Below, one piece after another: positions 1 through 64,000 of a stretch of 64,000 bases of DNA. The DNA comes from an uncultured Bacteroidales bacterium. GTDB lineage: Bacteria > Bacteroidota > Bacteroidia > Bacteroidales > P3. Numbering within the stretch: the stretch's first letter is position 1; every line of letters starts with the position of its first letter. Location of the stretch: NCBI GenBank assembly GCA_900317285.1, contig ONGA01000007.1:1-64000 (forward strand), in the 5' to 3' direction. The notes beneath the pieces were generated by a model. That model searched no databases. It saw only the letters and a list, made by a program, of their open reading frames with translations, and was not told the DNA's origin. The translations under genes and the position numbers were made by a program.

Positions 1-1
1 C

Positions 2-1177
2 CTGCGCTTCAGTTGGCATAGCTCGTTGATGGACACCACCATTGTAACCATGGACCCTGTTTTGTCTATCGCCTACAACGCCGGAGGCTGCGACACCCTC
101 ACCCTTGTCGCCACCAACGCCTACGGCAGCGACACCGCTTTGGCGGTGGTCACAGCGATTGACTGCCCTCCCATTGATTCCTTGCCTTGGACAGAGGATT
201 TCAACACCACCCCGGCTGTGAACTACAACGCCCCCAACGGTAAGTTGCCCAACTGCTGGTACGGCTACTGGATTGGCGCGAAAGCCGTCTATGCACCGCA
301 TGTGGTTCCCACCGATGGTTACCAGTTTGTCGGCACGCTGCCTAGCCCAGCCCTTTTGATGATGGCGGGTATATTGTCCGATTACGGCACCGTGGAGCAA
401 GTTGTGCTGCCACGTTTCAGCCAGCCTTCGCAGGAGCTTGCCATCGCCTTTGACTACAGTTTCGAGGCTATTGACAGAGGAACTTTCACTGTGGGTTATC
501 TTGACAGAAACAATACTTTCATCGCTATAGCCGACATGACACCCCATGATCGCAGCTATCGCCGCGACACCGTTCTTTTGGGTGCTATACCCTACAGCAA
601 CGCCAGCATCGCCTTGCGTTGGCAGTGCAGCTTTGGCGTCTTCTATGCCGTATCCATCGACAATATCGAAGTTTTCGAAGTTCCCTTTACGCACACCGTC
701 ACCGTCTCTTCCAATGTCGATGGCATCTGCCAACCTTACGGTAGCGGCCGATACCTCGATAGCAGCACTGTCGAGATAGGATACAACATCCTCGACACCA
801 TCGCCGAAGGCGGATACTGGCGCTTCCAGGGCTGGAGCGACGGTGGGACAGGCAATCCGCGCCAGATCCTCGTCGTCTCCGACACCACCATCGTCTCCCT
901 CTTCGAATGGGTCCCCACCCAGGGCATCAGTAATGTCTCAACCCAAACTATTAACATCTACCCCAATCCCGCCAGTGGCAAGGTTACGGTAGAACTCGTC
1001 AACACTTCTGTCGCCACCGTGTCCCTTATCGACATGAACGGCCGCGCTCTGTCGTCATACAGTTTCCAGAGTCCAGTGTCCTCGTTTGACGTCAGTGGCC
1101 TTCCTTCCGGCATCTACTTTGTCAAGGTCGCATCCCAGACAGGCATCGCCATATCCAAACTGGTGGTAAAACATTAA
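2..1177 (+). CDS. T9SS-secreted adhesin-like protein (5' end missing)
   Basis: C-terminal 391 residues of a surface protein. The frame is open to the left edge, so the true start lies outside the window. The first ~50 residues resemble the end of a PKD-type domain (CDTLTLVATNAYGSD). A cleaved-adhesin/choice-of-anchor-J-like domain follows (PWTEDFN through VSIDNIEVFEV). Next is one InlB-B/Listeria-Bacteroides-type repeat with the core FQGWSDGG. The last ~75 residues are a type A T9SS sorting domain: NIYPNPASG, then LIDMNGR, GLPSGIYFVKV and a basic KLVVKH end. By family knowledge the protein crosses the outer membrane through SprA and is anchored at the surface. Its ligand cannot be told. A hairpin terminator follows directly. 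Confidence 0.85.
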   Translation: MRFSWHSSLMDTTIVTMDPVLSIAYNAGGCDTLTLVATNAYGSDTALAVVTAIDCPPIDSLPWTEDFNTTPAVNYNAPNGKLPNCWYGYWIGAKAVYAPHVVPTDGYQFVGTLPSPALLMMAGILSDYGTVEQVVLPRFSQPSQELAIAFDYSFEAIDRGTFTVGYLDRNNTFIAIADMTPHDRSYRRDTVLLGAIPYSNASIALRWQCSFGVFYAVSIDNIEVFEVPFTHTVTVSSNVDGICQPYGSGRYLDSSTVEIGYNILDTIAEGGYWRFQGWSDGGTGNPRQILVVSDTTIVSLFEWVPTQGISNVSTQTINIYPNPASGKVTVELVNTSVATVSLIDMNGRALSSYSFQSPVSSFDVSGLPSGIYFVKVASQTGIAISKLVVKH

Positions 1178-1196
1178 AAACGCTTTGTCTGAATAG

Positions 1197-1234
1197 CGGG
1201 AAGCGTTTCATTTTGAATGCTTCCCGTTTTTTTA
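1197..1234 (+). terminator. Rho-independent terminator after the T9SS cargo gene
   Basis: Perfect 8-bp stem CGGGAAGC (1197-1204) / GCTTCCCG (1219-1226) followed by a run of seven T. It lies 20 bp after the stop codon of the adhesin-like gene and just before the purM promoter. Confidence 0.85.
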
Positions 1235-1235
1235 T

Positions 1236-1266
1236 TTTGTCAGTCTGTAAAAAGTTCGTACTTTTG
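1236..1266 (+). promoter_or_regulatory. Bacteroidetes-type promoter of purM
   Basis: TTTG at 1236-1239, a 19-bp spacer, then TACTTTTG at 1259-1266. This matches the known Bacteroidetes consensus TTTG-N19-TAnnTTTG exactly. The purM start codon is at 1305, giving a leader of roughly 30 nt. Confidence 0.8.
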
Positions 1267-1270
1267 CATT

Positions 1271-1302
1271 CTCAATTTTCAATTTTCAATTTTCAATTTG
1301 AG
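1271..1302 (+). repeat. TTTTCAA microrepeat in the purM leader
   Basis: Four tandem TTTTCAA-type units lie between CTCAA (1271-1275) and TTGAG (1298-1302), which are inverted copies of each other. The block occupies nearly all of the short purM 5' untranslated region and touches the start codon region. Its effect is unknown; it could be a neutral slippage repeat. Confidence 0.6.
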
Positions 1303-1304
1303 AA

Positions 1305-2477
1305 ATGGACAAGTACAACCAGCGCGGTGTTTCCGCTTCCAAGGAGGACGTTCACAACGCCATCAAGAATATCGACAAGGGTCTCTACCCCAATGCTTTC
1401 TGCAAGATCATCCCCGACCTGCTGGGCGGCGATGAGGACTACTGCAACATCATGCATGCCGACGGCGCAGGAACCAAAAGCAGCCTCGCCTACATGTATT
1501 GGCGCGAGACTGGCGACCTCTCCGTGTGGAAAGGTATTGCCATCGACGCTATCGTGATGAATACCGACGACCTGCTCTGCGTCGGCGCTCTCGACCATAT
1601 CCTCCTCTCCTCCACCATTGGCCGCAACAAGCAGCTGGTCCCCGGCGAGGTCATCTCTGCCGTCATCAACGGCACCGAGGAGTTCTGCCAGACCATGCGC
1701 GACATGGGCATTGACATCGTCCTCACCGGCGGCGAGACTGCCGACGTGGGCGACCTGGTGCGCACCATCATTGTCGACAGCACGGTGACGGCCCGCATGC
1801 GTCGCGCCGATGTTATCGACAACGCCAACATCAAGGCTGGCAATGTTATCGTGGCCCTTGCCTCCTTCGGTCAGGCCTCCTATGAGACCGCCTACAACGG
1901 CGGCATGGGTTCCAATGGCCTCACCTCCGCACGCCACGATGTCTTCTCGCACGTCTATGCCGAGAAGTACCCCATGTGCTACGACCGTAACCTCCCCGAC
2001 AGCGTCGTCTTCTGCGGCTCCAAGCTGCTCACCGACCCCACCGAGGTCCCTGGTGTCGACGCTGGCCACATGGTCCTCTCGCCTACAAGAACTTACGCCC
2101 CCATCATCCGTCGTGTGCTCGACGAATACCGTCCCAAGATCGACGGCATGATCCACTGCTCCGGCGGCGCCCAGACCAAGGTGCTGCATTTCATCGGCGG
2201 CCGTGGTCTCCATGTCGTTAAGGACAACCTCTTCCCCGTGCCCCCGCTCTTCAAGATGATTCATGAGGAGAGCCACACCGACTGGCAGGAGATGTACAAG
2301 GTCTTCAACATGGGTCACCGCATGGAGCTCTATACCGACGAGGCTACCGCCCGCGGCATCATCGACATTGCCCGCAGCTTCAATGTTGACGCCCGCATCA
2401 TCGGTCGCGTCGAGGCTGCCGAAAAGGCACAGGTGACGGTCGAGAGCGAGAACGGGAAGTTTGAGTATTTTAACTAA
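1305..2477 (+). CDS. purM: Phosphoribosylformylglycinamidine cyclo-ligase (AIR synthase)
   Basis: Cytosolic enzyme of de novo purine synthesis that closes the imidazole ring of FGAM to AIR using ATP. The 390-residue length fits the Bacteroidetes form, longer than the ~345-residue E. coli enzyme. Diagnostic stretches are ADGAGTKSSLAY near residue 50, the metal/ATP region MNTDDLLCVGA near 85, and LTGGETADVGD near 140. The ATG at 1305 lies about 30 nt downstream of a consensus promoter and is the first start compatible with the family N-terminus (MDKYNQRGVSA). It appears monocistronic, with a tRNA gene and terminator downstream. The end ESENGKFEYFN is intact. Confidence 0.95.
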   Translation: MDKYNQRGVSASKEDVHNAIKNIDKGLYPNAFCKIIPDLLGGDEDYCNIMHADGAGTKSSLAYMYWRETGDLSVWKGIAIDAIVMNTDDLLCVGALDHILLSSTIGRNKQLVPGEVISAVINGTEEFCQTMRDMGIDIVLTGGETADVGDLVRTIIVDSTVTARMRRADVIDNANIKAGNVIVALASFGQASYETAYNGGMGSNGLTSARHDVFSHVYAEKYPMCYDRNLPDSVVFCGSKLLTDPTEVPGVDAGHMVLSPTRTYAPIIRRVLDEYRPKIDGMIHCSGGAQTKVLHFIGGRGLHVVKDNLFPVPPLFKMIHEESHTDWQEMYKVFNMGHRMELYTDEATARGIIDIARSFNVDARIIGRVEAAEKAQVTVESENGKFEYFN

Positions 2478-2556
2478 AAAAATATTCGCTGGCGTACAAT
2501 AAAAAATAAAACCCCTCGTTTCTAGGGATGCTTGTTTGCCAATTTGTGCGCAGTTT

Positions 2557-2629
2557 GCGACAATAGCTCAGTTGGTAGAGCGGCGGCTTCCCAAGCCGCA
2601 GGTCGCGGGTTCGAGCCCCGTTTGTCGCT
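2557..2629 (+). tRNA. tRNA-Gly (anticodon CCC)
   Basis: A complete cloverleaf folds by eye. The acceptor arm is GCGACAA/TTGTCGC (2557-2563 with 2622-2628). The D arm is GCTC/GAGC, the anticodon stem GCGGC/GCCGC with loop TTCCCAA, and the T arm GCGGG/CCCGT around TTCGAGC. Anticodon CCC reads GGG (Gly). The discriminator base is T and no CCA is encoded. Confidence 0.93.
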
Positions 2630-2641
2630 CAGCAAAAAGAA

Positions 2642-2670
2642 AATTGAGGCATCGTCCTCAATTTTTTTTA
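2642..2670 (+). terminator. Terminator after tRNA-Gly
   Basis: Stem AATTGAGG (2642-2649) and CCTCAATT (2656-2663) with a 6-nt loop, followed by more T residues. It lies 12 bp after the tRNA. Confidence 0.85.
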
Positions 2671-2733
2671 TTTGTCCCAATCGTTTGTCCCCGAACTTCC
2701 TCATCAAGTCCACGTTATATTCTCAATTTTTCG

Positions 2734-2741
2734 TATCTTTG
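2734..2741 (+). promoter_or_regulatory. -7 element upstream of the YitT-family gene
   Basis: TATCTTTG matches TAnnTTTG. No clear TTTG sits 19 bp upstream, only a T-rich stretch. It would give a leader of about 45 nt for the gene starting at 2794. Confidence 0.6.
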
Positions 2742-2793
2742 CATTTTATATAGATTTTAAAAAATAAGATTAAATATTAATAATAAAGCAGTT

Positions 2794-3750
2794 ATGACAA
2801 ATTGTGTAAGCAAAAGTAAGTTCAAAGAGGAGGTTTTCTCCTATGTTTTCCTGATTCTCGGTAGTGCATTGTTCGCTGTGGGCGACGTTATGTTTGTCAA
2901 CCCTTACCTTATGGCTCCTGGCGGCACTTATGGTATCTCTAACGTGCTGAATACCGTGTGGCCTTGGAAGATTTCCCTCTATGCCATTTGCATGGATGTG
3001 CCTTTGCTGCTTATCGGTACATGGATTCTCGGACCTAAGTTCGGCTTCAAGACCATCCTCTCCACAGCCCTGATTTTCGGAGCCACATTCGTGCTGGAGA
3101 CCCTGTGGGGCTACAACCCCGTCATCTTCGACGGCAAGATAGTGGACGCCCCCATCGAGGGTATCTCTATGGTGCAGATACCCCATGACGGCGGCTGGTT
3201 TATCCCTGACTACTTCCTCAACACTGTCGTGGCAGGTCTCATCTACGGTGTGGCCATCGGTATGATATTCCGTAGCGGCGCCACCAGCGGCGGCAGCGAT
3301 ATCATCAGCATGATTCTGCACAAATACACCAAGATTAGCCTCGGCACCTTGGTGATGATTGTCGATGGCATCATTACCCTGAGCACCCTCGTGGCTTTCG
3401 GCGACATCCGTCTGCCCATCTATTCCGTCATCATCATCTTCATTGAGGGTAAGGTCATTGATCTCGTGGTCGACGGCATGAAGAGCTACAAGACCATGTT
3501 CATCGTCACCGAAGAGCTGGAGGCTGTGCGCGACTATATCCTCAACGACCTCAAGCGCGGCGGCACCTGCCTCACCGGCACCGGTCTCTACCAGGGCAAC
3601 GAGCGCAAGATGATCTATGTCACCCTCGACCGTGCCGACATGGTGAAGCTCAAATCCAACCTCCACCGCATCGATCCCAAGGCCTTCGTCAACATCATGG
3701 ACAGCTCCGAAATCCTCGGCTTCGGCTTCAAGGCCCTCCCGAAAGAATAA
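2794..3750 (+). CDS. YitT family membrane protein (DUF161 plus DUF2179)
   Basis: A 318-residue inner-membrane protein. About five hydrophobic segments cover residues ~15-220 (for example FSYVFLILGSALFAVGDVMF and IYGVAIGMIF). The glycine-rich GATSGGSDIISMIL motif in the middle is typical of the family. The last ~80 residues (FIVTEELEAVRDYIL through LGFGFKALPKE) form the soluble DUF2179 domain found at the C-terminus of YitT proteins. The transported substrate or role is not established for the family. The gene stands alone between tRNA-Gly and a glycosyltransferase on the same strand. Start ATG 2794 gives a short cytosolic N-terminus before the first helix. Confidence 0.85.
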   Translation: MTNCVSKSKFKEEVFSYVFLILGSALFAVGDVMFVNPYLMAPGGTYGISNVLNTVWPWKISLYAICMDVPLLLIGTWILGPKFGFKTILSTALIFGATFVLETLWGYNPVIFDGKIVDAPIEGISMVQIPHDGGWFIPDYFLNTVVAGLIYGVAIGMIFRSGATSGGSDIISMILHKYTKISLGTLVMIVDGIITLSTLVAFGDIRLPIYSVIIIFIEGKVIDLVVDGMKSYKTMFIVTEELEAVRDYILNDLKRGGTCLTGTGLYQGNERKMIYVTLDRADMVKLKSNLHRIDPKAFVNIMDSSEILGFGFKALPKE

Positions 3751-3797
3751 TTCGGCTGTCAACACAATAAAAACGACAATCTTACGTTGTTGCGGTT

Positions 3798-4997
3798 ATG
3801 AAGGTGCTACAATTGTGCAACAAGCCCCCGTATCCGCCCGTCGACGGCGGCACGATGGCAATGAACGGCATCACCCAGGGATTGCTCTCCATGGGTGTTG
3901 CCGTCAAGGTGCTCTCTGTCGAGACCGACAAGCACCCTGCACATCTCGACCGCATGCCGGAAGACTACCGCGCCAAGACCGCTTTTGAGTCTGTCTACAT
4001 CGACCTCGGCATCAAGCCCCTTCCCGCCTTTGCGGCAATGCTCTGTGGCGAGTCCTATCATGTAAAGCGCTATGTCAGCGACGCTTTCGCCGACAAGCTG
4101 CGCCACATCCTCTCCTCCGACGAGTACGACATCGTGCATCTCGAGAGCATCTTCATGACCCCCTACCTGCCGCTCATCCGCAAGTATTCGCATGCCAAGG
4201 TCATCCTCCGCGCCCACAACGTCGAGCACCTCATCTGGCGGCGTGTGGCGCAGAGCTGCCACAACCCCCTGAAGCGCTGGTACCTCAAGCACCTCTCGCT
4301 GACGCTCCGCGCCTACGAGCTGGAGCATATCAACGACTTTGACGGCATCGTCTGCATCACTGGCAACGACGCCGAGTACTTCAGGCAGAACGGCTGCCGC
4401 AAGCCCGTCGAAGTCATCCCCTTCGGCGTTGTGCCCGAGGAACTCTCGAATGTCGAGGTGGAGCCCGACTCCCTCTTCCATATCGGCGCCATGGACTGGC
4501 TGCCCAACCTTGAGAGCATCCGCTGGCTCCTTGACGATATCTGGCCCGTGGTCCACAGCCGTGTGCCGCAGGCGAAGCTCTACCTCGCGGGCCGCAAGAT
4601 GCCCGAACAGCTCATGAAAGCCCGCATCGAGGGTGTCTCCGTCATCGGCGAGGTCCCCGATGCCATGTACTTCATCGGCAGCAAGAAAATCAATATCGTG
4701 CCGCTCCTCAGCGGCAGCGGCATCAGGGTCAAAATCATCGAGGCCATGTCTGTCGGCAAGGTCGTGGTCACCACCACCGTCGGCGCTCAGGGCATCGACT
4801 ATACCGATGGCGAGAATATCCTCATTGCCAACACCCCCGACGAGTTTGCCGAGCAAATCGGGCGTTGTCTCTCCGACGACGACTTCTGCCGCAGGGTGGG
4901 GGAGGCCGCCGCCCGCCTCGTCGCCGAGCAGTACGACGAGCACAAACTCGCCGTCAAGCTCCTCGAATTCTACAACAAAAGATTATCGGCCAGCTAG
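3798..4997 (+). CDS. Glycosyltransferase, GT4 family
   Basis: 399 residues with the two-Rossmann-fold architecture of GT-B enzymes. The N-terminal domain opens with MKVLQLCNKPPYPPVDGGT, a typical acceptor-side glycine loop. The C-terminal donor domain contains IGAMDWLPNLESIRWL and, near residue 315, SGSGIRVKIIEAMSVGKVVV. That is the GT4 nucleotide-sugar motif in the subfamily where the first Glu of EX7E is replaced. It probably builds a surface polysaccharide or glycolipid from a nucleotide-sugar donor at the cytosolic face. The acceptor cannot be inferred, and no other polysaccharide genes are adjacent. The next gene starts 24 bp downstream on the same strand. Confidence 0.85.
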   Translation: MKVLQLCNKPPYPPVDGGTMAMNGITQGLLSMGVAVKVLSVETDKHPAHLDRMPEDYRAKTAFESVYIDLGIKPLPAFAAMLCGESYHVKRYVSDAFADKLRHILSSDEYDIVHLESIFMTPYLPLIRKYSHAKVILRAHNVEHLIWRRVAQSCHNPLKRWYLKHLSLTLRAYELEHINDFDGIVCITGNDAEYFRQNGCRKPVEVIPFGVVPEELSNVEVEPDSLFHIGAMDWLPNLESIRWLLDDIWPVVHSRVPQAKLYLAGRKMPEQLMKARIEGVSVIGEVPDAMYFIGSKKINIVPLLSGSGIRVKIIEAMSVGKVVVTTTVGAQGIDYTDGENILIANTPDEFAEQIGRCLSDDDFCRRVGEAAARLVAEQYDEHKLAVKLLEFYNKRLSAS

Positions 4998-5021
4998 TTA
5001 AATTGCAAATAAAAACAAAAC

Positions 5022-5549
5022 ATGAAAAAGATATTACTCATACTGACCCTTCTCAGTTTCCAGCTCTCGGCCTTCAATTCAGCCAGAGCTCAGCTCACCA
5101 TTCCAGGCACCTCCGTAACTTTCCGCCTCAACAACGAGGACTGGCGCTACCTCCGCACTTTTGAGCTGCCCGAGGGCGGCGACGTCTACCTCTACTGCTA
5201 TGTGGGGCAGGTGGTGATTGACGAGGAGGCCGACACCGTGCTCCCCTTCCTTCGCATCTATGTCAACCGCCATTACGACGGCGAGCTCCTCGACCTCGTC
5301 TTCGAGCGCTATAACAAGGAACCCTACCAGTTCCTCGACGAGTACTCCAATGGTCCCGGTCTCCCAGAGTCGGGTGGCATCGGCTACGACGGTGTCTACA
5401 CCAACCCCTCCGACCAGAAGGACTACCGCTTCTACATGACCTACTTCAAGGATCGCAACACCATGGTCGAGTTCCGCCTCGAAACCACCAAGGACACCTT
5501 CGAGGAAATGGATTTTGAATTCAAGGATATTCTGTCTTCTGTTAAATAA
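5022..5549 (+). CDS. Small exported protein of unknown function
   Basis: 175 residues beginning with a clear signal peptide (MKKILLILTLLSFQLSAFNSARAQ, cleavage near residue 24), so the mature ~150-residue protein is periplasmic or surface-exposed. It is rich in aromatic and acidic residues, with stretches such as DEYSNGPGLPESGG and DYRFYMTYFKDRNTMVEFRLETTK that suggest a beta-sandwich. I do not recognise a family. It lies 24 bp after the glycosyltransferase and only 5 bp before the large PD40/OmpA gene, so it is almost certainly cotranscribed with the latter and may act with it in the envelope. Confidence 0.75.
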   Translation: MKKILLILTLLSFQLSAFNSARAQLTIPGTSVTFRLNNEDWRYLRTFELPEGGDVYLYCYVGQVVIDEEADTVLPFLRIYVNRHYDGELLDLVFERYNKEPYQFLDEYSNGPGLPESGGIGYDGVYTNPSDQKDYRFYMTYFKDRNTMVEFRLETTKDTFEEMDFEFKDILSSVK

Positions 5550-5554
5550 CCGGT

Positions 5555-8314
5555 ATGAAAAAGCTACTCTTGACTCTCGCCTCTTGTCTCCTCGTGCTCT
5601 CCGCCACGGCCCAGAGCTCTTCCGCCGACTCCCTCGGCGACTACGAGGCTCGCTTCACCAAGCTCCACAAGGCTTATGCCAAGTCTCCGAACGACGTCGA
5701 GACCCTCTTCAACCTCGCCCACTTCTACTTCGACAACTCCAATCCCATGCGCAATCTCCCCATGGCGATGAAGTATATCCAGAGTACCGAGAAACAGCAT
5801 ATCAGACTCATCGAGGCCGACAAGACAGGTGAGCTCACACGCCTCGTGCGCAACGGCATCACCCTCATCACCATCCGCCAGACCAAGCAGTCCATCATCG
5901 ACGAGGCCTACCATGTCATCGAGTACCGTACCGACATGACGGACGCCGAGCTCAACAGCTACATGGACGCTTTCGGCATCGACATGGACCTCGTGCGTCT
6001 GCTCCGCCAGCGCCGCATCAACCAGGTCTACGAGGAATGCCTCCGTCAGGCCACTCCCGAGTCCTACTACCGTTTCATCAACAACTACCCCGGCACCTCC
6101 GAAGCCGAGCAGATGGAGGAGCGCCTCGCACGCCTCGCCCCCGGCCTCTTCGAGGGCGTCACCCGCGAGACCTCTATCGACTCTGTCGCCACCCTCTATG
6201 TGCTCAGCCCCTCCGTGCAGCGCGCAGCCAACAAGCAGCGCAGCCGCATGGCGTATGCCAGCGCCATCACCAAGAACGATGTCGACTCCTACAACGAGTT
6301 CCTCAAGCGTTTCCCCACCAGCGACGAGAGCGACCAGGCACGCGAGCGCCTCGAAAGCCTCCTCGACATCTCCTACGCCAGGTGCAAGACCGCCATGGAA
6401 TATGCGGTCTTCGCCAATACCTATTCCGACATCCCGCTGGCCGACAAGGCGTTGGAAGAATGCCGCCGCCTCATGTTCGCCACCCACGACATCCCCGCGG
6501 CACGCTACTACCTCCAGAATTTCAAGCTCGACCCCTTCTACAACGAGGTCTACAGCCGCTTCTACTCCTGGCATGCGGCCGAAGGCAACGGCGACCCCCT
6601 GCGCCGCTTCGTCAAGGAATACCCCGACTTCCCCAACCAGCGCGTCGTCGAGTCCGACCTTGAGAAGGCAAAAGCCATCGACCGCACCGGCCTCATGGTC
6701 GACTTCCTCGAACTCGAATACCCCACCTATTCCGACTATGTGCGCCGCTTCATGGGCAAAGGCATCGCCTTCGTGCCCCTCCAGCGCATGATCCAGGTCA
6801 TGCTCACCACCAAGAACTACCAGGCTGCGCTCGAGCGCGTCCGCAAGTTCTCCCTCTGCTTCGAGAACAGCTCCAAGAAGGAATACCTCGAGCTGCAGCG
6901 CATCCTCGCCGAGGGCTCCAAGGGCCGCCACATCACGCGCGAGCTCGCCACCACCTACCACATCATCCATCCCTCTGTCAACGAAGCCGACGGCAACCTC
7001 TATTTCACCCGCGCCGGTGGCACCTCGCTCCGCATCTGCTACGCCGTCCGCCAGGGTTCCCAGTGGAAGACCATGGGCGACGTCCAGTTCGAGGGCTCCA
7101 TCTTCAACGACGGCCTCACCCTCTTCGGTTTCTACGCCCAGGGCACACGCATGCTCTTCGGCTCCGAGGGCAATATCTATATGGCTGAGAAAGAGGGCGA
7201 CAAGTGGCGTATCACCGACAACCCGCCCTATCCCGTCAACACCGACTACCTCGAGACCGACGCCTATATGCTCCCCGACGGCAGCGGCATGCTCCTCGCT
7301 TCCGACCGCCCCGGCGGGCACAACCTCCAGTCCTCGGGCGCCTACTTCCACGGCGATACCGCCGTCGCCACCGACATCTACTTTGTCCCCTTCGTCAACG
7401 GCACTTGGGGTACCCCCGTCAATCTCGGTCCCAAAATCAATACCCCCTACTCCGAGCGTTGTCCCATCCTCAGCCGTAACCTCAAAACGCTCTACTTCAC
7501 CACCGACGCCCGCGGCCTCGGCTATGGCGACATCTACGAGGCTACCCGCACCGACATCAAGGACTGGACCTCCTGGTCCGAGCCTGTCAACGTGGGCAAG
7601 GAAATCAACACCGGCTTCTCCGAGACCGGTATTTCCTTTGGTCCCGACGAGAAACGCATCTACTTCTCCGCCAACACCAACCTCGGCAGCTACGCCTGCT
7701 TCAGCTTCCCCACCTGGCACGACGCCTCCAACCCCTACCTCACCTACTCCCTCGACATCCTCGGCATGGAGTCTTCGCTCATCCGCGTGCGCGTGGCCGA
7801 CCTCACCACCCAGTCCGTCTCCCAGGTCATCGACTGCTCCGGCGAATCCAACGTCATCAACATCAACATCCACAAAGACAAGCGCTACGCCATCATGGGC
7901 GACGCCGGTCTCTACTTCGTTCCCGCCGTCATCGTCAACGCCAAGAGCAAGAACCACCAGCGCCTCATGGGCTACACCTTCCCAGTGCTCGTCTCCCAAG
8001 AGCGTCCCATGACGCTCCAGGCCGTCGATTTCGAGGACGCCTCCGCCGAGCTCCTCCCCGTGGCGCAGATCCAGCTCGAGCAACTCGCCAAATTCCTGAA
8101 CCACCACCCCAAGGGCATCGTCGAGTTCTGCATCAACGTCGCTGGCTCCGACGACGCCAGGGCCTACAACCTCTCCCTCGAACGCGGTCGCACCATACGC
8201 AGCTTCATGGCCCTCAACGGCATAGACGCCTCCCGCGTCATCATCTCCGCCTACGGCAACGTCAACCTCAAGCGCAACGCACCCTCCTCGGTCGCCGTCC
8301 GCTTCAGGGAATAA
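5555..8314 (+). CDS. PD40 beta-propeller/OmpA-like envelope protein (PorE-like)
   Basis: 919 residues with a signal peptide (MKKLLLTLASCLLVLSATAQ). Residues ~25-480 are helical, with TPR-like character at the start (LFNLAHFYFDNSNPM). Residues ~490-740 form WD40-like (PD40) blades: DGNLYFTRAGG, then NLGPKINTPYSERCPILS, LYFTTDARGLGYGDIYEA and INTGFSETGISFGPDEKRIYFSAN. The last ~100 residues are an OmpA-type peptidoglycan-binding domain; the Asp of GSDDARAYNLSLERGRTI and the following Arg, which hold diaminopimelate in the family, are both present. This order resembles PorE of the type IX secretion system, which anchors the system to peptidoglycan. Here the protein is longer and I see no clear carboxypeptidase-regulatory domain, so that assignment is inference. 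Confidence 0.75.
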   Translation: MKKLLLTLASCLLVLSATAQSSSADSLGDYEARFTKLHKAYAKSPNDVETLFNLAHFYFDNSNPMRNLPMAMKYIQSTEKQHIRLIEADKTGELTRLVRNGITLITIRQTKQSIIDEAYHVIEYRTDMTDAELNSYMDAFGIDMDLVRLLRQRRINQVYEECLRQATPESYYRFINNYPGTSEAEQMEERLARLAPGLFEGVTRETSIDSVATLYVLSPSVQRAANKQRSRMAYASAITKNDVDSYNEFLKRFPTSDESDQARERLESLLDISYARCKTAMEYAVFANTYSDIPLADKALEECRRLMFATHDIPAARYYLQNFKLDPFYNEVYSRFYSWHAAEGNGDPLRRFVKEYPDFPNQRVVESDLEKAKAIDRTGLMVDFLELEYPTYSDYVRRFMGKGIAFVPLQRMIQVMLTTKNYQAALERVRKFSLCFENSSKKEYLELQRILAEGSKGRHITRELATTYHIIHPSVNEADGNLYFTRAGGTSLRICYAVRQGSQWKTMGDVQFEGSIFNDGLTLFGFYAQGTRMLFGSEGNIYMAEKEGDKWRITDNPPYPVNTDYLETDAYMLPDGSGMLLASDRPGGHNLQSSGAYFHGDTAVATDIYFVPFVNGTWGTPVNLGPKINTPYSERCPILSRNLKTLYFTTDARGLGYGDIYEATRTDIKDWTSWSEPVNVGKEINTGFSETGISFGPDEKRIYFSANTNLGSYACFSFPTWHDASNPYLTYSLDILGMESSLIRVRVADLTTQSVSQVIDCSGESNVININIHKDKRYAIMGDAGLYFVPAVIVNAKSKNHQRLMGYTFPVLVSQERPMTLQAVDFEDASAELLPVAQIQLEQLAKFLNHHPKGIVEFCINVAGSDDARAYNLSLERGRTIRSFMALNGIDASRVIISAYGNVNLKRNAPSSVAVRFRE

Positions 8315-8367
8315 TACTACCAAAGCATAGCATACAATATAATGTATAACAAATAAATAAATCGCAT

Positions 8368-9177
8368 ATGGAACAGCATCGTACTCTCTCCATCGACGGA
8401 CGCACAATCCACTACCGTGACGAAGGCCGCGAAAACAGCAAAACGCTCGTCCTCCTCCATGGATTCCTCCAGAGCCTCGACGTCTGGAGCTCCTACGTCC
8501 TCTCCTACATGCACCACATGCGTGTCATCACCATCGACCTCCCCGGACACGGCCTCAGCCAGTCCTTCGCCGACGTCCACTCCATGGATTTCATGGCGAA
8601 AATCGTCAAAAAAGTGCTCAACGAAGCCGGTGTCGACCAGTGCGTCATGATCGGGCACTCCATGGGAGGATACGTCGCCCTCGCCTTCGCCGAGAACTAC
8701 CCCTACACCCTCCGCGGCCTCGGCCTCGTCAACTCCCACGCCCTCCCCGACAGCACCCAGCACGCGCAATACCGCGAAGCCGTCTGCAACCAGGTCCTCG
8801 AAAACCGAGCCTCCTTCATCGTCAACTTTGTCCCCACACTCTTCGACCCCGATAACAGCGCCGCGCTCTCGCAGGACATCAAAGACCTTCAGGAACAGTG
8901 TCTTGAGACACGCACCGAGGCCGTCATCGCTGCCCAGCGCGGCATGATGGAACGCCCCTCGCGCGTCGCCGTCCTCCAGCAGCTCGAAGTGCCCATCCTC
9001 TTCATCTACGGCAAGAACGACAACCGTATCCCGCTCGACATCGCCGTCTCACAGGCCATGCTCCCGCGCCACTCCGAAATACTCCTCCTCGACCATGTCG
9101 GACACATGTCCTTCATCGAGGAACGCGAATACGTCAAACCCCGCATCAAAAACTTCGTCGACACCTGCTACTACTAA
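8368..9177 (+). CDS. Alpha/beta hydrolase
   Basis: 269 residues covering a complete alpha/beta-hydrolase fold. The oxyanion region is LVLLHGFLQSLDVW (residues ~27-40) and the nucleophile elbow GHSMGG has Ser98. The acid is Asp218 in YGKNDNRIP and the base is His246 in DHVGHMSFIEE. No signal peptide is present, so it is a cytosolic esterase/hydrolase of unknown substrate. It begins 53 bp after the PD40/OmpA gene and ends at a strong terminator, so it probably closes that transcription unit. Confidence 0.88.
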   Translation: MEQHRTLSIDGRTIHYRDEGRENSKTLVLLHGFLQSLDVWSSYVLSYMHHMRVITIDLPGHGLSQSFADVHSMDFMAKIVKKVLNEAGVDQCVMIGHSMGGYVALAFAENYPYTLRGLGLVNSHALPDSTQHAQYREAVCNQVLENRASFIVNFVPTLFDPDNSAALSQDIKDLQEQCLETRTEAVIAAQRGMMERPSRVAVLQQLEVPILFIYGKNDNRIPLDIAVSQAMLPRHSEILLLDHVGHMSFIEEREYVKPRIKNFVDTCYY

Positions 9178-9213
9178 ACCTCCGGCAGCATCCCGACCCG
9201 TCATCGACCCATC

Positions 9214-9240
9214 AGGCCCCGCATCCCCGCGGGGCCTTTT
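9214..9240 (+). terminator. Strong terminator after the alpha/beta hydrolase
   Basis: Perfect 9-bp stem AGGCCCCGC (9214-9222) / GCGGGGCCT (9229-9237) with loop ATCCCC, then a T run. It is GC-rich enough to act for a leftward transcript as well. Confidence 0.88.
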
Positions 9241-9284
9241 CCGTCCTCCCCCGCCTCTTCCCCTCTGCATAGGAGCAGCCAGGT

Positions 9285-9372
9285 AGCGACATAGGAGCGA
9301 TACAGGAGCATCCATAGACCTACCATAGAGTTACAATAGAGGTACCATAGACCTAGCATAGACCTACCGTCC
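9285..9372 (-). repeat. 88-bp intergenic repeat, copy A
   Basis: This block is the reverse complement of 17912-17999, with the same length and three mismatches by eye. Inside it are short degenerate units of the type CCATAGACCTA, with ATAGGAG at one end. It has no coding frame. It lies between the hydrolase terminator and gdhA. The minus strand is assigned because a leftward -7 element (9495-9502) would transcribe it in the same sense as copy B. Confidence 0.85.
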
Positions 9373-9494
9373 ACAGAACCTTAATTGTTAAATAATTAAA
9401 TAATAAGAAATTCAGCGCAATGGAATGATTATTCCTCTGTCAATCAGTGTGATGAGTAAACGGGCACTGGCATTCTCCGATGCATTTGCAACTG

Positions 9495-9525
9495 CAAAGA
9501 TACAACACTTTTTTCAATCATCAAG
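9495..9525 (-). promoter_or_regulatory. Leftward promoter candidate facing repeat copy A
   Basis: On the minus strand, TATCTTTG (9502-9495) lies 19 bp after CTTG (9525-9522), one base from the TTTG consensus. No minus-strand gene follows. The only things downstream are the 88-bp repeat and the GC-rich hairpin at 9214-9237, so a ~280-nt noncoding transcript is possible. Confidence 0.45.
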
Positions 9526-9554
9526 AAAAAAATTTCAACATCTGAAAAAAAAAT

Positions 9555-9585
9555 TTTACCCATTGCAAAAAAAGGTGTACATTTG
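9555..9585 (+). promoter_or_regulatory. Promoter of gdhA
   Basis: TTTA (9555-9558), a 19-bp spacer and TACATTTG (9578-9585) match the Bacteroidetes consensus with one mismatch in the -33 box. The leader to the ATG at 9631 is about 40 nt. Confidence 0.75.
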
Positions 9586-9630
9586 TCGAACTGAAAATTA
9601 ATCAAAGTTTAACCTAATTAATTGTATATC

Positions 9631-10974
9631 ATGAAAGTAAACGAAATTATGGCCAACCTGGAGGCCAAACATCCTGGTGAAAACGAGTACTTGCAGGCCG
9701 TCCGCGAGGTTCTGGAAACCATCGAAGAGGAATACAACAAGCACCCCGAGTTTGAGGCTGCCAAGATCGTCGAGCGCATCGTTGAGCCCGATCGTATCTT
9801 CAAATTCCGCGTCGTTTGGGTTGACGATAAAGGTCAGACCCAGGTCAACCTCGGCTACCGCGTGCAGTACAACGCCGCCCTCGGTGCTTACAAAGGCGGT
9901 CTCCGCTTCCACCCGAAGGTGAACGAGTCCATGCTGAAGTTCCTCGGCTTCGAGCAGATCTTCAAGAACAGCCTCACCATGCTGCCCCTCGGCGGTGGTA
10001 AGGGTGGTTCCGACTTCGACCCCATGGGCAAGAGCGACGCTGAAATCATGCGTTTCTGCCAGGCCTTCGTCTATGAACTCTGGCGCAACATCGGTCCCGA
10101 TCAGGACAGCCCCGCTGGTGACGTGGGTGTCGGCGGCCGCGAAATCGGTTACATGTACGGTATGTACAAGAAACTCGCCCGCGAGCACTCCACTGGCGCT
10201 CTGACCGGCAAGAGCTACGGCTGGGGTGGTTCCCTCATCCGTCCCGAGGCTACCGGCTTCGGCGCTGTCTACTATGTCGAGCGCATGGTCAAGGAAAAAG
10301 GTGACAAGATGGAAGGCAAGCGTATCGCCCTCTCCGGCTTCGGTAACGTCGCTTGGGGTGCTGCCATCAAGGCCACTGAGCTCGGTGCCAAGGTCGTCGC
10401 TATCAGCGGCCCCGACGGTGTCTGCGAAATCGCCGACGGTATCACCAAAGAAATGATCGACTACATGCTCGTGATGCGCGCCAGCAACCGCAACAAAGTT
10501 GAGGATATGGCCACCAAGTTCCCCGGCAAGGCTAAATTCACCGCCGGCAAGAAGGCTTGGACCGTGAAGTGCGACATCGCTATGCCCTGCGCCTTCCAGA
10601 ACGAGCTCGCCGAGGAAGATGCCAAGATGCTCCTCGCCAATGGCGTGAAGTATGTTGCTGAGGTCTCCAACATGGGCTGCCAGCCCGGCGCTATCGCCGC
10701 CATCCAGGCTGCCAAGGTGCCCTTCGGCCCCGGTAAGGCTGTCAACGCTGGTGGTGTTGCCACCTCTGGCCTCGAAATCTGCCAGAACGCTGAGCACCGC
10801 AACTGGACCGCTGAAGAGGTCGACAAGAACCTCCACACCATCATGAATAACATCTATGACATGTGCGTCGAGCACGGTAAGCAGGCTGACGGTACCATCA
10901 ACTACGTCAAGGGTGCCAACATCGCCGGCTTCATGCGCGTTGCCAAAGCCATGGTTGCTCAGGGTATCATCTAA
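9631..10974 (+). CDS. gdhA: NADP-type glutamate dehydrogenase
   Basis: 447 residues, the usual length of hexameric GDH. It reductively aminates 2-oxoglutarate with ammonium to glutamate, the main ammonium assimilation route in many Bacteroidales. The substrate-binding stretch GAYKGGLRFHP, the catalytic lysine region PLGGGKGGSDFDP, and the C-terminal Rossmann motif GFGNVAWGA are all present. A TTG nine bases upstream also keeps the frame, but the ATG at 9631 (MKVNEIMANLEAKHP) fits the family N-terminus. The choice of the NADP form rests on overall similarity, not on a tested cofactor residue. It has its own promoter and terminator, so it is monocistronic. Confidence 0.95.
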   Translation: MKVNEIMANLEAKHPGENEYLQAVREVLETIEEEYNKHPEFEAAKIVERIVEPDRIFKFRVVWVDDKGQTQVNLGYRVQYNAALGAYKGGLRFHPKVNESMLKFLGFEQIFKNSLTMLPLGGGKGGSDFDPMGKSDAEIMRFCQAFVYELWRNIGPDQDSPAGDVGVGGREIGYMYGMYKKLAREHSTGALTGKSYGWGGSLIRPEATGFGAVYYVERMVKEKGDKMEGKRIALSGFGNVAWGAAIKATELGAKVVAISGPDGVCEIADGITKEMIDYMLVMRASNRNKVEDMATKFPGKAKFTAGKKAWTVKCDIAMPCAFQNELAEEDAKMLLANGVKYVAEVSNMGCQPGAIAAIQAAKVPFGPGKAVNAGGVATSGLEICQNAEHRNWTAEEVDKNLHTIMNNIYDMCVEHGKQADGTINYVKGANIAGFMRVAKAMVAQGII

Positions 10975-11002
10975 TCCAAAGATTAGAAATAGATACATTC
11001 TC

Positions 11003-11037
11003 AAAAAAGAGAGTCGCCCCGCGCGGCTCTCTTTTTT
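11003..11037. terminator. Bidirectional-type terminator after gdhA
   Basis: Symmetrical hairpin of an A run plus GAGAG, CGC, a short loop, GCG, then CTCTC plus a T run. The stem carries one internal t/g mismatch. It begins 28 bp after the gdhA stop codon. Confidence 0.85.
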
Positions 11038-11093
11038 ATTTACACGCATAATAAAAACACAGAAAGCACGTTATCCGCTAAAAACACATCGTT

Positions 11094-11819
11094 ATGCTAA
11101 ACTTTATTTTACTCCAGGCCGCCGTCGCCCCCATGTCGGGCTCGTCGCTCATGTGGGCAGTCTTCATTGCCCTTACCCTCATCTCCATGCTGGTGAGCAA
11201 GAATGTGGAACGCAAATTCAAGAAGTATGCCTCTATCCGCACCGAAGGCGGTCTCACCGGCCGCGAAGTCGCCGAAAGGATGCTTCTCGACCACGACATC
11301 CGCAACGTGCAGGTCCAGATGGTCAAAGGTACCTTGACCGACCACTACAACCCCACCAACCGCACCCTCAACCTCAGCCCCGATGTCTACAACGGCACCT
11401 CTGTGGCAGCTGCCGCCGTCGCCGCACACGAGTGTGGACATGCAGTGCAGCACGCCCGTGGCTACGCACCCCTGGGACTGCGCTCGGCACTGGTGCCCGT
11501 GGTCTCCTTCACCAGCCGTTGGGTGTCTTGGGTGCTGCTGGCTGGTCTGCTGCTCGTCAAGGCATTCCCCGGCCTGCTGCTCCTCGGCATCATGCTGTTC
11601 GCATTGAGCACCCTCTTCACGCTCGTCACCCTGCCCGTCGAGATAAATGCCTCGGCGCGTGCCCTCCAGTGGATTCAGCGGCACGAAATCACCTCTCCGG
11701 CAACCCACGGCTACGCCGAGAGCGCACTCCGCTCGGCAGCCTACACCTACGTCATGTCGGCCATCACCTCTCTGGCAACCCTGGCCTACTATGTGATGAT
11801 CTATCTCAACAGAAAGTAA
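11094..11819 (+). CDS. Zinc metallopeptidase, YugP family
   Basis: 241-residue membrane protease. A first hydrophobic segment (residues ~17-35) is followed by a soluble stretch. The zinc motif HECGH lies at residues 112-116, and two further hydrophobic segments follow (WVLLAGLLLVKAFPGLLLLG and the region to LVTLPVEINASARAL). The VEINASARAL segment after the helices is the conserved third-ligand region of the family. Family members are inner-membrane proteases with unknown substrates. The gene is 8 bp from aroQ, on the same strand, and probably cotranscribed with it. Confidence 0.88.
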   Translation: MLNFILLQAAVAPMSGSSLMWAVFIALTLISMLVSKNVERKFKKYASIRTEGGLTGREVAERMLLDHDIRNVQVQMVKGTLTDHYNPTNRTLNLSPDVYNGTSVAAAAVAAHECGHAVQHARGYAPLGLRSALVPVVSFTSRWVSWVLLAGLLLVKAFPGLLLLGIMLFALSTLFTLVTLPVEINASARALQWIQRHEITSPATHGYAESALRSAAYTYVMSAITSLATLAYYVMIYLNRK

Positions 11820-11827
11820 CGCCCCGC

Positions 11828-12250
11828 ATGAAACACATCGAAATCATCAACGGACCCAACCTCAATCTCACGGGAATCCGCGAACCGGAGGTCTACGGCA
11901 CCACCACCCTCGACGAATACATCGATTCCCTTCGCACGATGTTCCCCGACGTGGAGATTACCCATTTCCAGAGCAATGTCGAAGGCGAGCTCATCAACCG
12001 CATCCAGCAGGTGGGCTTCAAGGCCGACGGACTCGTCGTCAACCTCGGCGGCTACAGCCACTCCTCGGTGGCGCTGCGCGATGCCCTGCTGGCAGTCCCC
12101 GCCCCCAAGGTCGAGGTGCACATGAGTAATATTTTCGCCCGCGAGGAATACCGCCACCACTCCTTCATTACCAGCGCCTGCCGCGGTATGGTGTGCGGTC
12201 TCGGCCTCCAGGGATACGAGTTGGCTATCCGCGCATTAGTCAGGAATTAA
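11828..12250 (+). CDS. aroQ: Type II 3-dehydroquinate dehydratase
   Basis: 140 residues, the dodecameric type II enzyme of the shikimate pathway that removes water from 3-dehydroquinate. Family motifs are in order: IINGPNLNLTG at the N-terminus with the catalytic Tyr in REPEVYG, FQSNVEGELI, NLGGYSHSSVALRDAL, EVHMSNIFAREEYRHHSF and GLGLQGYELAI. The usual NPGAYTHTS is here NLGGYSHSS. The ATG at 11828 gives the correct family start; the long open frame upstream in the same register is not coding. It lies between the YugP gene and a patatin-barrel gene 10 bp downstream. Confidence 0.95.
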   Translation: MKHIEIINGPNLNLTGIREPEVYGTTTLDEYIDSLRTMFPDVEITHFQSNVEGELINRIQQVGFKADGLVVNLGGYSHSSVALRDALLAVPAPKVEVHMSNIFAREEYRHHSFITSACRGMVCGLGLQGYELAIRALVRN

Positions 12251-12260
12251 AGCGTAAAAT

Positions 12261-14534
12261 ATGCAAAAAGCCCATGGATTGATAAAGCCAGTATTGTTTT
12301 TCCTCGCCTGCACGCTGCTCGTGTTGCAGGGAACGGGTCTCCGTGCGCAGGACAAGGGATGCCCCAAGGTGGGCGTCGTGTTGAGCGGCGGTGGCGCCAA
12401 AGGAGCGGCACACATTGGCGTGCTGAAGTACATGGAAGAAATTGGCATCCCCGTGAGCTATGTCTCGGGAACAAGCATGGGCTCCATCCTCGGCGGTCTC
12501 TATGCCTTGGGCTACAGCCCCGAGGAGATGGAAGCACTCATCGCCGAAATCGACTGGCCTCTCTATGTCGGCGGCAAGGTGGAACGCCGCTACCTCGCGC
12601 AACGCAGACGCAAGGTGAGCAATGAGTTGCTGCTGAATATCCCCTATGGCAAGTACACCCGCCAGGACGATGCCGTCATGTCGGCCATGCCTTTGGGTGC
12701 CGTCGAAGGCGACAATTTGCTCAATCTGTTCAACTGTCTGAGCGTGGGCTACCAGGACTCCATAAGTTTCGACTCGATGCCGATACCCTTTGCCTGCGTG
12801 GCTACCGACCTGATGACCGGCAAACCCAAGATACTGCGTGGCGGTGAGTTCGCTCGTGCCATCCGTTCGAGCATGTCGATACCCGTTTTCTTCTCTCCGG
12901 TGCAGTGGGATGACCACCTGCTGGCCGACGGCGGCATCACCAACAACCTCCCCGTGGATGTGTGCCGTCAGATGGGCGCCGACATCATCATCGGTCTGGA
13001 AGTGGCGTCTGAACTGGCGTCCGAAGCCGACGACTTGCGCTCCATCGGACGGCAATTGCAGCAGTACCTGAGCATCATGACCAACCGCGGGTTGGAAGAA
13101 CACCGAAGCCAGTGTCGCATCTATATCAATCCCGACGTGTCGGGTATCAATATGTTGGATTTTAATGCGGAAGCCATCGCTGAACTGGTGCGCCGCGGCT
13201 ACGAGGCGGCAAAGGCGCACAAAGAGGAGTTCCTGCAACTGAAAGACGAACTCTGTGGCGTGTCGGAAGGTGAATGGAGGAAGGAACATGTGAAACGGCC
13301 GCATGCCGGTACGCTGAGACCTGCCGACTCCCTCGTCATCGACGAGATGGAATTCCTTGGCATGGAGGAGGACGAGAACCGCTACATCGAGAAGGTCGTG
13401 AGTATCCTCTACGGCAAGCGTGTCTCCCTCAAGGATGTGGAGGAGATGATTCATTTGATGCAGGGGACAGGGATGTTCCACTCGGTGAATTACAAGACAA
13501 TTCCCACCGATGAAGAAGGACACTATCAATTGAGGGTGAAGGTGACTCCTGAGCTTCCTTACCGCATGGGTGTGGGTCTGCGCTACGATTCCGAAGAGAG
13601 CGCGTCACTGCTGTTGCACGCCTCATGGAATGCTTTGAAACTTAAGGGCTGGAACGCCAGCATCGACTTGGATTTGAAATATAACCTGTGGGTCAATGCC
13701 CATCTGGGTTGGCTGGTGATGGGCTTGGGCGATGTGGGATTCGACATCCATACGCACAAGGCTGTCTTCCGCTGCAAGAACCGTACCCAGCCGGCAATGG
13801 ATATGGTGGACCGCAAGTTGCGGTTCGGCGTCACCACGGTGCACCTCCCCAGACTTGAACTGTCTGTAGGTATCTCGCAGGACATCAACAGCCGTGAGGA
13901 CGACGATACCAAGTCGACGGAGCGTGCGTATGCCACAGGCCTTTATATCAAATCCCATACCGACACCAAGAACGCCAACGCGTTTGCCACCGATGGCTTT
14001 GTGCTTGACATCGAAGGGAACGTGCGTCAGAACAGCGAGCGTCTCTTCGCCAAGGGCGAAGCGGTGGTTACAGATCTGGCACTGTCCATCGAAGGTTACA
14101 TTTCGGCGAACGACCGTCTGACGTTTGTCCCCGCTTTCCATGGACGTATGATGTGGGGCTACGACGGTTCCGAACTATGGTACAACAACCTGGCGGGAGG
14201 CGTCATCCGGGGGCGCTACCTGAGCCATCAACTGCCGTTCGTGGGCATGTCCAATACCATTGAACTGGGTCCCGCGGCGTTTGTCTATTCCCTTGAGACG
14301 CGTTACCGTATCTTCGAGAAGACCTATTTCGGTCTGCATGCGTCGCTGCTGTCACACAGCAGCCGCAGGGAGATGGAACGCGTGGGTACCGACGGCTATG
14401 TGGCGACGAATTACCTCGGGGTTGCGGCAAGTCTGAGTTTCAATTCGCTGCTAGGTCCCATTACGCTGATGGTGGGAAGCAATTCGTATGACCGCTCCGC
14501 TCAGGGATACATTAACATTGGATTTGTCTTTTAA
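12261..14534 (+). CDS. Patatin-like phospholipase with outer-membrane barrel
   Basis: 757 residues with a signal peptide (FLACTLLVLQGTGLRAQ). The N-terminal ~300 residues are a patatin domain: oxyanion loop GGGAKGAAHIG (43-53), nucleophile GTSMG with Ser72, and Asp223 in ADGGITNNLP. The middle (residues ~350-430) looks like a POTRA-type segment, and the remainder is a beta-barrel ending in the terminal Phe of an outer-membrane protein (GYINIGFVF). The architecture matches the PlpD/type Vd-like or BamA-related patatin family of Bacteroidetes, an outer-membrane phospholipase or lipase. It is followed 9 bp later by another predicted barrel gene. Confidence 0.88.
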   Translation: MQKAHGLIKPVLFFLACTLLVLQGTGLRAQDKGCPKVGVVLSGGGAKGAAHIGVLKYMEEIGIPVSYVSGTSMGSILGGLYALGYSPEEMEALIAEIDWPLYVGGKVERRYLAQRRRKVSNELLLNIPYGKYTRQDDAVMSAMPLGAVEGDNLLNLFNCLSVGYQDSISFDSMPIPFACVATDLMTGKPKILRGGEFARAIRSSMSIPVFFSPVQWDDHLLADGGITNNLPVDVCRQMGADIIIGLEVASELASEADDLRSIGRQLQQYLSIMTNRGLEEHRSQCRIYINPDVSGINMLDFNAEAIAELVRRGYEAAKAHKEEFLQLKDELCGVSEGEWRKEHVKRPHAGTLRPADSLVIDEMEFLGMEEDENRYIEKVVSILYGKRVSLKDVEEMIHLMQGTGMFHSVNYKTIPTDEEGHYQLRVKVTPELPYRMGVGLRYDSEESASLLLHASWNALKLKGWNASIDLDLKYNLWVNAHLGWLVMGLGDVGFDIHTHKAVFRCKNRTQPAMDMVDRKLRFGVTTVHLPRLELSVGISQDINSREDDDTKSTERAYATGLYIKSHTDTKNANAFATDGFVLDIEGNVRQNSERLFAKGEAVVTDLALSIEGYISANDRLTFVPAFHGRMMWGYDGSELWYNNLAGGVIRGRYLSHQLPFVGMSNTIELGPAAFVYSLETRYRIFEKTYFGLHASLLSHSSRREMERVGTDGYVATNYLGVAASLSFNSLLGPITLMVGSNSYDRSAQGYINIGFVF

Positions 14535-14543
14535 CCGGGAAGT

Positions 14544-15680
14544 ATGAAATCACGCCATTTTATCGTATTGACAATAGCGCTCGCCTGCACGGTGCAGGCG
14601 GAAGGGCAGAATTGGCTGAGTCGCTTCTACTACGGGTGGCTCACCAAGCCGCGTAACGTGGATTCTACCTATATATATCAGCAGAGTATGGGTTTCACGC
14701 CAAGTCTGACGAGCAACTTCAGCCGCCAGCGGGTGCAGATGACATCCACTCTCATGCTGGAAGACTTCCCCGTTGTGGATGATAATGGGGATGTGCAATC
14801 GGTGGATGTGTATTTCTCGGCCATCGACAAGATGGAGGAGGGGCTCTCCCAACGCGCCGGCTTCATTCTAGGCCTCGGCAGGCTGGGAGCCGGATGGAGC
14901 TTCGAACTGGCTCCCGATTCCAGTCAGAAGAGCTCCACGTTCCTCTTCTCGTTCAGGGGGAACAAGTTCGGGTTGAATATCAATTATCTGGGATTTAACC
15001 AAACGGTGTTGGAAACCTGCGAGTGGGAGCCCGGGAATGCCTTCCCCACTTTCGGGAATGAAACTGACACCATAGCGACAGACAACCGCGTGCGCCGCCT
15101 GACGGTGGATGGATACTATGTCATCAATACGCGCCGTTTCGCGTATCCTCCGGGAATTGCCGGCAACATGGTGCAACTCCGTTCGGCGGGGTCGTGGATG
15201 CTGGCGGGAAGGTTCCTGCAGAGTGATTTGCACCTGAATCCGGATTATGCAATTGCGCGGTTCGGCATGTCGCAGTTCTCGCTGGGTTGCGGCTACAGCT
15301 ACACCTGGGTTCCGTGGAGCCGTGGACCCAGGGACGAGACGGGACGCGGCATGCGCACGTTCTTCATCAACGGAACCCTCATCCCCATGCTCACGGTGTT
15401 CAATTATCTGACGTCGGAACTGTATGACGATATGGGCGGCATGGCGAGCAAGGAAAAGCAAGGATTGCTCTGCTGGCCGACACCCAATGTCCTTGCCAAC
15501 GCCACGGTGGGTTTCTCATGGAACAAGTTCTACCTGGGGGCGCAGTTCAACTACAACGTATTCCATTTCAACACCCGCAACGCCATTTCCAGAGGCGGGG
15601 TGCTTCACGAGAACGACATCGAGGTGATGGGCGTCCTGTATGAGTGGAACCTCGGCTTGAAGTTCCAGGCTTGTTTCTAA
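14544..15680 (+). CDS. DUF4421-like outer-membrane protein
   Basis: 378 residues, signal peptide MKSRHFIVLTIALACTVQAEGQ, then alternating aromatic/polar strands throughout and a C-terminal Phe (NLGLKFQACF), as in outer-membrane barrels. The N-terminal region (YGWLTKPRNVDSTYIY) and the spacing of strands match what I know of DUF4421 proteins, whose function is unknown. The gene is 9 bp downstream of the patatin-barrel gene and probably in the same operon. It ends convergently, 5 bp from the end of panC on the other strand. Confidence 0.65.
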   Translation: MKSRHFIVLTIALACTVQAEGQNWLSRFYYGWLTKPRNVDSTYIYQQSMGFTPSLTSNFSRQRVQMTSTLMLEDFPVVDDNGDVQSVDVYFSAIDKMEEGLSQRAGFILGLGRLGAGWSFELAPDSSQKSSTFLFSFRGNKFGLNINYLGFNQTVLETCEWEPGNAFPTFGNETDTIATDNRVRRLTVDGYYVINTRRFAYPPGIAGNMVQLRSAGSWMLAGRFLQSDLHLNPDYAIARFGMSQFSLGCGYSYTWVPWSRGPRDETGRGMRTFFINGTLIPMLTVFNYLTSELYDDMGGMASKEKQGLLCWPTPNVLANATVGFSWNKFYLGAQFNYNVFHFNTRNAISRGGVLHENDIEVMGVLYEWNLGLKFQACF

Positions 15681-15685
15681 AAGAT

Positions 15686-16585
15686 TTAGAATTTGACGAT
15701 GTCGATGAGGCGCACGCCGTCGAGCCAGACTGCGATGCATCCTACGGCACCGTTTTTCTCGGCTTCCGCCCATTCGGCAATGGGCTGGAGGGTGATGGCG
15801 TCGACAATCTCGAAGTATTCGGGTTCGAACTGCAGGCCGTCGGGGCAGTCGTTGACCTCGTGCCATGATGCCAGCGTGTCGAGCACCCACTCCTTGACGT
15901 CGTCCACTTCCTCATACTCGGCCATCTCGGCAGCCTGCTCGAGGGTGGCGTTGATGGCGGGAGCCATCTGGCGGGCGGCAGGCGAGAGACGCATGTTGCG
16001 GCTGCTGAGGGCCAGACCGTCGTCGGCACGGACGATGGGGCAGGGGATGAGTTCGATGGGGTATTTGATTTGCTCGAGGAGCGAGCGGATGACGGCAATC
16101 TGCTGGTAGTCTTTCTCGCCGAAGTAGGCACGTTTGGGCTGCGCCAGGTCGAAGAGGCGGCGCACCACCACGGCGACACCGCTGAAGTGGCCGGGACGGC
16201 GCGGTCCTTCCATCACTTCCTCGACGGGACCGAAATGATACACTTCCTTGGGTTCGCCCTGCGGATACATCTCGTCGACTGTAGGCGTGAACGCCAGCAG
16301 TGCGGAGGCTTTCTTCTCGGTGCGGCTCTCCAGATCGGTGATGAGCTTGAGGTCGGCCTCGATGGTGCGGGGGTATTTCTCGAGGTCTTCCTTGTTGTTG
16401 AACTGGATGGGGTTGACGAAGAGGCTGACGACGACGAGGTCGTTTTCCTTCAACGCGCGTTCGATGAGTGAGAGGTGACCCTCGTGGAGGGCTCCCATGG
16501 TGGGCACAAGGCCTATTTCAAGTTGTTGCTGTTTTGCTTCTTTCACTGCCGCTTCGAGGTCGGCGGTTTTGATGATCTGTTTCAT
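15686..16585 (-). CDS. panC: Pantothenate synthetase (pantoate-beta-alanine ligase)
   Basis: 299 residues that join pantoate and beta-alanine with ATP, giving pantothenate for coenzyme A. The motifs are VPTMGALHEGHLSLI (ATP site with the HxGH signature), VVVSLFVNPIQFNNKEDLEKYPRT, GHFSGVAVVVRRLFDLAQPKRAYFGEKDYQQ, and the KMSKS-like region LALSSRNMRLSP. The ATG at 16585 starts the conserved MKQIIKTADLEAAV. Open frame continues upstream but belongs to shadows of the next two genes. The upstream neighbour on the same strand ends 5 bp before. Confidence 0.95.
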   Translation of the reverse strand: MKQIIKTADLEAAVKEAKQQQLEIGLVPTMGALHEGHLSLIERALKENDLVVVSLFVNPIQFNNKEDLEKYPRTIEADLKLITDLESRTEKKASALLAFTPTVDEMYPQGEPKEVYHFGPVEEVMEGPRRPGHFSGVAVVVRRLFDLAQPKRAYFGEKDYQQIAVIRSLLEQIKYPIELIPCPIVRADDGLALSSRNMRLSPAARQMAPAINATLEQAAEMAEYEEVDDVKEWVLDTLASWHEVNDCPDGLQFEPEYFEIVDAITLQPIAEWAEAEKNGAVGCIAVWLDGVRLIDIVKF

Positions 16586-16590
16586 ATTTG

Positions 16591-17064
16591 TTAATCTTTT
16601 ATTTCTTCGTAAGGGGTGAATCCTTCGTCGTCGGTGTCGTCGTCCTGGCGGGGCGGCTGCTGGCCGAGGTTTTGGCGGTTGAGGTATTTGTTGGGCCACT
16701 CGAGGAGGTAGTTGACGGCGGTGAGCACGATGCTGAAGAGCAGTGCCGAGCCGAAACTGTCGACATCGAAGCCTTTGACCAGTCCCGATGCCATGAGGAT
16801 GATGATGGCGTTGATGACAAAAAGGAAGAGGCCGAGGGTGACGGCGGTGACGGGGATGGTGATGACGATGAGGATGGGACGGAGGAGGTTGTTGAGTATG
16901 GAGATGACGATGGCGGTGAGTAGCACGGCGCCGAAGGAGGTGACGTTGACTCCCGGGAGGAGCTTGGCGCCGACCATGACGGCGATGGAGAGGAAGAGTA
17001 TGCGTGTGAGGCATCCTACCCGTCCATTGTAGAAGTTGCTGGTGTTGTTGATGGTGATTTTCAT
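16591..17064 (-). CDS. Small four-helix membrane protein, phage-holin-4-like family
   Basis: 157 residues with four hydrophobic helices between ~18 and ~125 (ILFLSIAVMVGAKLLPGV, FGAVLLTAIVISILNNLL, LIVITIPVTAVTLGLFLFVI, ALLFSIVLTAVNYLLEW). The spacing and the NNLLRPI motif fit Pfam phage_holin_4_2 (DUF360-like) proteins. These are common chromosomal membrane proteins despite the name, and no prophage is nearby. The acidic tail QDDDTDDEGFTPYEE is cytosolic or periplasmic. It overlaps the end of the upstream YciO/Sua5 gene by 4 bp (ATGA), so the two are translationally coupled. Confidence 0.75.
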   Translation of the reverse strand: MKITINNTSNFYNGRVGCLTRILFLSIAVMVGAKLLPGVNVTSFGAVLLTAIVISILNNLLRPILIVITIPVTAVTLGLFLFVINAIIILMASGLVKGFDVDSFGSALLFSIVLTAVNYLLEWPNKYLNRQNLGQQPPRQDDDTDDEGFTPYEEIKD

Positions 17065-17678
17065 AGGTTGATTTCTCCTTTTCCTTGGCGGATGAGTTCG
17101 ATGCCGTCGGAGCAGTCGACGACAGTGGAGGGCTGGTCGTCGGCGATACCGCCGTCGATGACCATCTCCACGCGTGAGCCGAAACGGTCGTGTATGAGCT
17201 CGGGGTCGGTGTAGTTCTCGGGTTCGTCGTCCTCGCCGATGGGTCGCACGGAGGTGCAGATGAGCGGCACGCCGACTTCGGCGATGACGGAGCGTGTGAT
17301 GTCGTTCTCAGGCACGCGGATGCCGACGGTGCGGTTGGCATTCTGGTAGTTGCGCGGGACGTTGCTGTTGGCTTCCATGATGAAGGTGAAGGGTCCCGGG
17401 AGGCACTGCTTGAGGAGGGCGAAGACGTCGCGGTCCATGGGGCGGACGTATTCGGATGCCTGGCTGAGGCTTTCGCAGAGCATGGAGTATTTCGCTTGCT
17501 TGAGTTTGAATCCCTTGAGTTGCGCGATGGTCTCGACAGCCTTCTTGTGTTCCATGCTGCAGGCGAAACAGTAGAGGGTGTCGGTGGGCAGGATGACGAT
17601 GCCACCGCCCGCCAGAGTGTCGGCTATACGCCTCACTTCGCGTGTGTTAGGGTTCCCGTTGTAGAGTTTTATAAGCAT
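17061..17678 (-). CDS. YciO/Sua5/YrdC-family protein (threonylcarbamoyl-AMP synthase-like)
   Basis: 205 residues with the YrdC fold: GGIVILPTDTLYCFACSM near the N-terminus, the basic loop LKGFKLKQAKYSMLCESLSQ, LPGPFTFIMEAN, and TVGIRVPENDITRSVI. Family members make threonylcarbamoyl-AMP for the t6A modification of ANN-decoding tRNAs. The sequence around the basic loop is closer to the YciO branch, whose activity is less certain. It is the first gene of a minus-strand unit with the holin-like gene and panC. Confidence 0.85.
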   Translation of the reverse strand: MLIKLYNGNPNTREVRRIADTLAGGGIVILPTDTLYCFACSMEHKKAVETIAQLKGFKLKQAKYSMLCESLSQASEYVRPMDRDVFALLKQCLPGPFTFIMEANSNVPRNYQNANRTVGIRVPENDITRSVIAEVGVPLICTSVRPIGEDDEPENYTDPELIHDRFGSRVEMVIDGGIADDQPSTVVDCSDGIELIRQGKGEINL

Positions 17679-17701
17679 TTTTTATGTCGCTTTTGAAGTT
17701 G

Positions 17702-17709
17702 CAAAAGTA
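17702..17709 (-). promoter_or_regulatory. -7 element upstream of the YciO/Sua5 gene
   Basis: TACTTTTG on the minus strand matches TAnnTTTG, about 25 bp before the ATG at 17678. No clear -33 box was found. Confidence 0.55.
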
Positions 17710-17759
17710 CAAAAAAAAAATAAATTGAAAATAAGGGGCCGAGAATTAGTTTTTTTTCG

Positions 17760-17767
17760 TATCTTTG
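17760..17767 (+). promoter_or_regulatory. Rightward -7 element upstream of repeat copy B
   Basis: TATCTTTG matches TAnnTTTG; no good TTTG sits 19 bp upstream. Transcripts from here would run through repeat copy B and into the M64 peptidase gene, with a leader of about 310 nt. Confidence 0.5.
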
Positions 17768-17911
17768 CAGAAGCAAATCAGGAGGAGGGGCGGCATCCTG
17801 TAATTGAAATGGCTGTTGATTTACAGGTTCTTATATCAAACAGATTGTAAAAGAATCTCCGAAGAATCCGCATTTTGTCCCGTTTTTTTTATTTTATTGA
17901 CAATAGATTCC

Positions 17912-17999
17912 GGACGGTAGGTCTATGGTAGGTCTATGGTACCTCTATTGTAACTCTATGGTAGGTCTATGGATGCTCCTATATCGCTTCTATGTCGCT
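17912..17999 (+). repeat. 88-bp intergenic repeat, copy B
   Basis: Reverse complement of 9285-9372, equal in length with three mismatches by eye. It contains repeated GGTAGGTCTATGGTA-type units and ends in ATCGCTTCTATGTCGCT. No coding frame. It lies about 145 bp after a TATCTTTG element on the same strand. Confidence 0.85.
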
Positions 18000-18080
18000 C
18001 CTATGATTGAGGTATGAAAAAAATGTCGCGCGGGGGAGGGGTGAGGGCAATAAAAGGGGGCGGGTTGCGTTATGTGATGT

Positions 18081-19328
18081 ATGAAAAATTTTGTCATCAG
18101 GATATTTGTGCTTGCCGCAATCGCTGCCGTGGCTTCGCATGGAGCGGAGGCTCAGCAGGTTAGTTTCGGGAAGTATTTCACTGGCGGCACTCTCCGCATC
18201 GACTGCCTGCGCGAGGGCAGCGCACAGGGCGACACGGTGTGGGTGGAGCGCTGGGTGGACCGCATGTCGGACTGGCACGGGTCGCGCAAGGAGCTGCTGG
18301 ACCCGTTCGACAACGGCGACTACCGCGTGGAGATGCGCGACGCCAAGACGGGGAAGACCATCTATTCGCGCGGCTACAGCAACCTGTTCCGCGAGTATAA
18401 GGACACGCCCGAGGGCAAGCGCGGCGTGAAGAAACGTTTCGAGGAGACACACCTGCTGCCGATGCCGAAGAAGGCTGTGTATATCGCGCTGCAGAAGCGT
18501 GACGAAGGGATGCGCCTGAGGGATGCCTCGGTGGTGCTGTTCGACCCCAAGAGCCAGAAGCTTGAGCATAATTTCTTTGTGGGAGAGCGCGTGGATTTGG
18601 AAATCAACGGCGACCCGTCGAAGAAGGTGGACGTGGTGATTGTGGCGCAGGGCTATGAGAATGCCAGCGACCCGCGTCTGCGCATCGACTATTTCCGGAT
18701 GAAGGAGATATTGTTCGGCAAGGAGCCTTTTGCGTCGCACCGGCGCGACTTCAACGTCTATGGCGTGTGTGGCGACGTGGATGCGGAGTTCAACACTTTC
18801 GGCATCGACCGCTACCTGATGACGCAGAGCCTGTGGAAGCTTCACAACCGCATCGGCACGACGCCGTGCGACCATATCATCGTGATGGTGAACAGCGACA
18901 AGTATGGCGGCGGCGCCATCTATAATTTCTACGCTGTCAGCACGATGCACACGATGGCGGCGTATGTGCTGCCACACGAGTTCGGCCACTCTTTCGGAGG
19001 GTTGGCCGACGAGTATGTGGACGAGGAGCTGAGCTACGGCAGCCTGCATGTGACGCCGTATGAGCCGCTGGAGCCCAATATCACGAATCTGAAGAATTTC
19101 GACTCGAAGTGGAAGTCGATGCTCGCACCGGGCACGGCGATTCCCACGGAGCCCGATGACCATATCCCCGCCACCACGAACGGCCCGCTGGGCGTGTATG
19201 AGGGTGCGGGGTATGCCGCCAAGGGTGTCTACCGCCCGACGATGCACTGCATGATGCGCGACTATGCGCCGTTCTGCCCCGTGTGCGCCAAGAGGCTGGA
19301 GGAGATTTTCGGGATGTATACGAAATAG
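18081..19328 (+). CDS. M64-family metallopeptidase
   Basis: 415 residues with a signal peptide (MKNFVIRIFVLAAIAAVASHGAEAQ). The N-terminal half is a beta-rich domain. The catalytic half begins with KVDVVIVAQGYENASD and carries the zinc motif HEFGHSFGGLADEY (His299, Glu300, His303), the M64 (IgA-peptidase family) signature in which the DEY supplies the next ligand. The C-terminal MHCMMRDYAPFCPVCAKRLEE is also typical. It is probably an exported protease; the substrate is unknown and IgA cleavage should not be assumed. No T9SS sorting domain is visible. A lipoprotein gene follows 22 bp later. Confidence 0.9.
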   Translation: MKNFVIRIFVLAAIAAVASHGAEAQQVSFGKYFTGGTLRIDCLREGSAQGDTVWVERWVDRMSDWHGSRKELLDPFDNGDYRVEMRDAKTGKTIYSRGYSNLFREYKDTPEGKRGVKKRFEETHLLPMPKKAVYIALQKRDEGMRLRDASVVLFDPKSQKLEHNFFVGERVDLEINGDPSKKVDVVIVAQGYENASDPRLRIDYFRMKEILFGKEPFASHRRDFNVYGVCGDVDAEFNTFGIDRYLMTQSLWKLHNRIGTTPCDHIIVMVNSDKYGGGAIYNFYAVSTMHTMAAYVLPHEFGHSFGGLADEYVDEELSYGSLHVTPYEPLEPNITNLKNFDSKWKSMLAPGTAIPTEPDDHIPATTNGPLGVYEGAGYAAKGVYRPTMHCMMRDYAPFCPVCAKRLEEIFGMYTK

Positions 19329-19350
19329 TTAATTTGGTAAGCGAAAGCAG

Positions 19351-20646
19351 ATGAAGAAGTTGCTGTATGGTTTGCTGCTGGCGGTTTTCATGCCGTGGTT
19401 CTCGGTGGGTTGCGAGAAGGAGGACTTTGCCGACGAGGGCGATGTGCGCCTGACCTTCTCCGCCGACACGCTGACGTTCGACACGGTGTTCACCACCCTG
19501 GGCAGCACGACGCTGCGACTGACGGCGCGCAACGATTCGCGCGACAACCTGAGACTCAGCACTGTGACGCTCGCTGGAGGACGTAACAGCCGTTTCCGCC
19601 TGAATGTGGACGGCGACACGTCGCTGGTGGCGCGGGATGTGGAGGTGCTTGCAGGCGACAGTATCTTCATTTTTGTGCAGGTGAATATCAACCCCAACGA
19701 CAGCACGTCGCCGTTTCTTGTAGAGGACGCCATCGTGTTCAGCAACGGCCAGCGGCTGCCCCTGACGGCCTATGGCCGCAACGCGGTGTACCATGTGACG
19801 CCTGCCGATTCCACATGGCTGCGCATCGGCACGGAGACATGGAACGCCACGCTGCCGCATATCGTGGTGGGCAATGTGCTGGTGACGGAAAACCAGACGC
19901 TGACCATCGACCCGGGTGCCGAGGTCTATTTTGCCAACGACGCCTGCCTGATTCTTGACTCGACGGCACGGCTCGTGGCGCGCGGAACTGCCGCTGCCCC
20001 CATCCTTTTCACCTCGCTGCGCCACGACGGGTGGTACCGCTTCCTGCCGGGGCAGTGGGGACTCATCTGGTTCTACAACTATTCCGTCGGGAACGTGGTG
20101 GAACATGCGGTGATAGAGAACGGCATCGGAGGGCTGCGGTGCTACCCGCAGTCGCAGGTGACGGTGAAGAATACCGTCATCCGCAATATGTCGGACTGCG
20201 CCATTGTGGGGCAGGGTGCCACGGTCACGGGAAACAACCTGCTGGTGTACGACTGCCTGACGTCGTTCATCGCGCTGATGGGCGGGAACTACGATTTCCG
20301 CCACTGCACCTTTGCCGACTACTGGAGCTACAGCGCCCGCAAGATGGAGAGCGTGGTGCTGAGCAACTGCATGAATACCGTGGTCAACAACCAGGTGGTC
20401 ACCGTGGGTGGCGACCTGCTGAAGGCCGACTTCACAGACTGTATCATCTGGGGTACCTATCAGAAAGAAGTGCTGCTGAGTGAGTTGGAAGGATATGCGA
20501 TGAACCACAACCTCGCACAGAACCAGAGCTGCATCGTCAAGGGCGGAGCACGGAGCGAAGACCCGCTCTTCACCGACCCCCGCAACGACGACTACACGCT
20601 GCAGGAGGGCAGCCCGGCGACGGGACTGGGATATCAGTGGCAATGA
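19351..20646 (+). CDS. Lipoprotein with C-terminal beta-helix region
   Basis: 431 residues. A signal peptide ends in FSVGC, a lipobox with Cys21. Residues ~30-150 form a beta-sandwich-like domain (LTFSADTLTFDTVFTTLGSTTL...), and residues ~170-420 look like a right-handed parallel beta-helix: LTIDPGAEVYFANDACLIL, ARGTAAAPILFTSLR, VVEHAVIENGIGGLRCYP, VTVKNTVIRNMSDCAIVG. Related lipoproteins of Bacteroidetes sit on the cell surface, with no defined substrate. The gene lies 21 bp before ruvA and follows the M64 gene closely, so M64-lipoprotein-ruvA may be one transcript. Confidence 0.8.
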   Translation: MKKLLYGLLLAVFMPWFSVGCEKEDFADEGDVRLTFSADTLTFDTVFTTLGSTTLRLTARNDSRDNLRLSTVTLAGGRNSRFRLNVDGDTSLVARDVEVLAGDSIFIFVQVNINPNDSTSPFLVEDAIVFSNGQRLPLTAYGRNAVYHVTPADSTWLRIGTETWNATLPHIVVGNVLVTENQTLTIDPGAEVYFANDACLILDSTARLVARGTAAAPILFTSLRHDGWYRFLPGQWGLIWFYNYSVGNVVEHAVIENGIGGLRCYPQSQVTVKNTVIRNMSDCAIVGQGATVTGNNLLVYDCLTSFIALMGGNYDFRHCTFADYWSYSARKMESVVLSNCMNTVVNNQVVTVGGDLLKADFTDCIIWGTYQKEVLLSELEGYAMNHNLAQNQSCIVKGGARSEDPLFTDPRNDDYTLQEGSPATGLGYQWQ

Positions 20647-20667
20647 CCTTGAAAAAAACAGAAAACC

Positions 20668-21246
20668 ATGTACGAATATTTTGAAGGAAAGTTGGCAATG
20701 CTGGAGCCCACGCAGGCTGTGATAGACTGCGGCGGTGTGGGATACCTGCTGGAAATCACGTTGAATACCTATGAATCGCTGCGTCGCGTGGAACCCGCAC
20801 GGGTGAAACTCTACGCCCACCATGTAGTGCGCGAGGACGCACAGCAGCTCTTCGGCTTCTACGACCTGTCGGAGCGCGAGATGTTCCGTCTCCTCGTGGG
20901 GGTCAACGGCGTGGGCAACCAGACGGCGCGCGTCATGCTGTCGTCGCTTACGGTCGACGAATTGCGCACCGCCATCGCCGCACAGGATGTCAAGCGGGTG
21001 CAGAAAGTGAAGGGAATAGGTGCGAAGACCGCCCAGCGCATTGTCCTCGAACTGGCCGACAAGATGGGCGTGGTGGGAACGCAGGGCGTGCAGGGGGTTC
21101 AGGTGAACCAGGCGCGCGACGAGGCGATGACGGCGCTGACGATGCTCGGCTTTGCCAAGCCTGCTGTGGAGAAGCTGCTCATGAGTGGCGACTGGACGGG
21201 AATGACCGTCGAGGAGATTATCAAAGAGGGTCTCCGCAGGCTTTAA
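20668..21246 (+). CDS. ruvA: Holliday junction DNA helicase subunit RuvA
   Basis: 192 residues. The OB-fold domain I is MYEYFEGKLAMLEPTQAVIDCGGVGYLLEI. Two helix-hairpin-helix motifs follow (LVGVNGVGNQTARVMLS and VKGIGAKTAQRIVLEL), and domain III (EAMTALTMLGFAKPAVEKLL) binds RuvB. RuvA forms the tetramer that holds the Holliday junction while RuvB drives branch migration. Its place directly before sprA is a common arrangement in Bacteroidetes. Confidence 0.96.
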   Translation: MYEYFEGKLAMLEPTQAVIDCGGVGYLLEITLNTYESLRRVEPARVKLYAHHVVREDAQQLFGFYDLSEREMFRLLVGVNGVGNQTARVMLSSLTVDELRTAIAAQDVKRVQKVKGIGAKTAQRIVLELADKMGVVGTQGVQGVQVNQARDEAMTALTMLGFAKPAVEKLLMSGDWTGMTVEEIIKEGLRRL

Positions 21247-21329
21247 TAGCCCATTTTTTATAATATTTTATATATTGCGATGCAATAATTGTACCTGTTT
21301 GTCGTTTATGGAGGGTTAAACCAAAACAG

Positions 21330-24300
21330 GTGCCCAAAGGGAAGTACATATTAGCATTGCTGTTTCTGCTGTCGATTCACGCTGCGGTGTGGGGGCAGAG
21401 CGACAGTGTTGGATATACCCCCATGGGCTCCGGCTACCAGCCGTCGGCGATGACCACGACGGTGGAGTACAATCCCGAGACGAAAGATTATGTGAAAGTT
21501 ACGAAGGTTGGGGATGTTGTCCTCAGCCGCGAGTACATGTCGTTTGAGGAGTACCAGAACTGGAAGATGGACCAGCTGATGCAGCAGTACTGGACCGAGA
21601 AGAGCGAAGGGTCGGTGCTGGACAATGCCGGCGGTGGCCTGCTGAACAAAATCCCGGGCTTCAACCAGATAAGCCAGAAACTGGATTTCCTCAACGGCAA
21701 GCCCTTGTTTAGCATCGATCGCAGCGGTAGCGCCGAGCTGACATTCCAGATTGTCAACAATTTCCGCGATGACCCGCAGCGCGACGCCTCTGAGCGCAGC
21801 GTGACGACATTCGACTTCGACGAGAAGATACAGGCAAATATCAACGCCAAGATTGGCGACCTCATCAATATCGACCTTAGCCACAACACGCAGGCCACCT
21901 TCGATTTCGAGAACAAGAAGGTGCTGCGCTACGAGGGCAAGGAGGACGACATCCTACAGCTGCTGGAAGCCGCCGACGTGTCGTTTCCGCTGAATACCAA
22001 TCTCATCAAGGGCAGCCAGCAATTGTGGGGATTCCATACCAAGTTGAAGTTCGGCAAATTGAGCATCGACGCGGTGTTTAGCGAGAAGGAGACATCGACG
22101 GAGAATATGCAGGTGAAGGGCGGCGCCAGCAGCCACGAGTTCGAGATCCGTGCCGACGAATATGAGGACAACCGCCACTATTTCATTGCGCAGTATTTCT
22201 ACGACAACTACAACAAGGCGATGAGCACCCTGCCTGTGGTGAACTCAAATGTGCGCATCATCCGCATCGAAGTGTGGCGCACCAACGTGGGCGCTGCGGT
22301 GACGCAGAACCGCAATATCCTCGCACTGACCGACCTTGGCGAGGGCGTGCCTTCCAACTACCGCGTCCATGGGTCGGGTCCGACGCTGCCCCATAACAAT
22401 GCCAACGACCTGCTCACCTATGTCAACCCCTCTTCCGTCCGCAGCATCAACTCCGTGACCAGCTACATGCAGGGGCTCGGCATGACGGCAGGCGAGGACT
22501 ACGAAAAGGTGGAGAGTGCCCGATTGCTGAACAGCAACGAATATACCTTCAATCGCCAGCTGGGTTTCATCACGCTCAACCAGCCGTTGAGCAACGACCA
22601 GGTGCTGGCAGTGGCGTTCCAATACCAGGTGGTCGGCGACACCAACGTGTATCAGGTGGGTGAACTGACGACCGACGGTGTGAACGACCCCAACACGCTG
22701 GTGGTGAAGTTGCTGAAGAGTACCACCATCAACACGCACAGCCCATTGTGGAAGCTGATGATGAAGAATGTGTACTTCCTCAAGAGCAGTCAGTTGGGAC
22801 GCGATAACTTCCGTCTCAATGTGCTGTACGAGAGTCCGGAAGGCGGTGTGGGCGTCGGCTTCTTTACCGAAGGTCCCAAGCAGGGAATCCCCCTTATCGA
22901 ACTTTTCGGCATGGACCGCATGGACGCCTCGCAGAGTTATTTCTATTCGGACGGAGTCTTCGACTGGTTCGACTCGGCAGCCTTCAAAGGGGGCTTGATA
23001 CAGGCCTCCACGGGACGTGTGTTCTTCCCTTATGTGGAACCCTTCGGTAAGGACCTTCGGGCAATACTGGGCGACGACGAATTTGCCAATCTTTACTGCT
23101 TCGACTCGCTCTACACGATGACGCAGGCGCTGGCGCAGCAGTATGCCGAACGTAACCGGTTCTACCTTGAGGGATATTACACGAGTGCCGTGAGCGGCGA
23201 AATCAGCTTGGGCTACAGCGTCACGCAGGGGTCGGTGTCGGTGACGGCGGGAGGCATACCGCTGATAGAGAATGTGGACTATACGGTGGACTACACCATG
23301 GGCACCGTGCGCATCATCAACGAGAGCATCCTCTCCTCCGGCACGCCCATCAGCGTAAGCAGCGAGAACAACTCGTTCAGCATGACCACCAAGCGCATGC
23401 TGGGTCTGCACCTGAACTATGAAATCCAGAAAGACTTCAATATTGGCGGCACGGTGATGAATCTGCACGAGAAGCCGCTGACGATGAAGAATAACCTCGG
23501 CGACGAGCCGACGAGCAACACCATCTGGGGCTTGGACCTGAACTACAGCCACGAGGTGCCGTTCATCACCAAACTGATAGACATGCTGCCCGGCATCGAT
23601 ACCAAGGAGCCGTCGAAGCTGAGTCTGACGGCCGAGTTCGCCCATTTCATTCCCGGTATGGCGAGCACAGGGTCGAGTGAAGGCAGCGTGAGCTATGTCG
23701 ACGACTTCGAGGGTGCCGAGAGCAGCATCAGCCTGACGGCACCAAGCCTGTGGTTTTTGGCGAGCACGCCTCAGGACTACCGCCAGTCGATGCCGATGTT
23801 CCCCGAGACCTCGCCTGGCAGCGGACTTGCCTACGGCTACAACCGCGCCAAACTGGCATGGTATCGCATCAGCAACGACTTCTACTTCAACTCGAACCGT
23901 CCGTCGAATATCAGCACCGATGACCTGTCGAAGCCCTATGCCCGCCGCATCTACGAACAGGAGGTGTTCCCCAACAAGGACCGTGTGGCAGGACAGCCGA
24001 CCTATATCTACGAGCTGAACCTTGCCTACTATCCCGACGAGAAGGGTCCCTACAACTATGACGTGGCACCCACGGCTTTCAGCGCCGGTATCGACGAGCA
24101 TGGTCGCCTGAACAACCCCGCTAGCCGCTGGGGCGGCATCATGCGCAAGTTGGACTACACCGACTTCGAGACCCAGAACATCGAGACTATCGAGTTCTGG
24201 CTCATGGATCCCTTCATCGAGAACCCTACGCACAGTGGCGGTAAACTGTATATCAACCTCGGCGACATCAGCGAGGATATTCTCCGCGACGGTCGCAAGA

Positions 24301-27300
24301 GCTTCGAGAATGGTCTGCCCACCAGCGCCACGGTGGTCAATGTGGATACCACTATCTGGGGTCGTGTGCCGACGACGCAGCCCATCGTCAATGCTTTCGA
24401 CAACGATGCTAGTTCCCGCATGTATCAGGATGTGGGTTACGACGGACTGGGCTCCACCCATGGTCTGGAAGACGAGCAGACCTTCTTCGCCAACTACCTG
24501 CAGGCCATCGCCGCCCGTTTCGGGATGGGGTCGGAGGCCTATCAGCAGGCCGCCGCCGACCCGTCGGGCGACGACTTCCGCTATTTCCGCAGCTCCTATT
24601 ACGACGACAACAACACCAAAATCAACGACCGCTACAAGAGTTTTAACAACCCCGAAGGCAATTCGCCCGTCGACGAGGATAGTGACGAAGAGTACATGAC
24701 CTCCGCCTCGGCCTACCCCAACGTGGAGGATATCAACAGGGACAATACCCTCAGTGAGGCGGAGAACTACTACCAGTATGTCATCGAACTGGACCCCGCG
24801 CACATGGTGATCGGCGAGAACCATATCGTCGACATCCAGGAGGCGCACAACGTGCAACTCGCCAATGGTGAGACGACTAGCTGCCGCTGGTACCAGTTCC
24901 GCATCCCCATCCGAGAGCCGGACCAGAAGGTGGGCAACATCAACGGTTTCCAATCCATCCGCTTCATGCGTATGTTCCTCAACCAGTTCTCCGAACCGGT
25001 GATACTGCGTTTCGCCACCCTCGATCTTGTCTACTCGACTTGGCGCAAATATAGCGAAGACCTGCTGCAGCCTGGCGACTACACCTCGGGCTCCGGCGAG
25101 AACACCAGTTTCAACATTTCCACCGTCAATATCGAGGAGAACGGTAGCCGCCAGCCAGTGCCGTATGTGCTGCCTCCGGGAATCGAACGCGAGGAATGGT
25201 ACTCGTCGAGCAACAGCTACACGCAGCTTAATGAGCAGTCGATAGCTCTGGACGTCGACGGCCTCACCAGCGGCGATGCCCGTGCTATCTATCGCTCCAC
25301 GAGCTATGACCTGCGCCATTACGGTCACATGAAGATGTTTGTCCACGCCGAAAAGAAATACGCCACCGACGTGATGAACGACGACGACATGGTGCTCTTT
25401 GTGCGACTGGGTAGCGACTACACCAACAACTACTACGAGTATGAATTGCCTCTGAAGTTCACGCCTTGGAACACCCCCTCAGATGATCCCTATGCCATCT
25501 GGCCGACAGACAACAACGTGGATATTGAGCTGCAGAAGTTGGCAGACATCAAGACCAACCGAAACCGACGCATCCGGTCGGGCGAGAGCGGCTATTCCCC
25601 CACGCTGCTCTACAGCGAGATGGTGGATGGAAAGAAATACACCGTCTTGGGTTCTCCGAACCTTGGCAAGGTGAAGGTTATCATGGTGGGCGTGCGCAAT
25701 CCGAAGAAAGAAAGCCTCGGCGACGGCAATAACATGCTGCCGAAGTCGGCTATCGTATGGGTGAACGAACTGCGCCTGAGCGACTACACCAACAAGGGCG
25801 GTTGGGCAGCGATGGCAATGGCACGCACCAACCTCGCCGACCTCGGCAACCTGTCTCTCTACGGCTCCTACACCACCGCCAATTTCGGCAACCTCGAAGA
25901 CCCCCTCATCAAGGAGGAACTGGTGAACACCTTCACCTTCCAGACTACGCTTGACTTGGAACTTGGCAAATTCCTCCCCGAGACCTGGGGTCTCCGTATC
26001 CCCATGTACTTGGACTTTAACCGCGAGATTGGCAGTCCGGAGTATAACCCCTACAACCCCGACGTGCTGCTGAGCGAGGATATCGACACCTACCGCACCA
26101 AAGAGGAGCGCGATAGCGTGCGCCACATGACTCAGCGCCGCAAGAGTGCCACCAACCTCACTTTTGCCAATGTAAGGAAAGACCGCGTGGGCAAGTCGGC
26201 GCTGAAGCAGCATTTCTATGACATCGAGAATTTCTCGTTCTCCTACGCCTATAGCCGGGAACGCATGAGCGACGAGGAGACTGAACACTACAACAAAGAC
26301 CAGCACCGTGGCGGTTTCGCCTACAGTTATGCCCCCAAGGCGGAGCCTGTGACCCCCTTCAGCAAGGTGAAACTGTTCCAGGGGAAGGCTTGGAAGATTT
26401 TCAAGGAGTTCAACTTCTACTACAAGCCGAAGAATCTGAGCTTCTCCACCGAAATATATCGTGATTTCGAAGAGACCCTGCTGCGCAACAAGAGTGCCGC
26501 GCTGGTCATTCTAAAGCCCACCTATTTCAAGCAGTTTACGTGGCAGCGCACCTACGGGTTGCAGTACGACTTGATGCGCACCTTCCACATCCAGTATTCT
26601 GCCAATGCCAATGCGCGCATCGAAGAACCCATTGGGCGCATCCAGACGGCATCGGCGGCCGACTCCATCTGGCGTTCCATCGCCGCGGGCGGCACCATGC
26701 AGAATTTCCAGCAGCAGATTACTGTCAGCTACGAGCTGCCTGTCAACAAACTGCCTTATCTCGACTTCCTCCGCATGCCGTTGAGCTACCGCACCAACTA
26801 CAACTATCAGGGTACTACGCAGGCATTGCAGTCGATGGGAAGCACGTTGCAGAACTCCGCCAACTTCACGGCTTCCGCCAATGCCAATTTCCAGAATTTC
26901 TACAATAAGTTCAAACTCCTCAAGGACGCTAACGCCCAGAAAAATACCAAAAAGCCGCAGGCTCCCAAGAAGAAGTCAAAGCGGTTGGAGAAGATGAGCA
27001 TACAGGACTCGCTGGCGGTGGCCGACAGCATGCGTCGTGAGAAGCGTAAGGAAATGCTCAAAGATGTCGCCTACTTTGGTCTCCGCCTCCTCACGGGCTG
27101 GAAAGACCTCAGTATCCAGTCCAACACCACCTGGGGCTCACGGCTGCCTGGTTACATGGGTGAGCCTCATTTCTTGGGACTCGACTCCCGCAATGGTTGG
27201 ACTCCGGGATTGGGTTATGTGCTCGGCTATGACATGGATGTGGCGGAAGACCTTCTGCGGCGCGACCTCCTATCGAAAGACTCGCTGTTCAATACGCCAC

Positions 27301-28448
27301 ACGAGATGACGATGAACCGGTCGCTGACATTGCAGGCGAACCTGGAACCTATACGCGACCTCAAGATAGTGCTCAATGCGACGCAGAACTACACCTCGCG
27401 GGACGAGTATTACTACAAGTACCTGCCCGATCAGGGCGAGGTGGTGGGACCGCTGTCGAAGATGACCACGGGCTCGTATACCACCACCACCTGGAGCTTC
27501 TCGACAGCTTTCACTGATCCTAATGTCCTCTTCGACCAGTTCCTCGAAAACCGCTCCGTTGTGGCATCACGCCTGGCTGCCGCCAACCCGTCTTCCTACA
27601 GCAACATGATGGTGCTCGACTCGATGTCCGGACAGTACTTCCCGGCAGGCTATAGCCCCAACTCGCAGACGGTGCTCCTCACGTCGTTCCTTGCCACCTA
27701 CCTGGGTAATAATGCCGCCACACAATCGTTCTCTCCGTTCCTCAAATTCCCGCTGCCTAACTGGAATATCAACTACAACGGTCTGAATAAGGTGCAGTTC
27801 CTCAAGAAGTGGTTCACCAATATCACGCTGTCGCACCGCTATTCATCGACCTACAGCATCGGCAACTACTACACTGATGCCTCCCTTGCAGGCACTTCCA
27901 ACTATGATTACGGCGCCGAGACGTTGCTCAACAACTCGGGCGACTATATCCCGCCGGTGAGTATGGAGGGCGTGCAGATTACGGAACAGTTCAATCCTCT
28001 CATCAAGGTGTCGGTCAATATGGTCAACAGCTTCCTGTTCAACTTCTCGCTTCAGAAGAACCGCACACTGATGCTGTCGTTCTCCAACAACCAGTTGACG
28101 GAGACCACACGTAGCGGCTTCACCTTTGGCACGGGCTACCGCTTCAAGGATGTGGCATTCAAGGTGAAGTTCGCCGACAAGACCCACGAGCTCAAGAGCG
28201 ATATCGTGTTGCAACTCAATATCACCTACAACAACAATTTGACCAATATCCGCAAGATAAACCAGAATATCAGCCAGATATCGTCGGGAAGCAAAGTGTG
28301 GATGGTGGAACTCAGCGGTGAGTACGCCCTCACCACCTCCCTCACTGTTCGCGCATTCTTCCAGTCGAATATCAACACTCCCTATATCTCCAATTCCTAC
28401 CCCAACTCCACTACCAAGGGTGGTTTGACCATACGCTTCTCTTTCTAA
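21330..28448 (+). CDS. sprA: T9SS outer-membrane translocon SprA (Sov)
   Basis: 2372 residues, matching the size of SprA, the very large beta-barrel that forms the type IX secretion pore. A signal peptide is present from a GTG start (MPKGKYILALLFLLSIHAAVWGQ). No ATG start is available because the only nearby ATG, at 21308, runs into a stop after three codons. Family segments include LDFLNGKPLFSIDRSGSAELTFQI, AHFIPGMASTGSSEGSVSYVDDFEGAESSISL, and long barrel repeats ending in GGLTIRFSF with a terminal Phe. It exports the sorting-domain proteins of this genome, including the two in this window. It is preceded by ruvA and followed 17 bp later by a TPR gene. Confidence 0.95.
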   Translation: MPKGKYILALLFLLSIHAAVWGQSDSVGYTPMGSGYQPSAMTTTVEYNPETKDYVKVTKVGDVVLSREYMSFEEYQNWKMDQLMQQYWTEKSEGSVLDNAGGGLLNKIPGFNQISQKLDFLNGKPLFSIDRSGSAELTFQIVNNFRDDPQRDASERSVTTFDFDEKIQANINAKIGDLINIDLSHNTQATFDFENKKVLRYEGKEDDILQLLEAADVSFPLNTNLIKGSQQLWGFHTKLKFGKLSIDAVFSEKETSTENMQVKGGASSHEFEIRADEYEDNRHYFIAQYFYDNYNKAMSTLPVVNSNVRIIRIEVWRTNVGAAVTQNRNILALTDLGEGVPSNYRVHGSGPTLPHNNANDLLTYVNPSSVRSINSVTSYMQGLGMTAGEDYEKVESARLLNSNEYTFNRQLGFITLNQPLSNDQVLAVAFQYQVVGDTNVYQVGELTTDGVNDPNTLVVKLLKSTTINTHSPLWKLMMKNVYFLKSSQLGRDNFRLNVLYESPEGGVGVGFFTEGPKQGIPLIELFGMDRMDASQSYFYSDGVFDWFDSAAFKGGLIQASTGRVFFPYVEPFGKDLRAILGDDEFANLYCFDSLYTMTQALAQQYAERNRFYLEGYYTSAVSGEISLGYSVTQGSVSVTAGGIPLIENVDYTVDYTMGTVRIINESILSSGTPISVSSENNSFSMTTKRMLGLHLNYEIQKDFNIGGTVMNLHEKPLTMKNNLGDEPTSNTIWGLDLNYSHEVPFITKLIDMLPGIDTKEPSKLSLTAEFAHFIPGMASTGSSEGSVSYVDDFEGAESSISLTAPSLWFLASTPQDYRQSMPMFPETSPGSGLAYGYNRAKLAWYRISNDFYFNSNRPSNISTDDLSKPYARRIYEQEVFPNKDRVAGQPTYIYELNLAYYPDEKGPYNYDVAPTAFSAGIDEHGRLNNPASRWGGIMRKLDYTDFETQNIETIEFWLMDPFIENPTHSGGKLYINLGDISEDILRDGRKSFENGLPTSATVVNVDTTIWGRVPTTQPIVNAFDNDASSRMYQDVGYDGLGSTHGLEDEQTFFANYLQAIAARFGMGSEAYQQAAADPSGDDFRYFRSSYYDDNNTKINDRYKSFNNPEGNSPVDEDSDEEYMTSASAYPNVEDINRDNTLSEAENYYQYVIELDPAHMVIGENHIVDIQEAHNVQLANGETTSCRWYQFRIPIREPDQKVGNINGFQSIRFMRMFLNQFSEPVILRFATLDLVYSTWRKYSEDLLQPGDYTSGSGENTSFNISTVNIEENGSRQPVPYVLPPGIEREEWYSSSNSYTQLNEQSIALDVDGLTSGDARAIYRSTSYDLRHYGHMKMFVHAEKKYATDVMNDDDMVLFVRLGSDYTNNYYEYELPLKFTPWNTPSDDPYAIWPTDNNVDIELQKLADIKTNRNRRIRSGESGYSPTLLYSEMVDGKKYTVLGSPNLGKVKVIMVGVRNPKKESLGDGNNMLPKSAIVWVNELRLSDYTNKGGWAAMAMARTNLADLGNLSLYGSYTTANFGNLEDPLIKEELVNTFTFQTTLDLELGKFLPETWGLRIPMYLDFNREIGSPEYNPYNPDVLLSEDIDTYRTKEERDSVRHMTQRRKSATNLTFANVRKDRVGKSALKQHFYDIENFSFSYAYSRERMSDEETEHYNKDQHRGGFAYSYAPKAEPVTPFSKVKLFQGKAWKIFKEFNFYYKPKNLSFSTEIYRDFEETLLRNKSAALVILKPTYFKQFTWQRTYGLQYDLMRTFHIQYSANANARIEEPIGRIQTASAADSIWRSIAAGGTMQNFQQQITVSYELPVNKLPYLDFLRMPLSYRTNYNYQGTTQALQSMGSTLQNSANFTASANANFQNFYNKFKLLKDANAQKNTKKPQAPKKKSKRLEKMSIQDSLAVADSMRREKRKEMLKDVAYFGLRLLTGWKDLSIQSNTTWGSRLPGYMGEPHFLGLDSRNGWTPGLGYVLGYDMDVAEDLLRRDLLSKDSLFNTPHEMTMNRSLTLQANLEPIRDLKIVLNATQNYTSRDEYYYKYLPDQGEVVGPLSKMTTGSYTTTTWSFSTAFTDPNVLFDQFLENRSVVASRLAAANPSSYSNMMVLDSMSGQYFPAGYSPNSQTVLLTSFLATYLGNNAATQSFSPFLKFPLPNWNINYNGLNKVQFLKKWFTNITLSHRYSSTYSIGNYYTDASLAGTSNYDYGAETLLNNSGDYIPPVSMEGVQITEQFNPLIKVSVNMVNSFLFNFSLQKNRTLMLSFSNNQLTETTRSGFTFGTGYRFKDVAFKVKFADKTHELKSDIVLQLNITYNNNLTNIRKINQNISQISSGSKVWMVELSGEYALTTSLTVRAFFQSNINTPYISNSYPNSTTKGGLTIRFSF

Positions 28449-28465
28449 TCGTTAAAGTAACAGGA

Positions 28466-29878
28466 ATGAAAAAAGATAGATTTAAAGACTACGACGACGA
28501 GGTTCGCGACTTGGTGCTCGACTTTGAACAGACGGTGCTCAATGGTGAGAGTCAGTTCTTCGACGCCGACGAACTCGAGATTATCATTGACTACTATTTC
28601 GAAGTGAACGATGAGAAACCTCTGGAGAAGGCCGTGGAGTACGCCGAATACCTCTACCCCGAAAATACACAGGTGCGACTGCGCCGTGCCCACCTCATGA
28701 TATCGCACCAGCAGTTCTCGCAAGCTCTCGAGGTGCTGATGCGCCTGCGTGAGCGCGAACCGGAGAATACCGACATCGCCTACTCCCTGGGTGTTGCCTT
28801 GGGTGCTGTGGGCGAATCAAAGAAAGCTATCGAATACTTTGAGGAAGCTGCCTCCGACGGGTGGATGCTCGGCCGCATCTACTCCAACATGGCGGAGGAA
28901 TACTACAAGCTCAAGGAGTATGACGAGGCTTTGAAATGCTACTGCTCGGCACTATTTTCTGACTCCTTCGACGACTACACCATTTACAACTACTATGATG
29001 TGTGCAACGAGTTGGGCCGTTTTGAAGAGGCGGCCGACACGCTCAAGAAGTTTGTCGACCAGAACCCCTACAGCAAGGAGGGCTGGTACTGCCTCGGATG
29101 TGCCCGTCGCGACCTGACACTCTATGAACTGGCAGCCGACGCTTTCGAATATGCCATCGCTATCGACAAGACTTTCGTCGACGCCTATGTCATGTTGTCG
29201 CAGGTGCAGGACCTGCAGGGTAACCTCGGCGAGGCGGTGACGACCATGTTGCGGGCGCTCGAATTCACCGACCATAAGGACCGTATCTACCGCACGGTGG
29301 GATCCCTCTACGCCCGTGAGATGAACCTCGACACAGCCATCGTCTATTTCAAGAAGGCTCTTGAGGAGAACCCCGCCGATGCCGACGCTTTCGCCGCCAT
29401 GGCGGTGTGCTACCTGCAGATGGACGACCTCACCAACGCCCTCTCGTTTGCCAAGATAGCCCTCAACATAGAGTCGGCGCTTCACGAGGAATATCGCGAG
29501 GGTGGCAATCCCGACGTCTACTGTTCGGCGGCCATGGTCTACGACGCCTCGGGCAACTACGAGAAAGCATCAGAGTGTTTCGACAAGATGATTGCCACCG
29601 AATACAGCTCTGAACAGCAGTATCAGCTTTACGTGCAGTTCCTCTACAATCACAAGGTCTACGACATACTCATCCCCTTCGCTAACGAGTCGCTCGACGT
29701 CTACCCCCACGACCGCTTCTACAGCACCTACCTCGCGGCATCTTATTTCTACACCAACCGCTACAACAAGGCCCGCCAGGTGTTGCCCGACGTGATACCC
29801 GCCATGCTTGCCGAGCTTTGCCCCGAAATCATGACGCATCCGTTGCTGGGACCGCTGGTGCCAGAGGAAAGCATGTGA
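28466..29878 (+). CDS. Cytosolic tetratricopeptide repeat protein
   Basis: 470 residues of tandem TPR helices with no signal peptide. Recognisable repeats include NTDIAYSLGVALGAVGESKKAIEYFEEAA, YSNMAEEYYKLKEYDEALKCYCSAL, GWYCLGCARRDLTLYELAADAFEYAI, and DAFAAMAVCYLQMDDLTNALSFAKIAL. The N-terminus is highly acidic (MKKDRFKDYDDEVRDLVLDFEQT). It probably works as a scaffold for protein-protein contact; the partner is unknown. It lies 17 bp after sprA and may be cotranscribed with it. Confidence 0.85.
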   Translation: MKKDRFKDYDDEVRDLVLDFEQTVLNGESQFFDADELEIIIDYYFEVNDEKPLEKAVEYAEYLYPENTQVRLRRAHLMISHQQFSQALEVLMRLREREPENTDIAYSLGVALGAVGESKKAIEYFEEAASDGWMLGRIYSNMAEEYYKLKEYDEALKCYCSALFSDSFDDYTIYNYYDVCNELGRFEEAADTLKKFVDQNPYSKEGWYCLGCARRDLTLYELAADAFEYAIAIDKTFVDAYVMLSQVQDLQGNLGEAVTTMLRALEFTDHKDRIYRTVGSLYAREMNLDTAIVYFKKALEENPADADAFAAMAVCYLQMDDLTNALSFAKIALNIESALHEEYREGGNPDVYCSAAMVYDASGNYEKASECFDKMIATEYSSEQQYQLYVQFLYNHKVYDILIPFANESLDVYPHDRFYSTYLAASYFYTNRYNKARQVLPDVIPAMLAELCPEIMTHPLLGPLVPEESM

Positions 29879-29921
29879 TGTAAGAAAAAAAACAACACAA
29901 GTGAAACAACAAAAAAACAAT

Positions 29922-30698
29922 ATGAAACGATTCTTACCGATAATGATTCTGATGGCGATGCTTTTCGCCGTTACACCTGCGTATGCCACCCCTGAAGAGG
30001 GAACCGCCACTGAAACTGCTGGCATCGCCGAAGCCGTTCGCGGCGACTCATCGGCGACGGGCTTTGTCGCCGACCTTCTCCACTGGTACGACGCCAATAT
30101 GAACTACTGGGCTGTGGGAGGACTTATGGCGATCGAGAGTTCGTTCATACCCTTCCCCTCCGAGGTGGTGATACCTCCAGCCGTCTATGTTGCCGCCAAC
30201 CCCGAGAGTCGCGGCGGCATGAAGATATGGTTGGTGGTGCTCGTCGGTACCCTTGGGGCACTGCTGGGGGCTTTCATCAACTACTTCCTCTCGCGCTGGC
30301 TGGGCCGCCCCATCATCTACGCCTTCGTCGACAGCAAGCTGGGCCACATGCTCCAGCTTTCGGGTGAGAAGATGGAACGCGCTGAGCAGTACTTCAACGA
30401 CCATGGCATTGTTTCCACCCTCGTCGGACGCCTCATCCCCGTCATCCGCCAGCTCATCTCCATCCCGGCGGGTCTCAGCAAGATGAATATCGGCGCCTTC
30501 GCTCTCTACACCACCATCGGTGCTTTGGTGTGGAACTGTGTGCTGGCACTCCTCGGATGGCTTGCCTACCAGGCTGCCGATCCTACGGTCATTGAGCGCT
30601 ACAGCAGCCTCCTCAGCTATATCATCATCGCTCTCTTCGTCGCAGTGGTGGCGTTCTTTGTCGTCCGCTACTTTGTCAAAAAAAGTAAGAAACAGTAG
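29922..30698 (+). CDS. DedA-family (SNARE-associated Golgi domain) membrane protein
   Basis: 258 residues. The ATG at 29922 gives a hydrophobic, cleavable-looking N-terminus (MKRFLPIMILMAMLFAVTPAYA); a GTG 21 bp upstream is also in frame but less likely. Family motifs are IESSFIPFPSEVVIPPAVYVA, a glycine-rich helix GTLGALLGAFINYFLSRWLG, and GRLIPVIRQLISIPAGLSKM with its conserved Arg residues. DedA proteins are inner-membrane transporters, some of which recycle undecaprenyl phosphate or flip phospholipids; which applies here is unknown. A block of REP-like palindromes begins at the stop codon. Confidence 0.87.
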   Translation: MKRFLPIMILMAMLFAVTPAYATPEEGTATETAGIAEAVRGDSSATGFVADLLHWYDANMNYWAVGGLMAIESSFIPFPSEVVIPPAVYVAANPESRGGMKIWLVVLVGTLGALLGAFINYFLSRWLGRPIIYAFVDSKLGHMLQLSGEKMERAEQYFNDHGIVSTLVGRLIPVIRQLISIPAGLSKMNIGAFALYTTIGALVWNCVLALLGWLAYQAADPTVIERYSSLLSYIIIALFVAVVAFFVVRYFVKKSKKQ

Positions 30699-30785
30699 CC
30701 CTGTAAGGGCGTTATAAATAAGCCGTGGGCGAGAGCCCACGGAAAAAAAACGACAAATTCAAACAGAGCCCCGTAGGGGCGACAC
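30698..30785. repeat. REP-like palindromes, left of the Y1 transposase
   Basis: Three short palindromes in a row: GCCCT-gta-AGGGC (30698-30710); CCGTGGGC/GCCCACGG with a 4-nt loop (30723-30742) followed by eight A; and GAGCCCCGTAGGGGCGACAC (30766-30785). The last is the exact reverse complement of 31248-31267. Together with the right-hand set they frame the transposase gene. Confidence 0.85.
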
Positions 30786-30798
30786 AAACCCCTTCACA

Positions 30799-31242
30799 AT
30801 GGCAAACAGTTATACCCAAATCATCATACATCTTACCTTCCACGTCAAGGAGGACTGTCAGATTGACAAATCTGACCTCTCCACTCTGTACAAATATATT
30901 ACAGGTATCGTCGTTGCGGAAGGTGGTGGCGTTTTTGCCATTGGAGGTGTAACTAACCATATTCATATACTTTTTTCTCTTCCCCAAAACACTACTTTGT
31001 CATCCATGGTGATGAAGATAAAGGCTAATAGTAGCCGTTGGCTTAAGGGACAGGGGACGCAATACCGAGCTTTTGCATGGCAGGATGGTTATGGGGCATT
31101 TTCTGTCAGCGCTTCTAAAATTGATACGGTGGCAGCCTATATTGGCAATCAAGAAGAACATCATCGGAAACATTCGTTCAAGGAAGAGTATGTGGAGTTT
31201 TTAAAAGCATATAGTGTGGATTATGACGAAAGATATTTATAG
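30799..31242 (+). CDS. Y1 HUH transposase, IS200/IS605-like
   Basis: 147 residues of a TnpA-type single-strand transposase. The HUH metal motif is His54-x-His56 in VTNHIHILFS. The catalytic tyrosine is probably Tyr114 in VAAYIGNQEEHH, and the family stretch FAWQDGYGAFSVS lies between. The gene is visibly more A/T-rich than its neighbours, in keeping with transfer. It has no tnpB accessory gene. Palindromes lie on both sides, as expected for substrates of IS200/REP-associated (RAYT) transposases. The frame is intact, so it may still be active. Confidence 0.88.
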   Translation: MANSYTQIIIHLTFHVKEDCQIDKSDLSTLYKYITGIVVAEGGGVFAIGGVTNHIHILFSLPQNTTLSSMVMKIKANSSRWLKGQGTQYRAFAWQDGYGAFSVSASKIDTVAAYIGNQEEHHRKHSFKEEYVEFLKAYSVDYDERYL

Positions 31243-31247
31243 AAGGC

Positions 31248-31337
31248 GTGTCGCCCCTACGGGGCTCCGATGGATTGTTTGTCCATTGGTATCCGTGGGC
31301 TTGCACCCACGGATACCAAATATCGCCCCCACGGGGC
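31248..31337. repeat. REP-like palindromes, right of the Y1 transposase
   Basis: GTGTCGCCCCTACGGGGCTC (31248-31267) is a perfect 20-bp inverted copy of the left palindrome. A larger hairpin follows: stem TTGGTATCCGTGGG (31286-31299) / CCCACGGATACCAA (31306-31319). Then GCCCC-cac-GGGGC (31325-31337). The CCGTGGG core occurs on both sides of the transposase. Confidence 0.85.
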
Positions 31338-31361
31338 TATCAGTAAACCAATAATTAAGAA

Positions 31362-32564
31362 ATGAGCAATAACGACATAAGAACCCAGTTCCCTATACTT
31401 GATACCCAGGTGCATGGTCGGCCGTTGGTGTATCTCGACAATGCCGCCACCACGCAGAAGCCCCTGCGCGTCATTGAGGCTGTCGACGGCTACTACCGCC
31501 ACCTCAACAGCAATATCCACCGCGGAGCCCACCACCTTGCCGCCGTGGCTACCGACCGGTACGAGGAGGTGCGCCGTCAGGTGCAGCGGTTCCTCAATGC
31601 CCGTCACCATCACGAGATAGTCTTCACCCGCGGCACCACCGAGAGCATCAACCTGGTGGCGTCATCGTTCAGCCGTCGCTATTTCACGGGTGACGACGAG
31701 GTCATCGTGTCGGGCATGGAACATCACTCCGACATCGTCCCTTGGCAGCTGGCAGGCGCCACACTGAGCCCTATCCCTTTCAGCGACGAGGGTGTCCTCG
31801 ACCTTGACGCTTACGAGCGACTTTTCACTCCGAAGACACGCATCGTGGCTGTGAACCACGTCTCCAACACGCTCGGTACCGTGAATCCCGTGAAACGCAT
31901 CATCGACATTGCCCACGCCCATGGGGTGCCTGTGCTCATCGACGGTGCCCAGTCGGTGGCGCATATCGCCGTGGATGTACAGGCACTGGGGTGCGACTTC
32001 TACTGCTTTTCGGGTCATAAGATGTACGGTCCCATGGGGGTCGGCGTCATGTATGGCCGTGAGGAGATGCTCAACGAACTGCCGCCGTACCAGGGTGGGG
32101 GAGAGATGATCAGCACCGTGACATTCGAGCGCACCACCTACAACGAGCTGCCCTTCAAGTTCGAGGCCGGCACGCCCTCGGTGGGCGACGTCATAGGCCT
32201 GGGCGAAGCCATAGGCTTCATGCAGGAGGTGGGCATAGAGAATATCGCGGCACATGAGGCGGCACTTCTCGACCATGCCACACAGCTCCTCGCGCAGTTG
32301 CCGGACATGCGCTTCTTCGGCACTGCACCGGGCAAGGCGTCGGTGCTCTCGTTCCTTGTGGGTGACACACACCCTTACGATGTCGGCACACTCCTCGACC
32401 AGCTGGGCGTCGCTGTGCGCACAGGACACCACTGCACGCAGCCCATCATGGACCGCTACGGCATTCCCGGCACCGTCCGCGCCTCTTTCGCCATCTACAA
32501 TACCATGGAGGAGGTCGACAGGTTCTACGAGGCGCTGGTAAAGGTGAGGGAGATGTTGATGTGA
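31362..32564 (+). CDS. sufS: Cysteine desulfurase, SufS type
   Basis: 400 residues of a fold-type I PLP enzyme that takes sulfur from cysteine as a persulfide for Fe-S cluster assembly. NNAATTQKP-type N-terminus (YLDNAATTQKPLRVIEA), HEIVFTRGTTESINLVA, the PLP-lysine region FSGHKMYGPMGVGVMYG, and the persulfide cysteine in VRTGHHCTQPIMDRYGIPG match the SufS/CsdA group. No sufBCD genes are adjacent. recN follows 31 bp later on the same strand. Confidence 0.93.
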   Translation: MSNNDIRTQFPILDTQVHGRPLVYLDNAATTQKPLRVIEAVDGYYRHLNSNIHRGAHHLAAVATDRYEEVRRQVQRFLNARHHHEIVFTRGTTESINLVASSFSRRYFTGDDEVIVSGMEHHSDIVPWQLAGATLSPIPFSDEGVLDLDAYERLFTPKTRIVAVNHVSNTLGTVNPVKRIIDIAHAHGVPVLIDGAQSVAHIAVDVQALGCDFYCFSGHKMYGPMGVGVMYGREEMLNELPPYQGGGEMISTVTFERTTYNELPFKFEAGTPSVGDVIGLGEAIGFMQEVGIENIAAHEAALLDHATQLLAQLPDMRFFGTAPGKASVLSFLVGDTHPYDVGTLLDQLGVAVRTGHHCTQPIMDRYGIPGTVRASFAIYNTMEEVDRFYEALVKVREMLM

Positions 32565-32595
32565 GAGGATAGTACTTTTCAATAAACAAAGAATT

Positions 32596-34251
32596 ATGCT
32601 CCAGTCATTACATATCGAAAACTATGCCCTCATTCGCGAGAGCGACGTACGCTTTGCGGAGGGCTTTATCGCCATCACCGGCGAGACGGGTGCCGGCAAG
32701 TCCATACTCCTCGGGGCACTGGGACTGCTCCTTGGACAGCGCGCCGATGCCGCCGTGCTGGCGGACAAGGAGCGCAAATGTGTCGTCGAGGCACGCTTCG
32801 ATATTGCGGGGCTCCACCTGAAGCCGCTCTTCGACGAGGCCGATGTGGACTACGACGACACCCTCATCCTGCGGCGCGAGATCCTGCCCACTGCCAAGAG
32901 CCGCGCCTTCGCCAACGACACTCCCGTGCAGCTGCCTTTCCTGCGCAGCCTGGCACCTCATATCATCGATATCCACTCGCAGCATCAGACGCTCACCCTC
33001 GCCGACAGTTCGTTCCGGCTCTCCATCCTCGACAGGCTGGGAGGCGAAGGGGGCGAACTCGACAGCTACCATGCCGCCTATGGTACCTATGCGGGGCTGA
33101 AACGGCAGTTGGAGGAACTCACGGCCACGGAAGCACAGAACCGACGCGATGCCGACTACCTGCAGTTCCAGTACGACGAACTCGCCGACGCCCGCCTTGT
33201 CGCCGACGAGCAGGAAACCCTCGAGCAGGAGTCGCAGCTCCTGGCACATGCCGAAGCGGTGCGCGAGGGAATTGCCACCGCCGCCGCGGGACTCGACGAC
33301 GACAGCGACCAGTCGGTGCTGTCGCGCCTGCGCGCCGCCAAGTCGGCACTGTCGCATATCGCACAGTACCATCCCAACGTCGAGGAGCTCCGCGCCCGCC
33401 TCGACTCATCACTTATAGAGCTCGACGACATCAACAGTTCGCTCAACGCCCTCGCGGGCGATATCACCTACGACCCCGAGAGGCAGCAGCAAGTCGACGA
33501 ACGGCTGGCACTGCTCTACCGCCTGGAGAAGAAACATGGCGTGGAGAGCGTGGAAGCCCTCATCGCTTTGCGCGACGACCTCGACAGCCGCCTGCAGTCC
33601 ATTTCCACCCTCGACGAGCGCATACAGGCACTCATGGAACAGGTGGACCGTTCTTTCGCACAGGTTCAGGCTGCCGCCGACAACCTCACCGCGGCACGCC
33701 GACAGGCGGCGGAGCGGCTGGCATACGACCTGTTGCCCTTGCTCCACGACCTGGGTATGCCCGAAGCACGCTTCAGCGTCGAGCTGACCCCCACGGCGAC
33801 CTACGGCCCTACGGGTCACGACGCCGTGGCGTTCCTCTTCAACGCCAACAGGGGAGGGGAGATGCGCGACATCGCCAAGGTCGCCAGCGGCGGCGAGCTG
33901 TCGCGTCTGATGCTCGCCATCAAAGCCGTGCAGGCGTTGTGTCCCACGGTCATCTTCGACGAGATAGACACCGGCGTGTCGGGCGACATCTCCGTCGCTG
34001 TGGGACGCACCATGACGCGCATGGCAGAAGGCATGCAGGTTGTGGCTATCACCCACCTGCCGCAGATAGCGGCGCGTGCGGGACAGCACCTGAAGGTCTA
34101 CAAGCAGGTGACGGAGGACGAGAGCCGCACGGTGTCGCGCATCCGCGAGCTTGCCGCTGAGGAACGCCTCACCGAGCTCGCCGTGATGCTCAGTTCCGAC
34201 CCCCCGACTCCCGCTGCCCTCCAGACAGCCAAAGAACTGATGGAAAAATGA
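32596..34251 (+). CDS. recN: DNA repair protein RecN
   Basis: 551 residues of an SMC-like ATPase acting in double-strand break repair. Walker A is ITGETGAGKSILLGALGLLLG in the first 50 residues, after MLQSLHIENYALIRE. A central coiled coil covers ~160-370. The C-terminal ATPase half has the signature VASGGELSRLMLAIK and Walker B TVIFDEIDTGVSGD. The end TAKELMEK is normal. A short CCCTGCAGGG palindrome (34255-34264), reminiscent of the REP-like cores near 30.7 kb, follows the stop codon. Confidence 0.95.
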   Translation: MLQSLHIENYALIRESDVRFAEGFIAITGETGAGKSILLGALGLLLGQRADAAVLADKERKCVVEARFDIAGLHLKPLFDEADVDYDDTLILRREILPTAKSRAFANDTPVQLPFLRSLAPHIIDIHSQHQTLTLADSSFRLSILDRLGGEGGELDSYHAAYGTYAGLKRQLEELTATEAQNRRDADYLQFQYDELADARLVADEQETLEQESQLLAHAEAVREGIATAAAGLDDDSDQSVLSRLRAAKSALSHIAQYHPNVEELRARLDSSLIELDDINSSLNALAGDITYDPERQQQVDERLALLYRLEKKHGVESVEALIALRDDLDSRLQSISTLDERIQALMEQVDRSFAQVQAAADNLTAARRQAAERLAYDLLPLLHDLGMPEARFSVELTPTATYGPTGHDAVAFLFNANRGGEMRDIAKVASGGELSRLMLAIKAVQALCPTVIFDEIDTGVSGDISVAVGRTMTRMAEGMQVVAITHLPQIAARAGQHLKVYKQVTEDESRTVSRIRELAAEERLTELAVMLSSDPPTPAALQTAKELMEK

Positions 34252-34292
34252 TAGCCCTGCAGGGATAACAGAAAACAAGCCGAGACGACATT

Positions 34293-34766
34293 ATGAAATA
34301 TTACCTGGTGGGATATATGTATTGTGGAAAGACCACGTTCGGGCGGAAGCTGGCGGCGGAGAAGGGAATGGACTACATCGACCTCGATCATGCTTTCGAA
34401 GAGCGTTACCATTACACCGTCCCGCGGTTCTTCGCCACCTTCGGCGAGGCGGCGTTCCGCAAGCTGGAGACCCAGATGCTGCACTCCACGGAGTTCCTCG
34501 ACAATGTCGTCATCGCCACCGGCGGCGGCACCCCCTGCCACTCCGGCAACATGGATTTCATACTTGAAAACGGCACTGCCATCTACCTGCAGATGACTGT
34601 CGACGGTCTTGTCGAGCGTGCCCTCCGCAGCCGCAACCCGCGGCCCGCCATGCTGGGACTGTCGCCCGAGGCGATGCGTACCAAGATTGAAGGGCAGCTG
34701 AAAGAGCGGGAGACCTTCTACTTGAGGGCTCCGATTGTGCTGGATGGCTCGGACCCAGTCTTCTAG
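34293..34766 (+). CDS. aroK: Shikimate kinase, C-terminus short or frameshifted
   Basis: 157 residues. It phosphorylates shikimate with ATP in the aromatic amino acid pathway. Walker A is present as GYMYCGKTT. The shikimate-binding Asp is in YIDLDHAFEERY, followed by FATFGEAAFRKLETQML, ATGGGTPC and the lid arginine region RSRNPRPAMLG. The family is usually ~170 residues. Here the frame stops after LDGSDPVF, and the +1 frame would continue SSRIIEIFLF to a stop at 34809, which would restore a normal length. This could be a real short C-terminus, a frameshift mutation or a sequence error. Confidence 0.88.
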   Translation: MKYYLVGYMYCGKTTFGRKLAAEKGMDYIDLDHAFEERYHYTVPRFFATFGEAAFRKLETQMLHSTEFLDNVVIATGGGTPCHSGNMDFILENGTAIYLQMTVDGLVERALRSRNPRPAMLGLSPEAMRTKIEGQLKERETFYLRAPIVLDGSDPVF

Positions 34767-34824
34767 AATAATTGAAATTTTCTTGTTTCGTTGTATAGAC
34801 ATCCAATGATGAATGTTGGCTGCC

Positions 34825-34842
34825 AGAAAAGTTTTCTTTTCT
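34825..34842 (+). terminator. Possible terminator hairpin after aroK
   Basis: AGAAAAG (34825-34831), loop TTTT, CTTTTCT (34836-34842); a T run follows about 9 bp later. It is A/T-rich and weak. Confidence 0.35.
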
Positions 34843-34924
34843 GCGTTACTTTTTTGCCCTTTTTGCAACTAATTATATAGAGGGAGATAAAGAGAAAACT
34901 GTGCCCAAGGTAAAAAGAACGAAA

Positions 34925-35374
34925 ATGAGAAGAAACATTAAACTAACAGTGACGCTTGTCGCTATAATTGCCGCCGTTTCATTTGCTCTGACAGCTTCTT
35001 GTGGAAGGGATGCGTCGGAGAAACAGGTAGTGATGACCAATAAAGGGACTTGGTATGATGGATTCTTTGAAGAACGGTTGGAGAGGAAGGATGGTAGTGT
35101 GTGGATTTTTACCACTTACATCAAAGACGAGAGGCCTGTAGAAACTACCATTACCGATGAGAACGGGAAACCTGTTGAGAATCCTCCCGTCTGTCTAAAA
35201 CAGACCTTTGTCAAGGAAGATGCACATGTTGTTTTCCGAGAAGCTTTTAAGGAATATGATTGTGTGTATATGATGGTGGGCTATCAAAAGGATTTCCCTC
35301 GAAGTGGTGACAATTATTTTTACGCGGTTTATGCCTCAAGTTATGATGAAAATGGAGACTGTTTCTATGATTAG
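34925..35374 (+). CDS. Small lipoprotein of unknown function
   Basis: 149 residues. From ATG 34925 the N-terminus MRRNIKLTVTLVAIIAAVSFALTASC is a lipoprotein signal with lipobox LTASC; a GTG 24 bp upstream is in frame but would add a polar extension before it. The mature part (GTWYDGFFEERLERKDGSVWIFTTYI, TTITDENGKPVENPPV) looks beta-rich. No family is recognised. The gene is more A/T-rich and less C-ending in codon use than its neighbours. It overlaps the next gene by 8 bp, so the two form a coupled pair. Confidence 0.75.
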   Translation: MRRNIKLTVTLVAIIAAVSFALTASCGRDASEKQVVMTNKGTWYDGFFEERLERKDGSVWIFTTYIKDERPVETTITDENGKPVENPPVCLKQTFVKEDAHVVFREAFKEYDCVYMMVGYQKDFPRSGDNYFYAVYASSYDENGDCFYD

Positions 35375-35783
35375 TAAAAAAAGCTTGTTGTGGGTTGCTT
35401 TTATGGCAATGATGACTGTTGCGTATGGTCAACAGGATTTGACGGAAATAACGGAAAGTGATGGCTCTGCCCTTAAGGCAAAGACGGTCTGGGATACCAT
35501 AAGTGATACTGTCCCTTATCAAAATGAAGAGGCTGTTTTCAAGAAATTTGTGGCGGAAGGGCGGATGATTTGCAATGTGAGAAAATACAAGGATGATTTA
35601 TGTATTATTACCGCCCGTCGACCTAAGAGGGGTGGGGAAGATGATGAAATAGGGCCCAATGGCGTTTACGACGGCTGGATTGTCAAGGGTGACGGTACCC
35701 GGCTTCGGCTGCGGAGGATTTTCGAGAACGGGAAGATCGTAAAGGCCTATATCGGGGATCAGGAAGTGGAAATAATGGAATAA
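35367..35783 (+). CDS. Small exported protein, coupled to the lipoprotein upstream
   Basis: 138 residues. The chosen ATG (35367) overlaps the last codons of the upstream lipoprotein gene and yields a good signal peptide, MISKKSLLWVAFMAMMTVAYGQ. An earlier in-frame ATG would place 21 unlikely residues before it. The mature protein (AVFKKFVAEGRMICNVRKYKDD, GVYDGWIVKGDGTRLRLRRIFENGKIV) has no recognised family. It shares the A/T-rich composition of its partner and ends at a strong bidirectional terminator. Confidence 0.75.
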   Translation: MISKKSLLWVAFMAMMTVAYGQQDLTEITESDGSALKAKTVWDTISDTVPYQNEEAVFKKFVAEGRMICNVRKYKDDLCIITARRPKRGGEDDEIGPNGVYDGWIVKGDGTRLRLRRIFENGKIVKAYIGDQEVEIME

Positions 35784-35797
35784 GATTAATAAATGAG

Positions 35798-35829
35798 AGC
35801 GGGTGGCATGCTGAAACATGCCACCCGCT
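35798..35829. terminator. Bidirectional terminator between convergent genes
   Basis: Perfect 13-bp stem AGCGGGTGGCATG (35798-35810) / CATGCCACCCGCT (35817-35829) with loop CTGAAA. It lies between the small exported protein gene and the 3' end of the nucleoside kinase gene. Confidence 0.9.
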
Positions 35830-35840
35830 TGTTTGTTTAA

Positions 35841-37532
35841 TCAATACTCGAAGGTGCTGCCGCCAAGGAATTCGCGCATGATGCTGTTGTAGGGGATGAA
35901 CTTGTCGTCGATGGGCAGCAGCAGCTCGGAGAATCCCAGGAGCTGGCGTGCGATGGAGTATTCCTCGCAGTCTTCGGGTACCTGCTTGAGGAGGGGTTCG
36001 GCGTAGCGTTTCAGCACGCCGAGTTCGTAGAGCAGGGCGCTGTTGAACATGACGTTGGCGTTCTCCTGGTAGGGGAAGATGTGTCTGCGCTCGCCGCGCA
36101 CCACTTCGGGCCAGCGGCGGATGGTCTCGTAGGCGTTCCAGCCGCGGAAGTTGTTGTCGCGCACGATGCGGCGCACGAGGCGGTTGTCGGTGCCGTGGAT
36201 GATGTTCTGGTCGTCGATGGAGAGCTGGGTGAGGGCGGAGACATAGACCTTGAATTTCAGGCTTTCGTCGATTTCCGCCGTGAGTTTGGGGTTGAGGGCG
36301 TGGATGCCTTCGACGACGAGGATGCTGCGGGGGCCGAGCTTGAGGGTCTTGCCGCTGTAGAAGGGCGAGCCCTTGATGAAGTCGAAGGTGGGTATCTGCA
36401 CCTCCTCGCCGCTGAAGAGGGCGTTGAGGTGTTCGTTGAGCAGCGGGATGTCGAGGGCGTCGACGCTCTCGAAGTCGTATTCGCCGTTGGGGAGCTTGGG
36501 GGTGCGTTCGCGCGACATGAAGTAGTCGTCGAGCGAGAGCTGGTTGACGTCGTAGCCGAGGACGGAGAGCTGGACGCTGAGTCGGCGGCACGAGGTGGTC
36601 TTGCCCGAGCTCGAGGGACCGGCGAGGAGCACCATGCGGGCGCCGCTCTGGCGCACCTGTTCGGCGATTTCGGCGTATTTCTTTTCGTGCAGCGCTTCGG
36701 CGAGGAGGATGAGGTTCTGTCCGCCGCCGTTATAGACGATGCGGTTGTAGTCACCCACCGTGGAGGTGTGGAGGAGTTCGGTCCACTGGTAGTGTTCGCG
36801 GAAGATGGCGAAGAGCTTGGGGGTGTCGGTGTAGAGCGACAGCTTGTCGGGGTGTTCGGGGTCGGCGCACTGCAGCATGTAGCCGTCGCCGTACTGGCGG
36901 AAGTCCCAAGTGGTGAGGCATCCCGTGGAGGGTGCCAGTTTGCCGTTGATTTTGTGGACGGTGTCGCCGAGGAAGTTCATCTCGATGTAGAGCTGCTTGA
37001 GGTGCTCGAGGAGGTAGAGGGTCCTCTCCATGTGGCGCGGGCGGACGAGCTCGACGGCGTCTGTGCGGAGCATGGTCTTGGCGACGAAGGGGATGTCCTG
37101 TTCCTGGAGTGCTATCATGCGTTCGCGCACGGTGCGGCAGACCTCGTCGTTGGGGGGCAGCTGGAAGTCGTCGACGGCGCTCTCGATGCGGCAGTAGAAG
37201 CCGTTCTGGAGAGAGTGGTCGATGTGGAGCACTGCCTTGGGGTAGCTGTCGTGCACGGCGGTGTAGAGCATCATGGTGAGGGCGTTGCGGTACATGCGGA
37301 AGCCCTGGCGGCTGGTGATGTCGAGCAGCTGGATGGTCTTGGGGTTGTAGATGCGGTACTGCAGGGGCTCGACTTTGTTGTTGACGAGGGCGCCGAGGAT
37401 GGGCCGCGGGGCCTTGCCGTCGGCGACGGTCTTGGCTTTCACGTAGTCGGCAGCCAGCTGTGCCACGGGGGTGCCGGGCTCTATCTGCATTCGCTCGCCG
37501 GTGTTGGCTAGGACGATTTCGACTTGGGTCAT
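35841..37532 (-). CDS. Nucleoside (uridine-like) kinase with TGS and ThrRS-type domains
   Basis: 563 residues in three parts. Residues ~1-70 are a TGS domain (VEIVLANTGERMQIEPGTPV). Residues ~80-240 resemble the second additional domain of threonyl-tRNA synthetase (ALTMMLYTAVHDSYPKAVLHID...). Residues ~295-563 are a P-loop kinase of the uridine kinase/PRK type: Walker A GPSSSGKTT (305-313), LSLDDYFMSR, and VVEGIHALN. The architecture is a known Bacteroidetes/Firmicutes family annotated as nucleoside kinase; the role of the tRNA-synthetase-like part is not established. It is followed by a convergent terminator and preceded on the same strand by the four-helix-bundle insertion. Confidence 0.9.
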   Translation of the reverse strand: MTQVEIVLANTGERMQIEPGTPVAQLAADYVKAKTVADGKAPRPILGALVNNKVEPLQYRIYNPKTIQLLDITSRQGFRMYRNALTMMLYTAVHDSYPKAVLHIDHSLQNGFYCRIESAVDDFQLPPNDEVCRTVRERMIALQEQDIPFVAKTMLRTDAVELVRPRHMERTLYLLEHLKQLYIEMNFLGDTVHKINGKLAPSTGCLTTWDFRQYGDGYMLQCADPEHPDKLSLYTDTPKLFAIFREHYQWTELLHTSTVGDYNRIVYNGGGQNLILLAEALHEKKYAEIAEQVRQSGARMVLLAGPSSSGKTTSCRRLSVQLSVLGYDVNQLSLDDYFMSRERTPKLPNGEYDFESVDALDIPLLNEHLNALFSGEEVQIPTFDFIKGSPFYSGKTLKLGPRSILVVEGIHALNPKLTAEIDESLKFKVYVSALTQLSIDDQNIIHGTDNRLVRRIVRDNNFRGWNAYETIRRWPEVVRGERRHIFPYQENANVMFNSALLYELGVLKRYAEPLLKQVPEDCEEYSIARQLLGFSELLLPIDDKFIPYNSIMREFLGGSTFEY

Positions 37533-37551
37533 TGTTTGTTGCTTTTTTAGG

Positions 37552-37598
37552 GTAGTTAAATGTAGTTAAAGTAGTTAAAGGTAGTTAAAGGACAAATG
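37552..37598 (+). repeat. GTAGTTAAA array, left of the four-helix-bundle gene
   Basis: Four near-tandem GTAGTTAAA units (37552, 37562, 37571, 37581). The innermost continues as GTAGTTAAAGGACAAATG (37581-37598). The first 15 bases of that unit are the exact reverse complement of 37984-37998. The full 18 bases recur in reverse complement at 62182-62199. Confidence 0.9.
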
Positions 37599-37599
37599 T

Positions 37600-37974
37600 T
37601 CAGTCCTCCCATTTTTTTCTGTTTATGATGGCGCTGCTATAGGAGTTGAGGAATTTGCTGGTTTCCTCGATTTCCTGCATTAGCATGTCACTTTCATTTT
37701 GGTCAATATAGGATAAATCGTATCCAAGAATTATATAACAGCGACACTCCTCCAGACTCCCCTGTGCATAATTGTAGAAACGCAGTTTGTCATCTTTCCC
37801 CATTCGCTTGTAACCTTCCGCTATATTGCCAGCAATTGATACTGCAGCCCGGCGGAACTGAGAGGTAAGTCCGAATTTCTCATCATCAGGGAAACGTTTT
37901 GTTACTTTGTAAACATGGAGAATGAACTGTCGTGCTTTCTGCCATGCAATAACGTTCTCAAAACAATTGGTCAT
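37600..37974 (-). CDS. Four-helix-bundle protein, 23S rRNA intervening-sequence (S23) family
   Basis: 124 residues matching the IVP/S23 family: NVIAWQKARQFILHVYKVTKRFP, then EKFGLTSQFRRAAVSIAGNIAEGYKR, and AQGSLEECRCYIILGYDL. The family was first seen in spirochaete 23S rRNA insertions and is also the relative of the Avd accessory protein of diversity-generating retroelements; its function as a lone gene is unknown. The gene is A/T-rich compared with its neighbours. It lies wholly between inverted GTAGTTAAA arrays, inserted between two minus-strand genes. No rRNA or reverse transcriptase is nearby. Confidence 0.88.
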   Translation of the reverse strand: MTNCFENVIAWQKARQFILHVYKVTKRFPDDEKFGLTSQFRRAAVSIAGNIAEGYKRMGKDDKLRFYNYAQGSLEECRCYIILGYDLSYIDQNESDMLMQEIEETSKFLNSYSSAIINRKKWED

Positions 37975-37983
37975 GTGAAGGTA

Positions 37984-38025
37984 TTGTCCTTTAACTACTT
38001 AACTACTTTTAACTACTTTAACTAC
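37984..38025 (-). repeat. TTTAACTAC array, right of the four-helix-bundle gene
   Basis: Four TTTAACTAC-type units in the orientation opposite to the left array, with TTGTCCTTTAACTAC (37984-37998) innermost. The array ends 8 bp before the stop codon of the M24 peptidase gene. Confidence 0.9.
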
Positions 38026-38033
38026 ATGATATT

Positions 38034-39422
38034 TCAGCTATTCATGGTTGCTTCGATTTCCGCGACGGTCTTGGGGATGGGTTTGCCGAGGACGCGGCAG
38101 CCGTTGTCGGTGACGAGGATGTCGTCCTCGATGCGGATGCCGCCGAAGTCTTTCCATTTCTCGAGTTCGTCGAAGTTGATGAAGTCCTTGCCGGTGCCTT
38201 CGGCGTGCCATTTGTCGATGAGCGCGGGGATGAAGTAGCAACCGGGCTCGTCGGTGATGACGAAGCCGGGCTGGAGGCGGCGGCCGCAGCGGAGGCTGCC
38301 GAGGCCGAACTGCTCGGAGGGGCGGGTCTCGTCGTCGTAGCCGACGTTGATCTGGCCGTAGTTCTCCATGTCGTGCACGTCGAGACCCATCATGTGGCCG
38401 AGGCCGTGGGGCATGAGGAGGCTGTGGGCACCGGCAGCGACGATGTCGTCGGTGTTGCCGCGGAGGATGCCGAGACCTTTGTAGCCTTCGGCGAGGACGC
38501 GGCTGGCGGCCTGGTGGACTTCCTGGTAGGTGATGCCGGGGCGGGTGACGCGTATGGCTTCGAGGTTGGCGGCGAGGACGATTTCGTAGATGGCTTTCTG
38601 GCGTTGGTCGAAGCGGCCGCCCACGGGGACGGTGCGGGTGATGTCGGAGCAGTAGTTCATGGGGGTTTCGCAACCGGCGTCCATGACGAGCATGCGTCCT
38701 TTCTCGAGGCGGTTGTTGTGGCCGTGGTTGTGGAGGGTCTCGCCGTGGACGGTCATGATGACGGGGAAGGAGACGGGGCCGTTGCCTTTCCAGGCTTCGC
38801 CTTCCATGAATCCGGCGAGTTCGTATTCGTAGCGGCCGGGCATGGCGAGGCGCATGGCGCCGACGTGCATGTTGTAGGCTGTGGCGATGGCGCGTTCGAT
38901 TTCGGCAATCTCCTCGGGGCTCTTGATGGAGCGCTGCTTGACGCAGGCGAGGATGAGGTCGAGCGAGGCGTGGCGGTTGACGGCGGCGTAGGGGACGCCG
39001 AGCCACTCGCTGAGGTCGGCGCGGATGTCGGCGCGGTAGGGCGGCAGGTAGTGGGGCAGGGCGGAGGTGGGACGCTTGCCGTCGAGGTATTTGCGGAGGT
39101 CGGCAAGGGAGCCGCTGTTGTCGACGCCGACGCTGGCGGCGAGTTCCTTGACGGTGGGCAGGGGACCGGTCCAGATGATGTCGTCGATGTCGTAGTCGTT
39201 GGCGAAGAGGTAGTCCTTGCCGCTGTCGCAGTCGATGACGCCCACGAGGTCTTCGCGCTGGAGGCCGAAGAAGTAGAGGAAGGTGCTGTCCTGGCGGAAC
39301 CAGTAGGTGTTGTCCTTGTAGTTGCAGGGTGCCTCGTGGTTGCCGGGGAGGATGACGATGCCGCTCTTGAGGTCCTTGCGGAGCTGCTCGCGGCGGGCGA
39401 TATAGGTCTCTTTGTTGAACAT
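38034..39422 (-). CDS. pepP: Xaa-Pro aminopeptidase (M24B, aminopeptidase P-like)
   Basis: 462 residues. The N-terminal creatinase-like domain (MFNKETYIARREQLRKDLKSG, FYFFGL-type TFLYFFGLQRED) is followed by a pita-bread catalytic domain. Metal ligands are visible: Asp in LVMDAGCE, Asp in YCSDITRTVPVGG, His in MPHGLGHMMGLDVHD, Glu in VITDEPGCYF and Glu in GIRIEDDILV. It removes N-terminal residues preceding proline; no signal peptide, so cytosolic. It may once have been close to the nucleoside kinase gene, now separated by the repeat-bounded insert. Confidence 0.92.
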   Translation of the reverse strand: MFNKETYIARREQLRKDLKSGIVILPGNHEAPCNYKDNTYWFRQDSTFLYFFGLQREDLVGVIDCDSGKDYLFANDYDIDDIIWTGPLPTVKELAASVGVDNSGSLADLRKYLDGKRPTSALPHYLPPYRADIRADLSEWLGVPYAAVNRHASLDLILACVKQRSIKSPEEIAEIERAIATAYNMHVGAMRLAMPGRYEYELAGFMEGEAWKGNGPVSFPVIMTVHGETLHNHGHNNRLEKGRMLVMDAGCETPMNYCSDITRTVPVGGRFDQRQKAIYEIVLAANLEAIRVTRPGITYQEVHQAASRVLAEGYKGLGILRGNTDDIVAAGAHSLLMPHGLGHMMGLDVHDMENYGQINVGYDDETRPSEQFGLGSLRCGRRLQPGFVITDEPGCYFIPALIDKWHAEGTGKDFINFDELEKWKDFGGIRIEDDILVTDNGCRVLGKPIPKTVAEIEATMNS

Positions 39423-39600
39423 GGCGGATATGTTTTTTATTGTTTATATGCGTGTGTGAAAACAGAAGTAGTAACGCGGGCGCGCGGGATTTAGTATGCG
39501 TGTGGGGAAAGAAAAATGGAGGGGTGGAGGTAAAGTGCTGTGAGTGAGGGAGGATGGGACGAAGGATAGGAGAAAGTGGGACGAAATCCGGAAAAAACGC

Positions 39601-39685
39601 CTCCTATGCTTGTACTACCATTCTCCTATGGTTCTCCTTGGGTTCTCCTATGATGCGTATATGATGCGTATATGATGCTCCTATG
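39601..39685. repeat. CTCCTATG repeat block related to the 88-bp element
   Basis: Contains several CTCCTATG and TTCTCCTATGG units and two tandem ATGCGTATATG units. The word GATGCTCCTAT is shared with the end of repeat copy B (17973-17983 region). No coding frame. Confidence 0.65.
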
Positions 39686-39748
39686 TTTAGGGTTTAAGGT
39701 TTACGGTTTAGGGTTTACGGTTTAGGGTTTACGGTTTACGGTTTACGG
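39686..39748 (+). repeat. Heptamer array TTTAGGG/TTTACGG, nine units
   Basis: Nine tandem 7-bp units: three TTTAGGG, one TTTAAGG and five TTTACGG, covering exactly 63 bp. It begins at the end of the CTCCTATG block. Confidence 0.92.
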
Positions 39749-39755
39749 GGGTCTC

Positions 39756-39811
39756 TTCGAGACTTCAAGACTTCGAGACATCGAGACATCGAGACATTGA
39801 GACTTCGAGAA
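39756..39811 (+). repeat. Octamer array TTCGAGAC, seven units
   Basis: Seven tandem 8-bp units of TTCGAGAC, ATCGAGAC, ATTGAGAC and TTCAAGAC, the last ending GAGAA. It starts 7 bp after the heptamer array. Confidence 0.9.
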
Positions 39812-39975
39812 GTTCTGATAGTTCTTCTAGTTGCTCATTACATTTAATTGATTTAATATGTATTCGCAGGCATACCATTGATTGAGAAAAAAAATATAGA
39901 TTTCGTGAGCGAAAGCGAGCAGGAGAATTAAGGGGTGGGGGTGTTGAAAAAAATGGGGGGATGGGGAAAGATTTT

Positions 39976-40006
39976 TTTGCAGGATTAAAAAAAATGTGTA
40001 TATTTG
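39976..40006 (+). promoter_or_regulatory. Consensus promoter of the giant adhesin gene
   Basis: TTTG (39976-39979), exactly 19 bp, then TATATTTG (39999-40006). This is a perfect match to the Bacteroidetes consensus. Transcription should start near 40013. Confidence 0.85.
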
Positions 40007-40012
40007 CAGTAC

Positions 40013-40282
40013 TGTGTCCCCACTGGTAAGGCCCGTGGGAGAGTTGACTATAAAGAACTTATCGCATAACTGTGCAGGGAAAAAAGTGAGTGACGCGCGT
40101 CGGAAACGTCGCGGGTAAGGGGTGAATACCCCCCATTTGCGGCATCTTCGACGGCACCCAGACGGAGAGAGAGGGGGCGGAGTATACCCGGCAAAACCTA
40201 ACTTAATGAAAAAGAATTGTTTAAAAATAGAAAAAAAATTATCAATTAATTCACTTTATTATTAACCCAAAATCAAAATCCT
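40013..40282 (+). promoter_or_regulatory. Long structured 5' leader of the adhesin gene
   Basis: About 270 nt between the promoter and the start codon, G/C-rich at first and A/T-rich near the gene. Possible stems are CCCAC/GTGGG near 40020-40045, GCG-T-CG/CG-T-CGC around a GAAA loop near 40100, and GGGGT/ACCCC around GAAT near 40120-40135. I could not match it to a known riboswitch or leader class. Confidence 0.5.
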
Positions 40283-43200
40283 ATGCAAAAGTTTTTACGA
40301 ACTTTGATGCTTGTGGCGCTCATGGCAGTGCCGTTCGCATCGAGCGCACAGGCTGTCGACGAAACACACGTCGTACGCTTGGACGCTGGGAATTTTGACG
40401 GCTACACGGGCGGTACGACCCAGTTCAACGGCATTAATGTGCTGGTGGGCACCGCCACGCCGTCGTGGACCTATGCCGACCTGGCCGTCAACGGTCTGGA
40501 GGCAGGCCACTACTACAACACCCTGTTCCAGGGAGGCCGCTACCAGTGGCTCGTCACGCCCGCCATCGACCTGATGGGTCTGGCCGACGCGCAGGTCACC
40601 TACAGCGTCGCCCTGACAGCCTTCAACGGCAGCGGGGCACCCGACAGCATCGGTGCTGACAAGAAGTTTATCGTTCTTGCCTCCACCGACGGTCTGAACT
40701 GGACAGCCCTGCGCACCTACACCGGCGCGGACCTGGCCGCCATCCCGGCGACCTGGGATGTCGACACCGTCGACCTCGCAGACTACAAGGACAGCTATCC
40801 GGCAGTCTACTTGGCTTTCTACACCGAGAGCGCCCAGCCGCGCACCGGTAACGCCACCTTCCACATCGGCAACATCGCCGTCGACGGTCACCTGAAATGC
40901 CAGCCCGTCAGCGATGTCGTCGCCACCACCGTCACCACCAACAGCGTCACCATCGCCTGGACCAACGACAACCCCAAGAAGTATGGTCACCAGGTGCTTG
41001 TGTATCAGGGTGCCGAGCTTGTCGACAGCGTCAGCCTCGCTGCCTCGGCCCGCACCTACAGCAACAACGAACTCACCCCCGCCACCGTATACACCTTCAT
41101 GGTGCGCACCTCGTGCGACGGTAACGGCTGGCTTGATGCTACCCCCATCAATGTCTTTACCCACTATCCTATCAATATCGAGCTTCCCTATGAGAACGAT
41201 TTCGAAGCCGAGAATTCGGTGGACAATTGGTTCTTCTCCCGCGACACCACCAACGGCTGGTTCCGCGGTCGTGTGCTTGTGGACAGCGTGAAACTCGACA
41301 CTTATGTCTTGGGTGATGTGATCGCCCAGCACATTGGTGCGACCGACACTGCCTGGAAGGCAGAGACCGAGCACGTCTTCCCCACCGACATCGATTCCAC
41401 CACCACCATATGGACTGTCGACGAACGCGACACCAACTGGAATTATAGCTACAACTATAATTATGTGATGATGATGTCGAAAGACAGCGGCGCCACCGCC
41501 AGCTACAATACCAGCGGTAGCCGTTGCTACTACACCTACTTCCCCATCGAGCTTGAAGCCGGCGACTATAACCTGGGCTTCGACTGGCGCGGCATTGGCG
41601 AAGACAAAGCTTCTGCCTACGACTACATGGCTGCCTATCTGGCTCCCGAAGATGCCGACATCACCTTTAACCAGACTGGTGTTGTCCCCTCTTCCTGGAC
41701 GCTTCTCGATGGCAAGCTCTGGCGTCAGACCGAGTGGCAGAAATACTACTATACATTCAAAGTGGCTGAAGCCAACCACTACCACCTTGTCTTTGTCTGG
41801 CGCAACAACAACAGTGGCGGTAGCGGCAACGCTGCCATGTTCGACAACCTCATCTTCAACAAGGTGATTTGCTACCCGGTGACCGATGTCGCCGTGGTCG
41901 ACAGCATGACCACCGGCACCTCCCTGACCGTGAGCTTCACCGGCATGGGTGAAGGCTTTGAAGGCACCTACCGTGGTGTTGCCAAAGCTGGCAATGTGAC
42001 CGTCGAGGCCACCGCCGGTGCCAACGAAAGCACCATGACCTTTGTTGGCTTGAAGGGTGAGACCACCTACAGCATCAGCCTCTACACCGTCTGCGGCGAA
42101 GGCAATGAGAGCAACCCCACCAGTGCCGTCAACGGTACCACCCTGCCCACCTGCTACCCGGTGGAGAACCTGGCTGTGGTTGCCGACAGCACCACCGCCA
42201 ACCGCCTGCAGATTGCCTGGTTTGACACCAAGAACACCGAGCCCACCTACCAGGTGCGCGTCATGAAGGGTGCTGACACTGTGGATATTGTCACGACTCA
42301 GGATACCAGCTTCAGCATCAGCAATCTGGCCTCTTCGACCACCTACACCTTCTATGTGCGTCCCATCTGTGGCGTCGACGATAGCGCCCAGGTGCGCAGC
42401 GTCAGCGGCCAGACCGCTATTGAGTTCCTCAATATTGTCAATTATGTGAACGATTTCGAGGGTGCCAACGCTGCCGAAGGATGGATGTTCCTGCACCATA
42501 GTGGTAGCAACCGTTGGTATATAGGTACCCCGACTACCGAAGGATACAATGGTTCGCTCTTTGTTTCCAAAAATGGTACTGCTTGTGAATATAACAATGG
42601 CTCGGCTACCCGTACGGCCGCCATGTTGCCCGTCCACTTTGACGAAGCTGACTATTCCTACTCCTTTGACGCTATGGTGAAGGGCGAAAACAACTGGGAC
42701 TACCTTGAGGCATACCTTGTGCCTGCCAGTCTGGGTGTCACTGCTGCTCAAATTAACTCGTTGTATCGCAGCACAGCTCCTGCTGGCTGGATGATGCTTG
42801 GCAGCCGTCTTCAGATGCTTAGCTCCGTTACCACTGTTTCCAATGAACTTTCCTTCAATGGGGAAAGTGCTGGCGACTACTTCTTGCTGTTCTTCTGGGG
42901 TAACGATGGTAGCGGCGGTTCAGCCCCCGCTGGTGTTATTGACAACATCCGTCTCACCAAGGTTATCTGCGGTGCTCCCGCCAATTTGGCCGTTGCCGAC
43001 CGTACAGGCAGCACCGTTGACCTCACCTGGGAGTGCGACTTCCATGCCGACGATGTGACCTACCTCGTCGCCAATGTGGGTGTCGACACCACCGCTGTCA
43101 CCGGCGTGCTTGCCCACCAGCTGACCGGCCTTGCCGCCGAGACCGACTTCACCATCAAGGTGGGTATGGTCTGCAGCTATGGTGACACCCTCTGGAGCGA

Positions 43201-46200
43201 CGCTATCGCCACCCGCACCCTGGGTGCCTGCAACGCCCCCGAGAACCTCACCGTCAGCAACGTGGCCCGCGCCAGCTTCGACCTGAGCTGGACCCAGGCT
43301 GTCAGCAATGTCGACAACTACGACCTGATTATCGCCACCGAGGCCCTCACTGCCGACAGCCTTGCCAACTATCCCGTTGAGCAGATGATTGCCGTGAGCG
43401 GCAACGATGGCTATACCGCCACCAACCTCAACCGCGACCAGCAGTACTACGTCTACTTCCGCGCCCACTGCGCCGCCGCCAACAGCGGCTGGAACAGCGA
43501 GCCCGTTCTGGTGAAGACCAAGAGCCTTGTGGAGTGCGGCACTGCCATTGTGGCTGATGGTACAACCACCAATAATTATGTTCTTTTGCGTAGCAGTTAC
43601 CAGGACGATCTATATAAGTCTCAGGTGATTTATCCGGCAGATATGTTGACCGAACTTGTTGGAAAGCCTATCAATTCGATGACTTTCTATACAACTTATT
43701 CGACCACGACAGGTTATTCTGGAGATTGGTCTGTCAGTACGATGAAGTTTTATTTGAACGAAGTGGAGGAATCTACGCTTTCCGCTCGTAACGGTAATAC
43801 CGGAACTGTTGTGTATGAAGGAACTACTACATACAATTCGGCCGATAAGACCCTTACCTACAACTTTAATACTCCATTTATCTATACTGGTACGGGTAAT
43901 CTTATGTTGACACTGGACTATACCAATGCAAATAGTGGATATTCAAGCGGTGGCTTCTACGGAGTTAGCACTTCGTCGAATACCGCATGGTGCCAGTATT
44001 CTAGTTACACAAAGACCTTCCTGCCGAAGGTGGCCTTTGATTATTGTCTGATGAATGAGGCTTGCCCCGCTCTTACCGAGCTTGAGGCCGCTGATGTCGA
44101 CGTGAACACCGCCACCCTCACCTGGACGGCTGCCGATGCCGACTACCTCGACGGCTATGAGCTCTACGTTACCGCTGAGAATGTCGACATGGACACCGTG
44201 ACAACCGGCACCATCGCCGTTGCCAAGACCGCCACGAGCTACGACCTCAGCGAGCTTACACAGGCCACCAACTACCACGTCTACCTGCGCAGCCTCTGCG
44301 CCCGCGACAACGACACCAGCGACTGGACCGCGACCACCTTCCTCACCATGGAAGCCTGCCGCGCCGCCACCGACCTCGCGGTTGAGCAGAACGCCACCAA
44401 CGGCGCCCACGTCAGCTGGGTGAACGGCGGTGCCGCCCTCAACCAGGCCGACGACTTCACCGTCGCATGGTCGACCAACATCAACGAGGACCCCAGCGCA
44501 GCCGAGCACGTGATCAACGTCACCGACGCCACCGAGACCGACGTCACCGGTCTGCCCTACAACAGCACCGTCTATTTCTGGGTGAAGCACAACTGCAGCG
44601 ACCTGAGCCTCAGCAGCGGCTGGCTCGGTCCCGACAGTGTGAAGACCAGCGTCGCCATGCCCAAGGTCGACAGCCTCACCGCAGTGCCTACCCACAGCAC
44701 CATCGCCGCCACCTGGAAGCGCAACGAGGCTGAGTTTGCCACCGAGAACCAGTGGAAAGTCGCCCTGAAGGACATGACCAACCAGGATGCCACCGTGTGG
44801 AGCCTTATCGACCACACCGACACCCTCTTCTACGGTCTGCCCAACGCTCACGCCTTCATGGTGGGAGTCATCGCCGTGAACGGCACCAAGGAGAGTGACA
44901 CCACTTGGAAGATTGTCAGCACCACGGCCCTGCCCGATCCCTGCGTTCAGGTAGGTACGGGTACTACGGGCAGTAGTAGTATCCCATACGCAGGATGGTA
45001 TCATAACAGTTATTCTCAGCAGATCTTTACTGCGGAAGAAATTGGCAATGAAGGTACAATTTCCAGTATTTCTTTCCAGTATACCAAAACTACAGCTGAA
45101 TCCCGTAATATTACCATCTTTATGGGAACTACGGATGAGACCTCGTTGGCCAGCTCTTGGATTTATCCCAGTAATATGACTGAGGTGTTCCATGCAGCAC
45201 AGGTCACATTCTCCAATGAAAGCGACTGGTTCAACATTGCTCTTGATGTGCCATTTGAATACACAGGTGGAAATATTGTTGTTGCAATGTATATGAACTA
45301 CAACTCTAACGAAAGTGGTTATGGAAGTGGTAATCGTTTTAATACCCATACTGCTCCGAATAAAGCCAGATATATTACTAATGATGATGAAACATCGGAT
45401 TACTTCACTTTAGAAAATGGTGTTATTACCAATACTACTTCCATGGGTAATAGTAGTTCTACCCGTAATAATACTGTGTTCTGCTTTGACCGTGATAATC
45501 CTTGCCTGAAGCCTACTCAGGTTGCTGCCAGCAATATAACCACCAATAGCGCCACTGTCAGCTGGATGCCCGGCAACAGCGAGACCGCTTGGCAGTATGC
45601 CTACAGCGACAGCGTGATGAGCAACGAGGTGCTTGCCACCGCCGCCACCGACATCAACAGCATGAATGTGTCCCTCAGCGGCCTGCTGGGCGACAAGGAC
45701 TACCACTTCTATGTCCGCGCCAACTGTGGCGAGGAGAGCTACAGCGAGTGGAGCCATGTGCTGTTTGCCACGCAGCTGAGCTGCGAGCGTCCTGTGTCCG
45801 TGACCGCCGAGGCCGAGGACAACAGCATCGCCTTTGCCGCCTATGCTGGCGTGACCGGCAGCCCCGAAGGCATGACCCTCCGCTACTGGACGGCCGGCAG
45901 CGAGCCCGTCGAGGTGGCCATGACCCGCAACGACCGCTACGACACCACGTGGACCCTCACCGATCCCGCCGAGGTGGCGAGCGTCGACACCGTGGTGCGC
46001 TTCGTTGCCACCGTGGAGAACCTCAACCCCCTCACCTTCTACCACTACCAGGTGCAGACCCTCTGCCTTGCTACCGAGGGCAACAGCCGCTGGACCGAAG
46101 AGGACAGCGTGCGCACGCTCTGCGACGGCACCGTCACTCTGCCCTATACCGAGGACTTCAAGGCCACCAGCCTCAACCGTGACTGCTGGACTGGCGAAAT

Positions 46201-49200
46201 CCTTGACGATAACGCTGCCATGCCGTACTTCGGTGCCAACGGACTCTATCTCAACGGTTCGACCACCAGCAGCGAGAACGGCGACCGCTACTTCATCTCG
46301 CCTAGATTCAACGCCGAGGACACTCTGGTGTGGAAGTCGAAAGTGCTTGCCTACAACTACACTAGTTATTATTACGGTTACAACGATTCTGTCAGCTTCG
46401 GTTACTCGATGACCGACGACGAGATTGAAAGCTTCGTGTGGATTGACAAGATTGGTAACAACACCGGTACAAACTACACCTACTATGTGCCTGCTGGTGC
46501 CAAGTATGTGGCCTACCACTACGAAGGTAGCTACAGCGGCTCCTATGTTGGCAACATCAGCCTTTCGAACGTTGTCCGCCGCAATGTCACCATCGCCAAC
46601 GCCGATCCCGAGATGGGTGACGTGTATGTGATGATTGGCGAGGACACCATCGGTCGCGAGGTTACCAACTTCCAGACCGTTGTCTTCGACGGCACAAAGG
46701 TGAAAATCGCCGCCCAGAAGGCCGACCAGCACCACAAACTGGTGAACTGGACCGGTGCCAACGGCCAGCAGGCCATGGGCGCCTACTACAGCCAGACCAT
46801 CACCGTCAGCAGCGACACCAGCCTCACGGCACACTTCGCCCTGAACGACTACACGCTCACTGTCAGCAACTATCCCGCCAACCATGGCGTGGCATTTGTG
46901 GTGGACAGCGTGGTTGACGGCGTGAACCACTACACCAACCGTACCGACAGCACCATGGTGTATGGCACCAGCGTCACTGTGATTGCCATCGACACCGCTG
47001 CCGACGACAACTACCACTTCGCCGGCTGGAGCACCAACATGACCTTCGACAATGTGGTCTCCACCGACACCGTCTACTCCCTGACTCCCGATAAGGACGG
47101 CTCGCTGTATGCCCTCTTCGCCATCGACTCGGTGACCTATGTTGCCACCGCCAGTCCCGCCGAGGGCGGCGTGGTTGAGGGCTTCGGTCCCCAGCCCCTG
47201 GGCAGCACCGTGCACATGAACGCCACTCCCAACTACGGCTACCACTTCGTCAACTGGACCGATGCCGCTGGTGAGGAAATCACCACCGACCTCACCTTCG
47301 ACACCGTGGCTGCCGTCGACGCCACCTTCACCGCCAACTTCGCGAAGGATCCCTTCTACATGCTGGTGGGTGTGAACGAGCCCGAGCTGGGTACCGCTAC
47401 GGCCACTCCCGACTTCGGTCTCTACAATGACGTCATCACTCTCGTTGCCACTCCCACCGCCGCTCACTACCACTTCGAGCGCTGGACCGACGGCAACACC
47501 GAGAGCCCGCGCGAGTTCCACATCACGCAGGATACCATCATGATGGCCTACTTTGCTATCGACGAGCACACCGTGACTCTCGCCGCCCGCGAGGATATGG
47601 GTGCTGTGAAGATTAACAATGAGGACACCAACATGATTGTTGTTGACTACGGCACCGAGATTAACATCGAGGCTATCCCCAACACCGGTGTCCGCTTCGT
47701 GAACTGGAGCGACGGCGTGGAGGATGCCCAGCGCACCATCGAGGTGGTCCGCGACAGCAACCTGACCGCTGTGTTCGACAGCATCAACTACAACATCGTC
47801 CTCAACTACAACGAGGCCGAGGGTGCTGTGAAGTACAACAACGTGACGGTTGACTCCGGCTATGTCTTCGTGGCCCGCTACGGTGATTCCATCACCCTGA
47901 CCCAGGAGGCTGAGACGGGTTACCGCTTCTCCAGCTGGGTTGATGGCGCCAGCAATGTCTACAACACTGCTGAGCTGACCTACTACGTCACTGCCGTCGA
48001 GGCGCAGAGCATCACCGCCAACTTCATCGAGGGTGGCAAGTGGAACGTCTCCGTCTTCGCCGACAACCTCTCGAACCTCGACACCGCCGGTGGCCTTGTT
48101 GCCAGCGCTGGTACCTACAACAACGATCCTTCCACTGCCGGCCGCTACGACGAGAACACTGTCGTTGCACTCCACGCAACTCCGAAGGATCACTACCGCT
48201 TCGTGGCTTGGATGCTCGGCGACGACGTCTACAGCTTTGCAGCTGATACCACCGTCCAACTCGGCGCCGCCATCGATGGTGCGGACAACTCCTACACCTT
48301 CCGCGCCCAGTTCCAGCTCGTCACCTTCGAGCTGACTGTCGAGCCCAACATTGCTGAAGGTGGTGAGGTGACCGTCACCGTCAATGGTGAGGAAACCGAT
48401 GACAACATCTTCGACTATGGCACCGAGATTACCATCAACGCCACTGCCAACACTGACGATTACTACCACTTCGTCAACTGGAACAATGGCGAGAACATGG
48501 TTGCCGGTACCTACCACAACCCCGAGTACACCTTCACTCTCGAGGCCGACGCCGAATACACGGCTGTCTTCGCCCTCGACACTGTGACCCTGACCGTTGT
48601 TGCCAACGATGAGCAATTCGGCACCGTGACCGGTGGCGGCGAATACCCCTATGGTACTGTCGCTACCCTTACCGCCGAACCCGCCGAGGGCTATACCTTC
48701 ATCGGCTGGAGCACCAACGAGACGACTGACACTATCACCTATGAGGTCCGCGTGGCCGCTACCGTTACCGCCACCTTCGACACCGCCATCCATACCGTCA
48801 CTGCCAATGTGAACGACAACGAGCGTGGTGTGGTGAAAGCTAACGGTGTGGGCGTCACCGCTCCTCTCCAGGTGAAACACTTCACCAATGTGGCTCTTGT
48901 TGCCGCTCCTCGCTTCGGCTTTGTGTTCGACCACTGGGCCAACGCCGCCGGCGAAACCATCGGTACCAACGACACCCTGGTGATCTCGCCTGTCAGCGAC
49001 AGTGCTGTGACCGCCGTCTTCGGCTTCGACCAGTTCACCGTCACTACCGGCCTGACCAATCCCGAGACGATGGAAGGCATGGGTACCGCCGAGATCGTCG
49101 GACCCGCCACTGTCAACTACCGTGACAGCGTGACCCTCCGCGCCACCGCCAACACCGGCTTCGACTTCACCGGTTGGAGCAACGGCATGAGCGAGCCCGA

Positions 49201-50788
49201 GATTCGCGTCCAGGTGCTTAACAACACCACCATCACCGCCGGCTTTGCCTACCACGAGTATGTGGTCTACGGTACCTCCAACGACAACGTCATGGGTACT
49301 GTCGAGCACCGTGGTGTCAGCCACTACGGCTTCTACGACACCCTGATCGCCAACGCCAACTACGGTTACCACTTCGTGAACTGGGACGGCATCGCCTCCA
49401 ACACCAACGACACGATGAGAATCTACGTCGTTGCCAACGAGAGCCACGTCGCCAACTTCGCCAAGAACCAGTACACCGCCACCGCTACCGTTGACGACGC
49501 TGCCCGCGGATATGCCTACGTCAACAACCCCGCTCCCTTCTACCTCGACCAGGTGACCTTCACTGCCGGCAACCTGCCGCACTACACCTTCGCCGGTTGG
49601 GCTAACGAGGAAGGCGAGATTGTCTCCACCGTGAACCCGCTCAACGTGACCATCAACGGTGACACCACTCTCATTGCCACCTTCGACAGCATCAACTTTA
49701 CCGTGACCGTCGCTACTGCCGACGCCACCATGGGTAGCGTTGAGCCTGCAGGCGACAGCGTTGTGCTGGAAGGCACCGTCTTCCAGGCCACTGCCACTCC
49801 CGAATATGGCTATGCGTTCGTGAACTGGAGCAACGGCGCCACCACTCCCACTGTGACTGTCATCGTCAACGAGGACATCACCCTGACCGCCAACTTCCGC
49901 CAGATTGCCCGCACCGTGACCGTCGCCACTGCCGACGCCACCATGGGTAGCGTCAATCCTGCCGGTGACAGCATCGTGCTGGAAGGCACCGTCTTCCAGG
50001 CTACTGCCACTCCCGCAGCTGGCTATGAGTTCGTGAACTGGAGCAACGGCGACACCACTCTCACCGTGACGATTGTCGTCGGCGAGGAGGATGTTACCCT
50101 GACCGCCAACTTCCGCCAGATCACCCACAGCGTGACTATCGCAGTGGCTCCTGGTTGCACCAACATGGGTACTGTCTCGCCCGCCGGCACTCAGACCGTC
50201 GCTTGGGGCACTACCTTCACGGCTACCGCCACTCCGAATCAGGGCTACCAGTTCGCGGGCTGGAGCAGCGGTGCCACTACCGCTACCGTCAGCTTCACCG
50301 TGAACGAGGATATCACCCTCTACGCTACCTTCGAACCCGTTCCTGTCCAGACCTACACCGTCACCGCCACTGCCAACGACGCTACCATGGGTAGAGTCCT
50401 CAACACTGGCGTCTACGAGGCTGGTACCACCGTGTCGCTCTACGCCGAGGCCTATCCTGGCTACCACTTCGTGCGCTGGAGCAACACCGAGACCGCCAAC
50501 CCGCTGGTCTTCGAGGTGAACGAGGATGTCGAACTTGTGGCTATCTTCGAAGCCAATGTCGGTATCGAGGATGTTGACGGCAGCAACGTCACCATCTTCA
50601 GCAACGACAGCAAGATCGTGGTCCGCGGTGCGGAGAACATGAATGTCTACATCTACGATGTCAACGGCCGTATCGTCCGCAGCGAGGCGAACGTCAGCGA
50701 CAATGTCGAGTTCACCATGGCTAACACCGGCGTGTACCTCGTCAAGGTCGGCAACGCTCCCGCCAAGCGCGTGGTCGTGATGCGCTAA
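40283..50788 (+). CDS. Giant T9SS-secreted adhesin with Fn3, anchor-J and InlB-type repeats
   Basis: 3501 residues. The signal peptide is MQKFLRTLMLVALMAVPFASSAQA. Residues ~25-2100 alternate cleaved-adhesin/anchor-J-like domains (for example LPYENDFEAENSVDNWFF and LPYTEDFKATSLNRDCW) with fibronectin type III domains (NSVTIAWTNDNPKKYGHQVLVY). Two homologous ~170-residue modules start near 43,540 and 44,940. Residues ~2103-3425 hold about 17 InlB-B/Listeria-Bacteroides-type repeats with cores such as GYHFVNWTD. The last ~75 residues are a T9SS sorting domain (NVYIYDVNGRIVRSE, NTGVYLVKVGNAPAKRVVVMR). It should be exported by SprA and displayed on the surface, probably for adhesion; the ligand is unknown. 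It has its own promoter and terminator. Confidence 0.92.
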   Translation: MQKFLRTLMLVALMAVPFASSAQAVDETHVVRLDAGNFDGYTGGTTQFNGINVLVGTATPSWTYADLAVNGLEAGHYYNTLFQGGRYQWLVTPAIDLMGLADAQVTYSVALTAFNGSGAPDSIGADKKFIVLASTDGLNWTALRTYTGADLAAIPATWDVDTVDLADYKDSYPAVYLAFYTESAQPRTGNATFHIGNIAVDGHLKCQPVSDVVATTVTTNSVTIAWTNDNPKKYGHQVLVYQGAELVDSVSLAASARTYSNNELTPATVYTFMVRTSCDGNGWLDATPINVFTHYPINIELPYENDFEAENSVDNWFFSRDTTNGWFRGRVLVDSVKLDTYVLGDVIAQHIGATDTAWKAETEHVFPTDIDSTTTIWTVDERDTNWNYSYNYNYVMMMSKDSGATASYNTSGSRCYYTYFPIELEAGDYNLGFDWRGIGEDKASAYDYMAAYLAPEDADITFNQTGVVPSSWTLLDGKLWRQTEWQKYYYTFKVAEANHYHLVFVWRNNNSGGSGNAAMFDNLIFNKVICYPVTDVAVVDSMTTGTSLTVSFTGMGEGFEGTYRGVAKAGNVTVEATAGANESTMTFVGLKGETTYSISLYTVCGEGNESNPTSAVNGTTLPTCYPVENLAVVADSTTANRLQIAWFDTKNTEPTYQVRVMKGADTVDIVTTQDTSFSISNLASSTTYTFYVRPICGVDDSAQVRSVSGQTAIEFLNIVNYVNDFEGANAAEGWMFLHHSGSNRWYIGTPTTEGYNGSLFVSKNGTACEYNNGSATRTAAMLPVHFDEADYSYSFDAMVKGENNWDYLEAYLVPASLGVTAAQINSLYRSTAPAGWMMLGSRLQMLSSVTTVSNELSFNGESAGDYFLLFFWGNDGSGGSAPAGVIDNIRLTKVICGAPANLAVADRTGSTVDLTWECDFHADDVTYLVANVGVDTTAVTGVLAHQLTGLAAETDFTIKVGMVCSYGDTLWSDAIATRTLGACNAPENLTVSNVARASFDLSWTQAVSNVDNYDLIIATEALTADSLANYPVEQMIAVSGNDGYTATNLNRDQQYYVYFRAHCAAANSGWNSEPVLVKTKSLVECGTAIVADGTTTNNYVLLRSSYQDDLYKSQVIYPADMLTELVGKPINSMTFYTTYSTTTGYSGDWSVSTMKFYLNEVEESTLSARNGNTGTVVYEGTTTYNSADKTLTYNFNTPFIYTGTGNLMLTLDYTNANSGYSSGGFYGVSTSSNTAWCQYSSYTKTFLPKVAFDYCLMNEACPALTELEAADVDVNTATLTWTAADADYLDGYELYVTAENVDMDTVTTGTIAVAKTATSYDLSELTQATNYHVYLRSLCARDNDTSDWTATTFLTMEACRAATDLAVEQNATNGAHVSWVNGGAALNQADDFTVAWSTNINEDPSAAEHVINVTDATETDVTGLPYNSTVYFWVKHNCSDLSLSSGWLGPDSVKTSVAMPKVDSLTAVPTHSTIAATWKRNEAEFATENQWKVALKDMTNQDATVWSLIDHTDTLFYGLPNAHAFMVGVIAVNGTKESDTTWKIVSTTALPDPCVQVGTGTTGSSSIPYAGWYHNSYSQQIFTAEEIGNEGTISSISFQYTKTTAESRNITIFMGTTDETSLASSWIYPSNMTEVFHAAQVTFSNESDWFNIALDVPFEYTGGNIVVAMYMNYNSNESGYGSGNRFNTHTAPNKARYITNDDETSDYFTLENGVITNTTSMGNSSSTRNNTVFCFDRDNPCLKPTQVAASNITTNSATVSWMPGNSETAWQYAYSDSVMSNEVLATAATDINSMNVSLSGLLGDKDYHFYVRANCGEESYSEWSHVLFATQLSCERPVSVTAEAEDNSIAFAAYAGVTGSPEGMTLRYWTAGSEPVEVAMTRNDRYDTTWTLTDPAEVASVDTVVRFVATVENLNPLTFYHYQVQTLCLATEGNSRWTEEDSVRTLCDGTVTLPYTEDFKATSLNRDCWTGEILDDNAAMPYFGANGLYLNGSTTSSENGDRYFISPRFNAEDTLVWKSKVLAYNYTSYYYGYNDSVSFGYSMTDDEIESFVWIDKIGNNTGTNYTYYVPAGAKYVAYHYEGSYSGSYVGNISLSNVVRRNVTIANADPEMGDVYVMIGEDTIGREVTNFQTVVFDGTKVKIAAQKADQHHKLVNWTGANGQQAMGAYYSQTITVSSDTSLTAHFALNDYTLTVSNYPANHGVAFVVDSVVDGVNHYTNRTDSTMVYGTSVTVIAIDTAADDNYHFAGWSTNMTFDNVVSTDTVYSLTPDKDGSLYALFAIDSVTYVATASPAEGGVVEGFGPQPLGSTVHMNATPNYGYHFVNWTDAAGEEITTDLTFDTVAAVDATFTANFAKDPFYMLVGVNEPELGTATATPDFGLYNDVITLVATPTAAHYHFERWTDGNTESPREFHITQDTIMMAYFAIDEHTVTLAAREDMGAVKINNEDTNMIVVDYGTEINIEAIPNTGVRFVNWSDGVEDAQRTIEVVRDSNLTAVFDSINYNIVLNYNEAEGAVKYNNVTVDSGYVFVARYGDSITLTQEAETGYRFSSWVDGASNVYNTAELTYYVTAVEAQSITANFIEGGKWNVSVFADNLSNLDTAGGLVASAGTYNNDPSTAGRYDENTVVALHATPKDHYRFVAWMLGDDVYSFAADTTVQLGAAIDGADNSYTFRAQFQLVTFELTVEPNIAEGGEVTVTVNGEETDDNIFDYGTEITINATANTDDYYHFVNWNNGENMVAGTYHNPEYTFTLEADAEYTAVFALDTVTLTVVANDEQFGTVTGGGEYPYGTVATLTAEPAEGYTFIGWSTNETTDTITYEVRVAATVTATFDTAIHTVTANVNDNERGVVKANGVGVTAPLQVKHFTNVALVAAPRFGFVFDHWANAAGETIGTNDTLVISPVSDSAVTAVFGFDQFTVTTGLTNPETMEGMGTAEIVGPATVNYRDSVTLRATANTGFDFTGWSNGMSEPEIRVQVLNNTTITAGFAYHEYVVYGTSNDNVMGTVEHRGVSHYGFYDTLIANANYGYHFVNWDGIASNTNDTMRIYVVANESHVANFAKNQYTATATVDDAARGYAYVNNPAPFYLDQVTFTAGNLPHYTFAGWANEEGEIVSTVNPLNVTINGDTTLIATFDSINFTVTVATADATMGSVEPAGDSVVLEGTVFQATATPEYGYAFVNWSNGATTPTVTVIVNEDITLTANFRQIARTVTVATADATMGSVNPAGDSIVLEGTVFQATATPAAGYEFVNWSNGDTTLTVTIVVGEEDVTLTANFRQITHSVTIAVAPGCTNMGTVSPAGTQTVAWGTTFTATATPNQGYQFAGWSSGATTATVSFTVNEDITLYATFEPVPVQTYTVTATANDATMGRVLNTGVYEAGTTVSLYAEAYPGYHFVRWSNTETANPLVFEVNEDVELVAIFEANVGIEDVDGSNVTIFSNDSKIVVRGAENMNVYIYDVNGRIVRSEANVSDNVEFTMANTGVYLVKVGNAPAKRVVVMR
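43540..44050 (+). repeat. A/T-rich module 1 inside the adhesin gene
   Basis: Codes for the module around YVLLRSSYQDDLYKSQVIYP and FNTPFIYTGTGNLMLTLDYT. It uses many A/T-ending codons (gtt, ctt, tat, aat), in clear contrast to the C-ending codons on both sides. It is homologous in protein sequence to the module at 44,941-45,510. Confidence 0.65.
44941..45510 (+). repeat. A/T-rich module 2 inside the adhesin gene
   Basis: Codes for WYHNSYSQQIFTAEEIGNEG through VPFEYTGGNIVVAMYMNYNS. It shares the layout of module 1 (SxxxxQxxxxAxx, PFxYTGxxNxxxxxxY) and the same A/T-ending codon style. Confidence 0.65.
49701..50050 (+). repeat. Two 137-bp direct repeats in the InlB-type region
   Basis: 49701-49837 and 49914-50050 are about 90 % identical by eye and lie 213 bp (71 codons) apart. 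They encode the consecutive units that start TVTVATADATMGSV. The other InlB-type units are far more diverged at the DNA level, so this pair looks like a recent duplication or conversion. Confidence 0.8.
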
Positions 50789-50811
50789 GCGTCGTGTAAC
50801 ACTTTGACCCC

Positions 50812-50849
50812 AGGCGGGGCGCCCATCCGGGCGCCCCGCCTCCTTTTTT
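50812..50849 (+). terminator. Strong terminator after the adhesin gene
   Basis: Perfect 13-bp stem AGGCGGGGCGCCC (50812-50824) / GGGCGCCCCGCCT (50829-50841), loop ATCC, then a T run. Confidence 0.93.
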
Positions 50850-50916
50850 GTCCCCTATACAATATTTTTTTCTTTTCCCCGTTATCCTCAAACTATTTTT
50901 AAAAAACACATATATC

Positions 50917-52422
50917 ATGACACAAGAACAGCTCAAGTTCAACCCCAATCCTCTGGTCAGCTTCCTCCAGAAACCCATGAAGGAGTTCACCAAGGCAGAT
51001 ATCCTCAAGGTCATCGAGGAATTCCAAATCGAGATGATCAACTTCCGCTACATGGCGGACGACGGCAAGTTGCACACCCTCAACTTCGTCATCCAGAGCC
51101 TCGCCCACGCCGACGAGGTGCTCACCAGCGGCGAGCGCGTCGACGGCTCCAGCCTCTTCCCCTACATCGAAGCCGGCAACAGTGACCTCTATGTCATTCC
51201 GCGCTTCCGTACCGCTTTCCTCGACCCCTTTGCCGAGGTGCCCACGCTCAACCTGCTCTGCAATTTCTACAACAAGGACGGTGAACCCTTCGAGATGGCT
51301 CCCGAATACACGTTGGCGAAAGCCGGTCGCGCCTTCCGTGAGGCTACTGGCGGCATGGAATTCCAGGTTATGGGCGAGCTGGAATACTACGCCATCGCTC
51401 CCGTCGACCCCGAGTACATGCCCGAGGACCAGCACGGCTACCACGTCAGCATGCCCTTCTGCAAGTTTGAAGAGTTCCGCACCGAGGCGATGCGCATGAT
51501 TGCCGCCGCCGGTGGCGAAATCAAATACGGTCACAGCGAAGTGGGCAACTTCACTAACGGCGACCTCATGTATGAGCAGAACGAGATTGAGTTCCTGCCC
51601 ACCACCCTTGAGGATGCCGCCGACCAGCTGGTCATCGCCAAATGGATGATGCGCGAGCTGGGCTACAAATACGGCATCACCATCACCTTCGCCCCCAAGA
51701 TCACTGTCGGCAAGGCCGGCAGCGGCATGCATGTCCACACACGCGTCTGCAAAGATGGCAAGAACATGTACGTGGGTGAGAACGGCCTGAGCGAGGTGGC
51801 ACTGAAGACCATGGCCGGTATCCTGTCGCTGGCAGGCTCCCTTACCGCCTTCGGCAACACCAACCCCACCTCCTACTTCCGCCTGGTGCCCCACCAGGAA
51901 GCTCCCACGAATATCTGCTGGGGCGACCGCAACCGCAGCGCCATGGTGCGCGTGCCTCTGGGATGGAGCCGCAGCGCAGGCAATATGATGGCTCACTGCA
52001 ACCCTCTGGAGTCTCACGACGACGTCGACTTCAGCTACAAACAGACTATCGAGCTCCGTACCCCCGACGGCAGCGCCAATATCTACCTGCTGCTCGCCGG
52101 CATGACCGTCGCAGCACGTCACGGATTCGAGATGGAAAACGCTGTGCAGTACGCCAAAGACCGCTATGTCAACGTCAATATCTTCGAACACGAGGACGTC
52201 CTTGCCAAGCTCGACGTGTTGCCCGATAGTTGCGCCGCCAGCGCCGACCTGCTGGAACGCGACCGCGCGGTGTACGAACAGGACGGCATCTTCGCTCCCG
52301 CACTCATCGACGGCATCCTCAAGGGCCTGCGCTCCTTCAACGACCGCACCCTCCGTGCCGACATCGGTTCCGACCCCCAGAAGACGTTGGAACTTGTCGA
52401 GAGCTTTATACATTGCGGATAA
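50917..52422 (+). CDS. glnA: Glutamine synthetase, type I
   Basis: 501 residues. It condenses glutamate and ammonium with ATP to glutamine. The N-terminal beta-grasp domain (FQIEMINFRYMADDGKLHTLNFVI, DGSSLFPYIEAGNSDLYVIP) leads to the catalytic domain. There, metal-binding MGELEYYAI, HSEVGNFTNGDLMYEQNEIEF, the GSGMHVH motif and RNRSAMVRVPLG are present. The ATG at 50917 is preferred over upstream in-frame codons because MTQEQLKFNPNPLVSFL starts the recognisable protein and the upstream sequence overlaps the terminator zone. The stop codon overlaps the folK start (TAATG). With gdhA it completes ammonium assimilation in this window. Confidence 0.94.
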   Translation: MTQEQLKFNPNPLVSFLQKPMKEFTKADILKVIEEFQIEMINFRYMADDGKLHTLNFVIQSLAHADEVLTSGERVDGSSLFPYIEAGNSDLYVIPRFRTAFLDPFAEVPTLNLLCNFYNKDGEPFEMAPEYTLAKAGRAFREATGGMEFQVMGELEYYAIAPVDPEYMPEDQHGYHVSMPFCKFEEFRTEAMRMIAAAGGEIKYGHSEVGNFTNGDLMYEQNEIEFLPTTLEDAADQLVIAKWMMRELGYKYGITITFAPKITVGKAGSGMHVHTRVCKDGKNMYVGENGLSEVALKTMAGILSLAGSLTAFGNTNPTSYFRLVPHQEAPTNICWGDRNRSAMVRVPLGWSRSAGNMMAHCNPLESHDDVDFSYKQTIELRTPDGSANIYLLLAGMTVAARHGFEMENAVQYAKDRYVNVNIFEHEDVLAKLDVLPDSCAASADLLERDRAVYEQDGIFAPALIDGILKGLRSFNDRTLRADIGSDPQKTLELVESFIHCG

Positions 52423-52889
52423 TGCACAATGTAGCACTCCTCATAGGTGGCAACCAGGGAGACCGCCACGCACTGATAGAACAGGCGACAGAGCAGATAC
52501 GTCAGCGTATCGGCTCTGTCGTTGCTTTATCGCGTGTGTATGAGACTGAACCTTGGGGCGACTTTGACGACCAGCCGCAGCCTTTCCTCAACCGCGCCCT
52601 GCTGGTGGAGACCACGCTGACACCCCATGAGGTGCTGCACGAGGCACTGGCCATAGAGACCTGCCTGGGAAGAGTGCGCAAAGAGGGTAGCAGCCTATAC
52701 AGCAGCCGTCCTATGGATATTGACCTCATCTTTTATGACGACCAAGTCATTGACACCCCCGAACTCGCGCTGCCGCATCCCCGCATGCACCTGCGGCGCT
52801 TCGTCCTGGAACCCCTTGCCGAAATAATACCCGACTATCGTCATCCTGTACTCAACACTACCATAAAACAACTATTGGAATCACTATGA
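52422..52889 (+). CDS. folK: Dihydropterin pyrophosphokinase (HPPK)
   Basis: 155 residues. It transfers pyrophosphate from ATP to 6-hydroxymethyl-dihydropterin in folate synthesis. Family motifs are VALLIGGNQGDR at the start, VYETEPWGDFDDQPQPFLNRALLVET, and SSRPMDIDLIFYDDQVIDTPELALPHPRM. The ATG overlaps the glnA stop by one base, and its own stop region overlaps the TonB receptor start by 4 bp (ATGA). Reinitiation coupling across three unrelated functions is therefore likely. Confidence 0.94.
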   Translation: MHNVALLIGGNQGDRHALIEQATEQIRQRIGSVVALSRVYETEPWGDFDDQPQPFLNRALLVETTLTPHEVLHEALAIETCLGRVRKEGSSLYSSRPMDIDLIFYDDQVIDTPELALPHPRMHLRRFVLEPLAEIIPDYRHPVLNTTIKQLLESL

Positions 52890-55315
52890 AACGACTCGTT
52901 AACTTCCTCTTGCTCCTTCTACTCCCTCTCGCTATCCTGGCACAGACTGCCACAGTCAGCGGCACCGTCACCGACGCCCGCACTGGCGAGACCCTCATCG
53001 GCGCCACCGTCGTCGATACCCGTGGCGGAAAGGGTGCCGTCACCAACCTTTATGGCCATTATTCCCTCACCCTGCGTCGCGGCGCTGTGACCCTCAAGGC
53101 CTCCTTTGTGGGCTATGAGACCCAGACTTTTGACCTCGACCTTGACCGCAACTGTGAACTCAATGTTAAACTCGAACCCTCGGTGACGCTCCGCGAGGTT
53201 ACCATCACCGCCGAACGACCCGGCGACACACGCTCGTCGCAGATGAGCGCTGTGCAGATGACCATGGAGAAAATCAAGTCCGTACCTGTGATGTTCGGCG
53301 AGGCCGACCTCATTAAAGCCCTGCAACTCATGCCTGGTGTGCAGAGTGGCAGCGAAGGCAACAGCGGCATGTATGTCCGTGGCGGTGGTCCCGACGAAAA
53401 CCTTTTCCTGCTCGACGGTGTGCCTCTCTATAATGTTACCCACATGGGAGGCTTCTTCTCGGCATTCAATACAGACGCCATCAAGAATGTCACCCTTTAC
53501 AAGGGCTCTTTCCCCGCACGCTTTGGTGGAAGACTCAGTGCCGTCCTCGATGTTACGCAGAATAATGGTAACGACCGCGAGCTCCACGGCAATTTCTCGA
53601 TTGGGCTTATCTCGGCCAAGTTTAATCTTGAGGGGCCCATTGTCAAGGAGCGCACCACGTTCAGCTTCTCTTTCCGCCGTACCTATGCCGAACTTTTTAT
53701 CATTCCCACCATTATGGCTCTCAACGACGCCACCAGCGACGAACCCGAGGGGCCTGCCGTGGCGCAGAACGCCAAATTCGATGCGGGCTATTATTTCTAT
53801 GACCTCAATGCCAAGGTGACCCATAAATTCAGCGACAAGAGCCGTCTCTACGCCTCTTTCTACATGGGCGATGACAAAATCCACGGCAAGGTGCACACTG
53901 CCACCTCCCTCGACGAGGATGTCAACCTCTCCTTCTCCAACCTTTGGGGTAATATGGTGGGGTCGCTGCGCTGGAATTACGCCCTCTCACCCAAGCTTTT
54001 CCTCAATGTCAGTGCCGCCTACACGCAATACAAAAACAATATCCTGGGCGATGTCGAGAAACTCGCCAGTGAGCACGACCGTGCTGCCTCCACCGTCAGG
54101 GGAGACTACCACTCGGGTATTCGCGAAGGTACCCTCCGCGCTGACCTCGATTTCAGCCCTAATCCCGACCACAATGCTAAGTTCGGCGCTGTCGTCACAC
54201 GCCACTGGTTCTCACCTGAAGTCGCCAATGCCGACATCGACTACTTCGACTCTCTCCAGATGAACGACACCCTCCATGCCACCATTGACATTGCCTCCGG
54301 CGTAATCCTTGCCAACGAATTCTCCCTTTTCGCCGAGGACGACTGGGCTGTCACCGAAACGTTCAAGCTAAACTATGGTCTCCATCTTGCCGCCTTTAAA
54401 GTTGGCAATTCCTTCTATCCTTCTCTTCAGCCCCGCATCTCGGCACGCCTCATGCTCTCCCCCGACCTGTCTGTCAAACTTGGATATGCACGAATGACGC
54501 AGTATGTGCACCTTCTCTCCACCACTTCCGTCACTCTCCCCACCGACCTTTGGGTTCCCGTCACCGACCGAGTAGAGCCCATGCAAAGCCACCAGATCGC
54601 CGGTGGCATCTTTTACAGCCGCAGCGGCATTGCCGACTTCTCTGTCGAGGCGTACTACAAAAGCATGGACAATCTCATTGAGTACAAGGACGGCGCTACC
54701 TTCTTCGGCTCTTATGAGAACTGGGAAAATCTTGTCTATATGGGTCGAGGATGGAGCTACGGTATCGAGTTTCTGGTCCAGCGCGAAATCGGCAAGCTCA
54801 CCGGATGGGTGGGCTACACCTGGAGCCGTACCATGCGCCAGTTTGACCGCGACGGCATGCTCATCAACAACGGTAACCCATTTCCTGCCAAGTACGACCG
54901 GCGTCACGACCTTTCTATCGTGCTTAGCTATAAGCTCAACGACCGTATCGACTTCAACGCCACCTGGGTCTACTCCACCGGCAACGCCGCGTCCCTTGCT
55001 ACACAAAGCTATCCCGTGGCACAAGAAAATCCGGACGAATACGACAATGGCTCCGCATCTGTCAACGTCATCGAAGGACGCAACAACTACCGTATGCCCG
55101 ACTACCACCGTCTTGACCTCGGCGTTAATTTCCACCGTAAATTCAAACGTGCGCGGCGCACCATCAATGTCAGTGTCTATAATGTCTACAACCGTCAGAA
55201 TCCCTATATGCTCTACAAGTCCTCGCGTGATACCTACCGCAACTATCCTTCAGCTCTCGTCCAACTCTCCATCTTCCCCATACTTCCTTCCTTCGCCTAT
55301 ACATTATATTTTTAA
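52886..55315 (+). CDS. TonB-dependent outer-membrane receptor
   Basis: 809 residues, signal peptide MKRLVNFLLLLLLPLAILAQ. Next is a carboxypeptidase-regulatory-like domain (VSGTVTDARTGETLIGATVVDT, residues ~25-110). The plug domain (LIKALQLMPGVQSGSEGNSGMYVRGGG, FLLDGVPLYNVTHMGGFFS) and a long beta-barrel end in FAYTLYF. The substrate cannot be inferred, but pairing with a DUF4249 lipoprotein is a typical Bacteroidetes arrangement for an uptake or surface complex. This is not a SusC/SusD pair, because SusD is absent and the SusC-specific features are not seen. Confidence 0.9.
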   Translation: MKRLVNFLLLLLLPLAILAQTATVSGTVTDARTGETLIGATVVDTRGGKGAVTNLYGHYSLTLRRGAVTLKASFVGYETQTFDLDLDRNCELNVKLEPSVTLREVTITAERPGDTRSSQMSAVQMTMEKIKSVPVMFGEADLIKALQLMPGVQSGSEGNSGMYVRGGGPDENLFLLDGVPLYNVTHMGGFFSAFNTDAIKNVTLYKGSFPARFGGRLSAVLDVTQNNGNDRELHGNFSIGLISAKFNLEGPIVKERTTFSFSFRRTYAELFIIPTIMALNDATSDEPEGPAVAQNAKFDAGYYFYDLNAKVTHKFSDKSRLYASFYMGDDKIHGKVHTATSLDEDVNLSFSNLWGNMVGSLRWNYALSPKLFLNVSAAYTQYKNNILGDVEKLASEHDRAASTVRGDYHSGIREGTLRADLDFSPNPDHNAKFGAVVTRHWFSPEVANADIDYFDSLQMNDTLHATIDIASGVILANEFSLFAEDDWAVTETFKLNYGLHLAAFKVGNSFYPSLQPRISARLMLSPDLSVKLGYARMTQYVHLLSTTSVTLPTDLWVPVTDRVEPMQSHQIAGGIFYSRSGIADFSVEAYYKSMDNLIEYKDGATFFGSYENWENLVYMGRGWSYGIEFLVQREIGKLTGWVGYTWSRTMRQFDRDGMLINNGNPFPAKYDRRHDLSIVLSYKLNDRIDFNATWVYSTGNAASLATQSYPVAQENPDEYDNGSASVNVIEGRNNYRMPDYHRLDLGVNFHRKFKRARRTINVSVYNVYNRQNPYMLYKSSRDTYRNYPSALVQLSIFPILPSFAYTLYF

Positions 55316-55373
55316 TCAGAAGACCATCACTTTAAATACTAGACCCACTCGACACATCTAAAAAGAAGAAAAA

Positions 55374-56312
55374 ATGAAAAAGACTCACATCCTTCTCTTG
55401 TTCCTCGCAGTGCTTGCCGTTGCGGGCTGCGAGAAAGTTCTTGAGATTGACCCTGACCCATCAAAAGCGGGATTAGTCCTTAACGCTATCCCCTCCGCAG
55501 GCAAGCCAGCCTTCGTCTATTTCGCCAATACCCGATTCTTCCTTGATACCTCCAACAATCAACCCATTCCGGGTGCCACACTCTCGCTCTACGTCAACGG
55601 TATCCCGCAGACGCTTGATTCCATTGTCCGCTGCCGTTATCATTTTTCCTACCTCGGTAATCCTGGAGACACTCTCGAGGTTCGCGGCACATCCCCATCA
55701 GGCAACGTCTATGCCAAAACTTATATTCCCCTCGTCCCAACTATCTCCAATATCAGTCTCCTGCGTGACACCGGCGGCTACTCCCTTCGCTACTATAATG
55801 TCGACTTCAACTTCCAGGATCATCTCGGTATCGACGAATACTATAATCTCTATGTCTCTGTTCGTGACAGCGGTGCACGCTTTAACGAGTGGAAGCAGAA
55901 ACTCGACACCGTCGACACCGTCCACTCTACCTATTTTGCTCTCCGCTACAACCCCGAAATTGCAGACCAGGCTTCTTATGTCAACCCGCTTATGGGACTG
56001 CTGTTTACACGTAATCTATTTAACGACAGCGATATTGATGGGCGGAATTATCCTGTCCGTATGCAAATTCTTCACCTTGTCGACACCACCGAAGTGCAGC
56101 CCTTCAAGCACGAATACACTGTCACCCTCGAGTCAATGACCTTCGCGCGCCTGCGATACCTTATAGATGTCTCGCGCCAGGGCTCCTCCTCCAGCTTCTT
56201 CTCCGAACAAGGACAGGTGCGTGGAAATGTAGATGGGGCTTACGGTATCTTTGCTGGCAATGCCGTCTCTAAATTCACTTTCTGGCCCGATACACTCTCC
56301 ACTCTTCCGTAG
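55374..56312 (+). CDS. DUF4249-family lipoprotein
   Basis: 312 residues. Signal peptide with lipobox LAVAGC and Cys19, then EKVLEIDPDPSKAGLVLNAIPSAGKPAFVYFANTRFF, the recognisable start of DUF4249 proteins. The rest is beta-rich (ATLSLYVNGIPQTLDSI, GDTLEVRGTSPSGNVYAKTYIP). It lies 58 bp after the TonB receptor and probably forms a surface partner of it. Confidence 0.85.
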   Translation: MKKTHILLLFLAVLAVAGCEKVLEIDPDPSKAGLVLNAIPSAGKPAFVYFANTRFFLDTSNNQPIPGATLSLYVNGIPQTLDSIVRCRYHFSYLGNPGDTLEVRGTSPSGNVYAKTYIPLVPTISNISLLRDTGGYSLRYYNVDFNFQDHLGIDEYYNLYVSVRDSGARFNEWKQKLDTVDTVHSTYFALRYNPEIADQASYVNPLMGLLFTRNLFNDSDIDGRNYPVRMQILHLVDTTEVQPFKHEYTVTLESMTFARLRYLIDVSRQGSSSSFFSEQGQVRGNVDGAYGIFAGNAVSKFTFWPDTLSTLP

Positions 56313-56339
56313 ATTTCATGAAAGAAAAATAAAAAAAAT

Positions 56340-56370
56340 TTTGCCAGTTTCGAAAATAGTTGTATTTTTG
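56340..56370 (+). promoter_or_regulatory. Promoter of rplU-rpmA
   Basis: TATTTTTG (56363-56370) matches TAnnTTTG; a TTG-containing box ending at 56343 lies 19 bp upstream. The leader to rplU is about 60 nt. Confidence 0.75.
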
Positions 56371-56437
56371 CAATCCGAAATCGAGGTGAAAAAGCCTCCG
56401 GAAATGAGTGAAAGTAATTAAAAATTAAACAGTTAAA

Positions 56438-56746
56438 ATGTACGCAATCGTAGAAATCGCAGGTAAGCAATTCAAGGTCGCCCAAGATCAGAAGATCTTC
56501 GTCAACCGCCTGAAGAACGATGAGGGCAGCGAAGTTTCTTTTGACACCGTGATGCTTAAAGACAATGATGGCAACGTCGAGGTTGGCAAACCTTACATTG
56601 CTGGCGCTAATGTAAAGGCTACCGTCCTCCGCCACCTTAAGGGCGATAAGGTTTTGGTGTTCAAGAAAATCCGTCGTAAAGGCTATCAGAAAATGAATGG
56701 TCACCGCGACTATCTGACCCAAATCAAAATCGATAGCATCAATTAA
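56438..56746 (+). CDS. rplU: 50S ribosomal protein L21
   Basis: 102 residues, the standard bL21: MYAIVEIAGKQFKVAQDQKIFVNRL at the start, the middle VGKPYIAGANVKATVLRHLKGDKVLVFKKIRRKGYQKMNGHRD, and the usual end QIKIDSIN. It binds 23S rRNA in the large subunit. rpmA follows 26 bp later, the usual bacterial order. Confidence 0.97.
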   Translation: MYAIVEIAGKQFKVAQDQKIFVNRLKNDEGSEVSFDTVMLKDNDGNVEVGKPYIAGANVKATVLRHLKGDKVLVFKKIRRKGYQKMNGHRDYLTQIKIDSIN

Positions 56747-56772
56747 GTCTAACCTTTTAAAAACAGTATATC

Positions 56773-57033
56773 ATGGCTCATAAAAAAGGTGTTGGTAGTT
56801 CCAGTAACGGTCGCGAATCCGAAAGCAAACGTTTAGGCGTCAAAATCTTTGGTGGTCAGAAATGCATCGCCGGCAACATCATCGTTCGCCAGCGCGGTAC
56901 CGCCCACAACCCCGGTCAGAACGTTGGTATGGGTAAGGACCACACCCTCTTCGCTCTTGTCGACGGCGTCGTCAAGTTCCACAAAGGTCGCGAAGACCGC
57001 AGCTATGTCTCCGTCGTTCCCGCCGAAGAATAG
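56773..57033 (+). CDS. rpmA: 50S ribosomal protein L27
   Basis: 86 residues, standard bL27: [29 protein letters not shown], then [37 protein letters not shown]. The N-terminus begins directly with the mature AHKKG form, without the cleavable extension known from Firmicutes. It reaches the peptidyl-transferase centre. Confidence 0.97.
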
Positions 57034-57078
57034 TTCCCTCAACAAGAAGAGTAATTTTTTTTCATAGTTTTGCGATTG

Positions 57079-57108
57079 GCCTATCCTGTCTTGGGGTAGG
57101 CTTTTTTT
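57079..57108 (+). terminator. Terminator after rpmA, overlapping the convergent gene end
   Basis: Stem GCCTATCC (57079-57086) / GGGGTAGGC (57093-57101) followed by seven T. The T run overlaps the stop codon of the minus-strand DAHP synthase gene. Confidence 0.82.
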
Positions 57109-58150
57109 ATGTCTCCATTTGCATGCGGATGCTCTCTGCATGTATCTTCTCCAGCAAATCTTTGGTGAAGTTGCCGTCGAGCCCCAGAACCTCAGCCATC
57201 TGCATGCGGTCTTGCATCACGGCTTCCCAACGTTTCGACTGGTATACAGCCATCTGCCCTTCACGCTTTACAGACGCTATTTCTTTGGATAGGTTCATGC
57301 GGCGACTTAATAGTCGCAGCATCTCGTGGTCGATAGTGTCAATTTGTTCACGTAGGGGTTCCAGGACAATGTCTGTACGCTGTATTGCGTCTGTATTGCC
57401 TGCCCTTTCACGCATAGTCGAGGCTATCGACTGGAGTTCTGCAGGGGTAATCTGCTGGGCGGCATCGGTCCATGCTTCGGCAGGGGAGGGGTGTACTTCA
57501 ATCATCAGCCCGTCGTAGTCAAGCTGTAGGGCTACTTCCGCCAAAGGCATAATCAAATCACGACGGCCGCCAATATGGCTTGGGTCGCACAGAATGGGAG
57601 TCTCGGGCAGTTGTCGCCGCAACTCCATGGCTACCTCCCACATGGGGGCATTGCGGTAGTTGTCGTTGTCATATAAATTGAAGCCACGGTGTATGGCGGC
57701 GATGTCTGCCACTCCTGCTGCTGCGATGCGCTCGATGGCTCCCAACCATAACCGCACGTCAGGGCACACGGGGTTTTTTACCATCACATGCATGTCGCAT
57801 CCTTGCAGTGAACTGCAAATCTCCTCTACCATGAAGGGATTGGTGGTCGTCCGGGCCCCTAGCCACACGTATTCAATGCCATACTGTTGGCATAACTCCA
57901 CATGCTCGGGACGCGCTACTTCGCAGCAATAATGTACGCCATACTCTTTCGATAACTCCTGCATCCAGGCTAAGGCGGGCTCGCCAAGTCCCTCAAAACC
58001 GCCGGGTCGCGTGCGTGGTTTCCATACGCCAGCGCGTATCAGATGCACTTGCGGTATCTTCGACAAGGCTTCTGTCACCTGCCGCAACTGTCCGAGGCTC
58101 TCCACGCTGCAAGGGCCTGCAATGAGATAGGGTCTTTCGGTCTTTTCCAT
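57107..58150 (-). CDS. Bifunctional DAHP synthase / chorismate mutase
   Basis: 347 residues. The N-terminal ~255 residues are a type Iβ DAHP synthase (YLIAGPCSVES, RAGVWKPRTRPGGFEGLGEP, VKNPVCPDVRLWLGAIERI, LCDPSHIGGRRD). It makes the first shikimate pathway intermediate from PEP and erythrose 4-phosphate. The C-terminal ~90 residues are an AroQ-type chorismate mutase (LREQIDTIDHEMLRLLSRRMNLSKEIASVK). The ATG at 58150 (MEKTERPY) is chosen: an upstream in-frame ATG at 58183 would lie beyond the -7 promoter element. Confidence 0.93.
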   Translation of the reverse strand: MEKTERPYLIAGPCSVESLGQLRQVTEALSKIPQVHLIRAGVWKPRTRPGGFEGLGEPALAWMQELSKEYGVHYCCEVARPEHVELCQQYGIEYVWLGARTTTNPFMVEEICSSLQGCDMHVMVKNPVCPDVRLWLGAIERIAAAGVADIAAIHRGFNLYDNDNYRNAPMWEVAMELRRQLPETPILCDPSHIGGRRDLIMPLAEVALQLDYDGLMIEVHPSPAEAWTDAAQQITPAELQSIASTMRERAGNTDAIQRTDIVLEPLREQIDTIDHEMLRLLSRRMNLSKEIASVKREGQMAVYQSKRWEAVMQDRMQMAEVLGLDGNFTKDLLEKIHAESIRMQMET

Positions 58151-58160
58151 AATCAATTTG

Positions 58161-58168
58161 CAAAAATA
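58161..58168 (-). promoter_or_regulatory. -7 element of the DAHP synthase gene
   Basis: On the minus strand TATTTTTG matches TAnnTTTG and lies 11 bp before the ATG at 58150. The transcript leader would be very short or almost absent. Confidence 0.6.
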
Positions 58169-58203
58169 CGCAATTTTTTTCACATATCATCGTTATTATC
58201 AAC

Positions 58204-58749
58204 ATGAAAGTGAAATATCTCAAACTCAAGAACTGGTTCCTGCTTACTGTCATGGGTGCTTTGGGACTTTCTTCTTGTCACTGCCACAAACAGTTGGCCG
58301 AGCCTCAAGAAGAACCGGAACCTGCCATTCGTGACCGCGGTGAGATACGCGTCATGTATGGCGTGCCGACCATGAATTTCATGATACGTGGACAGGTGAA
58401 GGATACCGATGGACGCCCAGTGAAGGATATCCGTGTTAATATGCTGGAACGGAATATGGAGGTGAAGGACGGCGAACTGCAGGGCGACCCCGAGCGGGTG
58501 AAGGAATGGCTCGACGGCACAGCGGTAAAGACCGATGGGGACGGCAATTTCGTCATCAGCAACAGAGGCATCCCGCAGGAAGAGATAAAACTGATGGTGC
58601 GCGACGTTGACGGTTCAGAGAACGGCGAGTACAAGAATCAGCTGTTTGAAATGAAGGTGCAACAAGCTGACGTGGACCGCACCGGAGCTGGCGGCTGGAA
58701 CCAAGGATCCTTCAACAAAGAAGTGGAGATAAAACTGGAAAATAAATAA
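58204..58749 (+). CDS. Putative lipoprotein of an rSAM/lipoprotein pair
   Basis: 181 residues. The signal peptide ends in GLSSC, lipobox Cys25, followed by a Cys/His-rich CHCHKQ. A conserved-looking MYGVPTMNFMIRGQVKDTDGRPVKDIRV stretch (residues ~55-80) reads like a carboxypeptidase-regulatory-type beta-sandwich. The protein matches what I recall of the TIGR04134 putative lipoproteins that always neighbour a TIGR04133 radical SAM enzyme. It is probably a periplasmic or surface lipoprotein modified by the enzyme encoded 2 bp downstream. The modified residue is unknown. Confidence 0.8.
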   Translation: MKVKYLKLKNWFLLTVMGALGLSSCHCHKQLAEPQEEPEPAIRDRGEIRVMYGVPTMNFMIRGQVKDTDGRPVKDIRVNMLERNMEVKDGELQGDPERVKEWLDGTAVKTDGDGNFVISNRGIPQEEIKLMVRDVDGSENGEYKNQLFEMKVQQADVDRTGAGGWNQGSFNKEVEIKLENK

Positions 58750-58751
58750 AC

Positions 58752-59828
58752 TTGTCTTTTCCCCTCAAACAACGTATCGGTCTCGAGCTGCAGCGATCGC
58801 TGCGGCGCACCAACGAGAAGTTGCATCCGCTACGCACGCTCTTTTGGGAGTGCACATTGCAGTGTAATATGAGTTGCCGCCATTGCGGGAGCGACTGCAA
58901 GGTGGCTCCAGCGGTGAAGGATATGCCAGCGGCAGATTTCTTAGGTGTTATTGATTCCATCACTCCACATGTAGACCCGCATCAGCTCTTCATTATTTTT
59001 ACAGGCGGAGAGGCTCTGTTGCGTCCCGATATTGAGGATGTGGGAATGGAACTATACCGCCGCGAATATCCGTGGGGTGTGGTCACCAACGGCTTCCTTC
59101 TGGATGAGAAACGGCTGGAAAGCCTGATGGCTAGCGGTATGCACAGCATTACAGTGAGTCTCGACGGCTTCGAGGAGCAGCACAACTGGATACGGCGTCA
59201 CCCGCAGTCGTTCGTGAAGGCGGTAGAAGCTATCAAGTTACTTGCCAGGCAGAAGGATATCCTGTGGGATGTCGTTACCTGTGTTAACCCGCGGAACTAC
59301 CCTCACCTGGAGGAATTTAAGGAGTTTTTGGTTTCATTGGGCGTTCCCGCCTGGCGCTTGTTCAGCATATTCCCCATGGGCCGTGCTGCTAGTGACCCTG
59401 AGTTGCAGCTGAGTGATGAGCAATTCTGTGGCATACTTGATTTCATTGAAGAGACGCGACACGCCACGTCCGCAATCGACGTCAGTTATGCTTGCGAAGG
59501 CTTCCTCGGCCCTTACGAGCAGCGCGTCCGTGACCATTTCTTCTACTGCCGCAGCGGCGTGGAGGTGGCGAGCATACGTTGTGACGGCGCTATCAGCGGC
59601 TGCACCTCTGTGCGCAGTCACATGGATCAGGGCAACATATACCGCGACGATTTCTGGGATGTCTGGCAGAACCGGTTCCAGGTGATGCGCGACCGAAGCT
59701 GGGCTAGGAAAGACCAGTGCAAAAACTGTAAAGTGTGGCGCTACTGTGAAGGATCAGGCCTCCATCTCTATGATGACAATGGCAACCTGCTGGTCTGCCA
59801 TTACCATCGGATTAATCCAAATTTGTGA
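58752..59828 (+). CDS. Radical SAM/SPASM enzyme of an rSAM/lipoprotein pair
   Basis: 358 residues. The radical SAM cluster motif CNMSCRHC is at Cys38, Cys42 and Cys45. The SAM-binding region FIIFTGGEALLRPD follows, and a C-terminal cysteine cluster (DQCKNCKVWRYCEGSG, later CHYHR) is of the SPASM/twitch type that holds auxiliary Fe-S clusters. The layout matches TIGR04133, described for Bacteroidetes as a putative peptide-modifying radical SAM with a lipoprotein partner. The start is a TTG (58752): no ATG exists before the cluster motif, and TTG gives the expected N-terminus. The 3' end overlaps the convergent GIN-domain gene by 17 bp. Confidence 0.85.
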   Translation: MSFPLKQRIGLELQRSLRRTNEKLHPLRTLFWECTLQCNMSCRHCGSDCKVAPAVKDMPAADFLGVIDSITPHVDPHQLFIIFTGGEALLRPDIEDVGMELYRREYPWGVVTNGFLLDEKRLESLMASGMHSITVSLDGFEEQHNWIRRHPQSFVKAVEAIKLLARQKDILWDVVTCVNPRNYPHLEEFKEFLVSLGVPAWRLFSIFPMGRAASDPELQLSDEQFCGILDFIEETRHATSAIDVSYACEGFLGPYEQRVRDHFFYCRSGVEVASIRCDGAISGCTSVRSHMDQGNIYRDDFWDVWQNRFQVMRDRSWARKDQCKNCKVWRYCEGSGLHLYDDNGNLLVCHYHRINPNL

Positions 59829-60552
59829 CGGAAGAGGCTCCGGAAGTGTGACATTTGACGACGGGGGTGCATCCGTCGGAGAGGGTGCGGTAGGAGAGGT
59901 GGCTGGCGCCGCTGACATCCATGCGCAGGCTTTCGCAGCATAGTACATTGGCCGACGAGGAGCCACTCATATCACCTTCCACGTTGGAGGCGTCGAAGTT
60001 AGAGGCATCGAGGTGGCAGGCGCCGCTGATGTCGATGTCAAGTATGGCGGTGCTGCCGCTCAGATAGGCAGTCGAGGCACCGCTGGCATCAAGTTCCAGT
60101 TTCGTGGCTTGTTTTATCTCCCCGGAGAACAGTGAGGCACCGGTGAGATCAATGCTTATTTCTTTGGCCAGGAGTGGGCTGCTGGAGGTGAAGCTGGAGG
60201 CCCCGCTGAGGTCGATGTCGCAGAGCGATGGGTTGTAGGGTAGCAGCACCGATGCTTCGCTGGTATGGGCGGTGGTGCCTTTTTTGAGTTTTATCTTGAG
60301 GGTGCCGCCTTCGATGAGGAAGACTACACGGTCGTGCAGGTCGGCGGCAATGGTGATGGTGGGCACACTGACCGTATCACACATCGTGACGTCGAATGCG
60401 TGGCTTACCTCCAGTTCGTGGTAGGTGCCGTTGAGGGCATAAGTGCGAGTCTCGACAGGACCATAGTCCTGGTCTATGTCGTTTGTGTTGATGGTGATGT
60501 TGCAGCTTGTGAGAAGCGTTGCTGCTGCCAACAGGATGATGATTCTATGCAT
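59812..60552 (-). CDS. GIN-domain (DUF2807) lipoprotein
   Basis: 246 residues. ATG 60552 gives a lipoprotein signal, MHRIIILLAAATLLTSC. An ATG at 60573 also keeps the frame but falls at the predicted transcription start. The mature part is a single-stranded right-handed beta-helix with repeated DLSGASSF, DLTGASLF, DASGASTA, DISGACHL and DVSGASHL turns, the hallmark of the putative auto-transporter adhesin head GIN domain. Function is unknown; a surface or periplasmic adhesin role is assumed for the family. It shares promoter space with metK on the other strand. Confidence 0.88.
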   Translation of the reverse strand: MHRIIILLAAATLLTSCNITINTNDIDQDYGPVETRTYALNGTYHELEVSHAFDVTMCDTVSVPTITIAADLHDRVVFLIEGGTLKIKLKKGTTAHTSEASVLLPYNPSLCDIDLSGASSFTSSSPLLAKEISIDLTGASLFSGEIKQATKLELDASGASTAYLSGSTAILDIDISGACHLDASNFDASNVEGDMSGSSSANVLCCESLRMDVSGASHLSYRTLSDGCTPVVKCHTSGASSVTNLD

Positions 60553-60577
60553 GGTGACGGGTGTTGATTTCATGCGG

Positions 60578-60585
60578 CAAAGATA
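60578..60585 (-). promoter_or_regulatory. -7 element of the GIN-domain gene
   Basis: TATCTTTG on the minus strand, about 26 bp before the ATG at 60552. The spacing supports that start codon over the one at 60573. Confidence 0.6.
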
Positions 60586-60592
60586 CAAATAT

Positions 60593-60623
60593 TTTGTTAC
60601 ATGGATAAAAGTTTGTATCTTTG
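60593..60623 (+). promoter_or_regulatory. Promoter of metK
   Basis: TTTG (60593-60596), 19 bp, TATCTTTG (60616-60623): perfect consensus. It lies back to back with the minus-strand element at 60578-60585, so the two promoters are within 40 bp. Confidence 0.85.
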
Positions 60624-60715
60624 CATCCCGAAATGTGGATAGATTTGTAATGATTGCAACCACTTGAAAAAATGCTAAAGCACTAATTCAACGGTAATTT
60701 CAGTACAATCTTTTC

Positions 60716-60740
60716 ACTGTTAAAACAAGGTATTAACAGT
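60716..60740 (+). promoter_or_regulatory. Hairpin in the metK leader
   Basis: ACTGTTAA (60716-60723) and TTAACAGT (60733-60740), a perfect 8-bp stem with a 9-nt loop. It ends 16 nt before the metK ATG. It is A/T-rich; it could affect translation or bind a dimeric regulator. No SAM riboswitch motif was recognised. Confidence 0.5.
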
Positions 60741-60756
60741 TAAAAGTAATGTAATT

Positions 60757-62016
60757 ATGAGCTATTTTTTCACTTCTGAAAGTGTTTCCGAGGGGCATCC
60801 CGACAAGGTGGCCGACCAAATCAGCGATGCTTTACTTGACGAATTCCTCCGTCGTGACCCCGAAAGCCATGTGGCCTGCGAGACGTTGGTGACCACGGGG
60901 CTGGCAGTCGTCAGCGGCGAAGTAACCTGCAACGGTTGGGTCGATATCCAGGAGACCGTGCGTGATGTCATCAAAGAGATTGGCTACACCAAGGGCGAGT
61001 ACAAGTTCGAGTCCGAGTCGTGCGCTGTGCTCTCCACAATCCACGGCCAGAGTGGCGACATCAATCAAGGGGTCAGCCGCAAGAAAGAAGAGGAACAAGG
61101 TGCTGGCGACCAGGGCATGATGTTCGGTTACGCTTGCAACGAGACGCGCGAATATATGCCGCTGCCCATCACCTTGGCGCATATCTTCCTGCAGGAACTG
61201 ACCCGTATCCGCAAGGAAGGGAAGGTGATGACGTACCTGCGCCCCGATGCCAAGAGCCAGATTACTATCGAATACAGCGACGATAACCGTCCGCTGCGTG
61301 TCGACACCATCGTTCTCTCCACCCAGCACGACGAGTTCGACAGCGAACGCCGTATGCTCAAGCAGATTGAGAAAGACGTGCGCGAGATACTGATACCGCG
61401 TGTGCTCAAGCGCATCAACGCCAAGAACCGCGCCCTTTTTGCCAAGAAAGACTATAAGCTTTACGTCAACCCCACGGGCAAGTTCGTCATCGGCGGTCCT
61501 CATGGAGACACCGGTCTCACGGGTCGAAAGATTATTGTCGACACCTACGGCGGCCGCGGTGCCCACGGCGGTGGCGCTTTCAGCGGCAAGGACCCCTCGA
61601 AGGTCGACCGCTCGGCGGCCTATGCTACCCGTCATATCGCCAAAAATATGGTGGCAGCGGGACTCTGCGACGAGGTGCTGGTGCAGGTGGCGTATGCCAT
61701 CGGCGTGGCGGAACCTGTCGGTTTTTATGTGAATACTTACGGTAGCGCCAAGGTGAAGATGACCGACGGCGAGATAGCGAAATGCGTAGAGAAGCTCTTC
61801 GACATGCGTCCCTATGCCATCACCCAGCGTTTCGGTCTCAAGAATCCCATCTACCGCCGCACTGCCGCTTACGGCCACATGGGTCGCGATCCCAAGGAAG
61901 AGACGGTGGTTGTTTATGATGCCGACGGCAACAAGCACAAAAAGAAAGTCCAGTTTTTCGGCTGGGAGAAGCTCGACATGGTGGAGGCGATAAAGAAGGA
62001 ATTTAAATTGAAATAA
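60757..62016 (+). CDS. metK: S-adenosylmethionine synthetase
   Basis: 419 residues. It makes S-adenosylmethionine from methionine and ATP. Signature regions are [21 protein letters not shown] at the N-terminus, [21 protein letters not shown], and the phosphate loop [25 protein letters not shown]. The family's C-terminal [16 protein letters not shown] is intact. It is longer than E. coli MetK (384), as usual for Bacteroidetes. Its product is the co-substrate of the radical SAM enzyme encoded nearby, though MetK is a housekeeping enzyme. Confidence 0.97.
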
Positions 62017-62247
62017 GGAAGTTGGAGAAGTTAATAGTAGTTAAAGTAGATAAATTAGTGGTAGTTAAAGTAGTTAAAGGTAGTTGGCTCGCTTCGCTCG
62101 CATGGGTAGTTAAAGGCCAATAGCACCAGCAGCGAACAATGACTACACCAATTGGCAACAAACACGGACCGCGTCAGCCATCATTTGTCCTTTAACTACG
62201 TTAACTACCTTTAACTACGTTAACTACCCATAAAAAAGAAAAAAATA
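62017..62247. other. metK-pdxJ intergenic region
   Basis: 231 bp without a gene. It holds a second GTAGTTAAA/TTTAACTAC inverted-array locus and, between units of the left array, a GCTCGCTTCGCTCGC palindrome. Confidence 0.75.
62037..62227. repeat. GTAGTTAAA inverted arrays without a gene (empty locus)
   Basis: Left units GTAGTTAAA at 62037, 62061, 62070 and 62106, the last separated by GGCTCGCTTCGCTCGC. Right units of TTTAACTAC/GTTAACTAC type run from 62191 to 62227. The right inner edge, 62182-62199, is the exact reverse complement of 37581-37598. Only about 67 bp lie between the arrays (62115-62181), with no open frame, in contrast to the gene-bearing locus at 37.6 kb. Confidence 0.88.
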
Positions 62248-62982
62248 ATGACGAAATTAAGTGTGAATATCAACAAGGTGGCCACCATCCGCAACGCCCG
62301 TGGCGGCAACACACCAGACGTATTGAAATTTGCTGTGGACTGCGAACGTTTCGGAGCCCAAGGCATTACCGTGCATCCGCGTCCCGACGAGCGCCATATC
62401 CGCTACGCCGACGCGCTGGCCATCAAGCCGCTCATCGGTGTAGAATACAATATTGAAGGCAACCCTAAAGGCATCTCGAAGAGCCGTCCTTATGGCTTCA
62501 TTGACTTGGTGAAGGAGATACAGCCTGCGCAGGTGACGCTGGTGCCCGATGCCGAAGGGGTGCTGACCTCCAATGCTGGCTGGGACACCGTCAAGAATCA
62601 GGACTACTTGAAGGATGTCGTCAAGGAGTTCAAGGGCTGCGGTATCCGCGTGAGCATTTTCATCGACGCCAACCCCCAGATGATTGAGATGGCCGCCAAG
62701 ACGGGCACCGACCGTGTGGAGTTGTATACCGAGAGCTACGCCAGCCGTTATGCTGCTGGTCGCGAAGCTGCCATCGCTCCCTTCGTGGAGGCCGCCAAAG
62801 CGGCCCGCGGCTGTGGTCTCGGCCTCAATGCCGGTCACGATCTCTCCCTTGAAAATCTTGCCTATTTCCACCAACAGATTCCATGGTGCGACGAGGTCTC
62901 TATCGGCCACGCGCTCATCAGCGACGCCCTCTACCTGGGTATCGAGGAGACTATCCACCGTTATCTGGGTTGCCTGAGATGA
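62248..62982 (+). CDS. pdxJ: Pyridoxine 5'-phosphate synthase
   Basis: 244 residues, a TIM-barrel enzyme that makes pyridoxine 5'-phosphate from 1-deoxyxylulose 5-phosphate and aminoacetone phosphate. Signature stretches are [47 protein letters not shown], and [17 protein letters not shown] with the C-terminal [16 protein letters not shown]. The stop codon overlaps the next gene by 4 bp (ATGA), so the pair is coupled. Confidence 0.96.
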
Positions 62983-64000
62983 AAAAGAATATTCTGGAAG
63001 GCACCATATTTGCCTTGATTGCCACAGTCCTGTTAGGATTAACCTTGTTCTCCTATATCTTTGGCTCTGGCGACAGTTCTTTTATGGATGTATGGGGCTG
63101 GATTTACTATCTGCTCTCGTCATTGATGCACGCGGGCCTGTTTGTCTTAGTGCCTTTTGTTGTGGTGTTCCTCCCGTTGGCGCTTGCCGGGGTGAAGAAT
63201 AAGGTTTCCATCCCCATAATGGGGTTCATCTACGGCCTGTTGGTTGTTGTCGCGGTAGTGAACCGCTATGTCTTCCAATTGTATCATTTCCATATCAACG
63301 GCTTTGTGCTTGATATGCTTTTTTCCGAGGGAGCGAGTGAGATATTTGTTTTTTCATTCTGGCTGTATGTGAAGGTGGCGTTGGTGACCGTGGGAATAGG
63401 TCTGGCCGTGTTCGGTCTGGTTCGGTTGTCGCGTTGGCTGTCGGGGAGAGTAGTGCGGGTGCGGAAGTTTTATGTCTGTTCTCTTTCTACCTTTCTCCTG
63501 ACAACACTCCTATCGCAAGGCATTCATGTCTATGGTGCGGCGACGCTGCATCCCTCCATCCTCGAGTGCGACGCTTTTCTGCCTTACTATTTCCCGCTCA
63601 GCATGAACTCCGCGCTCGACAGCATGGGTATCATTGACAAAACGGACATTGCCACCGTCAAGATTAGTGAGAACAGTGCCCCCATCGACTATCCCCGCAA
63701 TCCGCTGGTTGTCGACCCGGCCCACCGAGCCACCCCCAATATTGTCTTCATTGTGATAGACTCGTGGAATTTCCGCACGCTGACCGGGGAATGTATGCCT
63801 AACGTGTGGCGATTCAAGGAGAATGCCGAGTTCTATGCCAATCATTGGAGCAGCAGTAATGGTACCCGGGGTGGTATTTTCGGTCTATTCACGGGTCTCT
63901 CTTCGTACTATTGGAAGAGTTTTGAGTATTCGTCGCTGAAGCCGGTCCTCATTGAGCAGTTGCAGGAATATGGTTATGATATCCAGGTCTACCCGTCGGC
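62979..64000 (+). CDS. YejM/PbgA-like membrane protein with sulfatase fold (3' end missing)
   Basis: The first 340 residues are visible; the gene runs off the window. Residues ~5-185 contain about five transmembrane helices ([50 protein letters not shown]). A periplasmic alkaline-phosphatase/sulfatase-fold domain then begins at [17 protein letters not shown]. The stretch [25 protein letters not shown] resembles the corresponding region of YejM/PbgA, where the catalytic nucleophile is not conserved as in active sulfatases. In E. coli YejM controls LpxC and LPS level; the same role here is inference only. Coupled to pdxJ by a 4-bp overlap. Confidence 0.8.

Follow-up and report, generated by a model that had tools for sequence, protein, structure and literature searches.

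STRRs are arrays of intergenic heptamers in cyanobacteria, and to our knowledge it has not been explained how such arrays between genes spread; likewise, we know of no agreed function for the widespread protein family S23/IVP. One described setting of an S23 gene is the 23S rRNA IVS of Coxiella, which has a stem of 28 bp and an S23 ORF preceded by tandem heptamers; rRNA IVSs are thought there to be selfish, and a role of the ORF in mobility was suggested (PMC4990558). IVP ORFs also occur in rRNA inserts of CPR bacteria (PMC11270868). In the RAYT/REPIN system, a gene is flanked by its own type of inverted repeat, and miniature hairpins are dispersed between genes (PMC3116915). TAACTGA arrays, finally, are short tandem intergenic units of Cyanobacteria and Bacteroidetes that lie near start codons, have a patchy distribution and change by whole units; in the excerpts available of that paper, no transfer mechanism was evident and the main text is without S23 (PMC4679880). 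A link of S23 to arrays outside rRNA was not recognised in the part of the open-access literature that was covered.

The element at positions 37552 to 38025 of the window (the whole stretch of 64,000 nucleotides analysed here, from genome G000; genomes and loci carry our own numbers, G and L) resembles the 23S rRNA IVS in that an S23 ORF is enclosed by stem-forming inverted repeats, but it lies between protein genes, both of its arms are tandem arrays, and gene-free miniatures exist (Table 1). As in RAYT/REPIN, hairpin copies that share the ends but have no gene are dispersed; however, the gene between the arms is S23 and not a Y1 (HUH) transposase, and the ends are tandem arrays instead of single palindromes. 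It differs from an insertion sequence in that the gene between the arms has no transposase domain, and from the TAACTGA arrays, as the available part of their description goes, in that the arrays occur in inverted pairs, many of them around S23. We consider it reasonably probable (about 0.6) that the locus is a mobile hairpin element and that its S23 protein acts in trans on arrays of its own type, in the manner of RAYT and REPIN and without a recognised nuclease.

Table 1. Features of the S23 element, its flanks and related sites in the window
Feature	Position	Strand	Remarks
Downstream arm of S23 gene	37552..37590	+	four GTAGTTAAA units; inner edge GGACAAATG at 37590-37598
S23/IVP four-helix-bundle gene, 124 aa	37600..37974	-	PF05635; solved homologues 2gsc, 2rld
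Upstream arm of S23 gene	37984..38025	-	four inverted units; minus-strand inner edge GGACAATAC
Flanking gene, PRK/uridine-kinase family domain	35841..37532	-	start-codon side of insertion
Flanking gene 'pepP', M24 metallopeptidase with aminopeptidase P N-domain	38034..39422	-	stop-codon side of insertion
Empty junction	28449..28465	+	G002 has an S23 element there with the same unit as the window's
Sister element without S23 gene	62037..62228		arms 62037-62113 and 62189-62228; inner edge CATTTGTCCTTTAACTAC, as at the S23 element

The left-arm units of the GTAGTTAAA type start at 37552, 37562, 37571 and 37581, and the inverted TAACTAC units at 37992, 38000, 38010 and 38019. Over 29 nt (37560-37588 and 37999-38027) the arms are 97% complementary, and the inner inverted repeat of 15 bp is perfect (37581-37595 and 37984-37998). 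The sequence-only reading had claimed both the four units on either side and this inner repeat, and its coordinates for them were borne out, as was the gap of 27 nt that would separate two minus-strand ORFs once 37552-38025 is removed. It had also called the gene A/T-rich, which agrees with 42% G+C in the S23 gene against 56% in the window, and had seen no known IS layout; none was recognised between the arms by us either, where the gene is S23 and has no transposase domain. The protein matches PF05635 with 127.2 bits (cut-off, 33.8; E = 3.7e-37); in a profile search, its only other match was a weak one to bAvd, under the curated cut-off, with no transposase or recognised catalytic domain. Rfam gave no match at gathering score between 36000 and 39500. 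The 7-mers GTAGTTA/TAACTAC occur 16 times in the window, compared to a first-order Markov mean of 3.0 (maximum of 7 in 30 simulations), and this excess rules out a chance origin of the arrays. All 16 fall in the S23 locus or in a second inverted array pair at 62037-62228, which the earlier reading had not covered. This sister element is placed between metK-like and pdxJ-like genes, and the inner edge CATTTGTCC adjoins its array, matching the S23 element.

Other repeats were seen in the same genome. A dispersed intergenic repeat of G000, about 300 nt long (L007-L010, L012, L015, L026, L027), opens with (GTAGTTAAA)n GGGCAAATG, so that one lone arm is joined to it, and has arrays of 11 nt (GGTAGGTCTAT..., CTCCTATGTC) at its other end; similar 11-nt arrays stand in the window at 9312-9368, 17916-17972 and 39621-39678. 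About 1.7 kb from the S23 element are nine copies of a GTTTACG heptamer (39685-39748) and seven copies of CTTCGAGA (39755-39810); GTTTAC-type units border S23 genes in G012 and G002. In several species, array arms are interrupted by short palindromes of the GCTCGCTTCGCTCGC kind (window 62086-62101; L146, L150, L260, L261).

The layout is common. The relatives' set comprised 113 S23 matches in 61 genomes, of which 50, mostly the best ones, were scored together with three further loci; the threshold of 13.2 is the 99th percentile of 97 control ORFs from the same loci. Mutually inverted upstream and downstream flanks reached this score in 38 of the 53 S23 loci, compared to 1 of the 97 control ORFs, and arms at threshold were absent in the remaining 15. 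When a flank was compared with those of all 53 loci, its own partner ranked first in 24 loci and within the top three in 39. With the same threshold, which for these loci derives from another genome set, inverted arms were found at 45 of 78 scored loci in named genomes of several phyla, among the matches listed (80 loci, two with flanks too short to score; 33 without arms at threshold), and at 9 of 16 viral loci (18 fetched), several of which are near-duplicates. Measured against their own shuffles (maximum of 40, plus 2), 56 of the 94 named and viral loci pass, again among the matches listed. The passing taxa include Segatella, Prevotella and Tamlana of the Bacteroidota and, furthermore, Acidobacteriota, Chloroflexota, Planctomycetota, Verrucomicrobiota, a deltaproteobacterium and Patescibacteria.

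On cyanobacterial plasmids, 8 of 14 S23 loci (taken from 30 matches) score at least 13.2 with 200-nt flanks, and four stay under the arm score despite visible upstream heptamers of the TCAGGAG/TCAGAAG type. A search of 14 plasmids for the array pattern led to an inverted pair enclosing S23 in NZ_CP040276, a plasmid that the earlier S23 search had already matched at two S23 places; the S23 inside the pair is 99% identical to that of a Nostoc edaphicum plasmid. Three of the 14 plasmid loci (L135, L136, L133) have S23 within CRISPR operons: in two cyanobacteria its neighbours are cas6 and cas4 of a type I-D operon, and in a third they are Cas10/Cmr2 and Cmr3.

The sequence-only reading had proposed to search other S23 genes for flanking arrays of the TAACTAC type and would have taken their absence in the same species as part of an argument against the unit. 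Inverted arms are indeed common, but the unit differs by S23 clade: the other S23 genes of G000 have no TAACTAC within 1.5 kb, but of the three scored, two (G000:C11) are flanked by inverted arrays built from a different unit and the third (C17) by none. A single unit common to every S23 gene is therefore not what we find, since the unit varies by clade, and TAACTAC arrays are not specific to S23 either, many of them being without an S23 gene. S23-like genes without visible arrays are L004 (G000), L393 (G077), L395 (G065) and L403 (G023; PF05635), possibly a settled host version.

When 62 S23 proteins are placed in a tree, the array unit tracks the protein clade and not the host. Three of the S23 genes of G002 have AGTTA, AGTGA and AGATA units, and each groups with like-unit genes of other genomes where these are present. 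Because gene and array are linked, the match of clade and unit alone proves no recognition; therefore, a genome-wide prediction of arrays was set for the unit types before the search. AGTGA matches numbered 87, 158, 34 and 27 in four carriers of AGTGA-type S23, compared to at most 17 in the other 33 of 37 genomes (p = 1e-4); over all 59 genomes, including a fifth carrier, G068, with merely 10 matches, p was 3e-5, where both p values ignore the kinship of the genomes and the counts are overlapping pattern matches and not elements. The built-in control of this search is uninformative, AGTGA reversed being the identical string. A clear exception is G079, with 68 AGTGA matches and no AGTGA-type S23 found. 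The AGATA counts fit the prediction less well than the AGTGA counts: G002 (44) and G009 (13) are as predicted and G022, also predicted, has just 3, and unpredicted matches occur in G010 (38), G069 (17), G004 (9), G008 (8) and G079 (8), the last of which holds an AGATA-flanked S23 with an internal stop. The high AGATA control is taken to be due to unrelated arrays. AGTTAA matches reach 167 in G077 and 108 in G065, and a close matching S23 was found in neither. So a matching S23 predicts array amplification, and since G079, G077 and G065 are rich in arrays without a matching S23, copies can outlive their S23 or be moved by something else.

The same three genomes would fit a different assignment of roles, in which S23 is a passenger: the hairpins would owe their movement to a different enzyme, such as an IS200-like Y1 transposase, or their spread to errors of replication, and S23 would have been captured between arms and have its selected role elsewhere. 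An IS200-like Y1 transposase gene (PF01797) does lie at the pepP/kinase junction of G069 (L152), and the array-less S23-like genes point the same way. We nevertheless regard a passenger role as unlikely, in view of the arms that flank most of the scored S23 genes across phyla (among the matches listed for named genomes) but hardly any control ORF, and in view of the unit that follows the S23 clade, with AGTGA arrays concentrated in the carriers of AGTGA-type S23.

Gene-free copies were inspected at 20 array places, most of them chosen for a visible inverted pair and not a sample; 15 were clearly two-armed, one had a degenerate second arm and four were one-armed. In the miniature layout, arms of about four units surround a short core, GGACAATA...CATTTGTCC or the inverse, and many such elements occupy the gap from a stop codon to the start of the following gene. 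Judged from these layouts, S23-less arms of the same kind are dispersed miniature elements. Cores of 28 to 29 nt are alike in G007, G008, G079 and G077 despite arm units of AGTGA, GAAGTTAAAG and GRAGTTAAGG, and one element of G008 (L240/L259) has one AGATA and one AGTGA arm; from this comparison, the core seems to be retained when the arms are altered. The order XAGTTAAG XAGACAG XAGTTAAG XAGTTAAG, with its odd second unit, is common to G035, solo arrays of G000, G021 and G004 (L053, L051, L055; L011, L014, L029). X is GT in the first three of these, in G021 with small changes to the array, and GG in all four units of G004, a change that affects every unit together.

When the S23 element is folded as RNA, its two arms form a stem that encloses the gene (z = -5.7 against shuffles). 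Four species have tandem copies of the arm 3' of S23 together with the inner edge of that arm (L050, L051, L052, L150), and S23 is co-directional with both annotated neighbours in 11 of the 14 plasmid loci, for which the gene tables are incomplete. The hairpin fold, the amplified 3' arm, the shared direction and the weak, below-cut-off similarity of S23 to bAvd would suit a route in which a trans-acting reverse transcriptase makes DNA from the hairpin RNA and S23 serves as an RNA-binding partner, like Avd in diversity-generating retroelements. The likeness to Avd ends at the weak profile similarity, however: unlike those retroelements, G000 (96% complete) has no match to RVT_1 at E <= 0.001, and we hold this route to be improbable.

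S23 itself is maintained as a protein. In six of eight comparisons of S23 pairs, pN/pS was 0.07 to 0.26 with saturated synonymous sites, and in the remaining two dN/dS was 0.02 to 0.03; these ratios indicate that S23 is under purifying selection. Fifteen diverse S23 proteins have 13 invariant columns, among them Q39, R42, S46, N50, E53, G54, S73 and E76, and the pattern of conservation fits one common function across the varied units.

That the block moves is best seen at filled and empty sites. A survey of the pepP/kinase junction returned 30 loci for the genus, with some kinase match in 54 of 59 genomes. S23 with arrays stands in 8 of the 30 (S23 is cut short in G007), arms without S23 in one (G001) and short array remnants in two (G009, G080). 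In G022, G008, G023 and G018, the flanking genes overlap by ATGA; the two genes are separated by a short gap in G073 and G030 and by other inserts in G069, G002, G012 and G072, and at the remaining nine loci no peptidase end was seen beside the kinase or the contig ends. These overlaps are the empty orthologous sites that the sequence-only reading had called for, and they support its view of an insertion into a former gene pair. It had also counted as adverse a gene shared at this site by relatives with diverged arrays; such sharing exists in the eight loci, but the empty sites still support mobility.

Reciprocal evidence comes from G002, which is without S23 at its own pepP/kinase junction. 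Its S23 protein, 87% identical to that of the window, is encoded about 8 kb from its kinase gene, and the flanks align with window positions 27082-28457 and 28467-29430; hence, the window has no element at this junction, where a stop codon (28448) is followed by a start codon (28466). Similarly, the S23 of G022 lies about 19 kb away from the ATGA-overlapping junction of that genome, and two Nostoc plasmids, 89 to 99.7% identical over the three long pieces that align, form a reciprocal pair of filled and empty sites at two neighbouring junctions. The metK/pdxJ site has the S23-less element in G000, G002 and G079 and is empty in six relatives (G069, G021, G070, G075, G009, G023), where the genes overlap or are at most about five bases apart. 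Among the few filled and empty pairs compared, no consistent target duplication was seen.

The candidate mobile unit proposed from the sequence thus gains support from the reciprocal sites in the Nostoc plasmids and in G002 and the window. As the aligned sites demonstrate, the cassette occurs or is missing as one block where the stop of a gene adjoins the start of another, and the S23 gene and both inverted arrays very probably form one mobile block. Plain vertical inheritance as the whole story at this site is out, given these filled and empty pairs. An old intergenic feature, passed on vertically with repeated loss and with array length set by slippage, was already disfavoured and is the least probable account: the sharing of S23 by the eight loci and the metK/pdxJ arm, which differs between G000 and G002 by whole units, would agree with it, but close S23 relatives occupy other junctions that are empty in relatives, and loss would have to restore ATGA overlaps exactly.

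How might a mobile hairpin element with a trans-acting S23 spread? The arms would pair in single-stranded DNA or RNA to give a long hairpin, and an S23 oligomer would bind the unit type of its own clade and aid the copying or placing of hairpins into intergenic gaps. Cutting and joining could be left to replication or repair enzymes of the host. Miniature copies would be non-autonomous passengers, as REPINs are of RAYTs. After a shift in S23 specificity, copies with the new unit would replace the old ones, and the arms would change together.

On a wider scale, and tentatively, at a little under even odds, S23/IVP proteins could be the mobility proteins of widespread elements with tandem-array ends and no conventional nuclease. 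The heptamer arrays of cyanobacteria and Bacteroidetes would then be non-autonomous copies and the 23S rRNA IVSs a subset that landed in rRNA; S23 and unit would co-evolve as protein and binding site, with arms rewritten at shifts in specificity. The 23S rRNA IVS and the cyanobacterial heptamer repeats may thus be forms of the same thing, and a unit of S23 plus arrays may account for a puzzling gene family together with a puzzling class of repeats. Joining S23 and arrays in one mobile unit makes both directly testable. If true, RAYT/REPIN would be joined by a second bacterial system in which a gene spreads along with hairpin repeats of its own, in this case with no recognised nuclease.
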